From: Planctomycetota bacterium
GTDB taxonomy: Bacteria; Planctomycetota; UBA1135; GCA-002686595
DNA: 64,000 nucleotides
Assembly (NCBI GenBank): GCA_012960475.1
Contig: DUBE01000043.1
Location: 124,001-188,000 of the forward strand
Direction of reading: 5' to 3'
Below the pieces are notes generated by a model. It saw only the letters and a program-made list of their open reading frames with translations, did not search any database and was not told the DNA's origin. Shown here piece after piece: positions 1 through 64,000 of this stretch (position 1 is the first letter of the stretch; each line of letters begins with the position of its first letter). A program made the translations under genes and the position numbers.

Positions 1-351
1 TGTGCTGCGGCTCTCGCATCCCTGGATCTAATCGCAGATCATGACACGCCGCGATTGTTTGAACGCATCGGAAAGCGACTGTTCAGGTCTTTGGCCGATC
101 TCAATCAAAATCCAAGGGTGCATAACCTGCGGCAACTCGGAGGCATGGTTGCCTTTGAGCTTTCTAGCGACCAGCCAGAAGGATATCTCGCCGCACGCAG
201 CCAATGCCTTCGCAAGGTCGCTCAGGAACACGGCGTCCTGCTTAGGCCTCTAGGCGATACTCTCTACGCATTGCCGCCCGCCTGCACCAACGAGCAGGAA
301 CTCGATCAGATTGCTTCTGCTTTGCACGCCATGGTGAAGACCAATGACTGA
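1..351 (+). CDS. bioA: Adenosylmethionine-8-amino-7-oxononanoate aminotransferase, C-terminal part
   Basis: This is the last 116 codons of a gene whose start lies before the window; the frame is open from base 1. BioA transfers the SAM amino group to KAPA to give DAPA in biotin synthesis, using PLP in the cytoplasm. Support comes from a stretch resembling the family segment CAAALASLDL at the window start, RQLGGMVAFEL around residue 45, and the C-terminal signature GVLLRPLGDTLYALPP that closes the BioA active site. The PLP lysine lies upstream and is not visible. The stop overlaps the next gene by 8 nt, so the two are probably co-transcribed. The call rests on motif memory only. Confidence 0.88.
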   Translation, partial: CAAALASLDLIADHDTPRLFERIGKRLFRSLADLNQNPRVHNLRQLGGMVAFELSSDQPEGYLAARSQCLRKVAQEHGVLLRPLGDTLYALPPACTNEQELDQIASALHAMVKTND

Positions 352-1219
352 ACACAAAGCGGCAATCTACGAGTGGCATAATGGACAGTTACGTGTTCTT
401 GAGCACCCGAGAGAAGGCATGGACCTTGAGCAGGTCCTGTTGGACCTGCCGGCTGGTACCTACGAGGCCCTGCGCACCCGTGACCAAGCCAAGTTTTTTC
501 GCCTTGATCGACACTTGGAACGTGGCGTGGCGGGCTGCAAGGCCTCGGGGCTACCCGAGCCGGACCCCCAGGCCCTTTGCGAAGGCATCAATGCAGCTGC
601 CCGACACTTTGCCTGGGAGGCAAAACTACGCATTGATTTTCTGCCCCATCCCTCGGCGATGCTGGACATGCGCTCCACAGTGCTTCTCAGCTTTCATCCA
701 TTGCAACTGCCGCCGCAAGAAACCTACCAAAGAGGAGTAGGCGTCTATCCCACCAGCCAACTGAAGCGATTCTCGCCTGTAATCAAGGGCACTGCCTTCA
801 TTGCCGCACGCACAGCCCACAAGCGCCTGCATGAAGACGACTTCGAGCCCATTCTCTTGGACCCGGACGGTTACTGCCTGGAAGGTGTCATGAGCAACTT
901 CTTCTGCTTTCGGGGAGACACCCTGCACACCGCTGGCACAGGGGTCTTGGGAGGCATCACCCGGGAGACCCTCTTGGCCTGCGCGGCGGAGCTGGGGCTA
1001 CAAGTTGTCGAGGAAGCCGTACATGAGAATCAGATCAACCGGATGAACGAGGGCTTCCTGAGTTCATCAGTGCGCGGGGTCCTTCCCGTGGTGCGTTTTG
1101 CTGGCAAGGACATCGGCAACGGCAAGCCTGGCCCACGCACTCTGGCCCTCGACGCAGCCTACGGGGAATTGGTACGTTCATCATCCAGACCAGCATTGCC
1201 CTCTGACGAGTCAGCTTGA
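344..1219 (+). CDS. Class IV PLP-dependent aminotransferase (BCAT/D-amino acid/aminodeoxychorismate lyase fold)
   Basis: A 291-residue fold-type IV PLP enzyme. Lys148 in SPVIKGT is the expected Schiff-base lysine. The segment ILLDPDGYCLEGVMSNFF matches the family pattern LLLD..G.V.EG...N.F, followed by GVLGGITRETLL, which binds the PLP phosphate. Members include branched-chain and D-amino acid aminotransferases and 4-amino-4-deoxychorismate lyase (PabC); the sequence alone does not choose among them. The start overlaps the end of bioA by 8 nt, which fits a shared transcript and perhaps cofactor metabolism. The last 61 nt overlap the convergent DUF423 gene. Confidence 0.8.
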   Translation: MTEHKAAIYEWHNGQLRVLEHPREGMDLEQVLLDLPAGTYEALRTRDQAKFFRLDRHLERGVAGCKASGLPEPDPQALCEGINAAARHFAWEAKLRIDFLPHPSAMLDMRSTVLLSFHPLQLPPQETYQRGVGVYPTSQLKRFSPVIKGTAFIAARTAHKRLHEDDFEPILLDPDGYCLEGVMSNFFCFRGDTLHTAGTGVLGGITRETLLACAAELGLQVVEEAVHENQINRMNEGFLSSSVRGVLPVVRFAGKDIGNGKPGPRTLALDAAYGELVRSSSRPALPSDESA

Positions 1220-1578
1220 CAAGCCGCACGACCCAATAGGACCCAGCCGATCAGCAACGCCAGACCGCCGAATGGTGTGATGGCCCCGAACCAAGAAGGA
1301 GCCCCCAAGGCCAGGCAAAAAAGACTGCCTGCAAAGAGCACTATCCCCAGGGTGAAGGCCATTGCCGCTCCTGCCCCACGCCCCCGCCGTTGGTGCTGCA
1401 GAGCCGCAAAGAGAATCGCGAGAACATGCCACATCTGGTAGTTCACGGCGGTTGCCCACCACTCGCTCCTTTGATCTACAGACAGGGTCTGCTCCAGCCC
1501 ATGGGCACCAAGAGCACCAAGGGCAACTCCACTAAAGCCCAAGAGACAGGCCACGAGAATCCAATTTGTGTTCTTCAT
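1159..1578 (-). CDS. DUF423 family small membrane protein (YgdD/YwdK-like)
   Basis: A 139-residue integral membrane protein of the DUF423 family, whose function is not established. The family signature is the N-terminal GALGAHGLE (about residues 22-30), followed by a conserved Y.MWH segment (YQMWHVLAIL, about residue 48). Hydrophobic stretches follow near residues 50-60, 72-92 and 95-115, giving about four membrane segments with the N-terminal one. The final 20 residues (CQADSSEGNAGLDDERTNSP) are polar, are not family-like and lie over the end of the convergent aminotransferase gene. The frame is clean and starts with ATG. Confidence 0.8.
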   Translation of the reverse strand: MKNTNWILVACLLGFSGVALGALGAHGLEQTLSVDQRSEWWATAVNYQMWHVLAILFAALQHQRRGRGAGAAMAFTLGIVLFAGSLFCLALGAPSWFGAITPFGGLALLIGWVLLGRAACQADSSEGNAGLDDERTNSP

Positions 1579-1900
1579 ATCTGGGACGCTTCATGGAAAC
1601 GCCCCTGGAATGGTACCCAGCTGGGGTTCTCGAAAGGGAGAACCGAGAGTTCCAGGATCTTGCATCTCTCTGCCGAGAGGGTTATGAGCACCCCGGGCAG
1701 AAGCTGTTCCTCAACTGCAGGTGCAGCCTAGCGGCCATACATTCTTAATTCGAGACCCGCCCACCCCAATGGGCGGCCTTGGGGCGTGATCCCCGAATCC
1801 CCCCTGTCTCCTTCTGGGACCCACTGACTTCACCTGAATCTGAGGGGTAGTGTTCAGTCCGGGCGGGCCTTCACCGCAGGTCACCGCGACGCCCCTAGCC
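1579..1900. other. Intergenic region with three perfect inverted repeats
   Basis: 322 bases between divergently transcribed genes, with no convincing gene. Three perfect inverted repeats follow one another: GGTTCTC/GAGAACC with a 6-nt loop (1625-1644), CTCTC/GAGAG with a 4-nt loop (1666-1679), and CCGCCCA/TGGGCGG with a 6-nt loop (1757-1776). None is followed by a T run, so they do not look like simple terminators. They may be operators, leader hairpins for the esterase gene, or chance in GC-rich DNA. A 51-codon open frame from 1593 is discussed under rejected items. Confidence 0.5.
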
Positions 1901-3325
1901 ATGTACAAGCACTCTATTTTCACCGCCTTGGCGGTTCTCCTCTTGCCGGGTCTGGGCGCAGCCCAACGACGGCACAATCCTGCTCCTCGAATCTCCGTTC
2001 AGCCCCACGTGTCAAAGGTCACTCGGGGCTTGCGTGGCGAACCCCTTGGAGTGGACGTTCCCTTCGAAGTTGCGGTAGGAGGAACTATTGCACCACCCCT
2101 GGCCCCCTCTGCCAGCGCAAGCGCCCTGCTTCACAGGGTCTACAAGGTGCGCATTCCTGCCACAGGCACGAGTTGGGTCGAACGCATGATCGTCGGAGTT
2201 CCAGACCAGATTCTGGGCCCGACACCCGTACTGGTTCTGTTTCACGGCTACGGAGAAGATCCTGAAGACCTGGTTTTCTCGACCGAATACATTCAAAAGG
2301 CCCGCCAGTTGGGTTGGTTGGTGGTCGCACCCCTGGGTGCCCACAAATTCAACTTCGGAATCGAATATGCCCAGCGCAATACCGAAGCCGCACTTGAATT
2401 CCTGGCCACATATTTTCCACTGGACCTGGACCACATTTATGGAGTCGGATTCTCAATGGGCGGCGGCTGGATGGCCAGCTTTGCTGCCCGCCACACAAGT
2501 CGAGACCATGTGCGATTCGCGGCTCTGGTCAACCACACAGGAACCGTATCTGTCTCCCACGTACACGCCAGCGCTATTGATGTATCTCTCCTGGAAAGCC
2601 CCTTGATGTTCGAGGGATCCCCCTTTCAGTTCCCATTTCGCTACCAGCGAGCATCCAGCATCGACCTGAACCCCGTCTTTAACAGCGTGAACCCAGACAC
2701 CGACCTGCTGCGAAACATTTCCCACATACCGATCATGACCTGGACCTGCGCGACAGATCCGAATCTCTACCTCATCGATCAGTGCGCACAATTTGATGCC
2801 CACCTGGCGCAGTTGGGCGGCGTCAGCAACTATACCAGTGGTCGCGGCAATGGACACATGTGGGCGAACCTTGACGAAGATGCCGTATTGACCTGGCTGG
2901 GTCAGCACACTCGCAGCGATCCTGATAGCTCGAGCTTGGTGAGCGTGCTTGCCGATCGCAACTCCCGCTGGCACGAATTCCAGATCGTGCAGCGGAATAG
3001 CGGGGCCTTCACCCCCTTCAAGTGGGCAGCTCTACACGCTTTCAACCGGGTATACGTCCTGCAAGCCAGCAATCTGGCCCAACTGGCCTTTGACCCTGCG
3101 GATCTGGGATTGAGCAAGAACAATTCTCAAGGCTTGGAGATCGTCTTCTCCGAGCTTGACCATTTGGCTACTCGGGTGGTCCTGGAGGACATGGACATGC
3201 CATCCAATGTGCTCTTCAATGGAACCAGCACCCCAAACTGGACCTATGACCAGACCACTCGTCGCCTGTCATTGATCTACTTGCCGAGCGGGCAGAACAC
3301 TGGTTCTTGGCGCATCTTGCCCTAG
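1901..3325 (+). CDS. Secreted alpha/beta-hydrolase, PHB-depolymerase/feruloyl-esterase-like (first tandem copy)
   Basis: A 474-residue exported hydrolase. The start at 1901 gives a clean signal peptide (MYKHSIFTALAVLLLPGLGAAQ); an in-frame upstream start at 1850 would bury it. The hydrolase core has LVLFHGYGED (oxyanion strand, about residue 112), the nucleophile elbow GVGFSMGGG with Ser185, and a late His319 in GNGHMW, in the order Ser-His expected for the esterase/PHB depolymerase (LpqC-like) group. After about residue 340 comes a C-terminal module beginning SLVSVLADRNSRWHEFQIVQ, which is shared with the next gene and ends in SWRILP. It is a tandem paralogue of the gene at 3464. Substrate is unknown; a polymer or plant ester is plausible. 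Confidence 0.75.
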   Translation: MYKHSIFTALAVLLLPGLGAAQRRHNPAPRISVQPHVSKVTRGLRGEPLGVDVPFEVAVGGTIAPPLAPSASASALLHRVYKVRIPATGTSWVERMIVGVPDQILGPTPVLVLFHGYGEDPEDLVFSTEYIQKARQLGWLVVAPLGAHKFNFGIEYAQRNTEAALEFLATYFPLDLDHIYGVGFSMGGGWMASFAARHTSRDHVRFAALVNHTGTVSVSHVHASAIDVSLLESPLMFEGSPFQFPFRYQRASSIDLNPVFNSVNPDTDLLRNISHIPIMTWTCATDPNLYLIDQCAQFDAHLAQLGGVSNYTSGRGNGHMWANLDEDAVLTWLGQHTRSDPDSSSLVSVLADRNSRWHEFQIVQRNSGAFTPFKWAALHAFNRVYVLQASNLAQLAFDPADLGLSKNNSQGLEIVFSELDHLATRVVLEDMDMPSNVLFNGTSTPNWTYDQTTRRLSLIYLPSGQNTGSWRILP

Positions 3326-3448
3326 TAGACCTCACCAAGAGGCCCCTGGCCGTGCTTCCCTGGGGTATCGCCTGCAGAGAATGAAGAACTCAGCTAAATT
3401 GGTGGGTCCCCATCGAGTCTCAGCCACAATGGGTAGGGTCCTCGATAA

Positions 3449-3454
3449 TATAAT
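3449..3454 (+). promoter_or_regulatory. Consensus -10 element immediately before the second esterase gene
   Basis: A perfect TATAAT lies 9 nt before the ATG at 3464. If it is used, transcription would start about 3 nt upstream of or near the start codon, giving a nearly leaderless mRNA. No good -35 hexamer is visible 16-18 nt upstream. Confidence 0.4.
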
Positions 3455-3463
3455 CTGTCAGCA

Positions 3464-4948
3464 ATGAACTGTACCCCGTGGAGCACCGCCCGACTCTCAA
3501 AGCTATGCCCCATTTCCGGGGTCCTGCTGCTGGCTTGCTTGACTTCACAGGCGGCCAGTCAGCAATTGGGACGAGCATTCACGCCGATCTATGACTTGCA
3601 GGGCGGGTTGATCGGCACTACAGCGGACATAGCATCGGCCTTGGGGGGCACCTTTGCGAGCGCCGGAGCAGCGCCAACGGTCAATGTGCAATTCTCGCCG
3701 GGCACCACGCGCGTCCACGTCACAATCCCCAATACTGGCACTGCTTGGGCAGAAGAGTTTCTGGCCTTCATTCCCAATGGACCAACACCGCCGGCTTCGT
3801 CGCCCTTGTTGGTTCTCTTCCACGGCGCAGGCCAACAACCAACCAACTCGGTCTCGGCGATTTCCGTTGAGGACCTTGCGTCTCCAATAATCACTGAGGC
3901 GATCAACCGAGGCTGGCATGTACTGATCCCTCTAGGCGGGCATGCATTCAACTTTGGACACCCCGATGCTCAGACGAACACTCAACTCTCCATGGAAGTC
4001 TTCATGGAGATGTTCGGAACCAGTATCGACATCGCACGTGTCTATGGCTACGGACACTCCATGGGTGGAGGCTGGATGATGGCCCAAGCGGGCCTGCGTT
4101 CCGGTGTAGACGACCTACGGTTCGCGGCCCTGTTTGCCAATGCGGGCACACCATCGACCGCTTTCACCTACGGAATGGCGCTCAATCACTCAGTCCTGGA
4201 CATAATCTTCGGCGGCAGCCCCAGCACCGACCCCTTCATCTACTCCCGGTCATCGATGGCCGACGTTTCCAGCCAGTTCCCATTCCCAATAGACCCCAGT
4301 ACGCCCACCTGCCTGAACTTGAACGGCACACCGATTCACGCCTGGACCTGCTGGTGGGACAAGTTGCAATTCAGAATCGCGGCGTTCAGCGTACACGACT
4401 ACCTGGACAGCCTGGATTCGCCCAATCGATTGGCAGTACCCAATTGTGCCACGCCTTATCACCATTGGCGCAATCCCGAAAACATGGAGGTGTTGGACTG
4501 GATGGGAGGCCAAACCTTGAGCGACCCGGATCCCTCTCAGGCCCATTCAATCCTCGCGGACCGCGATGCACAGTTCCATTATTTTCATCTGGTCCAGGAA
4601 GTAGCTGGTCAGTTTTCTCGCCTGTCCTATCAACTGTTCACCTCAATCCCCAATGACAAGCTCGTTCTTGCGTCACCTGAGAACCTGGAGCAAGTCTCTT
4701 TCTCCGCATCTCGTGTGGGGATCACGACCACACCAAATTTTGAAGTCTTGATCAACTCCAACGGAGTGGCGGCCCCAGACGTGCTGGTCAGCGATATCAG
4801 CACTCCTTCATCAGTGGAGCGATTCGACGGTTCGGCCTGGATCACCGCGCCATTCTTGAACCTGCGCACAGGCGGCATCCTGCTCGATGGGGCTGGTAAC
4901 CCACCACCGCAGGGACAGGCAGTAGCACTGTGGCGCATTACCCAGTGA
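3464..4948 (+). CDS. Secreted alpha/beta-hydrolase, PHB-depolymerase/feruloyl-esterase-like (second tandem copy)
   Basis: A 494-residue paralogue of the preceding gene with the same architecture. The N-terminus carries a positively charged region and hydrophobic core (ISGVLLLACLTSQAASQ), a likely signal peptide. The hydrolase core shows LLVLFHGAGQQP, the nucleophile elbow GYGHSMGGGW with Ser199, and a His pair at about 333-334 (YHHW) in the position of the catalytic His. The C-terminal module starts AHSILADRDAQFHYFHLVQ, parallel to the first copy, and ends AVALWRITQ. The two copies are clearly diverged, so the duplication is not recent. It has its own possible promoter, so co-transcription with the first copy is not needed. 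Confidence 0.75.
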   Translation: MNCTPWSTARLSKLCPISGVLLLACLTSQAASQQLGRAFTPIYDLQGGLIGTTADIASALGGTFASAGAAPTVNVQFSPGTTRVHVTIPNTGTAWAEEFLAFIPNGPTPPASSPLLVLFHGAGQQPTNSVSAISVEDLASPIITEAINRGWHVLIPLGGHAFNFGHPDAQTNTQLSMEVFMEMFGTSIDIARVYGYGHSMGGGWMMAQAGLRSGVDDLRFAALFANAGTPSTAFTYGMALNHSVLDIIFGGSPSTDPFIYSRSSMADVSSQFPFPIDPSTPTCLNLNGTPIHAWTCWWDKLQFRIAAFSVHDYLDSLDSPNRLAVPNCATPYHHWRNPENMEVLDWMGGQTLSDPDPSQAHSILADRDAQFHYFHLVQEVAGQFSRLSYQLFTSIPNDKLVLASPENLEQVSFSASRVGITTTPNFEVLINSNGVAAPDVLVSDISTPSSVERFDGSAWITAPFLNLRTGGILLDGAGNPPPQGQAVALWRITQ

Positions 4949-4958
4949 TCCTGCAGAT

Positions 4959-5720
4959 TCAGGCGGGGAGGAATTCGCCGGTAGTTGGGGAAAGACTGTG
5001 CACGCCTGTACTCACTGCGTCGGTCTGCAGGATCTGATCTGAGCGACTGATCACCAGGGCGCTATCGAGTTCAATTGAGCCGAGTGGAAAACGGCTGCGA
5101 TCATCGAACCAGGCAGAACGAATATCCTCGCAAGACAGGGCCGCCGCAACCCCTCCTTCTACTGAGACTTCAAAGCCTTCGTTATCTTGACCCTCATTCA
5201 TTGGCCAAAGCACATGACCATTCGAAAAGGCCATCTGTGCCGCCTTGGCGCTTGGGAATACCGAACCTCCAGGCCAAGGTGCACCAGATACGGAGGAGAT
5301 TTCCAAGTCTCCATGACCATCCACGCTCTTCATAGAGACCAGCAAGCCATCGTCGCTGCTACGCACGGTAATACGTGCTGCCGGCTCAGAACTGGGAACC
5401 AGGCGCGGGGTAAGCAGCGACCTGGGACGCGAATCGCTCTCGCATCGAAGCAGATATTGCCCATGAGCCAAGTTCCCGCCCACATCCCATTCGACAGCAA
5501 TGCGATGCCAGGCGAGCTCCGCACCAAAGCCCAAGGGGATAGGCAGAAGTCTTGGTCGCACAGGTCCTAAACGGAAAACGCAAATCCCTCCAAGCGCCGA
5601 GCCTTGGTAAAGTCTCGGGCGCAGGTGGTCCGGCAGGAATCGGCGGGCGGTCGACGGATCGATGCGGTAGTGAATACAAATCCGTCGATCGATCCGCCCA
5701 TGGAGAGCGGGGGCACGCAT
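4959..5720 (-). CDS. DUF2071/acetoacetate-decarboxylase-fold-like protein
   Basis: A 253-residue soluble protein without a signal peptide. The opening segment (RICIHYRIDPSTARRFLPDHLRPRLYQGSALGGICVFRL) resembles the DUF2071/YqjF family, in which a short strand is followed by P..L......G.A..G......, and the fold is related to acetoacetate decarboxylase. Family function is not settled. No catalytic lysine equivalent could be assigned with confidence. It ends 10 bases after the convergent esterase gene and starts 11 bases downstream of the VWA gene on the same strand, so it may be the last gene of the sigma-VWA operon. Confidence 0.55.
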   Translation of the reverse strand: MRAPALHGRIDRRICIHYRIDPSTARRFLPDHLRPRLYQGSALGGICVFRLGPVRPRLLPIPLGFGAELAWHRIAVEWDVGGNLAHGQYLLRCESDSRPRSLLTPRLVPSSEPAARITVRSSDDGLLVSMKSVDGHGDLEISSVSGAPWPGGSVFPSAKAAQMAFSNGHVLWPMNEGQDNEGFEVSVEGGVAAALSCEDIRSAWFDDRSRFPLGSIELDSALVISRSDQILQTDAVSTGVHSLSPTTGEFLPA

Positions 5721-5731
5721 GTCCCCCTAGC

Positions 5732-8700
5732 CTAGCGCCTGCGCACGGCTCCTTGCTCCTGAACCACCAATATCCCATCTTGAGACCACCCAGCGGCCTC
5801 CCTGGCCCGCTGCTCGTCCTCGACAATTGCCTGCCGAAGGCGCTCCTGGGCCTGTCTACGGGCCGCTGAGAGACGGTTGCGGTCACCTGTGCCCATGCGC
5901 CCTGGCAGAGAATCCAACTGACGACAGACATGCTCGATCTCGCGCAGGTCGTCCGTAGCCGCTTGCACGGCATTGCTGAGCTGGGCTTCTTCGAGGCCCA
6001 AAGCCACGGCTCGCTTGATCAATGAAACCAACTCTTGGGTGTCTTCGTCGGCTGCCAATTCACGGTCAAGCATCAGCTCTTGCGCTGCTCGCAAGAGCTC
6101 CGCCACAGAATCACTACGGGCATGCACAGAGCGACGTAAGAACTCAGCGAACTGAGCTGTGACCACAGCACGGCGATAGCCCGCAGTCGTTGAACCTGGA
6201 TGAGCCAGAGCGTCCCGCGCCATGATCGGCAAACTGCGCTCGGTGGCCTGGCGCAAACTGTTATCCTGACCTCCAACCTTGGGCTCCTTCCACCGCAAAC
6301 GCGCAGTCGCCAGGGGCGTACCGTCATAAACGAGGCCTCGGTCCAGTTCGATTTCAAAGAGTGCCGTAACCTGGTGGCCAGAGCCCACTTCTCCCGCATC
6401 CACCGCGTCATCCCGGAAGGAGGCATCAGCGATCGAGCGATTCTCATACCCGAGCTGCCTCCAACGCACGACCTGACGGCCATTGAATTCCACTTGGATT
6501 TTCACATCGTCGGCGACAGGAACAAAGGCACCGGAAAAACGATCACCCAGAGCACGCTGGATCGCACGGTCATCGTCTACAAAATCGCAGAGCCCATCTC
6601 CTCCATCTGCTAGACGCTCAAGGAAAGTGTCGTTGTGTCCCTCAATACCTACGCCCAAGGTGTTGAGGTGGACCCCTTGATTGAGATGCCCGCGCACGGA
6701 TTCCAAGATCTTGTTCTGATCGGTTTCACCCGTGTTTGCCAGACCATCGGAAAGGAGGACAACACGACTGATCACATCCGGGGCTGCCCCACTAGCGGCA
6801 ATCTCGTAACCCAACTGCAAGCCCAGGGCGGCATTCGTTCCACCGCCGGGAGTGAATGTCTCTGTCGCCGCCAAAATGGCATCCCGGGCGGCAACGCTGG
6901 TGGGGGGCAGGATCTGCTTGGCTTCAGTGTTGAAAGTCACTATTGCCAAGGTGTCTCTGGCATCGAGCTTCTCCAACATGCGGGCCACAGCGCGTTTGAC
7001 GATGCCCATACGATCGTGGTGTTTCATGGAGCCAGAAACATCAACCACCATGACCAACGCCAGCGGGTCACGCTCCCAGGATTGGATCTCTTTGGCCCGT
7101 ACGCCAACCCTCAATAGCCAACGATCCCTACCATCACTACTGATGCTGGGGGCCATTTCCACCGACAACGCCAAAGCGTCATTGGTAGGAGCAATCAGAT
7201 CAGGACGGAAATAGTTGACGAATTCTTCAGTACGGATACCAGCGCGACCCGGCAACTCATCCTTGAGCAGCTTGTTGCGTGCCGCACCATAACTGGCGGT
7301 GTCCACATCAGCTGCAAAAGTCGCTTGGGAGTCCGCATAGGTCAGTTCCCAAGGGTTGTCCCCCCACCAATGTTGATACAGATCGGGCAAATGATCGTTT
7401 GGCCCTACGCTGCAGCGCCGCCTCGCGTCTTGGAAACGCAGGTCCACAGTATCCTGAAAGGGATCAAGGTGAATTGGAACGCGAACCGGCTCGACAGGCT
7501 CTTCAAAATCCTGCACCTCGGCTTCGTCTATTCGCACCCCATCACGAAGAAAGAAATCGTGAGCACCTAGTTGTATTCCCTTTTCCTGCATGGTCGCCTG
7601 TTCAGGGCGCTCGGAGCTAGAGCCCAGACCCTTCCCCGCAACATCACTGCCATCGTTAGGCATCCTCTTCCCAAAAGTCTGCTGGCGCTTCAGCTCATCC
7701 ACTCTTCCCCTGCCTTGAGTGCTCGGAGCTCCACCAGAAGTGCCGAGCGTATAGCCGAGTGCTCCAAGGCGGGGAGCCTCTCCCGCAACCGAGCTGGTGG
7801 ACGTATTGCCAGCAACATACCAGGCCTCTTTTGAAGCGGGAACCTTATCCGACGGGCCCCGCGATTTTGCTCCTGTACCACCGCCAATTCCTATCACCCC
7901 GGACTCCGCGCTAGCTCTAAGATTGATGGCATTATTCGGAGTAGTGGGGTCGTAGTAGAAAGTGCGACCAACTGAACTAGAGCTGGGCTGACTGCCGAGG
8001 TTGCTGGTTTTCTTGGCTGCAAGAGGGGTTCCAGGTGCAAGTGCACCGGGAGCAACAGGCCCCCTATAAGACCCACCGGCGCCTCCGCCCCCTCCGCCCG
8101 CGAGGACCCCGTTACGAGATCCAAATCGGCCCAATGAAGAACCCTTACGGTCTTCGCCGGCCTTGCCCTTCAGCACAATTCCGCCCGAGGGAGCGTTCTC
8201 AATAACAACAAGACCAAGGCTGACTTCCGCAGTCACTTCCTCAACCTCTTCCTCAAGCAACAAGTCCACACCGGTGTCTGTCTCCTGATGAGCATGCGCC
8301 AGTTGGAGATAGCGCTCTTGATCCGCAAGACCCTGGTACTGTCCAAATACAAAAGCATCGACTCCGCCACTTGCTCGACGTGGATTTGCCCGCTGAAAAG
8401 CGAGTTGCCCCAGCAGGTTTGCACGAGCAATACTGGCGATTCGCTCATCGTGGGCTGCTTCGTCGGTGATCAGGACCTGATTATGATCTGCAAACTGCAG
8501 CGCAGTCCATACACCGCCGGAGAGCACTACCACTGCGGCCGCAGCTCTCATCAATGAGCTCCAACCATTGGGCGAGGTCAGCAATTCTGTGCGTGCTGCG
8601 GAAATCGAACTCGCCGACTCCAGCAAATCATCCACACGCTGTGGGGCAAGGGTGGCTCCATCCCCCAACTCCGCTTGAACTATGGCAATCGTCGCTCGCA

Positions 8701-8830
8701 ACCGCTGTTCTTCAGCAACCAGTAACGGGTCACTGGCCAGCGCGATCTTGATCTCCGATCTGGTTGCCTCATCCGCTTCGTTCATCAGCACCGCGGTCAG
8801 TTTTTCCAAGAGGGGGTGGTGTGTACTCAT
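5732..8830 (-). CDS. Membrane-anchored VWA protein with N-terminal anti-sigma-like region (YfbK type)
   Basis: A 1032-residue protein. Residues 1-90 are a small helical cytosolic region of the kind seen in anti-sigma factors (HPLLEKLTAVLMNEAD, then LASDPLL); residues 91-112 form one membrane segment. A long, low-complexity linker with a poly-Gly stretch near residue 245 follows. From about residue 515 comes the YfbK-type module (DTASYGAARNKLL, RTEEFVNYF) and then a von Willebrand factor A domain with the metal-binding MIDAS motif in VDVSGSM, the later Thr in GGGTNA and Asp in LLSDG. A charged, helical tail with Arg/Glu repeats ends the protein. The start overlaps the stop of the upstream ECF sigma gene by ATGA, so the pair is probably translated together; control of that sigma factor is inferred from this and from the N-terminal region. 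Confidence 0.8.
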   Translation of the reverse strand: MSTHHPLLEKLTAVLMNEADEATRSEIKIALASDPLLVAEEQRLRATIAIVQAELGDGATLAPQRVDDLLESASSISAARTELLTSPNGWSSLMRAAAAVVVLSGGVWTALQFADHNQVLITDEAAHDERIASIARANLLGQLAFQRANPRRASGGVDAFVFGQYQGLADQERYLQLAHAHQETDTGVDLLLEEEVEEVTAEVSLGLVVIENAPSGGIVLKGKAGEDRKGSSLGRFGSRNGVLAGGGGGGAGGSYRGPVAPGALAPGTPLAAKKTSNLGSQPSSSSVGRTFYYDPTTPNNAINLRASAESGVIGIGGGTGAKSRGPSDKVPASKEAWYVAGNTSTSSVAGEAPRLGALGYTLGTSGGAPSTQGRGRVDELKRQQTFGKRMPNDGSDVAGKGLGSSSERPEQATMQEKGIQLGAHDFFLRDGVRIDEAEVQDFEEPVEPVRVPIHLDPFQDTVDLRFQDARRRCSVGPNDHLPDLYQHWWGDNPWELTYADSQATFAADVDTASYGAARNKLLKDELPGRAGIRTEEFVNYFRPDLIAPTNDALALSVEMAPSISSDGRDRWLLRVGVRAKEIQSWERDPLALVMVVDVSGSMKHHDRMGIVKRAVARMLEKLDARDTLAIVTFNTEAKQILPPTSVAARDAILAATETFTPGGGTNAALGLQLGYEIAASGAAPDVISRVVLLSDGLANTGETDQNKILESVRGHLNQGVHLNTLGVGIEGHNDTFLERLADGGDGLCDFVDDDRAIQRALGDRFSGAFVPVADDVKIQVEFNGRQVVRWRQLGYENRSIADASFRDDAVDAGEVGSGHQVTALFEIELDRGLVYDGTPLATARLRWKEPKVGGQDNSLRQATERSLPIMARDALAHPGSTTAGYRRAVVTAQFAEFLRRSVHARSDSVAELLRAAQELMLDRELAADEDTQELVSLIKRAVALGLEEAQLSNAVQAATDDLREIEHVCRQLDSLPGRMGTGDRNRLSAARRQAQERLRQAIVEDEQRAREAAGWSQDGILVVQEQGAVRRR

Positions 8831-9435
8831 CGAGCATCTCCCAAGCGCATTTGGCTTGATTGTGTATGCCCCATCATGGGGGCAAGGATCTGGGACAAGG
8901 CAACCAAGCCAGTGCTCAGCAGCCAGCCAATGGTGCCGGTCTTGCGACCGGTGATCTCCGCGATTTCTTGGTAGCTATGACCGTCCAATAAACGCAAGAC
9001 CAGCACCTCCCGTTGCTCAGGTGGCAACTGGTCCATGCCGCGTCGAACCGCCGCTCTAGTGTCTGCGCCGTCCACGGAAGATTGTCCTCCGGAAACGGCC
9101 TCGGCAGGCGCGACCGCCTGTTCCCTTTGTTTGCGTCGGCTGGTGGATCTCATTTCATCGGTGCAGAGATTGCGCGCTACCCGATGCAACCAGGCGGCGA
9201 GAGCGCCGTGCCCTACAGAGGGGTTCTGGTTTGCGTCCGGGTGGGGCGCAGGGGGTTTTTGTGCCAGCCGTAGAAAGGTCTCCTGTACAACATCCTCGCA
9301 AGAGCCATTAGGACCCAAAAGGACCCGCACATGACGCAGCAGAGGTTCCTCGAAGCGCTGGATCAAGGCGGCGAATGCATCGGTTTCACCGTCCCGCCAG
9401 CGCTCCAGGAGAGATGCGGTGGAAATTGCCTCCAT
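8827..9435 (-). CDS. ECF-type RNA polymerase sigma factor
   Basis: A 202-residue sigma factor. Region 2 includes LLERWRDGETDAFAALIQRF and the -10-binding part EDVVQETFLRLAQ...WLHRVARNLCTDEMRS; region 4 includes LPPEQREVLVLRLLDGHSYQEIAEITGRKTGTI, a helix-turn-helix for the -35 element. The start at 9435 (MEAISTASLLERW) is chosen because the open frame further upstream runs antisense through the agmatinase gene and shows no homology. It overlaps the VWA/anti-sigma gene by 4 nt. Several codons after region 4 (STGLVALSQILAPMMGHTQ) are unusual for the family. Likely responds to an envelope or surface signal through its partner. Confidence 0.9.
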   Translation of the reverse strand: MEAISTASLLERWRDGETDAFAALIQRFEEPLLRHVRVLLGPNGSCEDVVQETFLRLAQKPPAPHPDANQNPSVGHGALAAWLHRVARNLCTDEMRSTSRRKQREQAVAPAEAVSGGQSSVDGADTRAAVRRGMDQLPPEQREVLVLRLLDGHSYQEIAEITGRKTGTIGWLLSTGLVALSQILAPMMGHTQSSQMRLGDAR

Positions 9436-9552
9436 GGGCTGTACAGCATGAAACGACGAGGCCCCCGAAACCTTGGAGAAAATCTCTGAAGTGCATATCC
9501 CGGGTAAAGGATTTCGGACCTCGTAGATGCCTCCAATGCCCCTGGAGCCCGC

Positions 9553-9558
9553 TATTCT
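9553..9558 (+). promoter_or_regulatory. Possible -10 element for the agmatinase-family gene
   Basis: TATTCT ends 6 nt before the ATG at 9565, the spacing expected for a leaderless transcript. No convincing -35 element is visible, so this is a weak call supported mainly by the same arrangement at other genes in the window. Confidence 0.3.
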
Positions 9559-9564
9559 GCACGC

Positions 9565-10608
9565 ATGGACAGTTTTGATCCGGACGCGGCAGCCCAGCCG
9601 GGCAGCGGGATTTTTGGCCTGCCCCATGGCTTGGCCGAAGCCCAGACGCATGTCCTTGGCCTGCCCTTTGACGCCACAACCTCCTACCGCCGCGGCACCA
9701 TGCATGGGCCCGAAGCAATCGTAGCGGCCTCGCGGCAGGTGGATCTGTACGACAGGCTCTTCGGCGAAGCGCACGCAGGCGGGATTCACTACAGCGCCGA
9801 TGATGGCCGCGTGACGCAGTGGAACCGAGAGGCCCGCGCCCTTGCGGACCCGATCATCTCGGCGGGCGGCGCGGAAGACGGAAACAGCGATCACCAGCAG
9901 GCTATTTTGCGCATCGAAGCCCTGGGCGAGGCCGTGCGTAAACATGTTCAAGAGTTCACCGCCAATTGCCTCAACGCAAAGCGACTGCCGGTCCTGCTGG
10001 GAGGCGACCACAGCGTTCCCCTGGGGGGCATCGAGGCCGCAGCCTCGCACTATGGCGAACTAGGTGTACTGCAGTTCGATGCCCACGCAGACCTGCGCGA
10101 AGCCTATGAGGGCTTTCGCTGGTCCCATGCCTCGATCTTCCACAATGTCCTTCAAGAGATCCCCCAGCTTCACTCCCTGGTCCAAGTTGGCGTACGGGAC
10201 CTTGGCGAACGCGAGGCATTGCGCTGCGCGGAAGACCCGCGCGTCAAGACCCTCTTCGATGATCAATGGGCAGCCTTGCCGCCGGCCAGCCCAGCAAGGG
10301 ACCAAGCGATGAACGACTGCCTCGGGTCCCTGCCAAACCTGGTCTGGATCAGCTTTGACATCGACGCTCTAACCCCCAATCTCTGCCCCGGAACAGGGAC
10401 GCCCGTTCCAGGTGGATTGGACTGGCATTCCGCCATGGCCTGGCTCGAAAAACTAGTGCAAAGCGGCCGCAGAATTGTGGGCCTGGACCTTTGCGAGGTA
10501 GCTCCGGGCCCCAACCCAGACCCTAATGGCAGCAGCTGGGACGCAATTGTGGGCGCGCGACTCCTATACCGTTTAATCGGCGCGGCTCGAGAATCACAAA
10601 GAGCCTGA
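9565..10608 (+). CDS. Agmatinase/arginase-family ureohydrolase
   Basis: A 347-residue binuclear manganese hydrolase. The metal ligands are in the expected order: GGDHS (about residue 150), FDAHADLR (about residue 172) and SFDIDALTP (about residue 270), followed by GLDLCEVAPGPNPD. The DAHADLREAYEG segment followed by a downstream His resembles agmatinases (SpeB), which split agmatine to putrescine and urea, rather than true arginases. Residues 70-130 contain an insertion relative to a typical 300-residue SpeB. It stands alone on its strand, convergent with the exchanger gene 10 nt away. Arginase, formimidoylglutamase and guanidine-hydrolase activities cannot be excluded from sequence. Confidence 0.8.
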   Translation: MDSFDPDAAAQPGSGIFGLPHGLAEAQTHVLGLPFDATTSYRRGTMHGPEAIVAASRQVDLYDRLFGEAHAGGIHYSADDGRVTQWNREARALADPIISAGGAEDGNSDHQQAILRIEALGEAVRKHVQEFTANCLNAKRLPVLLGGDHSVPLGGIEAAASHYGELGVLQFDAHADLREAYEGFRWSHASIFHNVLQEIPQLHSLVQVGVRDLGEREALRCAEDPRVKTLFDDQWAALPPASPARDQAMNDCLGSLPNLVWISFDIDALTPNLCPGTGTPVPGGLDWHSAMAWLEKLVQSGRRIVGLDLCEVAPGPNPDPNGSSWDAIVGARLLYRLIGAARESQRA

Positions 10609-10618
10609 CGCTCAGGAT

Positions 10619-11584
10619 TTAGGCGCCGGCGCCCAGGAACATTGAGACAGACCACGCGAAGTACGCGGCGAGCATCAGTGCAGCCTTGCAACGCAACCAG
10701 CGCCCCCGAGACAGGCGCAAGAACCCGATCAAACCAATCGTAAAGAGGGCGGTCATAGGCAGATCCGTAGCCATCGTGCGTTCCAGAGTACCCAAGCTGT
10801 CAGACTCCAAAGGACCAATACCGAAGGCAATGCCCAAGACCATCAGGGTGTTGAAGACATTGCTACCGACCACATTGCCTAGGCCCAAGCCCGCTTGACC
10901 CTTGAGAGCACTGACGATCCCCGCTGCCAGTTCAGGCAAGCTCGTTCCGACCGCCAGCACGGTGAAACCAATGACCGTAGCTGGCACCCCGAGGGCTTCC
11001 GCCAGACCGATCCCGCCGTCCATGGCTGCCAGTGCTCCAAGAGCAGTAGCGATGGAACCACCGACGATCATCATCCAAGGGTGACGGGAACCATGGCTTG
11101 CGACCTCTTCCAGGGCCGTCTCTCCCTCTTCCGCAGGATCGCGCAACACTAGAACCTGATAGAGCACAAAACCAACGAAGAGCACCAGGGCCTCGACCGC
11201 AACCAAGGCTCCGCCCCCTGATAGGAAAAACAACAAGACCAACGACCCCAAGAGCCAGGAGGTCTCGCGGATTGAAAGGACCTGATTGAACAATCGTGGC
11301 AGGATCAGGCCGGTAACGCCCAGCACCAATCCAATGTTGGCAATGTTCGACCCAAGGACTGTGCCCAGGGCCAGGCCATGTTCTCCACGATTTGTGGCTA
11401 ACGACGCTACGACCACCTCTGGTAGCGATGTCCCTAATGCGACTACGGTAAGCCCCGTAACCATAGGCGGGACTCCAAGGATTCGTGCAAGGGTAACCCC
11501 CCCATCTACGAGCCAGCCCGCGCCCTTGGTAAGCAGAACAAAGCCCGCAAGCATGAACAGACAATCAACCAGGAGAGGGGACAT
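10619..11584 (-). CDS. Calcium/sodium antiporter, CaCA family (YrbG-like)
   Basis: A 321-residue inner-membrane exchanger with about ten hydrophobic segments and the two inverted alpha repeats typical of the family. Repeat 1 is VTGLTVVALGTSLPEVVVAS with GTVLGSNIANIGLVLG; repeat 2 is VIGFTVLAVGTSLPELAAGI with GNVVGSNVFNTLMVLG. The GTSLPE and GSN motifs carry the acidic and polar residues that bind Ca and Na. The length matches single-unit bacterial members. No accessory domain is present. Confidence 0.9.
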   Translation of the reverse strand: MSPLLVDCLFMLAGFVLLTKGAGWLVDGGVTLARILGVPPMVTGLTVVALGTSLPEVVVASLATNRGEHGLALGTVLGSNIANIGLVLGVTGLILPRLFNQVLSIRETSWLLGSLVLLFFLSGGGALVAVEALVLFVGFVLYQVLVLRDPAEEGETALEEVASHGSRHPWMMIVGGSIATALGALAAMDGGIGLAEALGVPATVIGFTVLAVGTSLPELAAGIVSALKGQAGLGLGNVVGSNVFNTLMVLGIAFGIGPLESDSLGTLERTMATDLPMTALFTIGLIGFLRLSRGRWLRCKAALMLAAYFAWSVSMFLGAGA

Positions 11585-11679
11585 GAGTAGCGGGATCGGG
11601 CCAAATCAATGAAGATTGACGGTCAGATCCTAGGTCCAAGGGTAACCCTCCCTGGATCGATTTCCTCCCCTTCTCCCCG

Positions 11680-12834
11680 ATGCACACAAGAATGCGCTAT
11701 ACCCAGGTCCTTCCCCTCCTTCTTCTGAGCACTGCCCCGGCAATGGCCCAGAGCACCGCGACCGTTGCCTTTGAATCCTTCGATTATGCCACAGGAGGCC
11801 TTGGCGGCCACGGTGGCGGAGCAGGCTGGTTCAGCACCTGGTGGTCCGGCAACAACTCTGACGACGCCCTGGTCTCCAGCGGCTCACTTGACTCGATTGG
11901 CAACAAAGCCACCACCAACTGGGAGCATGCGGGCTCCTACCGCATCCCAGAATCCGGCCCCCATACGGACATCGCACCGGACGGCCGTTTTGGCTCGGGT
12001 GACGGCGTCATGTGGATCAGTTTCCAAGCCCAGCGCGCGGGTTCAGATGATTACGGTGGATTCTCCCTGAACGAGCAATTCGTTGGCGAGAAGCTCTTCA
12101 TCGGTTCCCCCTGGCAAACCTACGAATGGGGCATGGAAGATCCTGCCACCGGCACGCGAGTGCTGGTCGGGGGATCGAACATCGATACGGTGACCCGTGT
12201 GGTGGTACGCCTGACGTTTACCTCAACAGGCGAGACCGCCGACATGTGGCTCAACCCGGCCTCAACCCATCCAAGCGGTACCCCGGATGCCTCACTGGCC
12301 CTGGGCGACTTTGCGTGGAACGAAATCCGGCTGCAGTCCGGCGGCAATAATGGCGGCACCACAGCTTATGACTTTGATGAGATCTTGATTGAAAAGGAGA
12401 TCCCAGGTATCGGCACAAACTACTGCACATCAAACCTTAATTCCACCGGCGTAGCAGCAACCATGGGCGCCTCTGGCAGCAGCGTGGTCGTGGACAACAA
12501 CCTGACCCTGGAAGCGTCCAATCTGCCCCTCAACCAATTCGGATACTTCATCGGCTCCCGCACACAGGGTTTCGTGGCAAACCCCGGCGGGTCCCAGGGC
12601 AACATCTGCCTGGGCGCTCCCATCGCTCGATTCAACTCGATCGGGGGCTACAGCATCGGAAACTCTGGCTCTTCCGGCACGATCAACCTGCTGATCGACA
12701 TGAACAACATTCCCCTGACGCCAGTCACATCGGTTCTGGCGGGTGAAACCTGGAACTTCCAGGCCTGGTACCGTGACATGAACCCAGGCACCGTCAACAA
12801 CTTCACTGACGGACTTTCCATCACTTTCCAATAG
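11680..12834 (+). CDS. Secreted protein with LamG-like N-terminal region and shared FQ-ending C-terminal domain
   Basis: A 384-residue exported protein of unknown function. The signal peptide is RYTQVLPLLLLSTAPAMAQ; the ATG at 11692 is also possible and gives a more typical signal peptide. Residues about 25-245 resemble a concanavalin-like (LamG-type) beta sandwich: ESFDY start, SGGNNGGTTAYDFDEILIE end. Residues about 250-384 carry the domain repeated in three other proteins of the window, with NQFGYFI, NPGGSQGN(I/L)CLG, AGETWNFQAWYRD and NFTDG, ending in Phe-Gln at the stop. It is followed by a close paralogue at 12904, so a local duplication is clear. Confidence 0.75.
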   Translation: MHTRMRYTQVLPLLLLSTAPAMAQSTATVAFESFDYATGGLGGHGGGAGWFSTWWSGNNSDDALVSSGSLDSIGNKATTNWEHAGSYRIPESGPHTDIAPDGRFGSGDGVMWISFQAQRAGSDDYGGFSLNEQFVGEKLFIGSPWQTYEWGMEDPATGTRVLVGGSNIDTVTRVVVRLTFTSTGETADMWLNPASTHPSGTPDASLALGDFAWNEIRLQSGGNNGGTTAYDFDEILIEKEIPGIGTNYCTSNLNSTGVAATMGASGSSVVVDNNLTLEASNLPLNQFGYFIGSRTQGFVANPGGSQGNICLGAPIARFNSIGGYSIGNSGSSGTINLLIDMNNIPLTPVTSVLAGETWNFQAWYRDMNPGTVNNFTDGLSITFQ

Positions 12835-12903
12835 GGCTCCCGCCTGACCTGTTGGCGGCTGACAGAGCGTGGTTCCAGCCAACCTACGCCGCTCCATACA
12901 AGC

Positions 12904-14058
12904 ATGCACAACAAAGCCATCCTCGTCATCTTTGCCGTGCTTGCGCCTGGTGCAGCCGCCCAAACCCAAGTGATCTCGTCAGAGTCATTCGACTATCCTG
13001 TCGGGGACACACTGGGTGGAAAAACAGGAGGTTTCGGCTGGCTGTTTCCCTGGTGGTCGGGAACCAACCTCGACGATGCCGTGATCCAAACCCCTGGCGT
13101 GGATGTAATCGGAGAACAGGTATCCACCAACAACGAAGACGCTGGCAGTTATCGTCTGCTGGACTACACGAATTTCTCACATCTGGCCGATGCCCAATTT
13201 CGCTTTGGCATAGACAATACGACCTTCTGGGTCAGTTTCTGGACCCAACAGGCCCCCACTTCCACTGATGAATACGGCGGGTTTTCCTTCAACGAACAGT
13301 TGGTAGCCGAGAAACTCTTCATCGGCAACCCGTGGCAGACTGGGCTCTTGGGAATCCAAGCGGTGGGAGCCCCGTCGGTCACGATCGCAGGAACCAACCC
13401 CATGGCCCTCAGTCGCATGGTGGTTCGAGTCGAACACCTCTCGGGCGATGAGAACATCAAGGTTTGGATCGATCCTGCGGTCACACACCCGGACCCTGCC
13501 CAGTTCCCACCAGATTTGGACGAGATGGTCCCCGATTTTGTTTGGAATGAAATCCGGTTGCAGTCCGGATCCAACCAGGGCGGAGTCACGGGCTGGTACT
13601 TTGATGATCTCTTGATTGAGGTAGAAGAAGGCAACTTTCCAAATATCGGAGTGAACTACTGCCTGGCAGAAAACAACTCAACTGGAATCCCGGCCGTGAT
13701 TTCTGCAAGTGGGGTAGATCAGGCCGGGGGACAACCTCTCTTCCTGGCCGCCGCAAATCTTCCCCTTGGAGAATTTGGCTACTTCCTGGCCAGTCAGGCT
13801 GCCGGCTTTATTCCCAATCCAGGTGGCTCCCAAGGGCACCTGTGCATCACTGGACTGATGGCACGCTTCAACGCTCAGATTCAGAATTCAGGCACGAGCG
13901 GACAAGTCCAGATCCCGGTGGACACCAATGCGATCCCCATGCCCAGCGTTACGGCGATCCTGCCCGGCCAAACCTGGAATTTTCAGTACTGGTATCGGGA
14001 TCTCAATCCAACGCCCACTTCAAACTTCACCGACGGGATCGCTATCCTCTTCCAATGA
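12904..14058 (+). CDS. Secreted paralogue with LamG-like region and shared FQ-ending C-terminal domain
   Basis: A 384-residue exported protein, same length and layout as its upstream neighbour. Signal peptide MHNKAILVIFAVLAPGAAAQ is followed by SESFDYPVGD, matching ESFDYATGG in the first copy. Other matching blocks include GGFSFNEQLVAEKLFIGNPWQT, FVWNEIRLQSGSNQGG and YFDDLLIEVE. The last 135 residues form the shared domain (GEFGYFL, NPGGSQGHLC, PGQTWNFQYWYRDLNP, NFTDG...FQ). The stop overlaps the ATG of the GH13 gene (ATGA), which suggests that the protein and the secreted carbohydrate-active enzyme are made together and may act on the same material at the surface. Confidence 0.75.
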   Translation: MHNKAILVIFAVLAPGAAAQTQVISSESFDYPVGDTLGGKTGGFGWLFPWWSGTNLDDAVIQTPGVDVIGEQVSTNNEDAGSYRLLDYTNFSHLADAQFRFGIDNTTFWVSFWTQQAPTSTDEYGGFSFNEQLVAEKLFIGNPWQTGLLGIQAVGAPSVTIAGTNPMALSRMVVRVEHLSGDENIKVWIDPAVTHPDPAQFPPDLDEMVPDFVWNEIRLQSGSNQGGVTGWYFDDLLIEVEEGNFPNIGVNYCLAENNSTGIPAVISASGVDQAGGQPLFLAAANLPLGEFGYFLASQAAGFIPNPGGSQGHLCITGLMARFNAQIQNSGTSGQVQIPVDTNAIPMPSVTAILPGQTWNFQYWYRDLNPTPTSNFTDGIAILFQ

Positions 14059-16250
14059 TCAAGGGAGCATTGCTTCTGGGCCTGGGGATTATTTGGGCCT
14101 TGCCGTACGCAGGGGCTGCTCCCCAGGGCGGCGCTACCTCAACCACGGGTCCCGCCTACTCAGCGATACCAGAGCGTTGGGTGATGTTGCAGTTCGTGGC
14201 CAATGTGCCCAGCCACACTGATCAACTCACGGTAACTGTGACTGATCTTGGCCATGGCGCCGTTGATCTGTATCTGCGCAAGGATCTGCCCCCCAGCACA
14301 AGCGACTGGGACTTCCGCTCTGCTTCCTCTGACACGGGCAATGAGAGCATCACGGTCAATTCCCTCACGGATCCGATACTAAGCACAGGAATCTGGAAAA
14401 TTGGCGTCTACGTTCCACTCTCAAATCCCTTTTCCCTCAACATCGATGCAAGCCCGCGGCCAAGCCAACGACCGGGAATGGGGGCTATTCCCTTTCACGA
14501 TGACCTCGGTACCGATGGCGTCACTTTCCGCGTTTGGGCTCCCAACGGCGACAGCGTAAATGTGGCGGGCGAATTCAACAGCTGGTCCAGCAACGCCACC
14601 CCCTTGCAGTCCGAAAGCAACGGAAAGTTCTCGGTGGACGTGCGCGATGCCCAAGCTGATCAGAAATATCGTTTCGTGATCAGCAACGGCACACAGGTCC
14701 TTTGGAAGAACGACCCTCACGCCTCCGAACTAACCAACTCTGTTGGCGACTCGAACATCATCGACCACGAAGCTCACACTTGGGATAATGATGGAGTTCC
14801 TCTGCCCGCCTGGAACGATCTTGTGATCTACGAAATGCATGTGGGCATGTTCGATCCAGACAACCCTCTTGGCGTAGGTAACTTCAGCGATGTAATAAGC
14901 CGCCTGCCCTATCTCGCAGACCTGGGCGTCAGCGCTTTGGAACTGATGCCGATTGCAGAGTTTCCCGGAGATCGTTCCTGGGGCTACAACTACAGCCACC
15001 CCTACGCGGTGGAAACTGCCTATGGGGGTGTAGACGGACTCAAGGCCCTGGTGGATCAAGCCCACGCACAAGGCATCGCGGTTCTGCTCGATGTGCTCTA
15101 CAACCATTGGGGCCCCACAGACCTCGACCTTTGGCGTTTCGACGGTTGGAGCCAAGGCGGCTGGGGCGGCATCTACTTCTACCAGGACGATCGCGCCATC
15201 ACGCCCTGGGGTGACACCAAACCCGATTACGGCCGCGCCGAAGTTCGCACCTACATCCGAGACAATGCTCTCTACTGGTTGCAGCAGTTGCATGTAGATG
15301 GCTTGCGCTGGGATTCCACTTCGACCATGCGCCTTGGGCCCAGCGGTGACCTCCCCGAGGGCTGGTCGTTGATGCAATGGTGCAACGACTCGGTGGACGG
15401 CAGCCAAAACTGGAAGATCCAGATCGCCGAGGACATGTATGACGCACCCAACCACTGGATAACCAAGACCACGGGGGCCGGAGGCGCCGGGTTTGATTCC
15501 CAATGGGACGCGCTCTTTGTGCACCCCATACGGGCGGCTGTAGTAGATCCCAATGACAACAACCGCAACATGTTTGATGTGCGCGACGCAATCGGACATT
15601 ACTACAACGGTCAAGCCTTCCAGCGCGTGATCTACACCGAAAGCCACGATGAGGTTGCCAACGGTCGATCGCGAGTACCAGAAGAAATCTGGCCCGGCAA
15701 TGCGGACAGCTACTACTCCAAGAAACGCTCGACCCTGGCGTCAGCCCTGGTTTTGACCTCACCTGGCATCCCCATGATATTCATGGGTCAAGAGTTTCTG
15801 GAAGATGGTTACTTCTCCGATGATGACCCCTTGGATTGGAACAAGCTGACACTCTTCCCTGGTATCCATGCCATGTATCGGGACATGATTGGGTTGCGCC
15901 GCAATCTAGGCGGCAACACCCGCGGCCTGCAAGGCAACAACACCAACATCCACCATGTGAATAACGGGGACAAGGTAATTGCCTTTCACCGGTGGGATCA
16001 GGGTGGAGCCGGCGATGATGTAATCGTCATTGCCAATTTCAAGAACCAGGCATGGACGAACTACCGCATCGGCCTACCCAGCCCAGGACTTTGGCAGGTG
16101 AGACTGAATTCGGACTGGGTAGGCTACGACTCCAGTTTCGGCAATCACGCGAGCCCAGACCTGCTTGCCGAACAGGTTCCCCATGACGGGATGCCCTACA
16201 GCGCCTCGTTCTCATTTGGGCCCTACACAGCCGTGATCTTGTCCCAGTAA
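14055..16250 (+). CDS. Secreted GH13 alpha-glucan-active enzyme with PPC-like and CBM48 domains (branching-enzyme-like)
   Basis: A 731-residue exported enzyme. The start at 14055 gives a signal peptide (IKGALLLGLGIIWALPYAGAA) and overlaps the upstream stop; longer frames upstream overlap a real gene. Residues about 28-140 resemble a PPC (bacterial pre-peptidase C-terminal) beta domain (GHGAVDLYLRKDLPPST..WDF). Residues about 150-240 are a CBM48-type module (VTFRVWAPNGDSVNVAGEFNSW). The GH13 barrel follows: LGVSALELMPI, LLDVLYNHWG, the nucleophile Asp in VDGLRWDST, the acid Glu in QIAEDM and the HD pair in ESHDEVANG. The MGQEF segment also fits branching enzymes and trehalohydrolases. Branching enzymes are normally cytoplasmic, so an exported one is unusual. 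Amylase or trehalohydrolase activity is possible. Confidence 0.8.
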   Translation: MIKGALLLGLGIIWALPYAGAAPQGGATSTTGPAYSAIPERWVMLQFVANVPSHTDQLTVTVTDLGHGAVDLYLRKDLPPSTSDWDFRSASSDTGNESITVNSLTDPILSTGIWKIGVYVPLSNPFSLNIDASPRPSQRPGMGAIPFHDDLGTDGVTFRVWAPNGDSVNVAGEFNSWSSNATPLQSESNGKFSVDVRDAQADQKYRFVISNGTQVLWKNDPHASELTNSVGDSNIIDHEAHTWDNDGVPLPAWNDLVIYEMHVGMFDPDNPLGVGNFSDVISRLPYLADLGVSALELMPIAEFPGDRSWGYNYSHPYAVETAYGGVDGLKALVDQAHAQGIAVLLDVLYNHWGPTDLDLWRFDGWSQGGWGGIYFYQDDRAITPWGDTKPDYGRAEVRTYIRDNALYWLQQLHVDGLRWDSTSTMRLGPSGDLPEGWSLMQWCNDSVDGSQNWKIQIAEDMYDAPNHWITKTTGAGGAGFDSQWDALFVHPIRAAVVDPNDNNRNMFDVRDAIGHYYNGQAFQRVIYTESHDEVANGRSRVPEEIWPGNADSYYSKKRSTLASALVLTSPGIPMIFMGQEFLEDGYFSDDDPLDWNKLTLFPGIHAMYRDMIGLRRNLGGNTRGLQGNNTNIHHVNNGDKVIAFHRWDQGGAGDDVIVIANFKNQAWTNYRIGLPSPGLWQVRLNSDWVGYDSSFGNHASPDLLAEQVPHDGMPYSASFSFGPYTAVILSQ

Positions 16251-16277
16251 GGGTGAGATATCGGGTCAGACGGCCAC

Positions 16278-16283
16278 TAGAAT
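16278..16283 (+). promoter_or_regulatory. Possible -10 element for the glutamine-amidotransferase gene
   Basis: TAGAAT lies 8 nt upstream of the ATG at 16292. Used as a -10 box it would give a leaderless or nearly leaderless mRNA for the operon reading towards aroB. Confidence 0.3.
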
Positions 16284-16291
16284 AGGGGACG

Positions 16292-17029
16292 ATGACAAGT
16301 CCTCCACTGATTGCGATCAATGGTCTAGCCCTTACCAAGCCCAGGTCTGGCTTGCGCCTGGACGACCACTACCCCCAGGCGATACTAAACGCCGGAGGAA
16401 CACCCGTCGCGATTTGCCCGCTGGGAAACTCCGAAGATCTCGGCCATTTGCTAAGCCACGCCAACGGTCTACTGCTTACCGGTGGAGACGACTTCGACAT
16501 GGAGCACTTGGGGCGCGGAACAACCCACCCCAAGGCCAAGCCCACGTGCAGCAGCAAACAGGACTTTGATTTTCGGCTTCTGGCCAAAGCAGAGCAAATG
16601 GGCCTTCCGGTCCTCGGCATTTGCTACGGAATGCAACTGATGGGGGTAGCCCACGGAGCAACCCTGCTGCAGCACCTGCCAGAAGACCGGCCTGGATGCC
16701 AGGAGCACAGTGGAGGCTGCGAACATGGGGTTCTGACCCAACCAAGATCGAAACTGGCCCACTGCGCAGGCATAGAACACCTGACCGTGATTTCCAAGCA
16801 CCATCAAGCCCTCGAGGGTGCCCCTGAGGGGTGGATCGTCTCTGCGCGTGATAGCCAGGGACTGGTAGAGGCAATTGAAGATCCCAGGAAAGGGTTCATG
16901 CTTGGGGTCCAATGGCACCCAGAGCTATCTGGTCCCGAGGGACCCAACGGGCGAATTCTGAGGGCCTTTGTCGATGCCGCCACACAACACGCATCCACGC
17001 AATCCGCGACTACGAACATTCAAGTATGA
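16292..17029 (+). CDS. Class I glutamine amidotransferase-like hydrolase (gamma-glutamyl-GABA hydrolase type, peptidase C26)
   Basis: A 245-residue soluble enzyme. The nucleophile Cys is in VLGICYGMQLMGVA (about residue 112), the catalytic His and Glu in GVQWHPELS (about residue 210), and LLTGGDDFD is the usual upstream loop. The DDHYPQAI opening and the lack of a synthase domain match PuuD-type hydrolases that split gamma-glutamyl amides such as gamma-glutamyl-GABA. Other members of the family act in different pathways, so the substrate is uncertain. The stop overlaps the next ATG by 4 nt, starting a chain of four tightly joined genes that leads into aroB. Confidence 0.78.
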   Translation: MTSPPLIAINGLALTKPRSGLRLDDHYPQAILNAGGTPVAICPLGNSEDLGHLLSHANGLLLTGGDDFDMEHLGRGTTHPKAKPTCSSKQDFDFRLLAKAEQMGLPVLGICYGMQLMGVAHGATLLQHLPEDRPGCQEHSGGCEHGVLTQPRSKLAHCAGIEHLTVISKHHQALEGAPEGWIVSARDSQGLVEAIEDPRKGFMLGVQWHPELSGPEGPNGRILRAFVDAATQHASTQSATTNIQV

Positions 17030-18423
17030 AACACTCCGCAACCAAGCGCATGACCATCGCGCAACTTGAGAACCTGGCCCAACGTGACCGTCGGCGCATG
17101 ATTGTAATGGGCGTCGGCGTGCTGATTCTCGGCGGCGCGGTAATTGGAGCCTCCGTGCTGCAGAACAATTACGAAAACCAAAAACAAACTCAACTTACAG
17201 AGCCCCTCCCAACACCACCGCCCCAAAGCCAACTCTACCTGCCCCCCTTTCAGGACGAAGACCGCGCAGTTCTCTTGGAGATTCGAGACGAGACCCAAGA
17301 GGAAAGGTTGCAAATACACGAAGCCGCGAAGCGGACCCTGCTGACCTACGCGCTCTTTCTGACTCCACGGCACTTCGATGTGCTGGGTGTACGCCTGCTG
17401 GACGCAGAGGGCCAGGACCAAATCGAAGTGGATCCAGCTGGCAACCGCATGAAGCCCTTTACCACCCGAGGCCGTGTTACGTCCCTGGGCACTTTCCAGC
17501 CCCCCCAGGCATCCTTCCCAGAGTATCGCGGGCTGATCGACAGCGAGTATGGCGGCTCGGTACGGTTTGTAGTCGCCAAAGATCCAGCTGAAGACAATCT
17601 CGCCAAAGGAAGTTATGTTCGAATCGACGGGCTCTTCCTGCAATGGGCACGAATAGAGACCGAAGAAGGCTGGCAGGACATGCCTTTGCTTTGCGGTCGG
17701 GAGTTGACCCCTTCAATAGAGGTCATGGTCCATGATGAAAAGCGCCTCAACCAGTTGCTGGCCAATGTCGAAGATGACACCTTTGATTCGGGAGCCGAGA
17801 TCGCGGATGAGGCCAAGTGGGCCTTGCTGGCCAAGGGCCTGGATGAGAATTCTGGCGTCAACTGGGAAGAGGCTCTGGAACTGGACTCCGACACTCTCAC
17901 CAGCCTCTTCAAGGACCCCAAAATGTACCGAGGGCGCGCCTTCCGACTGCCCATCTCGGTCAACATGGGCCTGGATGATCCGGTTCACGGGGAAAACCCT
18001 CTGCGTGCCGATGTGCTCAGCACTGGCTGGGTTGGCAATCAGACCTGGATTGGGCCCGCGCCGGTGATCAAGTGGATCGCAGCCATGGATGGCACCCATC
18101 TGATGGACCGCAAGGGAGTAGCGCACTACCTCATCGGTCGTGGTTTCTTTCTCAAGAACCTTGACTACGAGAACGCCGATGGGCGTCCCCTGCGCGCCCC
18201 TGTTTTTGCCATGCAGTCCATGAAGATATTTACTCCCGTGGTGGATGGTCGCCCCGAGAAAATCATGTACGTCGTGACAGGAACCACCGGCCTGATGATC
18301 CTCCTATTCTTCGGCCTTTTGATGCGCGACAAGCGCGACTCGCGCCGACTGCAAGAAGAAATGGTGCGCCGGCGCCGTGCGCGCCGGAATCGCACTCAAG
18401 CCACAACGGATCCTACCACGTGA
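17026..18423 (+). CDS. Bitopic membrane protein of unknown function
   Basis: A 465-residue protein I do not recognise. A short basic N-terminus with a helical stretch (AQLENLAQRDRRRM) is followed by a first membrane segment (residues 25-45), a long soluble region of about 370 residues, and a second membrane segment near residue 415 (YVVTGTTGLMILLFFGLLM). The tail is strongly basic (RRRRARRNR), so both ends should be in the cytoplasm. The middle is rich in Asp and Glu and lacks Cys motifs. The start was chosen because it overlaps the upstream stop (ATGA), and the stop overlaps the GTG of aroB. A membrane-linked regulatory or scaffold role is possible but unsupported. Confidence 0.7.
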   Translation: MKHSATKRMTIAQLENLAQRDRRRMIVMGVGVLILGGAVIGASVLQNNYENQKQTQLTEPLPTPPPQSQLYLPPFQDEDRAVLLEIRDETQEERLQIHEAAKRTLLTYALFLTPRHFDVLGVRLLDAEGQDQIEVDPAGNRMKPFTTRGRVTSLGTFQPPQASFPEYRGLIDSEYGGSVRFVVAKDPAEDNLAKGSYVRIDGLFLQWARIETEEGWQDMPLLCGRELTPSIEVMVHDEKRLNQLLANVEDDTFDSGAEIADEAKWALLAKGLDENSGVNWEEALELDSDTLTSLFKDPKMYRGRAFRLPISVNMGLDDPVHGENPLRADVLSTGWVGNQTWIGPAPVIKWIAAMDGTHLMDRKGVAHYLIGRGFFLKNLDYENADGRPLRAPVFAMQSMKIFTPVVDGRPEKIMYVVTGTTGLMILLFFGLLMRDKRDSRRLQEEMVRRRRARRNRTQATTDPTT

Positions 18424-19496
18424 GCCGCCCGACGCTCTCGATACCCGGAGATCCCCCCAGCGACCTCTGGGTCGGCGATCTTGACCTCCCGTTACTGACG
18501 GGCTTGACCCAAGAGCACGACCGGGTCGCGGTCCTTGCGGACCAAACGGTGTACCAACTCCATGGAGCTCTCCTTGGACCTCTAGCTGACTCCCCGACCC
18601 ATCAGGTGCCACCGGGAGAAGAATGCAAGGACTTCAAACAACTAGAGGCTGCACTCAACTTCTGCGCAGCCAGCAAGCTCTCACGCCGATCCATGCTGAT
18701 CACTTTGGGGGGCGGCGCAACCAGCGATCTGGGAGGTCTGACAGCCGCACTCTTCAAGCGCGGGCTGACAGTGGCGCACATCACAACCACGCTAGTAGGC
18801 CAGGTTGACGCCGCAATAGGTGGCAAAACCGCCATCGACATGGTCACTGGAAAGAACCTGGTGGGCGCCTTCCACATGCCACGCGCCGTATTCGCCGATG
18901 TACGCTTCCTAGAAACCCTGCCCGACACCGAATTGCGGGCGGGCCTTGGAGAAGTTGTCAAGTGTGCCCTATTGCAAGGCGAACAAGCCCTACAACAACT
19001 CGAACAGGATGCGGCGGCGCTAATTGAGGGTGATCGCGATGCTTTAGAGCGAGCCGTGCGAATGGGTGCCGGACTCAAGGTCGAAGTAGTGACCGAAGAC
19101 CCTCGGGAAAATGGGCGGCGCAAACTACTCAACCTGGGACATACCTTTGCCCACGCCATCGAGACCTGCACCGGGCATGGCACGGTGCCCCACGGGATTG
19201 CGGTAGCAGTGGGCTTGAAAATGGCATTGGACGCATCCCAATCCCAGGGAATCCTCACCGACCAAACTCTCCCACTGCGCCTCGAACAACTACTCTTGGC
19301 CCTCGGACTGCCCGCCAGCGTAGCCGCACTCGATCTGGACCCGTGCCCCTCAGCATCGGACCTTTGGCAAGCCATGGCCCATGACAAGAAGGGCGCCGTG
19401 GGTAGACCGGAGTTCGTCTTGCTCGCAGGACCAGGTGCCGGACAGTGGGACATTGCGATCGAAGAGTCCGTGGTCAACGAGCTCTGGAACCTGTGA
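18420..19496 (+). CDS. aroB: 3-dehydroquinate synthase
   Basis: A 358-residue shikimate-pathway enzyme that converts DAHP to 3-dehydroquinate using NAD and a divalent metal. It has the NAD-binding GGGATSDLGGLTAALFKRG, the conserved TTTLVGQVDAAIGGKTAID, the ligand-bearing LGEVVKCALL and the metal-binding NLGHTFAHAIE. The GTG at 18420 is used as start since it overlaps the upstream stop by 4 nt. The family is usually 340-370 residues, so the gene is full length. Its grouping with two membrane proteins is not a known pathway unit. Confidence 0.93.
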   Translation: MSRPTLSIPGDPPSDLWVGDLDLPLLTGLTQEHDRVAVLADQTVYQLHGALLGPLADSPTHQVPPGEECKDFKQLEAALNFCAASKLSRRSMLITLGGGATSDLGGLTAALFKRGLTVAHITTTLVGQVDAAIGGKTAIDMVTGKNLVGAFHMPRAVFADVRFLETLPDTELRAGLGEVVKCALLQGEQALQQLEQDAAALIEGDRDALERAVRMGAGLKVEVVTEDPRENGRRKLLNLGHTFAHAIETCTGHGTVPHGIAVAVGLKMALDASQSQGILTDQTLPLRLEQLLLALGLPASVAALDLDPCPSASDLWQAMAHDKKGAVGRPEFVLLAGPGAGQWDIAIEESVVNELWNL

Positions 19497-20857
19497 CTCC
19501 GAGCAGCGCGGATTCTTTTGAGGGCAGCGCCGATCCATTTCCACGTGAAGATCTGACCGCGCGCATCGCCAATGCGGGGCGGCAGGAACTTCGCCGGCAG
19601 ACATGGCAAGCGTGGTTACTGGGAATTGGAGTGGCCTTGATCGCTCTGGCCATTCCCATGGAACGCTTGTGGGGAGAAATGAATCTGGTACAAACCGCGG
19701 CCGAGGGGGGCCGTGGACTTGGGATCGGGGTCCCACTGCTGCGATTCGGTACCAAATGGATAAGCCACGAACAAGCTGCCTTTGCCATGGCTGCGATCTC
19801 TGCAGGCCTGACCGTGCCGGCGCTACGTTCGCTGTTGCTCACCATCGGCTTCTCCAACGCGATCGCCATGCGTGGAGTGGGGCTCATGCTTCTGGCGCCA
19901 CTACAACTGCTCGGGGCCACCAGCGCGGTACTTCTCGCTCCTGGAGTTCTCGGAGCCACACTGATTGCGCGCGAACTCTTTCGCTTGGACAAGGACCAAA
20001 GTATGCGTGCCCTGTGGCGAGTGTCTTCGGTCTTTGTTCTGGGCTTGCTGCTCGACCCAGCCAATCTCCTGCTGCTTCCCGCTGCGGGACTGGCCCTGAT
20101 TCCCTTAGCCGCACCGCGCAAACTTCCCCCCTGGGCCCCACCAGCCGGGCTCACCCTGACCATCGGATTCTGCGTCTTCATCTTGCTGGGGGCGGGCGAA
20201 CCAGACGCCTTGGATCAATTACTGCGCACAATGTTGGCGGGAGGCAAGGGACCAAGCCTGGTCAGCCTCGGTGCATGGCTGATCTGGCTGCCAATCTCGC
20301 TGGGAGTCGGCTGGCTGGGCATCCTCTCCTTGATCGCGGGCAAACGCACGGCAGAAGAGGCGCCTCCGCCCGCATGGACGCGAGCCTGGTGTCTGGTAGC
20401 CATAGCGCCGGTGATCGGCGGTACGCCCCTGACCATGCCAACCCTGGGACTGCTGCTGCCCCTCACCGCCGTGGGGCTGGTGGACCACCTTGCACGCATG
20501 GAGCGCGAGGACAAGATGCGGCGAAGGGCCAGCCTGCTCCTGGTCTCTCAACTGATATTGGGCGTCTTGGCCTGGGGCACCCTGACCGCCACGGATCCGC
20601 TGACTGCCTGGCGTGAAGAGGCTCAGGAGACCCTCGACCCTGAAGATCTGGTCTTCAGCGCCCATCCCGGTCACCTCTATCTGCTGAAGCACCGCTATGG
20701 AATCGCCAGCTGGGACCCGAAGGGGCCAGAAGCCTCCAAACGAGCCCTCGAAGCCACGAACCAGGGCCAACGGGTGGTCCTCGATGGGGTCCTGCCAGAC
20801 GCATCGCCGCAACTCAAAGCAGCGGCGACTGTAGTGATCGGCCAACCGGACGGTTGA
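19493..20857 (+). CDS. Polytopic membrane protein of unknown function
   Basis: A 454-residue protein with about ten hydrophobic segments, for example QAWLLGIGVALIALAI, SLLLTIGFSNAIAM and LTLTIGFCVFILLGAG. A GTG start at 19493 is preferred because it overlaps the aroB stop by GTGA; the longer frame from 19445 would lie inside aroB. The final 90 residues are soluble (EEAQETLDPEDLVFSAHPGH onward). The layout recalls membrane glycosyltransferases of the C-type or DUF2723 kind, with a soluble end, but no catalytic motif could be placed. The tail lies on the same strand as carB, 108 nt ahead of it. Confidence 0.6.
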   Translation: MTPSSADSFEGSADPFPREDLTARIANAGRQELRRQTWQAWLLGIGVALIALAIPMERLWGEMNLVQTAAEGGRGLGIGVPLLRFGTKWISHEQAAFAMAAISAGLTVPALRSLLLTIGFSNAIAMRGVGLMLLAPLQLLGATSAVLLAPGVLGATLIARELFRLDKDQSMRALWRVSSVFVLGLLLDPANLLLLPAAGLALIPLAAPRKLPPWAPPAGLTLTIGFCVFILLGAGEPDALDQLLRTMLAGGKGPSLVSLGAWLIWLPISLGVGWLGILSLIAGKRTAEEAPPPAWTRAWCLVAIAPVIGGTPLTMPTLGLLLPLTAVGLVDHLARMEREDKMRRRASLLLVSQLILGVLAWGTLTATDPLTAWREEAQETLDPEDLVFSAHPGHLYLLKHRYGIASWDPKGPEASKRALEATNQGQRVVLDGVLPDASPQLKAAATVVIGQPDG

Positions 20858-20965
20858 TTGCCAGGCCTGAGGGCAGACAAGGGCCCTCGGGTTTGTTCTA
20901 CTGGAGCAGTTTGGCTCCGAGCGAGCGGGACTCATCACTCCCCATCACCCCCCAGGACCTGTTTC

Positions 20966-24193
<3,228 letters not shown>

Positions 24194-24205
24194 AGAAGCC
24201 TAGCC

Positions 24206-24787
24206 TCATTCCTTCTCGCGCATGGTCACCTTGCACTCGAAGGTCCAGCGATCGTTCGGAATAGCCTCAGGCTCGGTACGATCAGCGGCGCTCATCCTGA
24301 ACTCCGTTACGCGAATACGATTGGAGCCGTCTTCAAGTTTGAACATGAAATTGCAGGCCTGCAGTCGAGAGAAGTCGGCCTTGGCATCTTTGTGGCGTAT
24401 ACGGAACTCGCGGTCCTGAGAACCCTTGAAAATACTCTTCGTGGGTTGCGTGGTCACGTTGATGCGCCCAAGTCCAATCTTCTGGTGCACTGCCACATTA
24501 CGGATGTATGACTGCAGGTTGTCCTCATGCTCCATGCCATCACTGGCTAGTTGTTCCTTGAAGTCCGTATAGCGCTTGGCCTGATGAACGATACGACGCA
24601 ACAAGTCGTGTACGGGAGCATTGGGGCCTACCATAGGCACGCCCGCTTCATCCAGACCCAGACGCGCGCGAGCCTGCTCGACCCGTGCAACTCCCGCGTA
24701 GGCTTCATAACCCAGATAAACTGAGGCCAACAAGAAAATCACGATCATCGCTCGGGAGGAATTGAACCCTTGGAAGAAGTTTTTCAT
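24206..24787 (-). CDS. PilO/GspM-like membrane-anchored protein
   Basis: A 193-residue bitopic protein: short cytosolic start, one membrane segment near residues 13-33 (AMIVIFLLASVYLGYEAYAG), then about 150 periplasmic residues. Size, topology and position directly after a PilM/GspL-like gene suggest the PilO or GspM subunit of a type IV pilus or type II secretion platform, but sequence similarity to those families is weak. The overlap with the upstream gene is ATGA, so translation is probably coupled. No other pilus gene (pilB, pilC, pilQ) is in the window. Confidence 0.5.
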   Translation of the reverse strand: MKNFFQGFNSSRAMIVIFLLASVYLGYEAYAGVARVEQARARLGLDEAGVPMVGPNAPVHDLLRRIVHQAKRYTDFKEQLASDGMEHEDNLQSYIRNVAVHQKIGLGRINVTTQPTKSIFKGSQDREFRIRHKDAKADFSRLQACNFMFKLEDGSNRIRVTEFRMSAADRTEPEAIPNDRWTFECKVTMREKE

Positions 24788-26556
24788 TGCTGGTCGCCTC
24801 CGTTGACTTTCAAACCATCGTTCTTGAGCCAGGTCTCCACATTGACGGTGATCGGCAACGCTTCCACAAGGACGCCCTTGCCATCGTCCAAGTCCTTGGA
24901 AGAACGTTCTTCCACCGCATGTAACCAGGACTGACGTTTGAGTTCGGAAAGAAACCCTTCATAGTCACGGCTGGCCTCAACCGTGTCCTCTGCAAAGAAG
25001 ACCAGATCCATAGTCACACGCACAGTCTCGGGCTGATTCTTGTTACGCCCAGGTTGATAGAGCGCATCGACCCTGCGCAGGGAAGGGCGCCACTTGTCAG
25101 AGTTTGCATCAAGCACACTGAAGACCAGGGTTGCAGCTACAAATGCGGACTGGGGCTGTGGAAAGTCGGTGTGGGTACCAAGCCGCTTCTCCATCTTGAG
25201 GTTCTCTTTTTGAAGCTCCAACACGAGCTGATCGAGAGCATTGTATTCGTCCCCTTCCCAAACTGGCTCTTTCGCATCGAAGCGTGCCTTGAAGCCCGCC
25301 AAGAAAGGGGACTCCTTTGCCGTGGGCACCGGGTAGAGGTAACCCCGTTTAGCTTTCTTGAGATCACCAAACACATGGCTGGCCGTGCTCTGGATGTACC
25401 AGCGTGCACCCGCAATCTCCAGGGTCGATAGCTCACGATGTTGAAAGATGTTGATTACCCCCAAGAGGGTCGCAATCAGCATGGTTGCAATGGCCAGGGG
25501 AAACTCAAGACGCTCCCAGGTACCGGTGAACTTGAGTTCCTCCCGGCGCAGACTGGCGGCTATGGTGGCCACATCAAGCCCCACCAAGGCACCCCCGTAG
25601 GCTGCCACAAGTGGTCCAAAGCCATCAGCGGGTTGGCCCGAGTCCTCATCAAAACAATCGAGAACAAAGATCGGCACATCTTGCACACTGCCCCCCACCA
25701 GGCCCGGAAGCTCTACTCCGCAAACATAAATGGCGGAGATCTCATTGATTGTTCTGGCAGCTGAAAGGGTGCGGCCAAGCTCACGCACAATGCGTTTGAC
25801 CGCCTGCTCTTGAGAGCGACTGACCTCATAATCCTGGGAAGCCTCTGCCTGCCCAACTTCAAGCCCCTCCTCATCAGCTTGATCTTCCGTGCCCTCATCC
25901 TTGGAAGCCACACCAGCTGGCTGCCCAGCGTGAGCACCAATGTGGATCACGCGCATGTCGCGCAGTTCGCCACTGTCCACCACGACCACTGCAGTCGCGG
26001 TGTCTCCCACGTGCACCAACAACTGGGAGTCGTCAATGTTGCAGAGACCCGCTGACATGGCTGCGTTGAACACAGCAGTAGCCTCGATTTCTGCCTCAAG
26101 GGGCTCAAAACCTGCGGACTTACACAACTCAAGAGGGCTACTTAGGTCACTTTTTTGAAGCGCCACTGCCAACAAGTCCGCCTCGTTCTCGCTGGAGGTC
26201 AGAACATGACTGTCCACAACCACATCGTCAATGCTCCATTGGGGCAGATCGCTTTCGACCTCAAACTTGAGCACCTGCTCGATCTTCGCCCTATCTGAGA
26301 AAGGAACAGTCAGTCGACGAAAAGCGGCCATACCCGTGTTTACCACCAAATGGACATTGTCCTTGGGACCCTTGACCTCTTCAAAAGCGGCCTCGAGTTG
26401 CTTGGCGCGCGCTGTCAGAGAATCCCCTTCTTCATCCAACCCGCTGACGAACTCGTCCGCAGCCCAACCTACGATTCGGTGCCTCTTGGAGCTTCCGTCA
26501 AGAACGACGATTTCGAACCTCTCGGGGCCGATTCGGATACCGCAACTGCGTGCCAT
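24784..26556 (-). CDS. PilM/GspL-like actin-fold protein fused to a PilN-like membrane part
   Basis: A 590-residue protein. Residues 1-200 show an actin/PilM-like fold: GIRIGPERFEIVVLDG start, VVNTGMAAFRRLTVPFSD with RAKIEQVLKFEVESDLP (typical of PilM), and HVGDTATAVVVVDSGELRDMRVI. A charged insertion (DEGTEDQADEEGLEVG) occurs near residue 220. A membrane segment lies near residue 355-375 (PLAIATMLIATLLGVINIF), followed by a periplasmic part resembling PilN/GspL. The fused cytosolic and periplasmic layout matches GspL rather than separate PilM and PilN. It is ATGA-coupled to a PilO-like gene and starts 8 nt after the Spy-like gene, so it may belong to the same operon. Confidence 0.65.
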   Translation of the reverse strand: MARSCGIRIGPERFEIVVLDGSSKRHRIVGWAADEFVSGLDEEGDSLTARAKQLEAAFEEVKGPKDNVHLVVNTGMAAFRRLTVPFSDRAKIEQVLKFEVESDLPQWSIDDVVVDSHVLTSSENEADLLAVALQKSDLSSPLELCKSAGFEPLEAEIEATAVFNAAMSAGLCNIDDSQLLVHVGDTATAVVVVDSGELRDMRVIHIGAHAGQPAGVASKDEGTEDQADEEGLEVGQAEASQDYEVSRSQEQAVKRIVRELGRTLSAARTINEISAIYVCGVELPGLVGGSVQDVPIFVLDCFDEDSGQPADGFGPLVAAYGGALVGLDVATIAASLRREELKFTGTWERLEFPLAIATMLIATLLGVINIFQHRELSTLEIAGARWYIQSTASHVFGDLKKAKRGYLYPVPTAKESPFLAGFKARFDAKEPVWEGDEYNALDQLVLELQKENLKMEKRLGTHTDFPQPQSAFVAATLVFSVLDANSDKWRPSLRRVDALYQPGRNKNQPETVRVTMDLVFFAEDTVEASRDYEGFLSELKRQSWLHAVEERSSKDLDDGKGVLVEALPITVNVETWLKNDGLKVNGGDQQ

Positions 26557-26564
26557 GGGGTTCC

Positions 26565-26954
26565 CTATCGAGGGGTGTCTTGGATCTGGAGGAGGCCTTC
26601 TGACTCGTGAACGTATTGCCTTCGCGCGGAAGGTGGCAGAACCTTATCACGAATCATGACGCCATAGCGCACACCAAGGGCAGACAACTCCGGCTCCATG
26701 GCGGCGTGATAGGTGGGCAGATAGCGAGAGCGGACGTGATCCAGCTCTTCCTTATAAGATGCCAGCACCACGGCGAGGGCCTCGCCGCGCTGTTTGTCCA
26801 ACTCATAGTGCTGGACCATGTGATCCGCATAGGCACCAAAGGGGTCAAGATGGGTAATTGGGGCCTTGGAGCTGCCCCCCAACGCCGCCGCCGCAATCCC
26901 CATGAGGAAGCAGACGCCTCCAAAAAGCAGGATCCAACTCCTCGTGGAATTCAT
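26565..26954 (-). CDS. Membrane-anchored Spy/CpxP-like helical protein
   Basis: A 129-residue protein: one membrane segment or signal anchor at residues 7-27 (WILLFGGVCFLMGIAAAAL) followed by a helical periplasmic part (HYELDKQRGEALAVVLASYKEELDHVRSRYL, then ALGVRYGVMIRDKVLPPS). Length, helices and the closing phrase PPSARRQYVHES are typical of small Spy/CpxP or CnrX-like sensors, but the match is structural, not a clear family hit. The start overlaps the anti-sigma stop (ATGA). In CnrYXH systems a CnrX-type sensor controls the anti-sigma factor; a similar role here is inferred. Confidence 0.5.
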   Translation of the reverse strand: MNSTRSWILLFGGVCFLMGIAAAALGGSSKAPITHLDPFGAYADHMVQHYELDKQRGEALAVVLASYKEELDHVRSRYLPTYHAAMEPELSALGVRYGVMIRDKVLPPSARRQYVHESEGLLQIQDTPR

Positions 26955-27481
26955 TTGCCGACCCCCGAGCCAACGGGCTGCGTAGCCTCTGGTTGGGAAG
27001 CCCCAGGGGGGTTGTCCTGAGGCAATTGAAACTGCTCCTCCCTGTTCAAACGCTCCATGACCTCAAGGGCCTCGCGCAGATCAGAACTATCTGCTCGCAG
27101 CTCCGAGCCTTCGGGATGGGCATTGAACTTCATTCCCAACGCCAAGATCAGAAGAACCACAGCGGCCACCGCTGTCATCTGAATCACAAACTGCAGGATG
27201 CGAGCCTCGCCGCGCTGAACTTCCTGACGGGGCGCAGGGACTAGAAGCCCCTTATCACCCGCAAAGGCGCGCCGCGAAACTCGTGTAGCGAAGCCATCGG
27301 GCACGGCAATCGGCTCCGTGGGAACGAACCAGCTCTTTTGAGCGGTTTGGGACTGCATCTCATTGCGGCACCCAGCACAATCCAGCAAATGCTGACGCAC
27401 GGGAGCTGCCTGGGACTCGGAAAGTTCGTTATCGAGGTAACCCGCAACCAGGGGTTTTACAGCTTCACATTTCATGATCAT
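26951..27481 (-). CDS. Zinc-finger anti-sigma factor, membrane anchored
   Basis: A 176-residue anti-sigma factor. The N-terminal anti-sigma zinc domain has Cys5 and the HLLDCAGC motif (H30-x3-C-x2-C), matching zf-HC2 proteins, with DNELSESQAAPVRQHL in between. A single membrane segment follows at about residues 102-118 (FVIQMTAVAAVVLLILALG), and the last 50 residues face the periplasm. The start chosen overlaps the sigma stop by ATGA; the Met at the third codon is an equally good candidate. Sequestering the sigma factor coded just upstream is inferred from the domain and the coupling. Confidence 0.88.
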   Translation of the reverse strand: MIMKCEAVKPLVAGYLDNELSESQAAPVRQHLLDCAGCRNEMQSQTAQKSWFVPTEPIAVPDGFATRVSRRAFAGDKGLLVPAPRQEVQRGEARILQFVIQMTAVAAVVLLILALGMKFNAHPEGSELRADSSDLREALEVMERLNREEQFQLPQDNPPGASQPEATQPVGSGVGK

Positions 27482-28080
27482 TCCACCTGCCCGTATTCGG
27501 GATAGCGTTGAAGAATCAACTCCTTGAATTTTGCCCGCGCCCGAAAGAGGCGCGACTCCACAGTTCCAATCGAAATACCCAACAGATCTGCAATGTCCTG
27601 ATAGGCCTGCTGCTCGAATTCTCTCAGGATCAACACCGTGCGAAAGATCTCGGGCAATTCGGCGAGCACCTTATGGGTAACCTCGGCTATCTCGCGCTCC
27701 TTCAGCTGAGCGTCAGGCCTCATCAAACTGCGTGTAGGGGGCGCACCGATGACCTCCGGGTCTTCTACGGTTTGCACAGGATTGCGCCCTTGACGCTTGA
27801 ACAAATCGAGTGTTGTGTTGACCGCAATACGGTAGACCCAGTTATGGAAGCTGCCCTGGCGCTGAAAGGACGAGAGTCGCGTGAACGCCTTGAGAAAGGT
27901 GTCCTGAACGATGTCCTCCACCTCCACCGGGTTGCGGGTGTAATGCCGCACGAGGCCGAAAACACGATCCTGATACCGCTCCACGAGCACACCGAAGGCG
28001 TCCCGATCCCCATCCAGGGTGCGGGCCACCAGTTCCTGGTCCTCGATTTCAGGCAGACTTTTCATCAGACGTAGGGCCAT
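27478..28080 (-). CDS. ECF-type RNA polymerase sigma factor (RpoE-like)
   Basis: A 200-residue sigma factor with a textbook region 2 (DQELVARTLDGDRDAFGVLVERY, EDIVQDTFLKAFTRL, FHNWVYRIAVNTTLDLFKR) and region 4 (LPEIFRTVLILREFEQQAYQDIADLLGISIGTVESRLFRARAKFKE). The NTTLDLFKR stretch is typical of RpoE. An ATG start at 28080 is used; a second ATG five codons later is possible. It heads a same-strand group with the zinc anti-sigma, a Spy-like protein and a PilM/GspL-like pair. Confidence 0.94.
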   Translation of the reverse strand: MALRLMKSLPEIEDQELVARTLDGDRDAFGVLVERYQDRVFGLVRHYTRNPVEVEDIVQDTFLKAFTRLSSFQRQGSFHNWVYRIAVNTTLDLFKRQGRNPVQTVEDPEVIGAPPTRSLMRPDAQLKEREIAEVTHKVLAELPEIFRTVLILREFEQQAYQDIADLLGISIGTVESRLFRARAKFKELILQRYPEYGQVE

Positions 28081-28210
28081 TGCGGGGACTTAGACGCCCA
28101 CCGGACCATTCTATTCCCCCCATCCTGGCCGTCCCAGGCCCCGCTTTTACCACAGGACACAGAGCACGCTCCCGTACTCCAGAGATTCCCCGCCCAAGAG
28201 GCGGTCTGGG

Positions 28211-28233
28211 GCCCCCCAGGGGGGGTGGGGGGC
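28211..28233 (-). terminator. G/C-only hairpin abutting the ribBA stop codon
   Basis: GCCCCCC and GGGGGGC are perfect complements around a 9-nt loop rich in G, located directly after the ribBA stop on the minus strand. There is no T run, so it is not a classical intrinsic terminator. It could terminate by another route or form a G-rich structure; the long G run makes a sequencing error also possible. Confidence 0.3.
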
Positions 28234-29457
28234 TCAGAGGCTGTGTCCGAGCTTCTCTGCTTTGGTACGCAGATAACGCTCGTTGTTTGGATTAGCCTTG
28301 ATCACCAGGGGCACCTGGTCGACCACCTCCAACTCGTAGCCCGCCAGGCCGTGGATCTTCTTGGGGTTGTTGGTCAAGAGGCGCATCCTGCGAACCCCCA
28401 GGAACTGCAGGATCTGAGCACCTATGCCGTACTCGCGCAAGTCGGCTGAGAATCCCAGGGCCTCGTTGGCCTCGACCGTGTCCATGCCTCCGTCTTGCAG
28501 CCGATAGGCCTTGAGCTTGTTCATCAGGCCAATACCCCTACCTTCCTGACGCAGATAGACCAATACGCCGCGCTCTTGAGAACCAAAGATTTCCAAGGCT
28601 CGGTCCCGTTGGGCTCCACAGTCGCAGCGTTCGGAGTGAAAGACATCGCCGGTCAGACACTCGGAGTGCATGCGCACATGCACGGGCTCAGAGATGGGAG
28701 GAAACCTGCCTTCATCGTTGGGCTCACCTAATCCGCGACTGACAACAAAGTGCTCGGCCCCGTCCAATATGCTACGGAAGAGATGAGCCTTGAAGTCTCC
28801 GAACCGCAAAGGCATGGGCAGGTTGACCTCAAGGGCTTCCACCAGAATTTCTGTGCGGCGGCGATAAGCAATCAGATCCGCAATCGTGCAGATCTTGAGA
28901 TCGTGCTTTTCAGCAAAAACCATCAGCTCTGGCATGCGCGCCATTTTGCCATCATCGTTCATGATCTCACAGATCACACCCGCTGAACGAGAATCACACA
29001 AGCGAGCCAGATCCACTATGCCTTCCGTCTGTCCGCCACGCACAAGTACACCCCCCTCGCGAGCACGGAGAGGAAACACATGCCCGGGGCGATGCAGGTC
29101 CTCACGCTTCACATCAGGACTGGCGGCCACAGAAATCGTATGGGCCCTATCTGCCGCACTGATTCCGGTGGTCACGCCCGTAGCCGCCTCAATGGAAACA
29201 GTGAACGCTGTGCGGTGAGCATTTGTGTTATGTGCTGCCTGAGGCTCTAGATCGAGCTCATCACAGATTTCACCAGAGAGGGGCATGCAAATCAGACCGC
29301 GCCCTTCCTTGGCCATGAAATTGATAGCCTCAGGGGTCACATGCTCTGCAAGCATGGCGAGATCGCCCTCGTTTTCGCGGGCAGGGTCATCCACCAGGAT
29401 GATCATGCGGCCTTGCCTCAGGTCCTCAAGGACTTCGGGAATCGTTGAAATGGGCAT
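28234..29457 (-). CDS. ribBA: Bifunctional 3,4-dihydroxy-2-butanone 4-phosphate synthase / GTP cyclohydrolase II
   Basis: A 407-residue riboflavin-synthesis enzyme with two domains. The RibB half has [29 protein letters not shown] and [16 protein letters not shown] with the acid and His residues used on ribulose 5-phosphate. The RibA half has [20 protein letters not shown] with the three zinc-binding cysteines, and [11 protein letters not shown], which opens GTP. Both halves retain their motifs, so a bifunctional enzyme is likely. No FMN riboswitch was found in the 170-nt gap before the start. No other rib gene is in the window. Confidence 0.95.
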
Positions 29458-29627
29458 TTGGATAGCGTGCTGAGCCCTTCTGATGGGGGGCCCATGACCC
29501 TTCAGGATACCTCCGACGCCGGGCTAGCGGGGACGGCTTATGGCCCCGGGGCAGAGAACAGTGGCCAGGCATTGCGGCCGAGGGCATCTGAAGGGAAGAT
29601 CTCTGGCCTGCTCCTGTCTCCGACCCC

Positions 29628-31679
29628 ATGCGACCCACCCACCAGCACCCATATTTTCGTGCCCTGCACAGCAGGATCACGACCCAAGCCCTCCTATTGA
29701 GCAGCATCGCACTCATGGGCAGTGTCGCTGTAGGGGGCGCTTGCGCTGGTGGACCCAGAGAGCACCCTGACCCCAAGACATCCCTCAAGGACCTGCCCTC
29801 CCTGGAACTTCCCTCGCCCCCGATAGAGTGGAGGCAGATGCTGGAGGCCCAGGCCCAGCGATCGAAGCCAGAGTCTCTGGAACTCCTGCAGAGGTTCTTG
29901 GACAACCCTGCGCCGGATGTTCGAGCTCGTGCTGCATTCACCTTGGGTTTGGATCACCCCATTGCCTATCCCCGGCTATCGGAAATGGCGACTGACGATT
30001 CATCGGCATTGGTTCGGGCAATGGCGGTCACCGCTGCAGTCCAGGCAGGACGCACAGATCGCCCCCTTGAAGCAGCTGCTTTGATTCAAGCAGCCCTGCA
30101 AGACGAGCAGCCTCATGTACGCAGCTCAGCAGCCAGTGTGGCCTGGTTGCTGGATGGCCTGGAAGAGCAAGGGACATCTCTTGAGAATGCGCTGATGAAA
30201 GCTGCGTCGGATCCCGATGATGAAGTTCGCTGGCGTGCGCTCTTCAGCCTTGCTCGACGCGGAACACCCTCAGCCCTGGGGCTGCTGCAGGATCGAGCCC
30301 TTGACAAGAGCGTTCCAAGCATGGAGCGTCTCTACGCAACCCGCGGGTTGGCGAAAATTGGGGGCACGGACCTGGACGCGACAGACAGCGTGTTGGCGGC
30401 TCTGGCCCAGCTGACCCACGACCCCGACTGGCGCGTGGCGATGGAAGCAACCCTGGGACTCGGCAGAGGACGTAGCGAACGCGCCCAGGGGGCCCTGCTC
30501 GAAGCCCTGGACCACCCCTCGTTCCATGTGCGCAACGCCGCGGCTCAAGGCCTGCGCCCCGGGGGCCGCGGCCCCCTGACAGAATCTCTTCAGGCTGCCG
30601 TGATGGACCTGGGGCAAGATCCCTCCCCAACCCTACGCGCAGCGGGGATCCTGGCCCAAGCCCGGGTCTTGGGATCCAAGGCGGAGAAACAAGTGCGCGC
30701 TGCCGCCAAACACGAGGACCCTCGCATGCGGCGCGCGTCCCTGGGCGCCGCACTTGAAATCTCCCCTGACCTTGTATTTGAGTTGTCCGAAGAGCTACTG
30801 GAAGATCCAGAGCCGCAGGTGGCTGGAGCTGCAGTTGAAGTCCTGGGCCAATTATCGACCAACGAAGCGCTTCGCGAGTTGGTCCTGCCCCTGCTGCACT
30901 CGACGCTGACCAGAGAAGACAATGGCTTGCGCCTTGCCGCAGTGGGCGCCCTTGGGGGGCATATCAAGCCTTCTGACCTTGCTCGCTTGGCCCGCTGCTT
31001 CGCCACATCCAACGGAGACATTGGACCCGAAGTCCGATTCGGCATCGTGCACGCAGTAGCCAAACTCCCAGAAGCAGCGCCGCTCCTGCGCCAGGCCACC
31101 CAGGATGAAAATCCCTATGTGGCAAAGGTCGCCCATGAGGCCCTGCTCGCTCTGGCTCCCCTGGAGGCGGCTGCAACCCTCCGCGCGCCAGAGCCCAATC
31201 TTCCAGAACGCCCGGATGTTCTCAAGTGGAACGAGCCCGACCCCCTCGTGCGATTGAAGACCACAAAAGGAGATCTGCTCCTACAACTCTTCCCCCGCGA
31301 AGCCCCGCTTCATGTGGCCTCGTTCTTGACTCTTATAGAGAGCGGCTACTACGACGGCCTGGACTTTCATCGAGTGGTGGGCGACTTTGTGGTACAGGGA
31401 GGTTGCTATCGAGGGGACGGCAACGGATCTGGCACGGGCTTCGATCCCCAGGGCGCCCTGCCCGCTGAGTTCAATCCCCTGCCGTACTTGACTGGCACCC
31501 TGGGAATGCCGCGCAACGAAGATCCCGATTCTGGGGGCAGCCAGATCTTCATCACCCACCGACCAACTCCACACCTGGATGGGCGCTACACAGTCTTTGG
31601 GCAGACCCTGAGGGGTTTTGGAGTATTGGACGCCCTCGAAGTAGGTGACCAGATCGTCACCCTGGAACGCCTGCGCTAG
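29628..31679 (+). CDS. Exported HEAT-repeat protein with C-terminal cyclophilin-type peptidyl-prolyl isomerase
   Basis: A 683-residue protein with an N-terminal hydrophobic export signal (ALLLSSIALMGSVAVGGACAG). Whether the Cys is lipidated is unclear, since the residue three before it is Gly rather than Leu. Residues about 75-510 are repeated HEAT-like helices, each with DP or DE, VR and AA/AL patterns (NPAPDVRARAAFTLGL; DPDDEVRWRALFSLAR; HPSFHVRNAAAQGLR). Residues about 535-683 are a cyclophilin domain (TTKGDLLLQLFPREAPLHVASFL, YYDGLDFHRVVGDFVVQGG, SGGSQIFITHRPTPHLDGRYTVFG). The catalytic Arg in DFHRVV is conserved. A periplasmic fold or assembly helper for surface proteins is the natural guess. 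Confidence 0.88.
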   Translation: MRPTHQHPYFRALHSRITTQALLLSSIALMGSVAVGGACAGGPREHPDPKTSLKDLPSLELPSPPIEWRQMLEAQAQRSKPESLELLQRFLDNPAPDVRARAAFTLGLDHPIAYPRLSEMATDDSSALVRAMAVTAAVQAGRTDRPLEAAALIQAALQDEQPHVRSSAASVAWLLDGLEEQGTSLENALMKAASDPDDEVRWRALFSLARRGTPSALGLLQDRALDKSVPSMERLYATRGLAKIGGTDLDATDSVLAALAQLTHDPDWRVAMEATLGLGRGRSERAQGALLEALDHPSFHVRNAAAQGLRPGGRGPLTESLQAAVMDLGQDPSPTLRAAGILAQARVLGSKAEKQVRAAAKHEDPRMRRASLGAALEISPDLVFELSEELLEDPEPQVAGAAVEVLGQLSTNEALRELVLPLLHSTLTREDNGLRLAAVGALGGHIKPSDLARLARCFATSNGDIGPEVRFGIVHAVAKLPEAAPLLRQATQDENPYVAKVAHEALLALAPLEAAATLRAPEPNLPERPDVLKWNEPDPLVRLKTTKGDLLLQLFPREAPLHVASFLTLIESGYYDGLDFHRVVGDFVVQGGCYRGDGNGSGTGFDPQGALPAEFNPLPYLTGTLGMPRNEDPDSGGSQIFITHRPTPHLDGRYTVFGQTLRGFGVLDALEVGDQIVTLERLR

Positions 31680-31858
31680 AGAGCCCGTTCCCGGAATGGG
31701 GCAAATAGCTGGAACTGAGGTCTCCGAAGGGGGGGGCGCCGTGACGCTTGCACGGTCCTTACTTCATGCGCAGGAGCTGGTCGATAACAGACAAAGGCCC
31801 CCAAGCACCGCAGGTGACTGGGAGCCATTATCTCTCCCAATCGTGTTCCCAACCTGTA

Positions 31859-33184
31859 ATGCATCGACCCCTCATATTGGGATCCGTCCTCGTCGCCGTT
31901 GTTGGCGTGGCCGTGACCCGCGTTCATAACCTCGAGTCCGAGCTTGCACGCCTATCATCCGCACCCACCCTTCTACCTGAAGTATCTCCAAGGGTCTTGC
32001 TGCAACTACGCGACCTTGACGATGGCTTGACCATGGCCTTGGCGGAACTGGAGACCATGCGCGGCGATGCAGAGGAAAAGGCAGCAGAAGTGGTTGAAGG
32101 ACATCTGGCTGCCTTCCGTTCGAACTACGGGGAATACGCCAACATTGAGCAAGAACTCACAAACCTCAAGCAGGCCTACCTCATGCTCTCCTCCGCAGCA
32201 GACGACAGGTCCGACCAGAGGACCTCAGCAAACGAGAAGGCCGAGCAACTGTGCAAGGAACTGGAAGCGCATCTACAAATCGCCCTGGACGGCCTGCGTT
32301 CCGAAGAACAACGCCGGTGGGAAGACTTGACACAGGCTGTCAGCGCCACTTCTTCGCGCATGGAACAAGTAGACGATGAAGTAGCCGACCTGGGACAGCG
32401 AATGATGTCGGCCAGCCCTCAAGTACGATGGACTGAAATGGTCGCTCCCACGGTGAGGCTGGAAGGATCCACAACAGTGGGATCAGGAGTCGTGTTGGAG
32501 TCCAAACCTCACCCGGACGGACGTGGCTACCAGACCCTGCTACTCACCGCATGGCATGTAGTGCGCGACATCCAAGCCAATGGCTCCGATGACACGATCC
32601 CCGTCCCGGTGGAAATACACCGCCAGCAAGGCTCTCGCTATGAGATCGGTCGACTACTGGCCAAGAATCCCAGGCTCGATGCCGCCCTCCTGGAACTACA
32701 AACACGAAAGCCAGTCAAGCACGGCGCCCGACTGGCCTCGCGCTCGGCACTAACATCCATGCAGATCTTTGACGAGATCTACGCCGTGGGCTGTCCCCTG
32801 GGCAACGACCCGATCCCCACTCGAGGTGAAGTTTCTGACCTGAAGCATGTTCTCGACGAGACGAACTACTGGATGATCAGTGCGCCAACCTACATCGGAA
32901 ACTCTGGCGGTGGAATCTTCGATGGCCAAGAGCGATGCCTGATGGCGCTCTTTTCCAAGATCTACACCCACGGCACAATCCGGCCAACGATTATCCCTCA
33001 CATGGGACTGGCTTCACCCCTCGACGCGATCTACGACTGGTTGGAGGCTGAGGGCATTGCCGACATTGAAGAGTCAGACGTAGACGGGACCGCACAGATT
33101 GTGCTGATACGAACCTCCGCCGCAGATGTAGTTGCTCCCTCTGGAACAGCCCTGACTAGTGCCGAAAGTGTCGAGCACCGGTAA
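31859..33184 (+). CDS. Membrane-anchored trypsin-like serine protease with N-terminal coiled coil
   Basis: A 441-residue protein. The start at 31859 places a hydrophobic segment (LILGSVLVAVVGVAV) directly after the start; the frame extends 37 codons further up without a likely start. Residues about 60-190 are a long charged coiled coil. The protease domain has the catalytic His in LLTAWHVV, Asp in RLDAALLEL and Ser in IGNSGGGIF, the order of the trypsin/DegP clan, with VGSGVVLES before the His. No PDZ domain follows. Its last 29 nt overlap the end of the convergent purH. A periplasmic quality-control or processing role is possible. Confidence 0.83.
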   Translation: MHRPLILGSVLVAVVGVAVTRVHNLESELARLSSAPTLLPEVSPRVLLQLRDLDDGLTMALAELETMRGDAEEKAAEVVEGHLAAFRSNYGEYANIEQELTNLKQAYLMLSSAADDRSDQRTSANEKAEQLCKELEAHLQIALDGLRSEEQRRWEDLTQAVSATSSRMEQVDDEVADLGQRMMSASPQVRWTEMVAPTVRLEGSTTVGSGVVLESKPHPDGRGYQTLLLTAWHVVRDIQANGSDDTIPVPVEIHRQQGSRYEIGRLLAKNPRLDAALLELQTRKPVKHGARLASRSALTSMQIFDEIYAVGCPLGNDPIPTRGEVSDLKHVLDETNYWMISAPTYIGNSGGGIFDGQERCLMALFSKIYTHGTIRPTIIPHMGLASPLDAIYDWLEAEGIADIEESDVDGTAQIVLIRTSAADVVAPSGTALTSAESVEHR

Positions 33185-34736
33185 AGACCATCGGCACCTG
33201 CGCAGCGTCGCAGGCGGCAATTACCTTCTCATCGCGCACGGAGCCTCCGGGCTCTACCAAGGCCACGACACCAGCATCAACGGCCACCTCGACCCCGTCT
33301 GGGAAAGGAAAGAAAGCGTCTGAGGCCAGCACACTGCCAGCGACCCGGTCCCCAGCCTTATGGGCTGCAAGGCGCACGGAGTCCACACGACTCATCTGGC
33401 CCGCACCCACCCCAACCACTGTGCGGTCTTTGGTAAGCACTATCGCATTCGACTTGACATGCTTGGCGATGCGGTTGGCAAAAGCCAGTTCTTCGAGTTG
33501 CTCTTGGCTGGGAGACGCCATGGAAACGGTTTTGAAGCAATCCTCAGTTTCCACAGCCAAGTCACGGTCCTGCAACAGGAAGCCACCAACAATCTTGCGT
33601 ACTTCCATATCAGAAGAGCGACGCACCTCAGGTCCATAAGCCCCGGTCACCAGCAACCGCACGCTCTTACCCCACTTTGGCTTGCCGGTCAGTAAAGCCA
33701 GCGCATCCTCATCAAAGGCCGGGGCCACGATTGCTTCGACAAAACGGTTGCCGTCCACCAAGAACTCAGCGCAGGCCAGGTCCACCTTACGGGTAAAAGC
33801 CAGCACCGAACCAAAAGCGCTGATTGGGTCGCCCGACCAGGCGCGCTCCAGGGCCTCGATCACGTTCTCTCCAAGAGCCGCGCCACAGGGATTGGTATGT
33901 TTGATCACGCAGACGAATGGCTCTTCAAATTCCTTGGCCAGCGCCAGAGCAGCATCAAGGTCCACAAGATTGTTGTAGGAGAGGGCCTTGCCGCTGAGCA
34001 CTTCAGCACTGGCGATGCAAGGTTCATCGATTGCCCCTTGCCGGTAGAAAGCAGCGGTCTGGTGTGGGTTCTCGCCATAGCGCAATTCCAACTCTTTGGT
34101 CCCTGCCAGGCTGAACGATTCCGGATAGGGCGAATCTCCCCCGTCCTGCTCGAAAATCCAGCGACTGATCATGGCGTCGTACCCAGCGGTCAATGCAAAA
34201 GCCTTCTGAGCCAACCGCGCACGGGTTTCGTCAGTCAAACTGCAGTCGTTGGTCTTGAGTTCGTCAATCACCTTGGCGTAGTCTCCAGGATCGGTGACGA
34301 TGCCAACAAAACGATGGTTCTTGGCCGCCGAACGTACCATGCTAGGCCCGCCGATATCGATCTGCTCTATAGCTTCCGCCCGGACGACGCCGGGTTTGGA
34401 AATAGTCTCTTCGAAAGGATAGAGGTTGACCACCACAAGGTCGATCGAGCCAATGTCATGCTCTTTCATGGACTGCAAGTGAGTGGGTTCGTCGCGTAGG
34501 GCCAAGATGCCCCCGTGAATCTTGGGGTGCAGGGTCTTGACCCGCCCATTCATCATCTCGGGAAAGCCTGTGTGAGCAGAAACCTCTGTTACAGGAACGC
34601 CCGCGTCCACGAGCCGCTTATGAGTCCCGCCCGTGGAGAGCAACTCGATTCCAAGAGCTGCGAGGGACTTACCAAATTCTTCGATACCGGCCTTGTCGCT
34701 GACGCTGATCAGGGCCCGCTTGACTGTGTTTTGCAT
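33156..34736 (-). CDS. purH: Bifunctional AICAR formyltransferase / IMP cyclohydrolase
   Basis: A 526-residue enzyme for the last two steps of IMP synthesis. The N-terminal MGS-like cyclohydrolase domain has ALISVSDKAGIEEF, ELLSTGGTHKRL and MNGRVKTLHPKIHGG; the C-terminal transformylase has LRYGENPHQTAAFY and VIKHTNPCGAALG with the Lys-His pair, and KSNAIVLTKD. The start at 34736 (MQNTVKRALISV) is preferred over an 18-codon extension because an AAGGAG Shine-Dalgarno lies 4 nt before it (34741-34746) and the family begins there. Overlap with the convergent protease gene is 29 nt. Confidence 0.95.
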   Translation of the reverse strand: MQNTVKRALISVSDKAGIEEFGKSLAALGIELLSTGGTHKRLVDAGVPVTEVSAHTGFPEMMNGRVKTLHPKIHGGILALRDEPTHLQSMKEHDIGSIDLVVVNLYPFEETISKPGVVRAEAIEQIDIGGPSMVRSAAKNHRFVGIVTDPGDYAKVIDELKTNDCSLTDETRARLAQKAFALTAGYDAMISRWIFEQDGGDSPYPESFSLAGTKELELRYGENPHQTAAFYRQGAIDEPCIASAEVLSGKALSYNNLVDLDAALALAKEFEEPFVCVIKHTNPCGAALGENVIEALERAWSGDPISAFGSVLAFTRKVDLACAEFLVDGNRFVEAIVAPAFDEDALALLTGKPKWGKSVRLLVTGAYGPEVRRSSDMEVRKIVGGFLLQDRDLAVETEDCFKTVSMASPSQEQLEELAFANRIAKHVKSNAIVLTKDRTVVGVGAGQMSRVDSVRLAAHKAGDRVAGSVLASDAFFPFPDGVEVAVDAGVVALVEPGGSVRDEKVIAACDAAQVPMVFTGARHFRH

Positions 34737-34867
34737 GCTGCTCCTTGGCCCACCCGGGCCTAAAGGGGAAGGGTGACTCTCGCAAGCCAAGGGACTTCTC
34801 CCAGGCTGTTCGAGGCGAACAGGATACCCTCAACTTCAGAGTACGGAAACACCCTTTCGGCCAAAGT

Positions 34868-35509
34868 TCAGGGACCACTCACGCCACGCTCTCGGCAGCG
34901 CTTGAAGCCCCGGGGAGTCAATACATGTCCGCGGCCCTCAACCTCACTGGTCAGGCTGGCCCGATGGAGCGCCACCATTCTACGACGCACCTCTCGCTCG
35001 CCCATTCGCGTACGACGCGCTAGTTCATTGAGCCTCATCCCATCGCTACCTTCGAGCAGGAAAAGCAACCTCCAGTCCTTCTCTTGCAGTGAAAGGTGCG
35101 TTGAGTTCTTCCTCATACGCCCGATTTCCGACTCTGGTATCGGACAGGTGATGTCACGATTGCGCAGGTAGGCTACTCGCTCGCCTTCCTTTCCTACAAC
35201 ACAGTAAGGCCCTTCAGAGCCACTGCGAACATCCACCCGCAGCAACGATCGCCCATCTCCCAAGGGCACACGGTGAAATGAAATCTGAGGCGCGGGGTCC
35301 ACCAGGGCCGCGGCCGCATTCATTGCCCGCCTGACGGTATCGAAATGGGCCACTCCTAGGGGTTGACCCTCATCGCACATTCCAATCCAAATGCGCCCTC
35401 CAGTACCGTTGCTGAAAGCCGCTAAGGTGCGTGCCATGCGAGGCGGACGAGGCACCTTCTCTTTCCATTCATCCTCGGGGCCCTCTGGCGGAATCGACTT
35501 GATGTCCAC
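34868..35509 (-). CDS. AlbA_2/Schlafen-type nucleic-acid-binding protein with C-terminal winged helix
   Basis: A protein of about 213 residues if the GTG at 35509 is the start. The longer open frame up to 35653 runs through the signal peptide of the divergent gene at 35585, so it is rejected. Residues about 10-125 resemble the AlbA_2 domain (EDEWKEK, MARTLAAFSNGTGGRIWIGMCDEG, LLRVDVRSGSEGPYCV and YLRN), a nucleic-acid-binding fold often found in regulators. Residues about 150-213 look like a winged helix (MRLNELARRTRMGEREVRRRMVALHRASL). A transcription or RNA-binding regulator is likely. The start is uncertain: no good Shine-Dalgarno is visible, and divergent transcription leaves only 75 nt. 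Confidence 0.6.
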   Translation of the reverse strand: MDIKSIPPEGPEDEWKEKVPRPPRMARTLAAFSNGTGGRIWIGMCDEGQPLGVAHFDTVRRAMNAAAALVDPAPQISFHRVPLGDGRSLLRVDVRSGSEGPYCVVGKEGERVAYLRNRDITCPIPESEIGRMRKNSTHLSLQEKDWRLLFLLEGSDGMRLNELARRTRMGEREVRRRMVALHRASLTSEVEGRGHVLTPRGFKRCRERGVSGP

Positions 35510-35573
35510 TGGATGAATGCTAGCGTCAAATCGCCTGCAAGATCGGGCCAAATTCTGTATGTTCGGAGATGAG

Positions 35574-35579
35574 GATACT
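35574..35579 (+). promoter_or_regulatory. Possible -10 element for the LVIVD-repeat protein gene
   Basis: GATACT ends 5 nt before the ATG at 35585, which would give a leaderless mRNA. It is a weak match (first base is G rather than T) and no -35 hexamer is clear. Confidence 0.25.
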
Positions 35580-35584
35580 CCGAA

Positions 35585-37282
35585 ATGAAGAACACATTGA
35601 CCTTTCGCCTGGGCCTTTGCGCCCTGGTCCTGACGCCCATCATCATCGCCCACGACGATGACCCCAAAGCCCGCAACCGGGTAGCCCCATACCCCGGAGT
35701 GGGTTATCTACGGGGAGGGAGAGCCAACCAACCCATGCTACAGGCGACAGGGCCGGGAACCGCTGGCGGTGGATCGGGAACCTCCAGCATGCCCATCGTT
35801 GGACAGGGCGTTCAACTGCTCTCGTGGCTCTCCTTGAGCGACTTGGGTGCATCATCCGGAGTATTGGCCAATGACTGCTGGGGTTATGTATCACCCAGTG
35901 GACGCGAATATGTTGCCCTGGGCACCGAAGAGGCAACGATCTTCATCGAGGTCACGGATCCTTTTGCGCCAGTTATTGTTGGGGAGATCTCTGGGCCTTC
36001 GGGAGTTTGGCGGGATGTAAAGATCTACCAGGAGTACGCCTACTCGGTTTGCGAATCAGGCTGTGGCGGCGTACAGGTGATTGACCTTTCGCAGATTGAT
36101 CAGGGCAATGTGACCTTGGTGACCACTTCCAGTGACGGCAGCACCGGCTCCTCGCACAACGTGTTCGTAAACGAAGACTCAGGATTTCTCTACCGAATCG
36201 GTGGAGGAGGACTCGGCCTGCGTTTCTACAGCTTGGCCAACCCGGCCAACCCTACCTTTGTGGGTCAATGGAACGATCGCTATGTGCACGATGCCCAAGT
36301 GGTGAGCTACACCTCGGGCCCCTATGCAGGAAAGGAGATCGCCTTCTGCGGATCAGGATTCAACTCCGGTTGGGTCTCTCCGGGCGTGACCATCGTGGAC
36401 GTAACCAACAAGTCCAACCCCGTTCTCCTGGGAGAAATCCAATATCCCGGCGCGGTCTACTCCCACCAAGGCTGGCTGACGGAAGACCGTCAGTACTTCC
36501 TGTTGGGCGATGAACTCGACGAGGGCAATCTCGGAGTGCCGTCTACCACCCATGTAATTGACGTCAGCGATCTCTCAAATCCATCCTTGGCGGGCACCTT
36601 TACCAACGGGCTCGATTCCGTAACCCACAACGGTTATGTCAAGGGCGACTTTTTCTATCAGGCCAACTACAGCAGCGGCTTGCGCATTTTTGATATCAGC
36701 GATCCGGTCAACGGAACAGAAATCGCCTGGTATGACACCTATCCCGCCAACGACGATGTTTCCTACAACGGCATGTGGAGTGTCTATCCCTTCCTGCCGA
36801 GCGGAGTAATCGCAGCCAGCGATCGCCAGAACGGTCTGTTCTTGCTCTGGCATGGAGATGACCGCCTTGGCTCAACCTACTGCGCACCCGGCGCCCTGAA
36901 CTCAAGCGGGCAGCCCGGTCGCATGCAAGCGACAGGCAGCACGAGTATTGGCTTGAATGATGTAACCCTCTCTGCACTGACCCTGCCAAGCAATCAGTTC
37001 GGTTACTTCATCACCTCGCTCGATGCAGGCCTCAGTGTAAACCCAGGCGGCAGTCAAGGGACCCTCTGCCTAGGCGGTTCTATTGGACGCTACAACGGCC
37101 AAGTACAAACCTCGGGGCCAAGCGGCGCGTTTGCAATCTCGATCAATCTAAATCAGATGCCGGTCAATCCCGTGACTGCTGCCCTGGCTGGCGACACATG
37201 GCGCTTCCAGGCCTGGTACCGAGACATCAACCCGGGGCAGACATCAAACTTCACGGACGCTGTAGCGATCACTTTCCAGTAA
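35585..37282 (+). CDS. Exported LVIVD-repeat (choice-of-anchor B type) protein with FQ-ending C-terminal domain
   Basis: A 565-residue exported protein. A short signal peptide (TLTFRLGLCALVLTPIIIAH) is followed by beta repeats in which a strand ends in a VTDP or DLS phrase (IFIEVTDPFAPVIVGEI, GVQVIDLSQIDQG, VTIVDVTNKSNPVLLGEI, THVIDVSDLSNPSLAGTF), the pattern of LVIVD-type propellers. Residues about 435-565 are the domain also found at 11680, 12904 and 46646 (NQFGYFITS, NPGGSQGTLCLGG, AGDTWRFQAWYRDINP, NFTDAVAITFQ). This suggests that the end domain is a common surface or sorting module attached to different functional parts. Function unknown. Confidence 0.8.
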   Translation: MKNTLTFRLGLCALVLTPIIIAHDDDPKARNRVAPYPGVGYLRGGRANQPMLQATGPGTAGGGSGTSSMPIVGQGVQLLSWLSLSDLGASSGVLANDCWGYVSPSGREYVALGTEEATIFIEVTDPFAPVIVGEISGPSGVWRDVKIYQEYAYSVCESGCGGVQVIDLSQIDQGNVTLVTTSSDGSTGSSHNVFVNEDSGFLYRIGGGGLGLRFYSLANPANPTFVGQWNDRYVHDAQVVSYTSGPYAGKEIAFCGSGFNSGWVSPGVTIVDVTNKSNPVLLGEIQYPGAVYSHQGWLTEDRQYFLLGDELDEGNLGVPSTTHVIDVSDLSNPSLAGTFTNGLDSVTHNGYVKGDFFYQANYSSGLRIFDISDPVNGTEIAWYDTYPANDDVSYNGMWSVYPFLPSGVIAASDRQNGLFLLWHGDDRLGSTYCAPGALNSSGQPGRMQATGSTSIGLNDVTLSALTLPSNQFGYFITSLDAGLSVNPGGSQGTLCLGGSIGRYNGQVQTSGPSGAFAISINLNQMPVNPVTAALAGDTWRFQAWYRDINPGQTSNFTDAVAITFQ

Positions 37283-37288
37283 GTCACA

Positions 37289-37330
37289 CGGCTCTTCTGC
37301 ATTCAATCCACTGGACCTAACGCAGAGCCG
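37289..37330. terminator. Possible bidirectional terminator hairpin between convergent genes
   Basis: CGGCTCT (37289-37295) and AGAGCCG (37324-37330) are perfect complements; extra TGC/GCA pairs lie inside. The 28-nt loop is long and there is no T run. The position, between two genes facing each other, suits a terminator. Confidence 0.3.
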
Positions 37331-37385
37331 GAATCAGAGCAGCACGGATGCGATCCGAAGCGTAGTCGTTGCCCCGGCAAATTCA

Positions 37386-38003
37386 TCAACCGGACGCAAT
37401 GTCACTGAACATCACCTCGCCAGTCTGCACATCATAGAACGCGCCCACCAAATCCACTGTACCCTGTTCCTCTGCAGCGGCAAGGGCGGGACAGCGTTGC
37501 TTGATCTCCGCTAGCGTAAGAGCCACATGCTCTTGGGCTACCAGGTTGACGAAAGCCGAATTTGTGCTGTTTGCGGGTTCGTTCTGACCATTGCTCTTGG
37601 CGGCCGCAAAGGCGGGAGCCAATTGCTCGAAGGCCTTTGTCAGCGTCCCCTGGCGCAAGCCAGCGCAAGCGCCCTTGACTGCGCCACAATCCGTATGCCC
37701 AAGGACAACCAGCAATACGGCGCCTGAAACACAACAGGCAAACTCAAGGCTCGCCAACACAGCATCATCCAGAAGGTTGCCCGCAACCCGGACGCAGTAA
37801 AGGGCGCCGAGACCCTGATCGAAGATCAGCTCAGGGGGCACACGCGAATCGATGCACCCAAGCACTACGGCGAAAGGATGAGCCCCTGATGCGGTGTTAC
37901 GGATTTCTGCACCAGAGTCTCGTGCATCTAGCTGACCCGAAACAAACCGTTGATTGCCTGCTTGCAAGCACAGGATTGCCTCTTGAGGAGTGAGCAAGGT
38001 CAT
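37386..38003 (-). CDS. Beta-class carbonic anhydrase
   Basis: A 205-residue enzyme that interconverts CO2 and bicarbonate. The zinc site is complete: Cys in VVLGCIDSRVPPE with the Asp-Arg dyad, and His and Cys in VVLGHTDCGAVKGA. The length suits single-domain plant-like beta enzymes. No signal peptide is present, so it should be cytoplasmic. It lies 30 nt downstream of the DUF255 gene on the same strand and could be the last gene of the prfB group. Confidence 0.92.
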   Translation of the reverse strand: MTLLTPQEAILCLQAGNQRFVSGQLDARDSGAEIRNTASGAHPFAVVLGCIDSRVPPELIFDQGLGALYCVRVAGNLLDDAVLASLEFACCVSGAVLLVVLGHTDCGAVKGACAGLRQGTLTKAFEQLAPAFAAAKSNGQNEPANSTNSAFVNLVAQEHVALTLAEIKQRCPALAAAEEQGTVDLVGAFYDVQTGEVMFSDIASG

Positions 38004-38033
38004 GTTTGATCAGATCCGCCAAGCGGAAATCGT

Positions 38034-40256
38034 TCAGTTCTTGTCGGGCTTCTTGGGAGAAACCTGGTCGAGCAACTTGAGAGCCGCTTTCAGATCAGTA
38101 GTGGGCGCCGCACAGGTAAAGTCGTGGCAAACATAAATCGTGGCCTTGTCCCCCTGGGAGACTTGATCGGCGGTGAAAGCTGCAAGTTTTGCGAGACTGT
38201 CCGCTTGGCTTGAACTCTTTCGTAGGAGCACCATGCGAGGCCGAAAGGCCCGGTTGATAGAGCGCAGAATCGCGCTGTTGTCCTCCGGACTGGCCCCCTC
38301 TACAACAACCACCTCGGTTGATGGCCCAGCCAGAAAATCAAGCGCCATCAGCATCTGAGAATGGGCATGGGGCATGCCGTTCAAGCGACTGCTGAAAGCC
38401 TGCAGAACCTTCCAGGCATAGGCTTCGAGTTCCACTTTGCCGGTCATGCGGGCCTGTCGGGCCAACACCAGGGCCATGACCGAGTTACCGGAGGGAATTG
38501 CCCCGTCATAGATCTCCTTGGCACGCACAAAAAGCGCTTCGCCATCGTCCGGTGCAAGATAGAACCCGCCCTCATCTTTGTCCCAAAAGTGGGCCAGAGC
38601 CTGATCGGTCAGAGCCAGACTCGCCTGGAGCCAGCGAGTCTTACCGGTAGCCTCGTAGAGTTCCACCAAACCCCAGATCATGAATGCGTAGTCCTCCAAC
38701 ATCGCATCGAGGCCTGCTTCGCCTGCACGCGAACGCTTCAAGAGACGCCCTTCCTTGGTCAGCAACTCAGCTAGCACGAAATCAGCAGCTTCGCTGGCAA
38801 CCTCGGCGTAGCCAGGCTTGTCAAAGGCCTTGGCACCACATGCAAGGGCCGCAATCATCAAGCCATTCCAATCGGTAAGGACCTTGTCATCAAGGAAGGG
38901 TCGGATCCTGGTAGCGCGCACATGGAACAGTTTTCGGCGCATTTCGGCGAGACGGCTGTCCAGGTCTTCTCCCTGCAGCCCCGCCGCTGCCAGCCGTTCC
39001 TTGACCTTGCCACTGAGATTCAGGATGTTGCGCCCGGTATCAGCGTGAGTTGCCTCGTCTTTGAAATTGCCGTCTTCCTCAGCTCCGTAGACCGTGGCCA
39101 GCACAAAGGCATCTTGATCGCCCAGGACTTCGCGCAGTTCATCCATGGTCCAAACATAGAACAGCCCCTCTTCACCTTCTGAATCTGCGTCCTCTGCGCT
39201 GCGGAAGGCTCCACCCGGATCGCGCAGATCTCGCAAGACATATTCAAAGGTCTCTTCCGCCGCAGCACGCAAGTCGGAATCCCCCGTAATCTGCCAGGCC
39301 TCGACACAGGCCATGGAGTAGAGGGCCTGGTCATAGAGCATCTTCTCAAAGTGCGGCACCAACCACTCGCGATCAGTGGAGTAGCGATGCAGCCCCAGTC
39401 CGATGTGATCCCAGATTCCTCCCTCGTGCATGGCACGCAATGTCTTGACTGCCATGCTCAGGGACTCAACGTCCCCGGTGCGATCATGATGGCGTAGCAG
39501 CATGCGCAGGTTGTGAGGTGTGGGGAACTTTGGCTGCATGCCAAAACCGCCGAATTCGGGGTCATAGTTCCCTCCCAGGCCTTGACGAGCTTTGTCGAGC
39601 AGGGCCGCATCCGGCGCTGCGCCTTTGCCCCCAGCGTTCAGCTTTCGGATGTGCTCAATGATGCGATCGGCGGTATTCTCCACATCCGTACCCCGGGTCT
39701 TCCAAGCCTGAGAGAGTTGAGGCACTAATTGCATCATCCCCGCGCGACCACCACGGCCGTGCTTGGGGAAATAGGTGCCCGCAAAGAACGGTTTCTTCTC
39801 GGGAGTCATGACCACAGTCATGGGCCAGCCGCCGCTCCCGGTCATGGCCTGGGTCACGGCCATATAAGCCTGATCGATGTCGGGACGCTCCTCGCGGTCG
39901 ACCTTGACGCACACAAAGTGCTCATTCATCAGAGCCGCCACCTGAGCATCCTCAAAGGACTCGTGCTCCATCACATGACACCAGTGGCAGGTAGAGTAGC
40001 CAACGGAAAGAAAGACAGGCTTGTTCTCCTTCTTGGCACGCTCAAAGGCTTCGGAGCCCCAGGCGTACCAGTCCACAGCATTACGGGCATGCTGGCGTAG
40101 GTAGGGACTCTGCTCGAACACCAAACGGTTGAACTCTTCACCTCCATCCAGAGGCAGCTTGGCGATGACCTCAGCGCTGGGAAGAGGTTGCCGAACCGTG
40201 TGTGAATCTTGAGACAAGGGCATGGACAGCATCAATATTGAAAACAACATCATCAA
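38034..40256 (-). CDS. DUF255 thioredoxin-domain protein (YyaL/SPATA20 family), probably exported
   Basis: A 740-residue protein. The N-terminal domain is a thioredoxin fold starting [20 protein letters not shown] with the redox motif [10 protein letters not shown] (C-H-W-C) and [13 protein letters not shown], typical of the YyaL/SPATA20 family. The remaining 500 residues form an alpha/alpha toroid of the N-acylglucosamine 2-epimerase type (DGLLH-like segments such as [30 protein letters not shown]). Enzyme activity is not established for the family. The start [16 protein letters not shown] looks like a signal peptide, which many family members lack. The ATG overlaps the end of the selenoprotein gene (ATGA), linking two thioredoxin-fold proteins in translation. 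Confidence 0.85.
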
Positions 40257-40654
40257 TCAACTGGAACCTCTAGGTCATCCAACGCGCGTAACATACGCGG
40301 CACAGTTCCACTTCCAGCGTAACCAGTACGGAAATTACCTTGGTCATCGGTGAAAATCACAAAAGGCAACATGGCGGCATCTTCGATCTGCATGGCCAAC
40401 GCCAGCACACGCGAGTCATCAGCGTCCGCATCAGCAGCCAGGCCGACGAACTGATCCGCAAGCCGGGAGGCAACCTTGGGATGGGGAATGGCACCTTGCA
40501 CGAAGGTGCGGCATTGACTTCACATGGCTCGACCGAACTCGATCAGGACCCCCTTACCCGCGGCGCTCGCCCGGGCCAGGGCCTGATCAAAATCTGTAGT
40601 CCAGTCCAGCGTGCCCTGGTCGTCAAAGTGAGGGTGCGCATGAAGGTCAGGCAT
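40253..40654 (-). CDS. Thioredoxin-like selenoprotein with UxxC motif, read through in-frame TGA
   Basis: Reading from ATG at 40654 gives 133 residues with one in-frame TGA at 40520-40522 (codon 45). On both sides the frame codes for one protein: before it [20 protein letters not shown] then LIEFGRAM, after it [20 protein letters not shown] and [14 protein letters not shown]. The TGA falls at the first Cys position of a thioredoxin-like CxxC motif, giving U45-S-Q-C48, and the later LPFV supplies the cis-Pro expected of the fold. A hairpin meeting bacterial SECIS rules begins 4 nt after the TGA. No signal peptide, so cytoplasmic. The downstream part alone would be a GTG-started 82-residue piece lacking its first strand and redox motif. 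A TGC-to-TGA error or a pseudogene is the alternative. Selenocysteine genes (selA, selB, selC, selD) are not in this window. Confidence 0.85.
40487..40515 (-). promoter_or_regulatory. Bacterial SECIS-like hairpin after the in-frame TGA
   Basis: On the minus strand an AATG/CATT lower stem (40512-40515 with 40487-40490), a 2-nt CC bulge and a perfect 7-bp upper stem GCACCTT/AAGGTGC (40503-40509 with 40491-40497) close a 5-nt loop CGTGC. The loop begins 17 nt after the TGA and has G at its second position. The rules published for bacterial SECIS elements (loop 16-37 nt from the UGA, a G among the first two loop bases, stem of 4-16 bp) are met. SelB binding is inferred, not shown. Confidence 0.75.
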
Positions 40655-40732
40655 GCGTCCATTGTGGCCTCGAAGGGCCCGCAGGGCGCAACCCTACCCC
40701 AACAATTGCTGCCCTCATCCCAGAACAGGCCC

Positions 40733-41837
40733 CTACTTGTTGCGCTGGCGCAAATAGCTCTCGATGAAAGGATGGACATTCCCGTCCAGAACCCCCATCA
40801 CATTGCCATCTTCGTGGCTTGTCCGGTGATCCTTGACCATCTGATAGGGATTGAGCACATAGGAGCGGATCTGATTGCCCCAGGCAATTTCGCCCTTTTC
40901 GCCATAGATCGCGGCCATTTCTGAGTCACGCTTGGCCTCCTCAACCGCCAGAAGCTTGGCTTTCAGCAACTTGAGGGCCGTGGCTCGGTTCTTGTGCTGG
41001 CTGCGCTCATTCTGGCAGCGCACAACAACCCCAGATGGAATGTGTGTCATACGTACCGCAGACTCGGTCTTGTTCACATGCTGACCACCAGCGCCGCCAG
41101 CGCGCATGGTTTCGACTTTGATGTCAGACTCGTCCAGATCAATCTGGATACTGTCATCGATTTCGGGACTGACATCAACGGATGAAAAAGCTGTTTGCCT
41201 GCGAGCCTGCGCATCAAAAGGACTGATGCGCACCAGCCGATGCACACCCGACTCTGCTTTCATGTAGCCAAAGGCGTACTCCCCGCGAATAGCAATAGTC
41301 GCGGTGCGGATTCCGCCCTCGGGCTCCTCTTGATACTCAACCTGTTCAACCTTGTAGCCACGTTGTTCAGCCCAACGTGTGTACATGCGCAACAGCATCA
41401 GGGCCCAGTCGCAGGCATCGATTCCACCAGCGCCGGAACTGACCTGCACAAAGGCGTTTGCCGGATCGTTCTGACCGCCCAACATCAGACGGAATTCCAA
41501 GTCTTCCAGGATGGTCTGGGCTTTGCCAAACGTCTCGATGGCCTCTGGAAGCACATCCTCATCATCGGATTCCGTTGCCATTTCCTGCAACACATCGATG
41601 TCCTCGAAGGCGCTGTTCAGCTGATTTACAGGGTCGACAATGGTACGCGCGACCTTCATTTCGGCAATGATGGCACGACCCTTTTCGGGATCATCCCAGA
41701 AATCGGGAGCGCTCTGAAGCTCCTCGATCTCACTCAGACGGGCGTTCTTGCTGGCGTAGTCAAAGACGCTCCGACAACTGGCCAAGCCGGTCGCGGAGCT
41801 CCTGCACTGCTTCAAGGACATCGTTAAAGTGCTTCAT
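40733..41837 (-). CDS. prfB: Peptide chain release factor 2, with programmed +1 frameshift
   Basis: Release factor for UGA and UAA. Translation starts at ATG 41837 and reads 25 codons (MKHFNDVLEAVQELRDRLGQ, then LSERL) to TGA at 41760-41762. A +1 slip at CTT continues with DYASKNARLSEIEEL to the stop at 40733, giving 367 residues, the normal RF2 length. The peptidyl-hydrolysis motif GGQ is in AGGAGGQHVNKTESAVR, and SPF in RISPFDAQ reads the UGA. The open frame from 41821 would give a false N-terminus (MSLKQCRSSATG) and is rejected. The next gene on the strand is a selenoprotein whose UGA must escape this factor. Confidence 0.93.
41759..41772 (-). promoter_or_regulatory. Programmed +1 frameshift site of prfB
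   Basis: The sequence GGAG-CGT-CTT-TGA-C repeats the known RF2 autoregulation site: a Shine-Dalgarno-like GGAG (41769-41772) three bases before the slippery CTT (41763-41765), then TGA (41760-41762) followed by C. When RF2 is scarce the ribosome pauses at UGA and slips forward by one base. Spacing matches that in Escherichia coli (SD-like AGGGGG, three bases, CUU). Confidence 0.92.
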
Positions 41838-41846
41838 CTGGCGAGC

Positions 41847-41874
41847 AGGATAACGATTCAATCCGCCCAGGCAA
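41847..41874 (-). promoter_or_regulatory. Candidate promoter for prfB
   Basis: On the minus strand TTGCCT (41869-41874) and TATCCT (41847-41852) are separated by 16 nt, a fair -35/-10 pair. The -10 box ends 9 nt before the prfB ATG at 41837, so the leader would be very short. It lies between prfB and the divergent sfsA. Confidence 0.45.
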
Positions 41875-41932
41875 GCCCAGATCCCCCGAGTGATGCCTTT
41901 TCAGCCTTGGGGCAGCCGGGTACAACCAGACG

Positions 41933-42637
41933 GTGAGAATCCAACAGCCAACTATCAAAGGCCGCCTGCAAAAGCGTTACAAGCGATTCCTGGCGGATGT
42001 GGAGGTCGCTCCAGGCGAGGTTGTTACCGCCCACTGCCCCAACACCGGATCACTGACTGGCTGCTTGCCCGAAAATGCGCCCTGCATCCTAAGGGACAGT
42101 CAAGACCCCAAGCGCAAATTACGCTACACCCTGCAGACGATTCAAGTGGACGGGACTTGGGTCAACGTAGACACCGGTCTGCCCAACAAGCTCGTACCCG
42201 AGGCGATTCGCGCCGGCTTGATCCCCGCTCTGCGCGGGTATCCCACTGTAAGCACTGAAGTCAAGTACGGAACCTCGAGCCGCATCGATGTACTACTGGA
42301 GAAAGACGATGGCTCGAAGTGCTATGTGGAAGTCAAGAATACGACACTCATGCGCGGCAAGCGAGCGCTCTTTCCCGATGCAATCACCAGCCGCGGACGC
42401 AAGCATCTGTTTGAATTGATCGATATGGTGCACGAAGGTCATCGCGCGATGATGTTCTATTGTATCTCCCGCGCAGATGCGACATCTTTCGGTCCAGCCA
42501 CTGAAGTGGATCCCGCCTATTGCGAGACTCTGCTTGAAGCTGTGAAGGCGGGAGTTGAACTCCAGGCCTGGTCGACATTGGTGCAACCCAAGAGCTTCGA
42601 GTTGGGCAAACGCCTACGCATCCACTTACCCAGCTAG
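41933..42637 (+). CDS. sfsA: SfsA family protein
   Basis: A 234-residue protein with the family signatures AHCPNTGSLTGCL near residue 33, TGLPNKLVPEAI, and VEVKNTTLMRGKRALFPDA, which resembles the active site of PD-(D/E)xK nucleases. Family members were named for an effect on sugar fermentation, and nucleic-acid binding is suggested, but the true role is not established. A GTG start at 41933 is used; there is no in-frame ATG before RIQQPT. TACAAC at 41921-41926 is a possible -10 element, 6 nt before the start. Divergent from prfB. Confidence 0.9.
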   Translation: MRIQQPTIKGRLQKRYKRFLADVEVAPGEVVTAHCPNTGSLTGCLPENAPCILRDSQDPKRKLRYTLQTIQVDGTWVNVDTGLPNKLVPEAIRAGLIPALRGYPTVSTEVKYGTSSRIDVLLEKDDGSKCYVEVKNTTLMRGKRALFPDAITSRGRKHLFELIDMVHEGHRAMMFYCISRADATSFGPATEVDPAYCETLLEAVKAGVELQAWSTLVQPKSFELGKRLRIHLPS

Positions 42638-42643
42638 AAGCCC

Positions 42644-43705
42644 CTAGATGGACACGCCGTAGCGCTCACCATCATCAGAATCCACCGGATACTGGGGGCC
42701 GCCCGGACCACCAATGGTGTGCCATGGATCGGGAGGAGTCACGGGCCGCACCAAGGTACGCGTAATTTCCACGGCGGTCACATACTTGGCCCCACGCATG
42801 ACTTCACCCACAAGGAGAGCGACAAGCCCTAGGGCAAAAAGCCCGCTGACTTCCAGAATACCGGCCCCATCCATTAGGCGACGGTCGAGGAAGCGAGCGG
42901 TTTGCCCTAAGACAACCGTCACCATCAGGCCCTCCACTATCAACAAACCCAGCAAGGGTCGCAAGCTAAGGAGGGGATGTCGCAACATGGTCCAAGCAGC
43001 TCCCGCTCCGGCCCATAGCACGGAAATTGAATCGTGCAGGGCAATGCGAGCCCGAGTATAGGTTGCCCAAGACAAGACCAGGGCAAAGAGCAGTGCAAAA
43101 ACCCCATCCTGCGCCCAGCCAAGACGTACCTTGATTGCCTCGGAGTCAAGGGTCTCCAGGGATCCGAAATCGTAGTCGGGTACATCAAACAAACGGCTCA
43201 GCACCCACTCGTTCCACAGGTCTCCATAGAGCACCAACCGCAGTCCCCCAAGAATCAACAACACCAACACCAGCAGCCGCCCAAAGCGCCAGAAAAAGCG
43301 AGCTCCCCCGAAAGCAAAACGGCGCAGCACACTACCTTCGCCGGTGCCGGTCAGAAGCTGCAGCCAACCACCGGCAAACAACAAGCCCAACAAGATTGCG
43401 CTGAGTCCCAAGTACGCCGCCGCATCGGCAGCCCATGCATCCAACTGACTCAGGGCCGCTCCATGGTCGGTACGGAAGTCCTGGGTCAAATAGTGAATCT
43501 GCTCACCGGGTGCATAGCGGTTACCAAGAACATTCCGGAACCAAGAGTAGCGTGGCGCGCCCAGAGGAGCGGCCAAGAGAAACATGATCAGGGTCGGCGG
43601 CAACCAGGCAACGGGCATCTTGATCACATGTTGGATGGATCGCATGTACAACCACCCTCCACGCAGACCTTTTAGAGTTCCTTCTTTCTTGGGAGTATCG
43701 TTCAT
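42644..43705 (-). CDS. Polytopic membrane protein of unknown function
   Basis: A 353-residue protein with five to six hydrophobic segments, among them WLPPTLIMFLLAA, AYLGLSAILLGLLFAGGW, FGRLLVLVLLILGGLRLVL, VFALLFALVLSWATY and LLGLLIVEGLMVTVVLG. The N-terminus is cytosolic and basic (MNDTPKKEGTLKGLRGGW); a polar tail follows. The start at 43705 is used since it lies just 2 nt after the stop of the upstream peptidase gene; a longer frame to 43810 overlaps that gene. No family was recognised. Probably co-transcribed with the peptidase. Confidence 0.65.
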   Translation of the reverse strand: MNDTPKKEGTLKGLRGGWLYMRSIQHVIKMPVAWLPPTLIMFLLAAPLGAPRYSWFRNVLGNRYAPGEQIHYLTQDFRTDHGAALSQLDAWAADAAAYLGLSAILLGLLFAGGWLQLLTGTGEGSVLRRFAFGGARFFWRFGRLLVLVLLILGGLRLVLYGDLWNEWVLSRLFDVPDYDFGSLETLDSEAIKVRLGWAQDGVFALLFALVLSWATYTRARIALHDSISVLWAGAGAAWTMLRHPLLSLRPLLGLLIVEGLMVTVVLGQTARFLDRRLMDGAGILEVSGLFALGLVALLVGEVMRGAKYVTAVEITRTLVRPVTPPDPWHTIGGPGGPQYPVDSDDGERYGVSI

Positions 43706-43707
43706 GA

Positions 43708-46191
43708 TCAACCCGCGATGCGTGAAAGCCACTGGAGGATTCGAGAGTGCCAGGTGATCGATCGTTCGGTCCAGCGCCAGGGCGCGAGCCGGTCTTTCTT
43801 GGCATACCAACGATTGTTGGAAAGGTCCATGTCAATGTGATACTTGCGCTCAGGGTCAATAATGACCGAATGAATAGTTCTCTCACCTGGCTCAAGTGGC
43901 AAACGCCACCAAGCGGATTCAGCCTGCATTTCGCGAGTCCACTCAAACTTGAGAATGGTCCGGTCCACATCCTTTGATGGAGAATCAAGAGCCACCTGGA
44001 TCTGCAAAGGCAAGCGCACGCTGCCCTTGCGCCGGACAACGACATCGTAATGCAGCTGCCCACCTGGAGTCGGAACATACCCCGGGGACTTGGGAGCCTG
44101 TGACTCGGCTGTGCCCCCTTCCTGACCCTCTCCACCCGCCTTTGCGTCTTGGGGAGTCTTGATTTCTTTTGCAGCCGCCTTGAAGCTGCCGTCTGCCTGC
44201 ATAAAGAATCCGTCGGGCGACCCGGTCTCGTGTTGTGCAACTGTCACGGCCCAGTCCACAGTGCCGGTTCCTTGGAAGACTTCTTCAAAGAACCAACCCA
44301 CATCCGTTCCACTGCCCTCCATGAAAGATTCGTAGAAGTCATTTGGATACGGGTGCCGATAGCGCCAATCCTGAGAAAAGTGGCGCATACCGCGCAGGAA
44401 CATGGTCCTGCCCACCAACCCACGCAGGGTACGCAAGGCCACAGCAGTTCGCGGATAACTGTTTGCTCGATAGCTCCCACGATTACAGTAACGGAAAGCC
44501 ACCGTCTCAATCGGATCTGTTGCAGGGTCCCGAAGATAGCCCTGTCGATCACCCTCCATAGGATTGGAATACTGCTCAATGAAAGTCAGATCTGGCTGAT
44601 CACGCCACCAATCAACAAATGCAGATGACCCAAGCGGCTTCAATCCCGGCAACTTGCCCGGCAGTTTCCAATGCCGCCCAAGCACGATGTCGCCAAAGTG
44701 TCCGCCAGCGGGCAATCTGCCCGGGCGCGTTCCCCACACTGGAAGCGACGAGTAGCGACTCGAGGCCCTTTGGTCCCCATAGACAAGACTCAAGACCTCC
44801 GAATCGGTGTAGCTGTTGAAGCCTTCGTCAAGCCAAGCCGCTTCGTATTCGTTGTTGCCCACCAGGCCGTACCAAAACTGATGGCCAGCCTCGTGCACCG
44901 TGACGCTCTCGGGACGATACATCTGCTCGTCAGTGAACATGCTCGTCCCGCAGGTAAAGAGAGTCGGGTACTCCATACCACCTACAGCGGATGCCCCATG
45001 GGCCGGGTCCACGACAGTGATCTGACTGTAGGGATACTCACCCCACCAAAGGCCATAGAAGAAGAGTGCCGCAGCGGTGGCACGTGCATGCCGGGCCCCC
45101 TGATCAGCGTGCTCGGGCTGCAAGAGGACCCGGATTACTACATCTCGCAGTGTTACATCTTCTTCTGCGTCCCAGTTCGGATTGGCGATGACCGCCTGTT
45201 TAACTTCCTCGGAATACTCTTTGCTCCAATCTTCAAAACGAAAGGTTTCGGTATGTACGACAAAATCAGGGTCAGCCACCCAGGCAAAGCCGTGTACACG
45301 AGGAGTAGGCGCCATCGCCAAAGTGGCATAGGCATCAGTGCGTTGCCGATCTTCCTTGGAGGGGGCGAGGTAGTGCAGCTCCAAGCGCCCACCCTCTTCC
45401 CTTGTCCCACCAACAGCAACACCACTGGCCCCGACCTTGACCTCACCCTCTGATGACTTGTACCTGGATGGCAAATCCAAAGTCACGTCATAGGTGCCAA
45501 AGTCCGCGTAGAACTCAGTGTTCATGTGAAACTGATGACAGTTCCAGCCGCGCCCACCTTCATAGACGCCCAGCTTCGGAAACCAATGGGACATCATGAT
45601 GAAGTCGTCATGGGTTCCACTGCGTCGTCGTACGCGAGGGATCAAAGAAGTCCATTCAAGATCCACCCTCACTGTCTCACCTGGCTCTACAGGGGCAGGA
45701 AGGTCAACGCTAAAGACCGTACGATCCTCGCTCTCGGGTCCATCAGGATGCTCAAAGGTCATGCTCGAAAGCAGCTCCCGTCCTGACACGCTGATCGAAT
45801 TGACCTGCTGCCAACCCCAATCCCGCTCCATGTTCGAACCTTTCACCATTCCATTGGCCTCGGTCAGATGCACGGAACGATTATTCGAAAAGGCATTGTG
45901 GTGCAAGTGAAACCAAAGATCGCTGACCGTGTCCGCGCTGCGATTCGTCCAACTCAAAGTCAAACGCCCCTCAAGTCGGCGGCGTACTCCATGGTCCCCA
46001 TCCTTCGCAAGCACATCACCCGGTTGAGCTTCAAGCAGCTTGGCATGGATCACATAATGGCTCTCTGAAGAGCGGTTGTCCGGTACGGGTCGGATGGCCT
46101 CCTGGGGCTCCAAGCAAGAGGAGGCCTGGGCGGTCCCGCTGCCTAGAACCCCCATCAAGAGGCCGCAGGAAAGGAAGAACATGAAGCGCAT
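43708..46191 (-). CDS. Exported M1-type zinc metallopeptidase (aminopeptidase-like)
   Basis: An 827-residue exported enzyme. The start at 46191 gives the signal peptide MRFMFFLSCGLLMGVLGSGT; the longer frame to 46350 has no function. Zinc site: HEAGH (His433, Glu434, His437) with Glu456 in WLDEGFNSY, exactly 18 residues after the second His as in M1 peptidases. A GGMEYP phrase upstream stands where M1 enzymes have GAMEN. The N-terminal beta domain is large (SFTHRV-like, with LTLSWTNRSADTVSDLWFHLHHNAF), as in M1 relatives. The final 200 residues carry a low-complexity Gly/Glu-rich link. Peptide cleavage in the periplasm or at the surface is likely; the exact substrate is unknown. Confidence 0.85.
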   Translation of the reverse strand: MRFMFFLSCGLLMGVLGSGTAQASSCLEPQEAIRPVPDNRSSESHYVIHAKLLEAQPGDVLAKDGDHGVRRRLEGRLTLSWTNRSADTVSDLWFHLHHNAFSNNRSVHLTEANGMVKGSNMERDWGWQQVNSISVSGRELLSSMTFEHPDGPESEDRTVFSVDLPAPVEPGETVRVDLEWTSLIPRVRRRSGTHDDFIMMSHWFPKLGVYEGGRGWNCHQFHMNTEFYADFGTYDVTLDLPSRYKSSEGEVKVGASGVAVGGTREEGGRLELHYLAPSKEDRQRTDAYATLAMAPTPRVHGFAWVADPDFVVHTETFRFEDWSKEYSEEVKQAVIANPNWDAEEDVTLRDVVIRVLLQPEHADQGARHARATAAALFFYGLWWGEYPYSQITVVDPAHGASAVGGMEYPTLFTCGTSMFTDEQMYRPESVTVHEAGHQFWYGLVGNNEYEAAWLDEGFNSYTDSEVLSLVYGDQRASSRYSSLPVWGTRPGRLPAGGHFGDIVLGRHWKLPGKLPGLKPLGSSAFVDWWRDQPDLTFIEQYSNPMEGDRQGYLRDPATDPIETVAFRYCNRGSYRANSYPRTAVALRTLRGLVGRTMFLRGMRHFSQDWRYRHPYPNDFYESFMEGSGTDVGWFFEEVFQGTGTVDWAVTVAQHETGSPDGFFMQADGSFKAAAKEIKTPQDAKAGGEGQEGGTAESQAPKSPGYVPTPGGQLHYDVVVRRKGSVRLPLQIQVALDSPSKDVDRTILKFEWTREMQAESAWWRLPLEPGERTIHSVIIDPERKYHIDMDLSNNRWYAKKDRLAPWRWTERSITWHSRILQWLSRIAG

Positions 46192-46645
46192 GGGGCCATC
46201 GTGCGAGGCATCGGTGCCAGCCGCAACCCTGGCCCCGGTTCGGGAATGATAGAGACCAGAAAAAAATGGAGGGCGTGAGTCAAAGAAAGCCAAGGACCGC
46301 TGGCAACCCCCCTTGGAGAGCCCTGCGATGGGGTCCTTGGCCTGGGACAAGGCGAAGTCGGGAAAGACTACCCGAACCCAGTCGAGCCCCCTGACGGACC
46401 CGTCAACTCACAATAACTCCGAACGAACTGCAACTCTGCCCCGAAGACCAGCATGGACATCCGCCTGAATTCATACCACAACGCCGACAGCCTCGCCCGG
46501 GACAAGGCCGGAACCCCAGGTGCGGCAGAACAAGTTGACCTGCATACAGCCCAACACGGCGGCCCGCTCCGAATCCACCGGGAGTGGTTCCGCTCAGCTC
46601 CAGGTCTCTTCTACTGCTCCTCTGTTGGATGGGTAAGCCGCTGAC
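46192..46645. other. Intergenic region upstream of the metallopeptidase gene
   Basis: 454 bases between the start of the M1 gene and the end of the next secreted-protein gene, both on the minus strand. I see no convincing gene or repeat. An open frame at 46453-46644 on the plus strand is not protein-like (see rejected items). TATCAT about 60 nt before the M1 start is a possible but weak -10 box. Confidence 0.4.
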
Positions 46646-47671
46646 TCACTGAAATACCACGTAATACCCCTGGGTAAGATTCGACCCAGCAACAGGAACG
46701 CTGTCCCGATGCCAGGCCTGAAAATACCAGGTCTCCCCAGGAGCCACACTGACTGGCGACGCCAAGGGTAGAGCGGTCAGATCCACGGGAACCGAAAAGG
46801 CTCCGCTCGCCCCAGTGTTTCGCACATGGGTGGAGAAAATCCCGAAGTTCGGAGAAACGCACAGGTGACCCTGCGATCCACCATAATTTGGAATGAAGAC
46901 CTGACCCTCGGCAACGATACAGATCCCGAACTCATTTATTGGAAGGTTGGTGACCTCCAAGGTCAGCAGATTGTCAGCCGCATTTGCGCTGCCCACGACG
47001 TCGAGAACCCCCGCAACCCCTGTGGAATTGACCGCCGCCCCTGGACAAATAGCACCACCAATCCCTGTGTTTGACTGAAAGGCAATGGCGTGATCGAGGA
47101 TCTCTGTGCCAGGCAAGGCCTGATCGTAGACCGCGACCCCATAGATCGTCCCAACAAGCGGATCCACCGAACTTCCCGTGGCGTTGTACCAATGACCCAA
47201 CCCCACATCCCCAGCCAGATGAGCCGCCCAGGGGGCGCTACCTGCCAAGAATCCGTCCTCGTAGAGGGTGGTTGTGTTGGCCACAAAGTCCACCACGAAA
47301 CAAAGGTGAACATCCGTGTTTGCTGAACTGGAGGCAACGCTCCAATCAGCAACCCCCGCCTGAGTGACGCCATACATTCCAGTGTTGCTGAACTGCTCAA
47401 ACTTCAGCGCACAATCCACCGAAACACCGTTGTTGCGCGTCCCCATCAGGGCGCTGGACGGCCCATCAAGGGTACTGTTCACAATGAACTCGTAGGTCGC
47501 GGCAGTACTGGAGTTGATCGCACCCAGGTTGACCACACTGGGCACAACCACCGCATGGCTCACAAATGCACTCGGAGTTCCCTGACCCACAAGGGTCAAC
47601 CATTCATTGAGATCGGCATTAGCGGGAGCGAGAAGAAACGAACCGAAGACAACGGATAGCAATTTGGACAT
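46646..47671 (-). CDS. Secreted protein with LamG-like fold and FQ-ending C-terminal domain
   Basis: A 341-residue exported protein. The start at 47671 is supported by a GGAGGG Shine-Dalgarno about 7 nt before it and by the signal peptide (KLLSVVFGSFLLAPANA). Residues about 25-205 resemble a LamG/concanavalin-like sandwich (AATYEFIVNST, VDCALKFEQFSN, DVHLCFVVDFVANTTTLYEDG, VGTIYGVAVYDQAL). Residues about 210-341 carry the shared end domain (NEFGICI, NYGGSQGHLCVSP, PGETWYFQAWHRD, NLTQGYYVVFQ), here more diverged, with Cys and Tyr replacing some conserved residues. The function is unknown; a ligand-binding surface protein is a reasonable guess. Confidence 0.78.
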   Translation of the reverse strand: MSKLLSVVFGSFLLAPANADLNEWLTLVGQGTPSAFVSHAVVVPSVVNLGAINSSTAATYEFIVNSTLDGPSSALMGTRNNGVSVDCALKFEQFSNTGMYGVTQAGVADWSVASSSANTDVHLCFVVDFVANTTTLYEDGFLAGSAPWAAHLAGDVGLGHWYNATGSSVDPLVGTIYGVAVYDQALPGTEILDHAIAFQSNTGIGGAICPGAAVNSTGVAGVLDVVGSANAADNLLTLEVTNLPINEFGICIVAEGQVFIPNYGGSQGHLCVSPNFGIFSTHVRNTGASGAFSVPVDLTALPLASPVSVAPGETWYFQAWHRDSVPVAGSNLTQGYYVVFQ

Positions 47672-48349
47672 GGGAGACCCTCCAGGATGGAATGCCATCT
47701 GCATCCTACCACATGGAGAGTTTCTTGGCCTTGAAATGGGGGCCCTCAACCAGACTACGAGCCGGAGGCCCAAGAGGCACCTACAGGAACAGAACATGTG
47801 TCATGTGCCCGGCAAGGCGCCCAACCGGCACGGGCAGGGTCTCCCAAGGGCCCTTCCGTGGACGCCTTCTCTGTCGCCCGACTATGCACTTGCTTACCTT
47901 TGGACCTCTACGCAATTGCAAACCGGACCTACACCGAATCTCCAGCCGCTTCCCGCCTGGGCGAAGTTGATGATCAGGTACAGGGACTGAAACCACCACG
48001 CCCAAGATCAGCGCAGTCCCTGCCTTCGATTAGATGAAGAGAACGCATCCCAGCTCCCGGTGCCCCGAAAACCCGCCCCCGCACAAACCCATGGAAGGCT
48101 GGCAGGACGGGCCTGGTAAGGAGTTCCCCATTTAGGCAATCAGAGCACGGCCCTAGCCTCTACGACCCTTCTCCCCGGGTGTCGTGGCCTCTGAGGGGCG
48201 TCAGGGAGGTGCACCCCGCATTCCAGCCCCGGTGACGAAAAAAATTCCACTTTGCGCCGCTGAGGGCTCAACCAAACAGAGCAAGACAGTCGATTCCTGT
48301 CATTGGCATTGGCATTTCGTCTTCGCCGCCACTGAAAGGACTTTCAACC
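47672..48349. other. Long intergenic region without a convincing gene
   Basis: 678 bases before the signalling module, between divergent genes. Open frames on both strands have no protein-like features and none has a hydrophobic or family-like stretch. No tRNA, riboswitch or strong terminator was recognised. It is a candidate for regulatory sequence (for example promoters for both flanks) or a small RNA, but nothing specific can be supported. Confidence 0.4.
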
Positions 48350-48955
48350 ATGACCCCCTCCTCCAAGACAACCAGCGGCCCTCAAGATGCCAAACTTGCA
48401 CGGGCCATTGCACGGGACCTCGAGCTCCCTCTGGCCGCAATGCGTGCTGCGATCAAGGGTCTGCCAGGGGCCTCACCCAAGCTCGTGTCCGTGCTTGTGG
48501 AGGGCCTCTTGAATGAGCTCGATCATCTGGACCACGGCATCGCCGGGTTGGTCGAGTTGAGTGCACCACACGAACTGCGACCAACGATGTGCACGGTGGG
48601 TGAGATCATCCGTGAAGCCCAAGGAGCCCTACCCGTCAAACGACGAAACCAAGTGTTGGTGGCCATCGAGGGTTCGCACGAACGCCTGATGGTGGATGCT
48701 ATCGAATTTGAACGCTGTCTGAGTTCGCTACTCTTTGATGCAACCGGCCGCACCAACGAACCGGTACTGCTGCATAGCCACATCAACGGGCTCCAACTGG
48801 AGATCACCATTGTCGGCGGGAACACCGAAAGTGAGAGCTTCGAAGAGGCCGTCACCCTGCACGAGCTGACACGCCTCGGAGCTGAGGTCAACAAGGTCCA
48901 GGCCTTGAAACGATCCATCACAATCAACCTTCCTCTGATGAAGGCGTCTGCATGA
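48350..48955 (+). CDS. Histidine-kinase-like protein lacking the phosphoacceptor His
   Basis: A 201-residue soluble protein. Residues about 13-75 resemble the dimerisation/phosphoacceptor helices of a histidine kinase (ARAIARDLELPLAAMRAAIKG, pattern of A.HE.RNPL), but the histidine is replaced by Arg. Residues about 85-195 resemble a degenerate ATPase region without the N, G1 and G2 boxes. It is probably a scaffold or pseudokinase. It overlaps the next gene by 4 nt and stands first in a three-gene signalling set. The assignment is tentative; the helix pattern is the main support. Confidence 0.5.
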   Translation: MTPSSKTTSGPQDAKLARAIARDLELPLAAMRAAIKGLPGASPKLVSVLVEGLLNELDHLDHGIAGLVELSAPHELRPTMCTVGEIIREAQGALPVKRRNQVLVAIEGSHERLMVDAIEFERCLSSLLFDATGRTNEPVLLHSHINGLQLEITIVGGNTESESFEEAVTLHELTRLGAEVNKVQALKRSITINLPLMKASA

Positions 48956-49917
48956 GCCAGAGCCTTGAAGTCCTGTTGGTGGAACCCGAAGAGTTCACCG
49001 CAAACTCCGTGCGCCAGGCCCTGGAGTCACGGAGCCATAAGGTGATGGTCTGCCGCAGCCCTGAAGAAGCTGCAATGCAGCCGGACCCGGACGTACTGGT
49101 AACCAACATCCATCTTGGAGAGAATTCGGGACTCGACCTGTTGTCCAGCCTGCGTAGTCGAGGAAGCAAGACACGCACAGTGGCGATCACGGACTTGCCC
49201 ACTTTCGAGATCTGCCAACAGGCCCTGCGCCTAGGAGCTTCTGAAGTGCTTGCGAAGCCCTTCCGCATTGAGGAACTCATCAGCGCCGTGGAAGGCAAGG
49301 AACTTCCGAGCTTGCACCAGCCGACCCTGGCCCCTTTCCACACTGTTGCTCACGAAAACGCCCCCCAGGTAATTGGGCGAAAGATCGCAGCCTTTGCTCT
49401 TGAATGTGGTGTGGCCCTCGCGACTCGGGCACGCATCTCCAGTGCCTGCGTCGAAATCGCCGACAACGTACTACAACATGCCTACGGCAAGACCGAGGGC
49501 TCATTCATGACCCAAGCCTGGTTCGAAGACTCGACCATGCTGGTAAAAATAACCGACAAGGGCGTCGGCTTTGATGTGCTCAGTGGGGGCCTGATCGAAT
49601 CCAAGAGCACCCTTGACGGCGGACTGGCCAGAGTGTCCGCACTTATCGAAGGCCTGGAAGTTCAATCCTCCCCAGGCCTGGGGACCCAAGTCACCCTTCG
49701 AGTGCACGCTGTGAGCACTCGCTTCGACAATGACGACGCGGATCTATCAGATGTTGACTTTCTGCTACCAGGCGATGCCTGCCGCATGCTGCGCCAACTA
49801 GGTGAACCACAAGGCATCGAGGCAAGTCAACTTCCGGCACACCTCGCAATCTGCGTGGGACGCCTTCTAAGCGGCCCCGACCCCAAGGCCATTCTACGTA
49901 CTCCAATAAAGAGCTAG
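48952..49917 (+). CDS. Pseudo-receiver fused to an RsbW-like ATPase (anti-sigma/kinase type)
   Basis: A 321-residue protein with two domains. Residues 1-118 look like a response-regulator receiver (LEVLLVEPEEFTANS start, LRLGASEVLAKPFRIEEL end with the Lys), but the phosphoacceptor Asp is Asn52 (VLVTNIHLG) and the usual acidic pair is E11-P12-E13. Residues about 135-250 are a GHKL ATPase of the RsbW type: N box in CVEIADNVLQHAYGK, DKGVGFD as G1 box and SSPGLGTQVTL as G2-like. The last 70 residues are unassigned. The design suggests a protein that interacts through a non-phosphorylated receiver. It overlaps the upstream gene by ATGA and precedes the NtrC-type activator. Confidence 0.75.
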   Translation: MSQSLEVLLVEPEEFTANSVRQALESRSHKVMVCRSPEEAAMQPDPDVLVTNIHLGENSGLDLLSSLRSRGSKTRTVAITDLPTFEICQQALRLGASEVLAKPFRIEELISAVEGKELPSLHQPTLAPFHTVAHENAPQVIGRKIAAFALECGVALATRARISSACVEIADNVLQHAYGKTEGSFMTQAWFEDSTMLVKITDKGVGFDVLSGGLIESKSTLDGGLARVSALIEGLEVQSSPGLGTQVTLRVHAVSTRFDNDDADLSDVDFLLPGDACRMLRQLGEPQGIEASQLPAHLAICVGRLLSGPDPKAILRTPIKS

Positions 49918-49982
49918 ATCACGACAACCGAACCCCAACGGTGCACATTTTCACTTCACAGTCCCCAATGCTGTCCAAAACC

Positions 49983-51380
49983 ATGAACAAAGAACGAATC
50001 CTTGTTATCGAAGACGACGATCTGCCTCAAGAGTCTCTTACCGGAGTTGCACGCTCCCTCGGATATCATGCCGAAGGCGTCTGCTCTGCTGAGCAAGCTC
50101 TAGGCCGCATGGATCGCGAGCTTCCAGACATGGTGCTGGTGGACTTTGAATTGCCTGGCTTGAACGGACTGCAACTCTTGAAGGCGATACAAGAAAGGTG
50201 CCCGGGTCTGCCAATGATGGTCATCACCAACTCCTGCTCCATTGAAACCGCTGTCGAAGCCATGAGCGTAGGTGCCCGAGACTTCTTGATGAAACCCTGC
50301 TCCCGCGAAGCCTTGGAAGTCACCCTCTCCAAGGTGTTGCGCCAAGTACGCCTCGAACGCGAGAACGCCCTGCTGCGCCAACAGGCAAGCGGCGCCGAGA
50401 AGCCCGATGCCATTGCCGAAAGCCCGCTCATGCTGGCAACCATGCGGTCGGCGGCCCGCCTCTCCCAGTCCAGAGGAGTCATCCTGATCACTGGTGAAAA
50501 CGGCACTGGAAAGAAGCGCGTTGCGCAGTACATTCACAGGTGCAGCCCACGCGCAGAAGAGCCCTTTGTACGGGTCAACTGCGCTGCCATTTCGAAGACA
50601 ATGCTCGAGTCGGAACTCTTCGGCTACGAGCGCGGTGCCTTCACCGGCGCTCACCACCAGCGCATGGGCCGCTTCGAGCTTGCCGCTGGCGGCACCCTGC
50701 TGCTGGACGAAATCGGCGACATGTCAATGCCCGTCCAGGCCAGACTCTTACGCGTCTTACAAGAAGGTGAATTCGAACGCGTAGGAGGGCAAACCACCCT
50801 CAAGGCGGATGTGCGTGTGATCACATCCACCAACCGAGATCTGGCTGCTGAAGTTGCCCAGGGGCGCTTCCGTGAGGATCTTTACTATCGCCTGCATGTA
50901 TTGCCGATCAACCTGGCCCCTCTGCGCGAGCGCCCGGAAGACTTGATGCCCCTGGCCAAGAACTTCGCAGAAGTTAACGCACGCAAATATGGAATGCCCC
51001 TTCCTGTCTTCAAGCCAGAGTGTGCACAGCTCTTGCAAGCCTGGAACTGGCCAGGCAACGTGCGCGAATTGGAGAATGTCATCCACCAAGCGGTGATTCT
51101 CTGCCAAGAGGGTCACATCTGCGCTGATGACCTTGTACTTGGCCCGCCTAGCTCCAGTAGTTCTCGCTCTTCTGCTCCAGGAACGCTCGAACTCCACGAT
51201 CCCGCTGTGGCCTGTGCCATGGCGGACAATGAAATGTCTGTCATTGAACGAATTGCCATCCTGGCCACAATTCACTCATCCGGCGGTAACAAGACGGAAG
51301 CAGCGCGGCGCCTCGGCCTGACCGCGCGTACTCTCTCCAACAAGATGAGGCTTTGGAGAGCTTCTGGCCTTGTAGCCTGA
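49983..51380 (+). CDS. NtrC-family sigma54-dependent response regulator
   Basis: About 465 residues in three parts. Residues 1-115 are a receiver with acidic D11-D13 and phosphoacceptor D54 (VLVDFELPG) and a Lys in FLMKPC. Residues about 145-370 are the AAA+ domain, with Walker A GENGTGKK, the sigma54 contact loop GAFTGA and Walker B LLLDEIGD. The end has a Fis-type helix-turn-helix (NKTEAARRLGLTARTLSNKM). The start is unsure: 49983 gives MNKERILVIEDD; 49968 and GTG 49941 are also in frame. It follows two atypical signalling genes, which may set its activity. Target promoters need sigma54, which was not looked for. Confidence 0.9.
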   Translation: MNKERILVIEDDDLPQESLTGVARSLGYHAEGVCSAEQALGRMDRELPDMVLVDFELPGLNGLQLLKAIQERCPGLPMMVITNSCSIETAVEAMSVGARDFLMKPCSREALEVTLSKVLRQVRLERENALLRQQASGAEKPDAIAESPLMLATMRSAARLSQSRGVILITGENGTGKKRVAQYIHRCSPRAEEPFVRVNCAAISKTMLESELFGYERGAFTGAHHQRMGRFELAAGGTLLLDEIGDMSMPVQARLLRVLQEGEFERVGGQTTLKADVRVITSTNRDLAAEVAQGRFREDLYYRLHVLPINLAPLRERPEDLMPLAKNFAEVNARKYGMPLPVFKPECAQLLQAWNWPGNVRELENVIHQAVILCQEGHICADDLVLGPPSSSSSRSSAPGTLELHDPAVACAMADNEMSVIERIAILATIHSSGGNKTEAARRLGLTARTLSNKMRLWRASGLVA

Positions 51381-51452
51381 TCAATTTGAGCCGATCTACA
51401 AGCGCCAAGTAATCAACTTGCCGCCCCTTGGTAGCACCTCATTGGAACAGGG

Positions 51453-52673
51453 CTAGTCGAAACGTTTGGGCGAGAAAAACTCTGGATCAAACGCGGCCAC
51501 CGGGCGGCCTTCGATCATTTGCACTAGCCCTTCCCCAATACTAGGCGCCAGGGTGTAATCAAGGCCTGAGAAACCGGTCACCACCCAAAGTCCCTTGATC
51601 GAGGGCACTTGCCCAACGATGCCGCGCCCGTCTGGCGTCACACTGATGTGAGAAGCATTCGAACCCAAGTCTTCCAGATCTCCATAAACTGGCATGCGCG
51701 TGACCACAGCCCCGCGCGCCCAACTGGAGAACTCCTCAGTCGCGGTCTCCGCTGGCCCAAGTGGACCATCCAATTCGGGAAGATTGGCAAAGCCTAGACG
51801 GCCCACTCGACTACGTCCTCTCAGGGGATCGCAGCGCAGATAGAAACAGTTACCACGATCAATCAGGACTGGGTGCGCCACAGGCAGACTCTCCAAGGGG
51901 TCGGGAAGAAAGCGGGTCTCATGCCCACCGCCCAGATCCATATCCTCGTCATCGATGGGCTCAATAGGGGGCATCTCCAAGAAGTGCTCCTCTGTGCGCA
52001 GCACGCGTAATGGCCATTCAACGCCGAGTTCCCCCACCAAGACACGGGTCCAAGCTCCTGTAGCCAGGACAACGTGCTCTGCTTCGATGTAGCCCTGCGA
52101 TGTCTCGACACCCGTCACCCGAGAATCCTTGACGATCACATGGGGCTCGGTCACGCCCGCCCGAGTGGTCGCCCCACGCGCCCTGGCCAGTTTGGCAAAG
52201 GTCTCAATCGTGCGCCCAGGATCCAGAAAACCCCCATCGGGCTGCCAAATCCCAACCGCATCATCAGCTACCTCGATACCGGAAACCAGTCCACGGATTT
52301 CTTCAGCCCCTACTTCATCAGCATCGATCCCTAAGGCGCTCTGCATCTCGAGATCCGCCTGATAGCCTGCTTGCTCTTCCTCACCCGGCCCCGGAAGGAA
52401 GAGTACGCCTGTCCGGCGGTAACCCACTGACCGCCCGGTATGTGTGGTGATGTGCGTGTACTGCTTGAGAGAATCGCGTGCCATTCCCGCAAGCACTCGA
52501 TCAGAGTAGGCCGCGTGCACGATGGCACCCGAACGCCCCGAAGATCCCGCTCCCATGTGAGATCTCTCAACCAGGACTACTGGCTCATTGAGGGGATCAC
52601 AGCGTGCGGCCGCATGCAACGCGACTGAAACGCCCATACCGCCTCCACCGACAATCAGAATCTTGGCCTTCAA
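51453..52673 (-). CDS. FAD-dependent oxidoreductase, DAO family (sarcosine-oxidase/D-amino-acid-dehydrogenase-like)
   Basis: A 406-residue soluble flavoenzyme. The Rossmann FAD motif is [18 protein letters not shown] at residues 4-21, then VVLVER and [13 protein letters not shown], typical of amine oxidases in the DAO group. The end has [23 protein letters not shown], the second FAD contact. The substrate could be sarcosine, glycine or another N-methyl or D-amino acid. TTG at 52673 is the start, supported by a strong AAGGAGGA ribosome site six nt before it. It stands alone, divergent from ispG. Confidence 0.82.
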
Positions 52674-53005
52674 GTGGTCTCCTCCTTGGAGAGGAGATTG
52701 TAGCGCGAGCCAACACAGGCACAGGCACTATAAAAGAGGCTCCCGGAGCCCATCGGCGGTGCGCAGAAGAGGGGTTTTCCGCGCTCACAATCGATGGACC
52801 CCGAGGGCCCGGTTGGGAACTGCCCAATTGGACAGTTGAATCTCCTGCCGACCGCCTTCTCGTTATGGCGGTCTCCGCTCCTCGTCCGCAGAACACCGGG
52901 AAAAGGGGCGGCTTTTCTGACGAATTGTGCTGGTTCCCCGCTCTGGGGCAATGGAATGAAGAATCTGGGCACCAAAACCCACCCAAGAGTGGAAAATCTA
53001 CAGCC
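52674..53005. other. Intergenic region with near-perfect palindrome upstream of ispG
   Basis: 332 bases between the divergent FAD oxidoreductase and ispG. It holds a 20-base imperfect palindrome AACTGCCCAATTGGACAGTT at 52818-52837 with a perfect centre CCAATTGG; one mismatched pair is present. It might be an operator for a dimeric regulator. Otherwise no gene is seen; the ispG frame runs open through it but has no homology. Confidence 0.4.
52680..52687 (-). promoter_or_regulatory. Strong ribosome binding site fixing a TTG start
   Basis: AAGGAGGA on the minus strand ends 6 nt before the TTG codon at 52671-52673. This nearly full anti-Shine-Dalgarno complement supports the unusual start codon of the FAD oxidoreductase. 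Most other starts in the window lack such a site. Confidence 0.7.
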
Positions 53006-54127
53006 ATGGACAGCCCCCGCCAGACCAATCAGATCCGTATTGGGTCTCTAACTATCGGCGGAGACGCCCCGATGATGGTGCAGTCCATGGCGGCCACCCG
53101 AACCCAAGATATTGCAGCAACCCGGCGCCAATTGGAGATCCTGACCGCAGCGGGAGCTGATCTCGTTCGAATCGCAGTGGACAGCGTGGATGATGTGAAG
53201 GCCCTGGCGAAGGTTGTCGAGGGCTTTACCGTCCCCCTTTCTGTCGACCTGCAGGAGAACTACCGACTCGCTGAGAAGGTCGCGCCATTCGTCCAAAAAT
53301 TGCGCTACAACCCCGGACACCTGCACCACCATGAGCGCAACAAGACTATCGAGGACAAAGTCCGATGGATCGCCGAAATCGCCCAGGAACAAGATTGCGC
53401 TTTGCGCATAGGCTGCAATGCTGGCTCGCTGGCTCCGGATTACAAACAACGCTTTCCAAATGACCGCGCAACGGCCCTCGTGGCCCAGGCCACAGATCAT
53501 TGTGCGATTCTCGACAAGATCGACTTTACGAACTACTGCGTTTCAATAAAGGATTCCGATCCCCATCTGGTAGTTGAAGCCAACCAACGCTTTGCTGCTG
53601 AGCGCCCCGAAGTTCCCATCCACTTGGGCGTTACCGAAGCAGGCATGCCCCCCGATGGCGTCATAAAGACGAGAATCGCCTTCGAACAACTGATTCCCCA
53701 TGGGATCGGCGACACCTTGCGGGTTTCTCTGACCGTACCGTTCGATGACAAAGGCCAGGAAATCGTCGTGGGACGCCAGATTCTGGCGGATATTGAGGCC
53801 GGCCGATTCCGGTCTGTGCCCAAGGGCTTCTTTGAGGGCTTGAACATCATCGCCTGCCCCTCCTGTTCGCGGGTGGAAAACGAACGCTTCATCGACCTGG
53901 CCCAGGAAGTCAAAGAGGCCACCAAGATCGCGGCCGAACATGACCTGACTATCGCAATAATGGGTTGCCGAGTGAACGGGCCCGGGGAAACCGATGATGC
54001 CGACCTAGGCCTGTGGTGCGGACCCAAGAGCGTGAATCTCAAGCGTGGGAAGGAGACCGTGGGAACTTACACCTACGACAAGGTGATCGATGCCTTGATG
54101 ATCGAACTCAAAAGCTTGATTTGCTAG
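53006..54127 (+). CDS. ispG: 4-hydroxy-3-methylbut-2-en-1-yl diphosphate synthase
   Basis: A 373-residue enzyme of the MEP isoprenoid pathway, which reduces MEcPP to HMBPP using a 4Fe-4S cluster. The start gives [19 protein letters not shown], the conserved opening. The TIM barrel has RIGCNAGSL and SIKDSDP, and the cluster ligands are in [12 protein letters not shown] and the [10 protein letters not shown] motif. Length is normal for bacterial IspG. A further open frame of 134 codons lies upstream without homology, so the ATG at 53006 is used. It ends on the same CTAG as the next gene, which faces it. Confidence 0.95.
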
Positions 54128-54438
54128 CGGTTCGCTCTGCGAAGCGTCCAGTACCCGAGGGCAAACAGCACGCTCGCCCCGAGCAGATAGGGCAAGGCTC
54201 CTGGGAGGGCCCCGTGAACCCCCTCCTTGACCATGTTGTAGGAACGACGTTGCCCAAATTCACGATGGGGATCATGTCCATAGCCCGCGTCCGCAACCGT
54301 CAAGACAAAAGCAATCACCAGAATGACCGAGGCCCCTATTAGGCCACGTCCACGCAGCCGCAATCGAGCAGCCCGAGCGGGGCCAGGAGCTTCAGCTGTA
54401 GTGGACGGCTCGGAATCTGTGGACTGAGTATCGGCCAA
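54124..54438 (-). CDS. Small membrane protein with two membrane segments
   Basis: A 104-residue protein of unknown function. A polar acidic N-terminus ([20 protein letters not shown]) is followed by a basic stretch ([12 protein letters not shown]), then a membrane segment at about residues 33-49 ([17 protein letters not shown]), a short loop with HDPHREFG, and a second segment near residues 82-98. It shares its stop tetranucleotide CTAG with ispG. No family was recognised. Confidence 0.55.
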
Positions 54439-54604
54439 GGGGATCGCTCGTGCGGAGACTTGTGGAAGGGTTCCGTGAACACCGATAGACTACCAATCCC
54501 CTCGACCCCAGCATCCCCCCGAAGGACGGGCGGGTCGAGTATCCTCCTGAATCCATGCGCGACTCTCTCCAGTCCCTAGACCAACGACTCACCAGGACCT
54601 TGCC

Positions 54605-55645
54605 ATGAACCCGCGCGAGCGCCTGCTGGCCGCCTGCCGATGTCAGCCCACGGATCGCCCACCCGCCTGGATGATGCGCCAAGCGGGCCGCTCCCTGCCA
54701 GAGTACCGTCAGCTACGCGAGGGGCACACCTTCATGCAGATGTGCCACCAACCCGAGCTAGCAGCCGAGGCTACCCTGCAACCGATCCGCCGATTCGGCA
54801 TGGACGCCGCGGTGGTCTTCTGCGACATCTTGGTGCCCGCCGAAGCAATGGGAATCTCGGTCTCCATCGAGGAGGGCACCGGTCCAGTTCTCCAGCCCTG
54901 TGTACGCAACGCAGAAGATGTGGAGCGACTGCGTGACTTCGATGCAAATTCCGAAACCGCATTCCTGAGCAAGACCCTGCACCGTGTGCGCGCCGAACTG
55001 GGAGAAGAGCGTGCCATGCTCGGATTCTGCGGCGCACCCTTCACCCTTGCCAGTTACATGATCGAGGGTCGCAGCTCGCGCAACTATGAAAACACCAAGG
55101 CCTTCATGCTGGGACAACCAGCAGCCTTTGACCGATTGGTAGATCGCATCGTGGACAACTCCCTACCCTACCTTGCCATGCAGGTGGAAGCTGGCGTAGA
55201 CGCGGTACAGATCTTTGACTCCTGGGGAGGTAGCCTGGACGCCCACACCTGGCGCGAGCGCATGCTCAAACCAGTCACCCGCCTGATCAAGAACACCCAA
55301 GACTTGGGCGTGCCGGTGATCCTGTATGTGAACGGCTGCTCGCATCTGTTGGAAGCCCTTGTCGAAACCGGCGCAGACGTACTCTCGATCGATTGGCGGG
55401 TGGATCCTGCGGATGCGATTCGGCGCACCAAAGGCCAAGTTGCCTTGCAGGGCAACCTGGACCCGACCACCCTCTTTGCACCCCCCGAAGTTGTACAGCG
55501 GGAAGCGCAACGAACAATTCAGTCCTTCCGCAAAGCTCCCGGCTACATCTTCAATCTGGGCAGCGGCATCCTGCCCAACACGCCTCTAGAATCCACTACC
55601 GCCCTCTGGGAGACCGTCTTGAATCCAACAAGCGTCAAGAGCTGA
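54605..55645 (+). CDS. hemE: Uroporphyrinogen decarboxylase
   Basis: A 346-residue enzyme, the usual length, which removes four acetate carboxyl groups from uroporphyrinogen III to give coproporphyrinogen III in the cytoplasm. The active-site opening is PAWMMRQAGRSLPEYR, followed by FCDILVPAEAMG with the conserved Asp, then FCGAPFTLASYMIEG and VQIFDSWGG. Its position at the head of an eight-gene heme set points to a shared operon. No clear promoter was found in the 166-nt upstream gap. Confidence 0.95.
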   Translation: MNPRERLLAACRCQPTDRPPAWMMRQAGRSLPEYRQLREGHTFMQMCHQPELAAEATLQPIRRFGMDAAVVFCDILVPAEAMGISVSIEEGTGPVLQPCVRNAEDVERLRDFDANSETAFLSKTLHRVRAELGEERAMLGFCGAPFTLASYMIEGRSSRNYENTKAFMLGQPAAFDRLVDRIVDNSLPYLAMQVEAGVDAVQIFDSWGGSLDAHTWRERMLKPVTRLIKNTQDLGVPVILYVNGCSHLLEALVETGADVLSIDWRVDPADAIRRTKGQVALQGNLDPTTLFAPPEVVQREAQRTIQSFRKAPGYIFNLGSGILPNTPLESTTALWETVLNPTSVKS

Positions 55646-55647
55646 CT

Positions 55648-57042
55648 ATGCAATTCTCGGTCAACAAGGAGTTGCTTGAGCGCTACACCACGAGTGCCCC
55701 ACGCTACACCAGCTATCCCACTGCCATTGACTGGATAGCGGACTCCTTTGATCCTGCCGACTACGCCCAGCACCTGACCAACGCTGCGACAGCAAACACC
55801 GATCCCCTTTCGGTGTACATTCACATTCCGTTTTGCGCAGAGATGTGTCTTTACTGCGGGTGCAATGTAGTCATCACCCGCCGAGAAGATCGCGTGGAGC
55901 GTTACCTCGATCAACTTGAAGCAGAGTTCGAACGCGTGGGTGCCACTGGCATCGGCATACGGCCCGTACATCAGTACCATTGGGGCGGCGGCACACCCAC
56001 ACACCTGACCTGCGAACAGATCCGCCGTGTCCACGGGATGTTCACCAGAATCTTCACCTTGACTCCGGATGCAGAGCTAGCGATTGAAGTAGACCCGCGA
56101 GTCACCACCCGAGAACAACTTGAAGTACTGACCGAGTTAGGCTTCAACCGTATCTCCATGGGAGTACAAGACTTCGACCACAAGGTGCAGGAAGCAGCCA
56201 AGCGCATACAGCCCAAGGAAATCACTGTCCGCCTGGTGCAGGACGCTCGCGAACTTGGCATGAGATCGGTCAACCTGGACTTGATCTATGGCCTGCCGCA
56301 CCAGTCACGCAGTCTGTTCGCTGAAACGGTCCAGGAAACCCTGGCCCTCCGCCCTGAGCGCGTGGCTCTCTTCCACTACGCTCATGTCCCCTGGTTGAAG
56401 AAGCACCAAACCGCGATGGACATGGACGCAGCGCCCTCCAGTGAGGAGAAAATCGAGATCTTCCTGGATTCCGTCAAAGCCTTCCAGGACGCAGGGTATG
56501 AGTACCTGGGGCTCGATCACTTCGCCCTACCCGATGACGAACTCGCAGTGGCTCTCAAGAACCGCACGCTGCATCGCAACTTCATGGGTTACACCACGCA
56601 TACAGGCGGTGAAATGGTCTCTTTTGGAGTCTCCTCCATCAGTGAAGTGGACGGCTGCTTTGTACAAAATCACCATGCAGAAGTCGATTACCTCAAGGCC
56701 ATTGAAGCAGGCGAACTGGCGGCCCTTCGAGGACACAAGATGAGTCCCGAAGATTGTTTACGCCGGGATGTGATCCTGGGCTTGATGTGCAACGGCTGGC
56801 TGGACAAGCAAGCCATTGAAACTCGCCACCAGATCGCCTTTGACGAGTTTTTTGCCGAGCAGCTCAAGGCCCTCGTTCCCATGCAAGATGACGGGCTGGT
56901 GCGACTGCACACCAATGCTATCGAGCTGACTTCGATAGGCCAGATGTTCATGCGCAACGTAGCTGTTCATTTTGACAGCTATTTTGCTACACGCCAGGGA
57001 CAGGGCAAGACAGGAGAGGGGACTTTCAGCAAGACCCTCTAG
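55648..57042 (+). CDS. hemN: Oxygen-independent coproporphyrinogen III dehydrogenase (radical SAM)
   Basis: A 464-residue radical-SAM enzyme that converts coproporphyrinogen III to protoporphyrinogen IX without O2. The 4Fe-4S binding motif is HIPFCAEMCLYCGCNVV (C-x3-C-x2-C-x-C), the HemN form with the extra Cys. YTSYPTA near the start and WGGGTP and GVQDFD later are also HemN-specific. The start ATG at 55648 lies 2 nt after the hemE stop, so the two are tightly linked. The full length and CxGC distinguish it from HemW-like relatives. Confidence 0.94.
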   Translation: MQFSVNKELLERYTTSAPRYTSYPTAIDWIADSFDPADYAQHLTNAATANTDPLSVYIHIPFCAEMCLYCGCNVVITRREDRVERYLDQLEAEFERVGATGIGIRPVHQYHWGGGTPTHLTCEQIRRVHGMFTRIFTLTPDAELAIEVDPRVTTREQLEVLTELGFNRISMGVQDFDHKVQEAAKRIQPKEITVRLVQDARELGMRSVNLDLIYGLPHQSRSLFAETVQETLALRPERVALFHYAHVPWLKKHQTAMDMDAAPSSEEKIEIFLDSVKAFQDAGYEYLGLDHFALPDDELAVALKNRTLHRNFMGYTTHTGGEMVSFGVSSISEVDGCFVQNHHAEVDYLKAIEAGELAALRGHKMSPEDCLRRDVILGLMCNGWLDKQAIETRHQIAFDEFFAEQLKALVPMQDDGLVRLHTNAIELTSIGQMFMRNVAVHFDSYFATRQGQGKTGEGTFSKTL

Positions 57043-57046
57043 GCCG

Positions 57047-58486
57047 ATGCAAGAAACCCACGGTGCAATTGTAATTGGCGCAGGCGCCACGGGTCTGGCT
57101 TGTGCCCACACCCTGCATCGCTCTGGGGTCAAGGTTCTCTGCCTCGACAGCGCGCGTAATCCAGGCGGCGTCATGAGCACACACCAGGAGGGAGACTTCT
57201 TGTTCGAACAGGGACCAAACACAATCCCTGCCAGTGCAACCACCTTTCGCCGCCTGACCCAAGAGACGGGTCTACTTGATCGATTGATACCCTCTAGTTC
57301 AGCCGCATCACTGCGGCTGGTCTATCGCAACGGACACCTCCATCCCCTACCCAACAGCCCTATGGGCTTTGTGCGGTCCAAACTGCTTTCCACGAAAGGA
57401 AAGCTACACCTGATGACCGAACCCCTACGACCTATGACAAGGGTCAGCCGTCTTGACACGGAACCTTCCCTTGAAGAGTTCTTGATCGACCGCCTGGGTA
57501 GCGAGGCAGCCACTGTCTTGGGTAGCGCCTTTGTGCGTGGAGTCTATGCAGCAGACCTGACAGAGCTCGGAGCGCGCAGCGCCTTCCCGCGCGTATTCAA
57601 TCTGGCCAATGATGCAGGCGGCCTGGTTCGCGCCATGCTCAGGGCTCGCAAGGTCGCGAAGAGCCAACCAATCGAGCTCCCGCCCGGGCCTAACTTTCCC
57701 CAGGGCAGTTTGCTTTCCTTTCCCACCGGCCTGAGAGAGTTGCCTTTGGCCCTAGCTAGGGGGCTTGGAAAACACATGCAACTGGGTCGGTGCGTCACGG
57801 AAATCGAGCGGGGTCCCAAGGGATGGCTGGTAACTGTCGAAGATGGAGCTACCTTCAGAACCGAAACAATTGTGCTTGCTACAGGCCCCAGGGATGCTCA
57901 CGGTCTACTGGCCATGACCACTCCCGAGCGCACGGATGTCCGACCGTTGCTCGACTTGCCCACAGCGAATATCTCCGTAGTACACCTGGGGCTCTCACAA
58001 GCAAGCCTACCCCCCGCCTTTGGATTCCTCGTGCCCGCCAAAGCAGAGCCCAGGGAATCAGCGCCTCGCTTGCTGGGAGCTCTCTTCCCGTCCAACATCT
58101 TTGCCGGTCGAGCACCAGCTGGCGGTGCTGTTGTCAGCGCAATTTATCACAGCCACAGCCTGACGGGCCTGGACACCAAAGGGGCTGTGGAACTCACGTT
58201 GGAGGACCTGAAGCGAGGCCTGGGGCACTCGCCAGGAGGCCTCAAGACAGCCCGGATCCACCACTGGAAAGGCGTAATACCTCGCTACGGAGTAAATCAC
58301 GACAGGATCATCGCCAAGCTGCATGACACGGTTCGGAGGGCCTTACCCAAGCTGGTCATGGCAGGAACCTGGACCGGGGGAGTCTCGGTGGAAGATCGCC
58401 TAAACACAGGGGTTGAGGCTGCGGGTGAAGTCCACGCTATGGTGGACGGTGTGAACAAGGCAAGCCTCAAGCAGGCTGACGCATGA
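57047..58486 (+). CDS. hemY: Protoporphyrinogen oxidase, HemY/HemG flavin type
   Basis: A 479-residue FAD enzyme that oxidises protoporphyrinogen IX to protoporphyrin IX. The dinucleotide fold is at the start (AIVIGAGATGLACAHTLH), with GGVMSTHQEGDFLFEQGPNT next, typical of this oxidase. The C-terminal flavin contact is WTGGVSVEDRLNTGVEAAGEV. The start ATG at 57047 is used because the frame extends upstream into hemN. It sits 4 nt after hemN. Oxidase and HemN being co-coded is compatible with use of both O2-free and O2-using steps, though HemY-type enzymes can work with other acceptors. Confidence 0.93.
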   Translation: MQETHGAIVIGAGATGLACAHTLHRSGVKVLCLDSARNPGGVMSTHQEGDFLFEQGPNTIPASATTFRRLTQETGLLDRLIPSSSAASLRLVYRNGHLHPLPNSPMGFVRSKLLSTKGKLHLMTEPLRPMTRVSRLDTEPSLEEFLIDRLGSEAATVLGSAFVRGVYAADLTELGARSAFPRVFNLANDAGGLVRAMLRARKVAKSQPIELPPGPNFPQGSLLSFPTGLRELPLALARGLGKHMQLGRCVTEIERGPKGWLVTVEDGATFRTETIVLATGPRDAHGLLAMTTPERTDVRPLLDLPTANISVVHLGLSQASLPPAFGFLVPAKAEPRESAPRLLGALFPSNIFAGRAPAGGAVVSAIYHSHSLTGLDTKGAVELTLEDLKRGLGHSPGGLKTARIHHWKGVIPRYGVNHDRIIAKLHDTVRRALPKLVMAGTWTGGVSVEDRLNTGVEAAGEVHAMVDGVNKASLKQADA

Positions 58487-59307
58487 ACCTCACCCAACCA
58501 CTGACAGTCCTGCTGCCGCTACTGTATTTCTTGGCAGCCTCCCTCTATGGCATGGCCTATGCCGGAGACAAGCAACCCACCTGGTCCACCCGGGCGCAGC
58601 GCAGCGTGCTGCTCTTGGCCATGGCAAGTCACCTGTGGCTCTTTTGGGTGCATGCCACCAAGAGTGATGTGTTCCCTGTCCAAGGTGTGACCCTGACGAT
58701 TTCCGCAGTGGCCTTGACCACTGCGATGCTCTTTCGCTTCTTGACCATTCGCACTCCGCAAGCTTCGGTTGGAACATTGGTCCTGAGCTGCGTGGGGTGC
58801 TTGCAGTTGATTGCATCTGCCTTTGGCCCAATGACCGCAGGAGAAGGCGCTACCCCAAGAGACGCTATCGCGATCTTGCACATACTGATGATGTTGCTGG
58901 CTTCTGCGGCATTGATCCTCTCAGGCGCCTATGGCTGGTTGCACCTGGTGCAATATCGTCAGATGAGGCGCAGGGTGTTTGGCTCTCTGTTTCGCAACCT
59001 GCCATCGTTGGAGTTGCTCTCAAGCATGGTACGGCGCACGGCTCTGGCAGGTTTTATCTGCCTGACCTTGGGACTGAATGTGGGTATCGGTCTAGGACAT
59101 GCCCGACCAGTACATGAATTCCGCTATGGAGACCCACAAGTAATCCTGATCATAGGCCTCTGGGTCTACTTCGGAGTGATCGCTTTCTCTCGCCGCATAC
59201 CAGGGCTCAACGCGCGGCGTGCCTCGACCATGGCTATCGGCGGCCTCCTGGCTTTGCTCACATCTCTGGCCCTGATGGCAACCAACCTCTCTTTCCACGC
59301 TTCCTGA
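58483..59307 (+). CDS. hemX: HemX/CcsA-type membrane protein
   Basis: A 274-residue integral membrane protein with eight or so segments, resembling HemX and the CcsA-type cytochrome c assembly proteins, which share a membrane core. The HILMMLLASAALILSGAYGW stretch is the family-like part. In other bacteria hemX lies beside hemA and its product lowers HemA levels. The position between hemY and hemA fits that arrangement, but regulation here is inferred. The ATG overlaps the hemY stop by 4 nt. Confidence 0.75.
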   Translation: MNLTQPLTVLLPLLYFLAASLYGMAYAGDKQPTWSTRAQRSVLLLAMASHLWLFWVHATKSDVFPVQGVTLTISAVALTTAMLFRFLTIRTPQASVGTLVLSCVGCLQLIASAFGPMTAGEGATPRDAIAILHILMMLLASAALILSGAYGWLHLVQYRQMRRRVFGSLFRNLPSLELLSSMVRRTALAGFICLTLGLNVGIGLGHARPVHEFRYGDPQVILIIGLWVYFGVIAFSRRIPGLNARRASTMAIGGLLALLTSLALMATNLSFHAS

Positions 59308-60548
59308 TGGACCAGTTCGAAGAGATCGTCCTACTCGGATTGTCACATCGCTCTGCGGAAGTAGCCGTGCGAGAACAGTACGCGGTACAACCGGATGATG
59401 TCTCACGCTTGCTGCAGGAACTACTCGACCAAGAGGGTATTGAAGAAGCCTTGCTGCTCTCAACCTGCAACCGAACCGAAATCTTGGTTCACTGCTCGCA
59501 CGATTGTGATGCAACAGAACTACTGCGCTTCAAGTTCTTTCGTAATCTTGAGCCCAACAGCACCTACGAACACCGTGGCGTCCGAGCAATCATTCACCTC
59601 TACCGCACGGCCGCTGGACTGGACAGCCAGGTCGTGGGGGAAAGTGAAATCTTGGGCCAGATGCGAAGAGCCGGAGAGGTAGCTCGCCAGGTGAACGGCT
59701 TGGGACGCGTCTTGGAACCGCTGATACAGCAAGCTCTGGCGGCTGGCAAGCACGTACGCACCGAAACCGGATTGGGCGAAGGCTCATTGAGCGTGGCCCG
59801 AGTAGCAGTCACCACCGCCGAGCATGTCTTTGGCGATCTTACCGATCGCCGCATCGTGATCGTAGGCGCTGGTGAAACTGGGCGGCTCTTGGGGCGCCAC
59901 CTCTTGGCATGTGGCGTCAAGAGGATTGACTTTGTCAACCGTACTCTTGAGAGCGCCGAAGAAGCTGTACGTGAAACCGGAGGCCGAGCACACTCCTTGA
60001 AGGATCTCGGCATGGCAATGGATGGGGCGGACTTGATTGCCACCTGTCTAGACGGCTCACCTGGAATAATCACCCCCGACCACTTCGACCAACGCGCTCT
60101 GGCCCGTCGCGACCAACCAACAGTTGTAATCGACCTCTCCGTTCCACGCGCAGTAGAAGAGAAGGTGAGAGACATCAATGGAGCCTTCTTGATCAATTTG
60201 GACGACCTCGACCCAGTGATCGAAAGCAACCGCAAGCAAAGAGGAGACGCCAGTGCCAGGGCCGACGAAATGCTGGTCAGCGAGGTTCACAAATTCCTCT
60301 CCCTGCGCACATATGCAAGCTTCCGTCCCGCCATCGCCGAATTACATCGAGGGTTCGAGGTCGCGCGAGAAGAAGTCCTTGATGGGGTCACCGGAGGATC
60401 AGCAGAGCCGCGAGAATTGGAAATCGCTCACGAATTGAGCCGGCGCCTGCTCGACGTGGCTCTGGGACAACTCAAGGAAGGAGCTCGAGCAGCACGCTCT
60501 GAAGAAGCCCTCGACCGTATGTACCAACGCTACCTCAAGAGCTTGTGA
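59307..60548 (+). CDS. hemA: Glutamyl-tRNA reductase
   Basis: A 413-residue enzyme reducing glutamyl-tRNA to glutamate-1-semialdehyde, the entry step of the C5 route to heme. The catalytic Cys is in LLLSTCNRTEI, with GLSHRSAEVAVRE just before it. The NADPH domain has VGAGETGRLLGRHLLACG, and the dimerisation helix is at the end. The start is at the TGATG junction with hemX, so initiation is probably coupled. Confidence 0.95.
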   Translation: MDQFEEIVLLGLSHRSAEVAVREQYAVQPDDVSRLLQELLDQEGIEEALLLSTCNRTEILVHCSHDCDATELLRFKFFRNLEPNSTYEHRGVRAIIHLYRTAAGLDSQVVGESEILGQMRRAGEVARQVNGLGRVLEPLIQQALAAGKHVRTETGLGEGSLSVARVAVTTAEHVFGDLTDRRIVIVGAGETGRLLGRHLLACGVKRIDFVNRTLESAEEAVRETGGRAHSLKDLGMAMDGADLIATCLDGSPGIITPDHFDQRALARRDQPTVVIDLSVPRAVEEKVRDINGAFLINLDDLDPVIESNRKQRGDASARADEMLVSEVHKFLSLRTYASFRPAIAELHRGFEVAREEVLDGVTGGSAEPRELEIAHELSRRLLDVALGQLKEGARAARSEEALDRMYQRYLKSL

Positions 60549-61462
60549 ACCTCGTCCTTTCCACACGCCAAAGCCCTCTTGCTCTGTGGCAAGCTGAAGA
60601 AGCCAAGCGGCTGATTGAAGACCGCCACAACCATGTAAATGTAAGTCTGCTTCCGGTGAGTTCCAGCGCCGATCAGGACCAGTCCACGGCCCTCTCCCGC
60701 TTCGGACGGGTGGGTATCTTCACCGCCGAGGTAGATTGCGCTTTGCTGACCGAACGAGCTCATGTGGGAGTTCACAGTCTGAAGGACTTGACCACCAAGA
60801 TTGAAGAGGGCCTCTGTCTGGCTGGTGTGCTACCCAGTGGCCCGCCCGAAGATGTACTGATAACCATGGACGGGCGCATGCTTGACGATCTGGTTCCCGG
60901 TTCGCGCGTTGCCACCAGCAGCCCACGCCGCAAGGCCCAGCTGCTCGCCTTGCGTCCTGACTTGACCGTATTGGAAATCCGCGGCAACATCCAAACCCGA
61001 TTGAATCGACTTGAGGAGGGTCACGCGGACGGTCTGCTGATGGCCCACGCGGGCCTGGTGCGCCTGGGCCTCGGCAACCGCATCAGCGAGGTGTTGAATG
61101 TGGAAACCTTTCTGCCCGCCGCTGGCCAAGGAATCGTGGGTCTCACCACCCGCGCGACTGACACAGAAACGCAGAACCTCGTTGATAATCTCACAAATGA
61201 TGGCACTGATCTACGTGCCGAAGCTGAACGAACCTTCATCCACGCCCTCGGCGCCGGATGCACCGCACCGCTCGGGGTACTCTGCACCAAGGAAATCGGG
61301 CGCCTGCGCCTACGGGCACAGATCCTCTCTCTAGACGGGAAACGAAAGATTGCAGGTGACATGTCAGGCAACAATGAACATCCCCGAGAAATCGGACTCA
61401 CCCTGGCCAAGGAGCTTCTGGAACAGGGCGCCATTGAGTTGATTGCGGAGGCACGTGAGTGA
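60545..61462 (+). CDS. hemC: Hydroxymethylbilane synthase (porphobilinogen deaminase)
   Basis: A 305-residue enzyme that condenses four porphobilinogens through a covalent dipyrromethane cofactor. The cofactor cysteine is in LGAGCTAPLGVL. The start LVLSTRQSPLALWQAEEAKR, the segments GVHSLKDLTT and TSSPRRKAQLL and the RGNIQTRLNRLEEG block are all conserved. Length is close to the family's 310. A GTG start at 60545 overlaps the hemA stop. Confidence 0.95.
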   Translation: MNLVLSTRQSPLALWQAEEAKRLIEDRHNHVNVSLLPVSSSADQDQSTALSRFGRVGIFTAEVDCALLTERAHVGVHSLKDLTTKIEEGLCLAGVLPSGPPEDVLITMDGRMLDDLVPGSRVATSSPRRKAQLLALRPDLTVLEIRGNIQTRLNRLEEGHADGLLMAHAGLVRLGLGNRISEVLNVETFLPAAGQGIVGLTTRATDTETQNLVDNLTNDGTDLRAEAERTFIHALGAGCTAPLGVLCTKEIGRLRLRAQILSLDGKRKIAGDMSGNNEHPREIGLTLAKELLEQGAIELIAEARE

Positions 61463-62160
61463 GTGAGCGCTGGAGCCTCCTCTTGACGGGGCCAATTCAA
61501 AGCCCTGGGGACTGGGAAGAGGCTGTACGCAAGGCTGGTTGGGAAAGCGTCAGTCACCCCTTGCTCCAACGCACCACTCTGCCCATGCAGGACGAGCCAC
61601 AAGAACGCCCTGATTGGATCACGATAACTTCCACGGGCGCTCTGCCCGCCCTGATTGAAGCACGTGATGCAGGCGCAGAATGGTGCAAGGCTCCTTTGGC
61701 TGTAGTCGGAGAACGCAGCGCACAGATCCTTGCCGCGGAAGGTCTCGAAGTTGCTCTGACCGCGACCGGTGGCGCCGCTGGCAGTCTGGCCCAAACCCTC
61801 TGCTCGGAAGCTGCGAAGGATTCCCATGTACTCTGGCTGCGGGGCGAGCGGGCAAGAGACCTTGGAGATCAGCTAAGAGCTGGCGGCCTACATGTGGACG
61901 AGCGGATTGTCTACCGCACCATACCAGCGCCCCAATTGACAGCGCCTCTGACGGATGTGGTGTTTTTCGCCGCCCCGGAGGCTGTGGAGATCTGGTGCGC
62001 TGAGCAACACGAATTTCGCCCCGCTGCCCTGGCCATGGGCTGGACGACACTGGACGCTCTGCAAGCCAATCAAGAGCACTTCTCTATGACCCTTCCATTG
62101 GCATCGCCGCAGCCGGCGTCCCTTACCCTGGCCCTCGAAGCCATTGCCACCAACAAGTGA
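61459..62160 (+). CDS. hemD: Uroporphyrinogen-III synthase
   Basis: A 233-residue protein. Uroporphyrinogen-III synthases are poorly conserved; support comes from ITSTGALPALIEA near residue 55 and WLRGERARDLGDQLRAGG followed by ERIVYRT (about residues 125-155), the usual HemD blocks, plus the position between hemC and hemL. The end VVFFAAPEAVEIWC is also HemD-like. GTG at 61459 overlaps the hemC stop. Confidence 0.85.
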   Translation: MSERWSLLLTGPIQSPGDWEEAVRKAGWESVSHPLLQRTTLPMQDEPQERPDWITITSTGALPALIEARDAGAEWCKAPLAVVGERSAQILAAEGLEVALTATGGAAGSLAQTLCSEAAKDSHVLWLRGERARDLGDQLRAGGLHVDERIVYRTIPAPQLTAPLTDVVFFAAPEAVEIWCAEQHEFRPAALAMGWTTLDALQANQEHFSMTLPLASPQPASLTLALEAIATNK

Positions 62161-62161
62161 T

Positions 62162-63436
62162 ATGCGTCTCGATCAAAGTGAAACGATTTTTGCCCAGGCC
62201 CAGAACCTGATTCCAGGTGGAGTGAACTCCCCGGTGCGGGCCTATTCTTCCGTGGGGGGTACGCCGCCTCACCTCAAGAGCGGTAAGGGGCCCCTGGTCA
62301 CGGACGAAGATGGCAACGAGTATGTAGACATGGTCCTCTCCTACGGCCCTCTGATCCTGGGCCATGGAGACGAAGAGGTCAAGGAAGCCCTACACGCTGC
62401 GGTCGAGAGTGGCACCGCCTTTGGCGCACCCACCCGAGCGGAACTCACCATCGCCCAGGCAATCTGCGAGCGCGTGGATCCGGTGGAAATGGTGAGGCTG
62501 GTGAACAGCGGAACCGAGGCAACCCTATCCGCCGCGCGCCTGGCACGAGCCACCACCGATCGCAATCGCATCATCAAGTTCAACGGCTGTTACCACGGTC
62601 ATGGAGATTCGTTTCTGGTGCGAGCAGGTTCGGGGGGCCTGACCCTGGGCGCTCCCGATTCCCCGGGCGTGCCCCGGAGTCTGGCAGAGTTGACCCTGAT
62701 TGCGGAATACAACGATCTCTCCAGCACGAGTTCCCTCTTCGAAGCCCACGGCAACGACATCGCCGCCATCATCGTGGAACCAGTAGCGGGGAACATGGGA
62801 CTGATACCCCCAGAACCAGGATTCCTGCAAGGACTGCGCGATCTATGCGACAACCACGGAGCGCTCCTGGTTTTCGATGAAGTCATGACCGGCTTCCGCG
62901 TAGCTGCTGGCGGCTACCAGCAAATCTGCAAAATCAAACCGGATCTCATCTGCATGGGCAAGGTGATCGGAGGCGGCTTGCCCATCGGCGCCTATGGCGG
63001 CCGGCGAGACTTGATGAAAGAGATATCACCGGCGGGGGATGTCTATCAGGCAGGCACCTTGAGCGGAAATCCGCTCGCAGTGGCAGCGGGAACAAAGACC
63101 CTGGAGATCCTGGGTCGTAAGGGGGTCTATCAAGGCCTTGAGGAATCCTCCCAGCGCCTGGCCTCAGGCATTGAAGAGATCTTCGCCCGCCACGGCAGGC
63201 CCGGACGCGTGCAACGGCAAGGGTCCATGATGTGCCTCTATCTTACCGATTCGCCAGTGCGCAATCTAAACGAGGTCAACGGCACCGACCGGGAATCCTG
63301 GATCACATTCTTTCGCTCCATGCTGGAACACGGAATTCTGCTGCCGCCCTCGCCTTATGAGGCCTGGTTCCTATCCACCAAACATGATGAGCCCACGGTC
63401 ACGCGCATTCTGGAAGCGGTGGATCGTTCCCTCTAG
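62162..63436 (+). CDS. hemL: Glutamate-1-semialdehyde 2,1-aminomutase
   Basis: A 424-residue PLP enzyme that turns glutamate-1-semialdehyde into 5-aminolevulinate, the second C5 step. Conserved parts are LIPGGVNSPVRAYSSVGG, VNSGTEATLSAARLAR, NGCYHGHGDSFL, LLVFDEVMTGFRVAAGG and the PLP lysine in CMGKVIGGGLPIGAYGG. The start at 62162 follows the hemD stop by 1 nt. Its place at the end of the operon completes the pathway from tRNA except for hemB and hemH. It ends in a CTAG shared with the next gene. Confidence 0.95.
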   Translation: MRLDQSETIFAQAQNLIPGGVNSPVRAYSSVGGTPPHLKSGKGPLVTDEDGNEYVDMVLSYGPLILGHGDEEVKEALHAAVESGTAFGAPTRAELTIAQAICERVDPVEMVRLVNSGTEATLSAARLARATTDRNRIIKFNGCYHGHGDSFLVRAGSGGLTLGAPDSPGVPRSLAELTLIAEYNDLSSTSSLFEAHGNDIAAIIVEPVAGNMGLIPPEPGFLQGLRDLCDNHGALLVFDEVMTGFRVAAGGYQQICKIKPDLICMGKVIGGGLPIGAYGGRRDLMKEISPAGDVYQAGTLSGNPLAVAAGTKTLEILGRKGVYQGLEESSQRLASGIEEIFARHGRPGRVQRQGSMMCLYLTDSPVRNLNEVNGTDRESWITFFRSMLEHGILLPPSPYEAWFLSTKHDEPTVTRILEAVDRSL

Positions 63437-64000
63437 AAACCCTCGATCACTTCCAGAACTTCGGGGCCTGGAACTTTGACCTCTATCAAGCGAGCAACCT
63501 GCATGAAGCCCGCCACCTGATCTACACCGCAGATCCTACGCACGGCTTCCTCGCGCATGGAAGAAGGCACGGCCTTTTCCCAAGGCCCAGTACTTGCCAG
63601 CTTGGCCAGATCGGCAATGCGTTCTTTGACGAATTTCTGCACCTGAACGCCGCTGGGGCGCGGCAATTCAGCAAGACCACCAGAAATAGTTGTGCAGTAG
63701 GCGTTGCTCTCCAGGACACGAGCCTTTCTGCCCACTTGATGGGCAAAGAGCAGAGATCCCACTGTACCTAGGCCATGCACCAGCATTGTGTGCGGCCCAT
63801 GATCTAGAGCATAGATCAACTGTCCCTCTTGATCCTGAGGAGCAAGCCCCTTGCCCGCACCGCCCCCCATCAGACCAGTCACCACAGCACGGCCCAACAA
63901 GAACGAGGTACTGGGGGAACCAGTCGACCGAAACCGTGCCGGCGCCGCGCCGCCACCAGCAGCATCGGTCAAGATCCGCTCCCCGGTGCCCTTGACTATA
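63433..64000 (-). CDS. Unrecognised protein, C-terminal part
   Basis: The frame is open from the stop at 63433 to the window edge, at least 188 residues, with the start outside. A TTG at 63972 is an internal possibility. It is soluble, with LGTVGSLLFAHQVGRKARVLESNAYC near the middle and a charged helical end (EAVRRICGVDQVAGFMQVARLIEVKV). The start seems to have KGTGERILTDAAGGGAA, a Gly-rich phrase that might bind a nucleotide, but no family was identified. Convergent with hemL. Confidence 0.5.
   Translation of the reverse strand, partial: IVKGTGERILTDAAGGGAAPARFRSTGSPSTSFLLGRAVVTGLMGGGAGKGLAPQDQEGQLIYALDHGPHTMLVHGLGTVGSLLFAHQVGRKARVLESNAYCTTISGGLAELPRPSGVQVQKFVKERIADLAKLASTGPWEKAVPSSMREEAVRRICGVDQVAGFMQVARLIEVKVPGPEVLEVIEGF

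Follow-up and report, generated by a model that had tools for sequence, protein, structure and literature searches.

The window, that is, the whole stretch of 64,000 nucleotides analysed here, from a bacterium that is probably a planctomycete (Planctomycetota), carries two overlapping genes, P0002 and P0001, which with a probability of about one half form a conserved extracellular alpha-glucan module, an exported GH13 enzyme that would process external glucan together with a dedicated companion. The enzyme belongs to a GH13 clade without a characterised role, placed by the tree on the side of the branching enzymes. The open reading frames confirm the positions that an earlier note had given for both genes, as well as their coupling by a shared ATGA (Table 1). 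Read from the ATG at 14055, P0001 begins MIKGALLLGLGIIWALPYAGAAPQ, which is hydrophobic and has an AxA-like site, and P0002 begins MHNKAILVIFAVLAPGAAAQ; by eye both are signal-peptide-like, in keeping with the signal peptide proposed earlier for the GH13 enzyme. A longer P0001 frame starting at GTG 13842 is unlikely, and the ATG is preferred, because this GTG falls within the partner's coding sequence, in a different reading frame, and because the ATG at 14055 is kept in two relatives (G003 and G004). Between the window and G003 the dN/dS values are 0.096 for the GH13 gene and 0.049 for the partner, indicating purifying selection, and these low values, along with the recurrence of the pair in related genomes, place it beyond chance.

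Table 1. Positions in the window of the gene pair, its parts and the paralogue upstream
Feature	Position	Strand	Basis or remark
Upstream paralogue of P0002 (384 aa)	11680..12834	+	Signal-peptide-like start, two-domain build as in P0002
Partner protein P0002 (384 aa)	12904..14058	+	Signal-peptide-like start, concanavalin A-like domain, C-terminal tail
P0002 signal-peptide-like segment, residues 1-19	12904..12960	+	Sequence, by eye
P0002 'ESFDY' domain, residues 20-243	12961..13632	+	Concanavalin A-like jelly roll, predicted structure
P0002 FQ-type C-terminal tail, residues 245-384	13636..14055	+	Tail shared by many further proteins of the lineage
ATGA stop/start overlap of the P0002 and P0001 genes	14055..14058	+	Sequence
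GH13 enzyme P0001 (731 aa)	14055..16250	+	Branching-enzyme-like, signal-peptide-like start
P0001 signal-peptide-like segment, residues 1-21	14055..14117	+	Sequence, by eye
P0001 PPC domain (PF04151), residues 50-119	14202..14411	+	Pfam
P0001 CBM48, residues 143-223	14481..14723	+	Pfam, 48.5 bits (cut-off 22.4)
P0001 GH13 barrel, residues about 250-617	14802..15905	+	Motifs DVLYNH, DGLRWD, IAED, ESHDE
D420, predicted nucleophile	15312..15314	+	In 37 of 37 clade rows
E459, predicted acid/base	15429..15431	+	In 37 of 37 clade rows
D532, predicted transition-state stabiliser	15648..15650	+	In 36 of 37 clade rows; N in L049
P0001 Alpha-amylase_C, all-beta C domain, residues 633-729	15951..16241	+	Pfam, 61.2 bits (cut-off 21.2)

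P0001 is a member of GH13 (Pfam Alpha-amylase, 79.6 bits against a cut-off of 22), and its alignment retains the catalytic D, E and D plus the H and R. Pfam also recovers the PPC-like domain that had been described ahead of CBM48, scoring 26.4 bits, just over the cut-off of 25.9, with the N-terminal piece alone and 21.8 bits, under that cut-off, in the whole protein. No other GH13 place was found in the window's genome, which is 90% complete, so the function of the enzyme could be studied there with no other GH13 paralogues to confuse the picture.

In a tree of 73 rows, which holds no plain amylases (these were compared by structure and profile scores only), P0001 falls in a clade of 37 rows (support 100/99) that spans several phyla and is separate from the GlgB rows (GH13_9; 100/100) and the TreZ rows (GH13_10; 100/99). 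The clade joins the branching-enzyme side at a node (98/93) that leaves TreZ outside. Nineteen of the 73 rows were flagged for unusual composition, and the long branches are L021 and the pullulanase row. Left out were L053 and L054 (on the same contigs as L035 and L036), a fragment (L088), a partial GlgB (L020), a short GlgX-like row (L029), the second GH13 of L045, a TreZ row with odd motifs and a long branch in an earlier tree (L112), the TreZ locus L108 and one TreZ place without a locus, the weak or partial matches L022, L023, L027, L030 and L031, and the enzyme genes of 13 further genomes. The architecture of P0001 (CBM48, barrel and C domain) is likewise branching-enzyme-like, and the eleven best VIA structure matches of its model are all branching enzymes (Z 42.4 to 37.1), led by 8zqa with 558 residues aligned at an rmsd of 2.3 and 27% identity. 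The label 'branching-enzyme-like' is thus favoured by tree and predicted structure over a GlgX- or pullulanase-like one. A plain GlgB or TreZ identity was rejected on the tree and on the NCBIfam scores, which stay under the cut-offs of the GlgB equivalogs (272/741, 261/577 and 233/464 bits) and of TreZ (262 against 539 bits); the best PDB match by phmmer is a TreZ (168.4 bits), followed by a GlgB (165.3 bits). The possibility that the cytoplasmic cyanobacterial members of the clade are the 'BE3' isoform was dropped, since BE3 (7xsy) is a weak match in the PDB search (99.9 bits). Within the portion of the literature covered, which concerned BE3, CBM48 in planctomycetes and the phylogeny of branching enzymes, no paper names the clade.

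With GlgB (the E. coli enzyme and Rhodothermus 6joy and 8zqa) P0001 has in common CBM48, the GH13 barrel, the all-beta C domain and the SHDE of region IV, to which it adds the PPC domain and the signal-peptide-like start, and it differs in region III, where it has IAED and GlgB has AEES. Human GBE1, of GH13_8, and the bacterial row L021, which from its motifs we take to be GH13_8-like, share with P0001 the AED of region III and the E(S/C)HD of region IV. GBE1 matches the P0001 model at a VIA Z of about 35, and L021, itself a long branch, groups with GlgB and not with the P0001 clade. Region I of TreZ (GH13_10), DVxYNHxGP, is in common with P0001.

Export appears to be common in the clade, where N-terminal hydrophobicity reads 26 of the 37 rows as exported. 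The margin of this reading is narrow: rows labelled exported come as near to it as 1.91 (L056) and 1.97 (L071), cytoplasmic rows reach 1.78 (L061), and the first L064 copy scores 1.51 or 2.41 depending on its start. It was graded as common rather than usual because the window's own order, represented by genomes picked by kinship, supplies 16 of the 26 exported rows, and because elsewhere the labels divide into 10 exported and 11 cytoplasmic among 21 rows, these being drawn from a contig scan with one sequence and short patterns and so not a census. The 11 cytoplasmic rows make up one nested group. The earlier note had presented P0001 as an enzyme of a usually cytoplasmic branching or trehalohydrolase kind that is here exported; as stated, that premise was not supported, since the enzyme stays below the cut-offs for both GlgB and TreZ and falls in a clade of its own, where export is common (26 of 37 rows, and 10 of 21 once the window's order is set aside). 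An exported clade is not described in those parts of the literature on secreted branching enzymes that were consulted.

The companion has a predicted structure of good quality (pLDDT 87.7), in which residues 18-243 match concanavalin A-like folds with VIA Z up to 14.7, the value for AbnA (177 residues aligned, rmsd 2.9). Neither P0002 nor the protein encoded upstream at 11680-12834 matches Pfam, 36 members of the partner family gave no Laminin_G match up to E 1, and a search of PDB sequences with the family gave none up to E 10. The 'LamG-like part' described earlier consequently holds as a predicted fold (Z 14.7) and fails as a Pfam family, and the word 'paralogue' is right for the relation of P0002 to the upstream protein (48% identity in the overall match, 47% by way of the first domain) and wrong for its relation to the GH13 enzyme. 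Searches with P0002 reached at least 31 places in many genomes of family f1, a large share of them matching the tail only; in other lineages the ESFDY domain bears other tails.

Enzyme and partner travel together. Of 121 related genomes, 28 have the partner domain and 27 the enzyme; 26 have both, two the domain alone and one the enzyme alone (Fisher p = 5e-23, a value overstated because the genomes are related). The domain lies within 3.5 kb of 24 of the 29 enzyme genes, on the same strand in 23 of those 24 close pairs. Four of these, in genomes of the window's genus, have the partner upstream of the enzyme gene, and the remaining 19 have it downstream. In G024 the enzyme occurs with no such domain, in G007 and G168 the two are on different contigs, and G022 has two partner copies. 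This linked family was seen in one order of the clade's hosts, and the co-made companion of the earlier proposal survives as a linked partner gene of lectin-like fold, by structure and by linkage in relatives.

A concanavalin A-like fold does not by itself show a function, as it is found in hydrolases, GH16 among them, and in lectin-like domains alike. Coupled with the conserved acidic residues of the family, which include E136 and E216 of P0002, this gives some room to the view that the companion is not a binding partner but an enzyme in its own right or a mere surface protein, its gene joined to that of P0001 for co-export alone. The domain also stands away from any enzyme gene in 23 of its 59 places, and in G037, a genome without a P0001-type enzyme, it occurs alongside Laminin_G_3 repeats. 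Such a companion is nevertheless unlikely, as co-export would not call for so tight a co-occurrence (26 of 28 and 26 of 27) and every domain copy found in G022, G040, G048, G051 and G060 sits at the enzyme gene.

The gene neighbourhood of the enzyme in some relatives points to maltodextrin uptake. At four loci (L041, L042, L045 and L047) it stands beside a second CBM48-bearing GH13, a solute-binding/permease fusion, a second permease and an ABC ATPase, with GH77 seen at three of these loci and the partner domain at all except L042; in a Fimbriimonadaceae genome it comes after a gene for a type I pullulanase (598.7 bits against a cut-off of 504.5). Compared with known maltodextrin loci, which hold pullulanases or neopullulanases and MalEFGK-type importers, the enzyme is thus found inside such a locus in four relatives and the partner too in three, whereas the window's pair stands apart from maltodextrin-utilisation genes. 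When the importer fusion was searched in the 27 enzyme-bearing genomes, 14 had a match at E <=1e-10, 11 (the query's own included) one of at least 58% identity, and six one no more than about 16 kb away from the enzyme gene. Within the window's genus, G003 and G004 gave no match and G002 one on a contig other than the enzyme's. The window's genome (90% complete) matched neither the relatives' importer nor GH77, so their uptake route was not found there.

These absences, which make the feeding of an uptake system by the window's pair less than obvious, favour a true branching enzyme that acts outside, moving alpha-1,4 chains to alpha-1,6 positions and storing or modifying the glucan of the cell's surface, or captured glucan, instead of digesting it. 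Structure and tree also set P0001 nearest to branching enzymes, and Chlamydia, described as exporting GlgB (PMC11046441), would be a further case in which a branching-type enzyme works beyond the cytoplasm of the bacterium, as predicted for P0001, with the difference that its reported route is type 3 secretion and not a signal peptide, and that P0001 belongs to another clade and has a signal-peptide-like start. The neighbouring degradation and uptake genes of the four relatives speak against such an activity, as does region I, where P0001 has DVLYNH, with DV at 346-347, and the GlgB rows have DWVPxH. This tryptophan is reported to contact the donor chain in the Cyanothece branching enzyme and to be conserved in E. 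coli (PMC10254366); its position is a valine in P0001. An external branching enzyme is improbable, and more doubtful still is the broader proposal that exported branching enzymes make up a new GH13 subfamily and, with a dedicated lectin-fold companion, branch external glucan to hold, store or shape it. Quite unlikely, too, is an enzyme that functions as an ordinary amylase of the extracellular kind, or as a maltooligosaccharide hydrolase, on a branching-enzyme-like scaffold, as might be supposed from the TreZ-like region I, the pullulanase or neopullulanase-like genes nearby in relatives and the amylase VIA Z of up to 36, which covers about 412 residues only, given that 558 residues of CBM48, barrel and C domain align with branching enzymes and that the tree, though holding no plain amylase rows, joins P0001 to these and not to GlgX or pullulanase.

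In the preferred reading, that of an extracellular alpha-glucan module, both proteins would be exported and the GH13 enzyme would act on alpha-1,4-glucan outside the cytoplasm by a retaining double displacement, with D420 as nucleophile, E459 as acid/base and D532 as stabiliser, as the alignment suggests. It would cut and re-form, or hydrolyse, external starch- or glycogen-like chains and so make them usable. The partner, going by its fold and its linkage, may bind glycan or keep the enzyme near the surface by means of its concanavalin A-like domain and lineage-specific tail.

Bacterial branching-type GH13 enzymes have mostly been treated as makers of internal glycogen. The present analysis sets beside them a well-supported clade that spans several phyla and commonly has signal-peptide-like starts, and, in one order, a linked companion family that matches neither Pfam nor PDB sequences. 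The co-travel of the two genes in many relatives points to a candidate route for starch-like sugars outside the cell, and, if active, this defined protein pair would widen the view of how Planctomycetota handle alpha-glucans.

The window encodes a partner protein and a GH13 enzyme in two genes that overlap at ATGA. Read by eye, the N-terminus of each protein resembles a signal peptide. The enzyme comprises PPC, CBM48, a catalytic barrel and an all-beta C domain; the PPC domain scored 26.4 bits against a cut-off of 25.9 when the N-terminal piece was scanned alone, and 21.8 bits, under the cut-off, in the whole-protein scan. Both genes are under purifying selection, with dN/dS values of 0.096 (GH13) and 0.049 (partner) relative to the nearest relative, G003, which served as the reference; relative to G004, synonymous change was near saturation.

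Coordinates of the gene pair and of related features (in the window unless a locus, L, is named)
Feature	Coordinates	Strand	Remark
Paralogue of partner	11680-12834	+	directly upstream of partner gene
Partner protein, 384 aa	12904-14058	+	first gene of overlapping pair
FQ-type tail	13636-14055
GH13 protein, 731 aa	14055-16250	+	second gene of pair
Tandem enzyme duplicate, L064	7454-11847	+	Singulisphaera MAG
AMPK-type/CBM48-ArsR fusion, L047	11241-12101	+	adjoins enzyme
AMPK-type/CBM48-ArsR fusion, L044	10741-11763	+	adjoins enzyme
Glycogen-synthase-like/phosphorylase-like fusion, 1400 aa, L152	3138-7340	-	window's genome, contig C14
Partner domain with two Laminin_G_3 stretches in one protein, L153	6355-8826	+	genome G037

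The top NCBIfam scores of the enzyme, GlgB with 272 bits (cut-off 741) and TreZ with 262 (cut-off 539), were both far under threshold, and five scanned cytoplasmic members of its clade scored similarly. A maximum-likelihood tree built on 73 rows, none of them a plain amylase, placed the enzyme in a clade of 37 (support 100/99); six GlgB rows, including that of E. coli, grouped at 100/100 and eight TreZ rows at 100/99. The clade, a second, unassigned group of 17 rows, GlgB and one row that we take, from its motifs, to be GH13_8-like were united at 98/93 with TreZ outside, and the clade joined the second group weakly (93/79). That second group (L075-L092 without L088; 100/100), about 29-32% identical to the window's enzyme, occurs in Nitrospira, Methylomonas, Actinoplanes, Verrucomicrobiota and others, and no signal peptide was seen in it by eye. 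Judged on the predicted structure (pLDDT 83.5), the best fit is to branching enzymes, which hold the 11 highest places in the VIA comparison, with Z from 42.4 down to 37.1; TreZ reached Z 36.0 over 484 residues, and amylases about 36 over about 412.

All 37 aligned rows of the clade keep the nucleophile and acid/base, and 36 keep the third acid. Regions III and IV of the enzyme, IAED and ESHDE, recall those of GlgB and the GH13_8-like row, and region I, DVLYNH, resembles that of TreZ rows. A tryptophan contacts the donor in the branching enzymes of Cyanothece and E. coli, according to PMC10254366; given its region I, the window's enzyme has valine there instead. Its sequence motifs suggest that it should be active, in a manner compatible with branching or cutting. 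True branching outside the cell appears unlikely to us, at about one chance in four; PMC11046441 gives Chlamydia as a precedent for a branching enzyme outside the cytoplasm. Plain hydrolysis by an enzyme on a branching-type scaffold is slightly less likely again.

Predicted export is common in the clade and no oddity of the window's genome, as indicated by the counts, the nesting and the spread over groups, a few labels being close calls. Twenty-six of the 37 rows read as exported (16 of them from the window's own order) and 11 as cytoplasmic, the division being 10 to 11 among the 21 rows from a scan of genome contigs. The cytoplasmic rows all fall in a single nested group (97/97), and one change on the clade is enough to account for the labels. 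Exported rows come from Planctomycetota, Fimbriimonadaceae and Myxococcales, and a lipobox-like cysteine is present in two of the Myxococcales rows (L071, L073); cytoplasmic rows come from cyanobacteria, Chlorobiaceae, alpha- and betaproteobacterial MAGs, Geobacter, Bryobacterales, a Binatia MAG and one Phycisphaerales MAG. A dockerin match was found in one of 22 aligned members (E 3e-4).

Among 121 related genomes, 27 carry the enzyme (E <= 1e-100) and 28 the partner domain; 26 have both and 92 neither (Fisher p 5e-23, computed without correction for kinship). The domain lies within 3.5 kb of the enzyme at 24 of 29 enzyme places, the five exceptions being G007, G168, G024 and second copies in G022 and G048, and 36 of the 59 partner-domain places are near an enzyme, with 23 away. 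Linked pairs share a strand in 23 of 24 cases, the exception being G011 with opposite strands. Within the window's genus the partner lies upstream of the enzyme, and in the remaining 19 same-strand genomes it lies downstream; the linkage has therefore outlived rearrangement.

The partner model (pLDDT 87.7) has a concanavalin A-like domain at residues 18-243, matching AbnA (Z 14.7), TtX122B (Z 14.0) and CBM66 (Z 13.7), with calreticulin and GH16 enzymes nearby. A Pfam scan of 36 partner-family members gave no match (best E 0.12, one member), nor did a PDB sequence search with the family. Some role for the companion other than glycan binding or enzyme holding is improbable, on a par with true branching. 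Its C-terminal tail occurs on many other proteins of the lineage (at least 31 places scored, spread over many genomes of family f1), and in other lineages the same domain bears other tails. The FQ-type tail and those in L118-L145 are quite different tails on one N-terminal domain, and look like a family of surface-sorting tails. In G037, where the domain is joined to Laminin_G_3 stretches, a search for the enzyme gave no match.

At four loci of relatives (L041, L042, L045 and L047) the enzyme has as neighbours another CBM48-bearing GH13, a fusion of solute-binding and permease parts, a further permease and an ABC ATPase. GH77 was seen in the first three, the L047 stretch stopping short of that position, and the partner domain in all except L042; neighbour families were assigned by Pfam for members of these four loci and by tblastn for the rest. 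In L064, two tandem enzyme genes lie near GH77 and a neopullulanase-like gene. The proteins in L047 and L044 that join a glycogen-binding domain to an ArsR-type helix-turn-helix are 54% alike, and such a fusion is possibly an alpha-glucan-sensing regulator. The importer fusion, used as query, matched 14 of the 27 genomes that carry the enzyme; in 11 the identity was 58% or higher (G002, from the window's genus, is among these), and in six the match lies no more than about 16 kb from the enzyme. In the window's genome the neighbours of the enzyme look unrelated by eye, and searches found neither GH77 nor a match to the importer fusion, so the enzyme there does not simply belong to an import locus. 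A single GH13 place was found in this genome, which also has a separate set of internal enzymes, made up of a glycogen-synthase/phosphorylase-like fusion, a debranching enzyme, starch-synthase-type glycosyltransferases and a GH57. The L152 fusion adjoins the debranching enzyme, a glycosyltransferase and GH57.

CBM48-GH13, the concanavalin A-like domain and PPC are known kinds of pieces; neither the exported clade nor the linked companion family was found in our literature searches, which covered part of the literature. Our preferred reading overlaps with its rivals, and the likelihoods are not meant to sum to one. At roughly even odds (about 0.5), the pair is an extracellular alpha-glucan module, in which an active, exported, branching-enzyme-like GH13 would act on alpha-glucan outside the cell and a dedicated companion would probably bind glycan or hold the enzyme.
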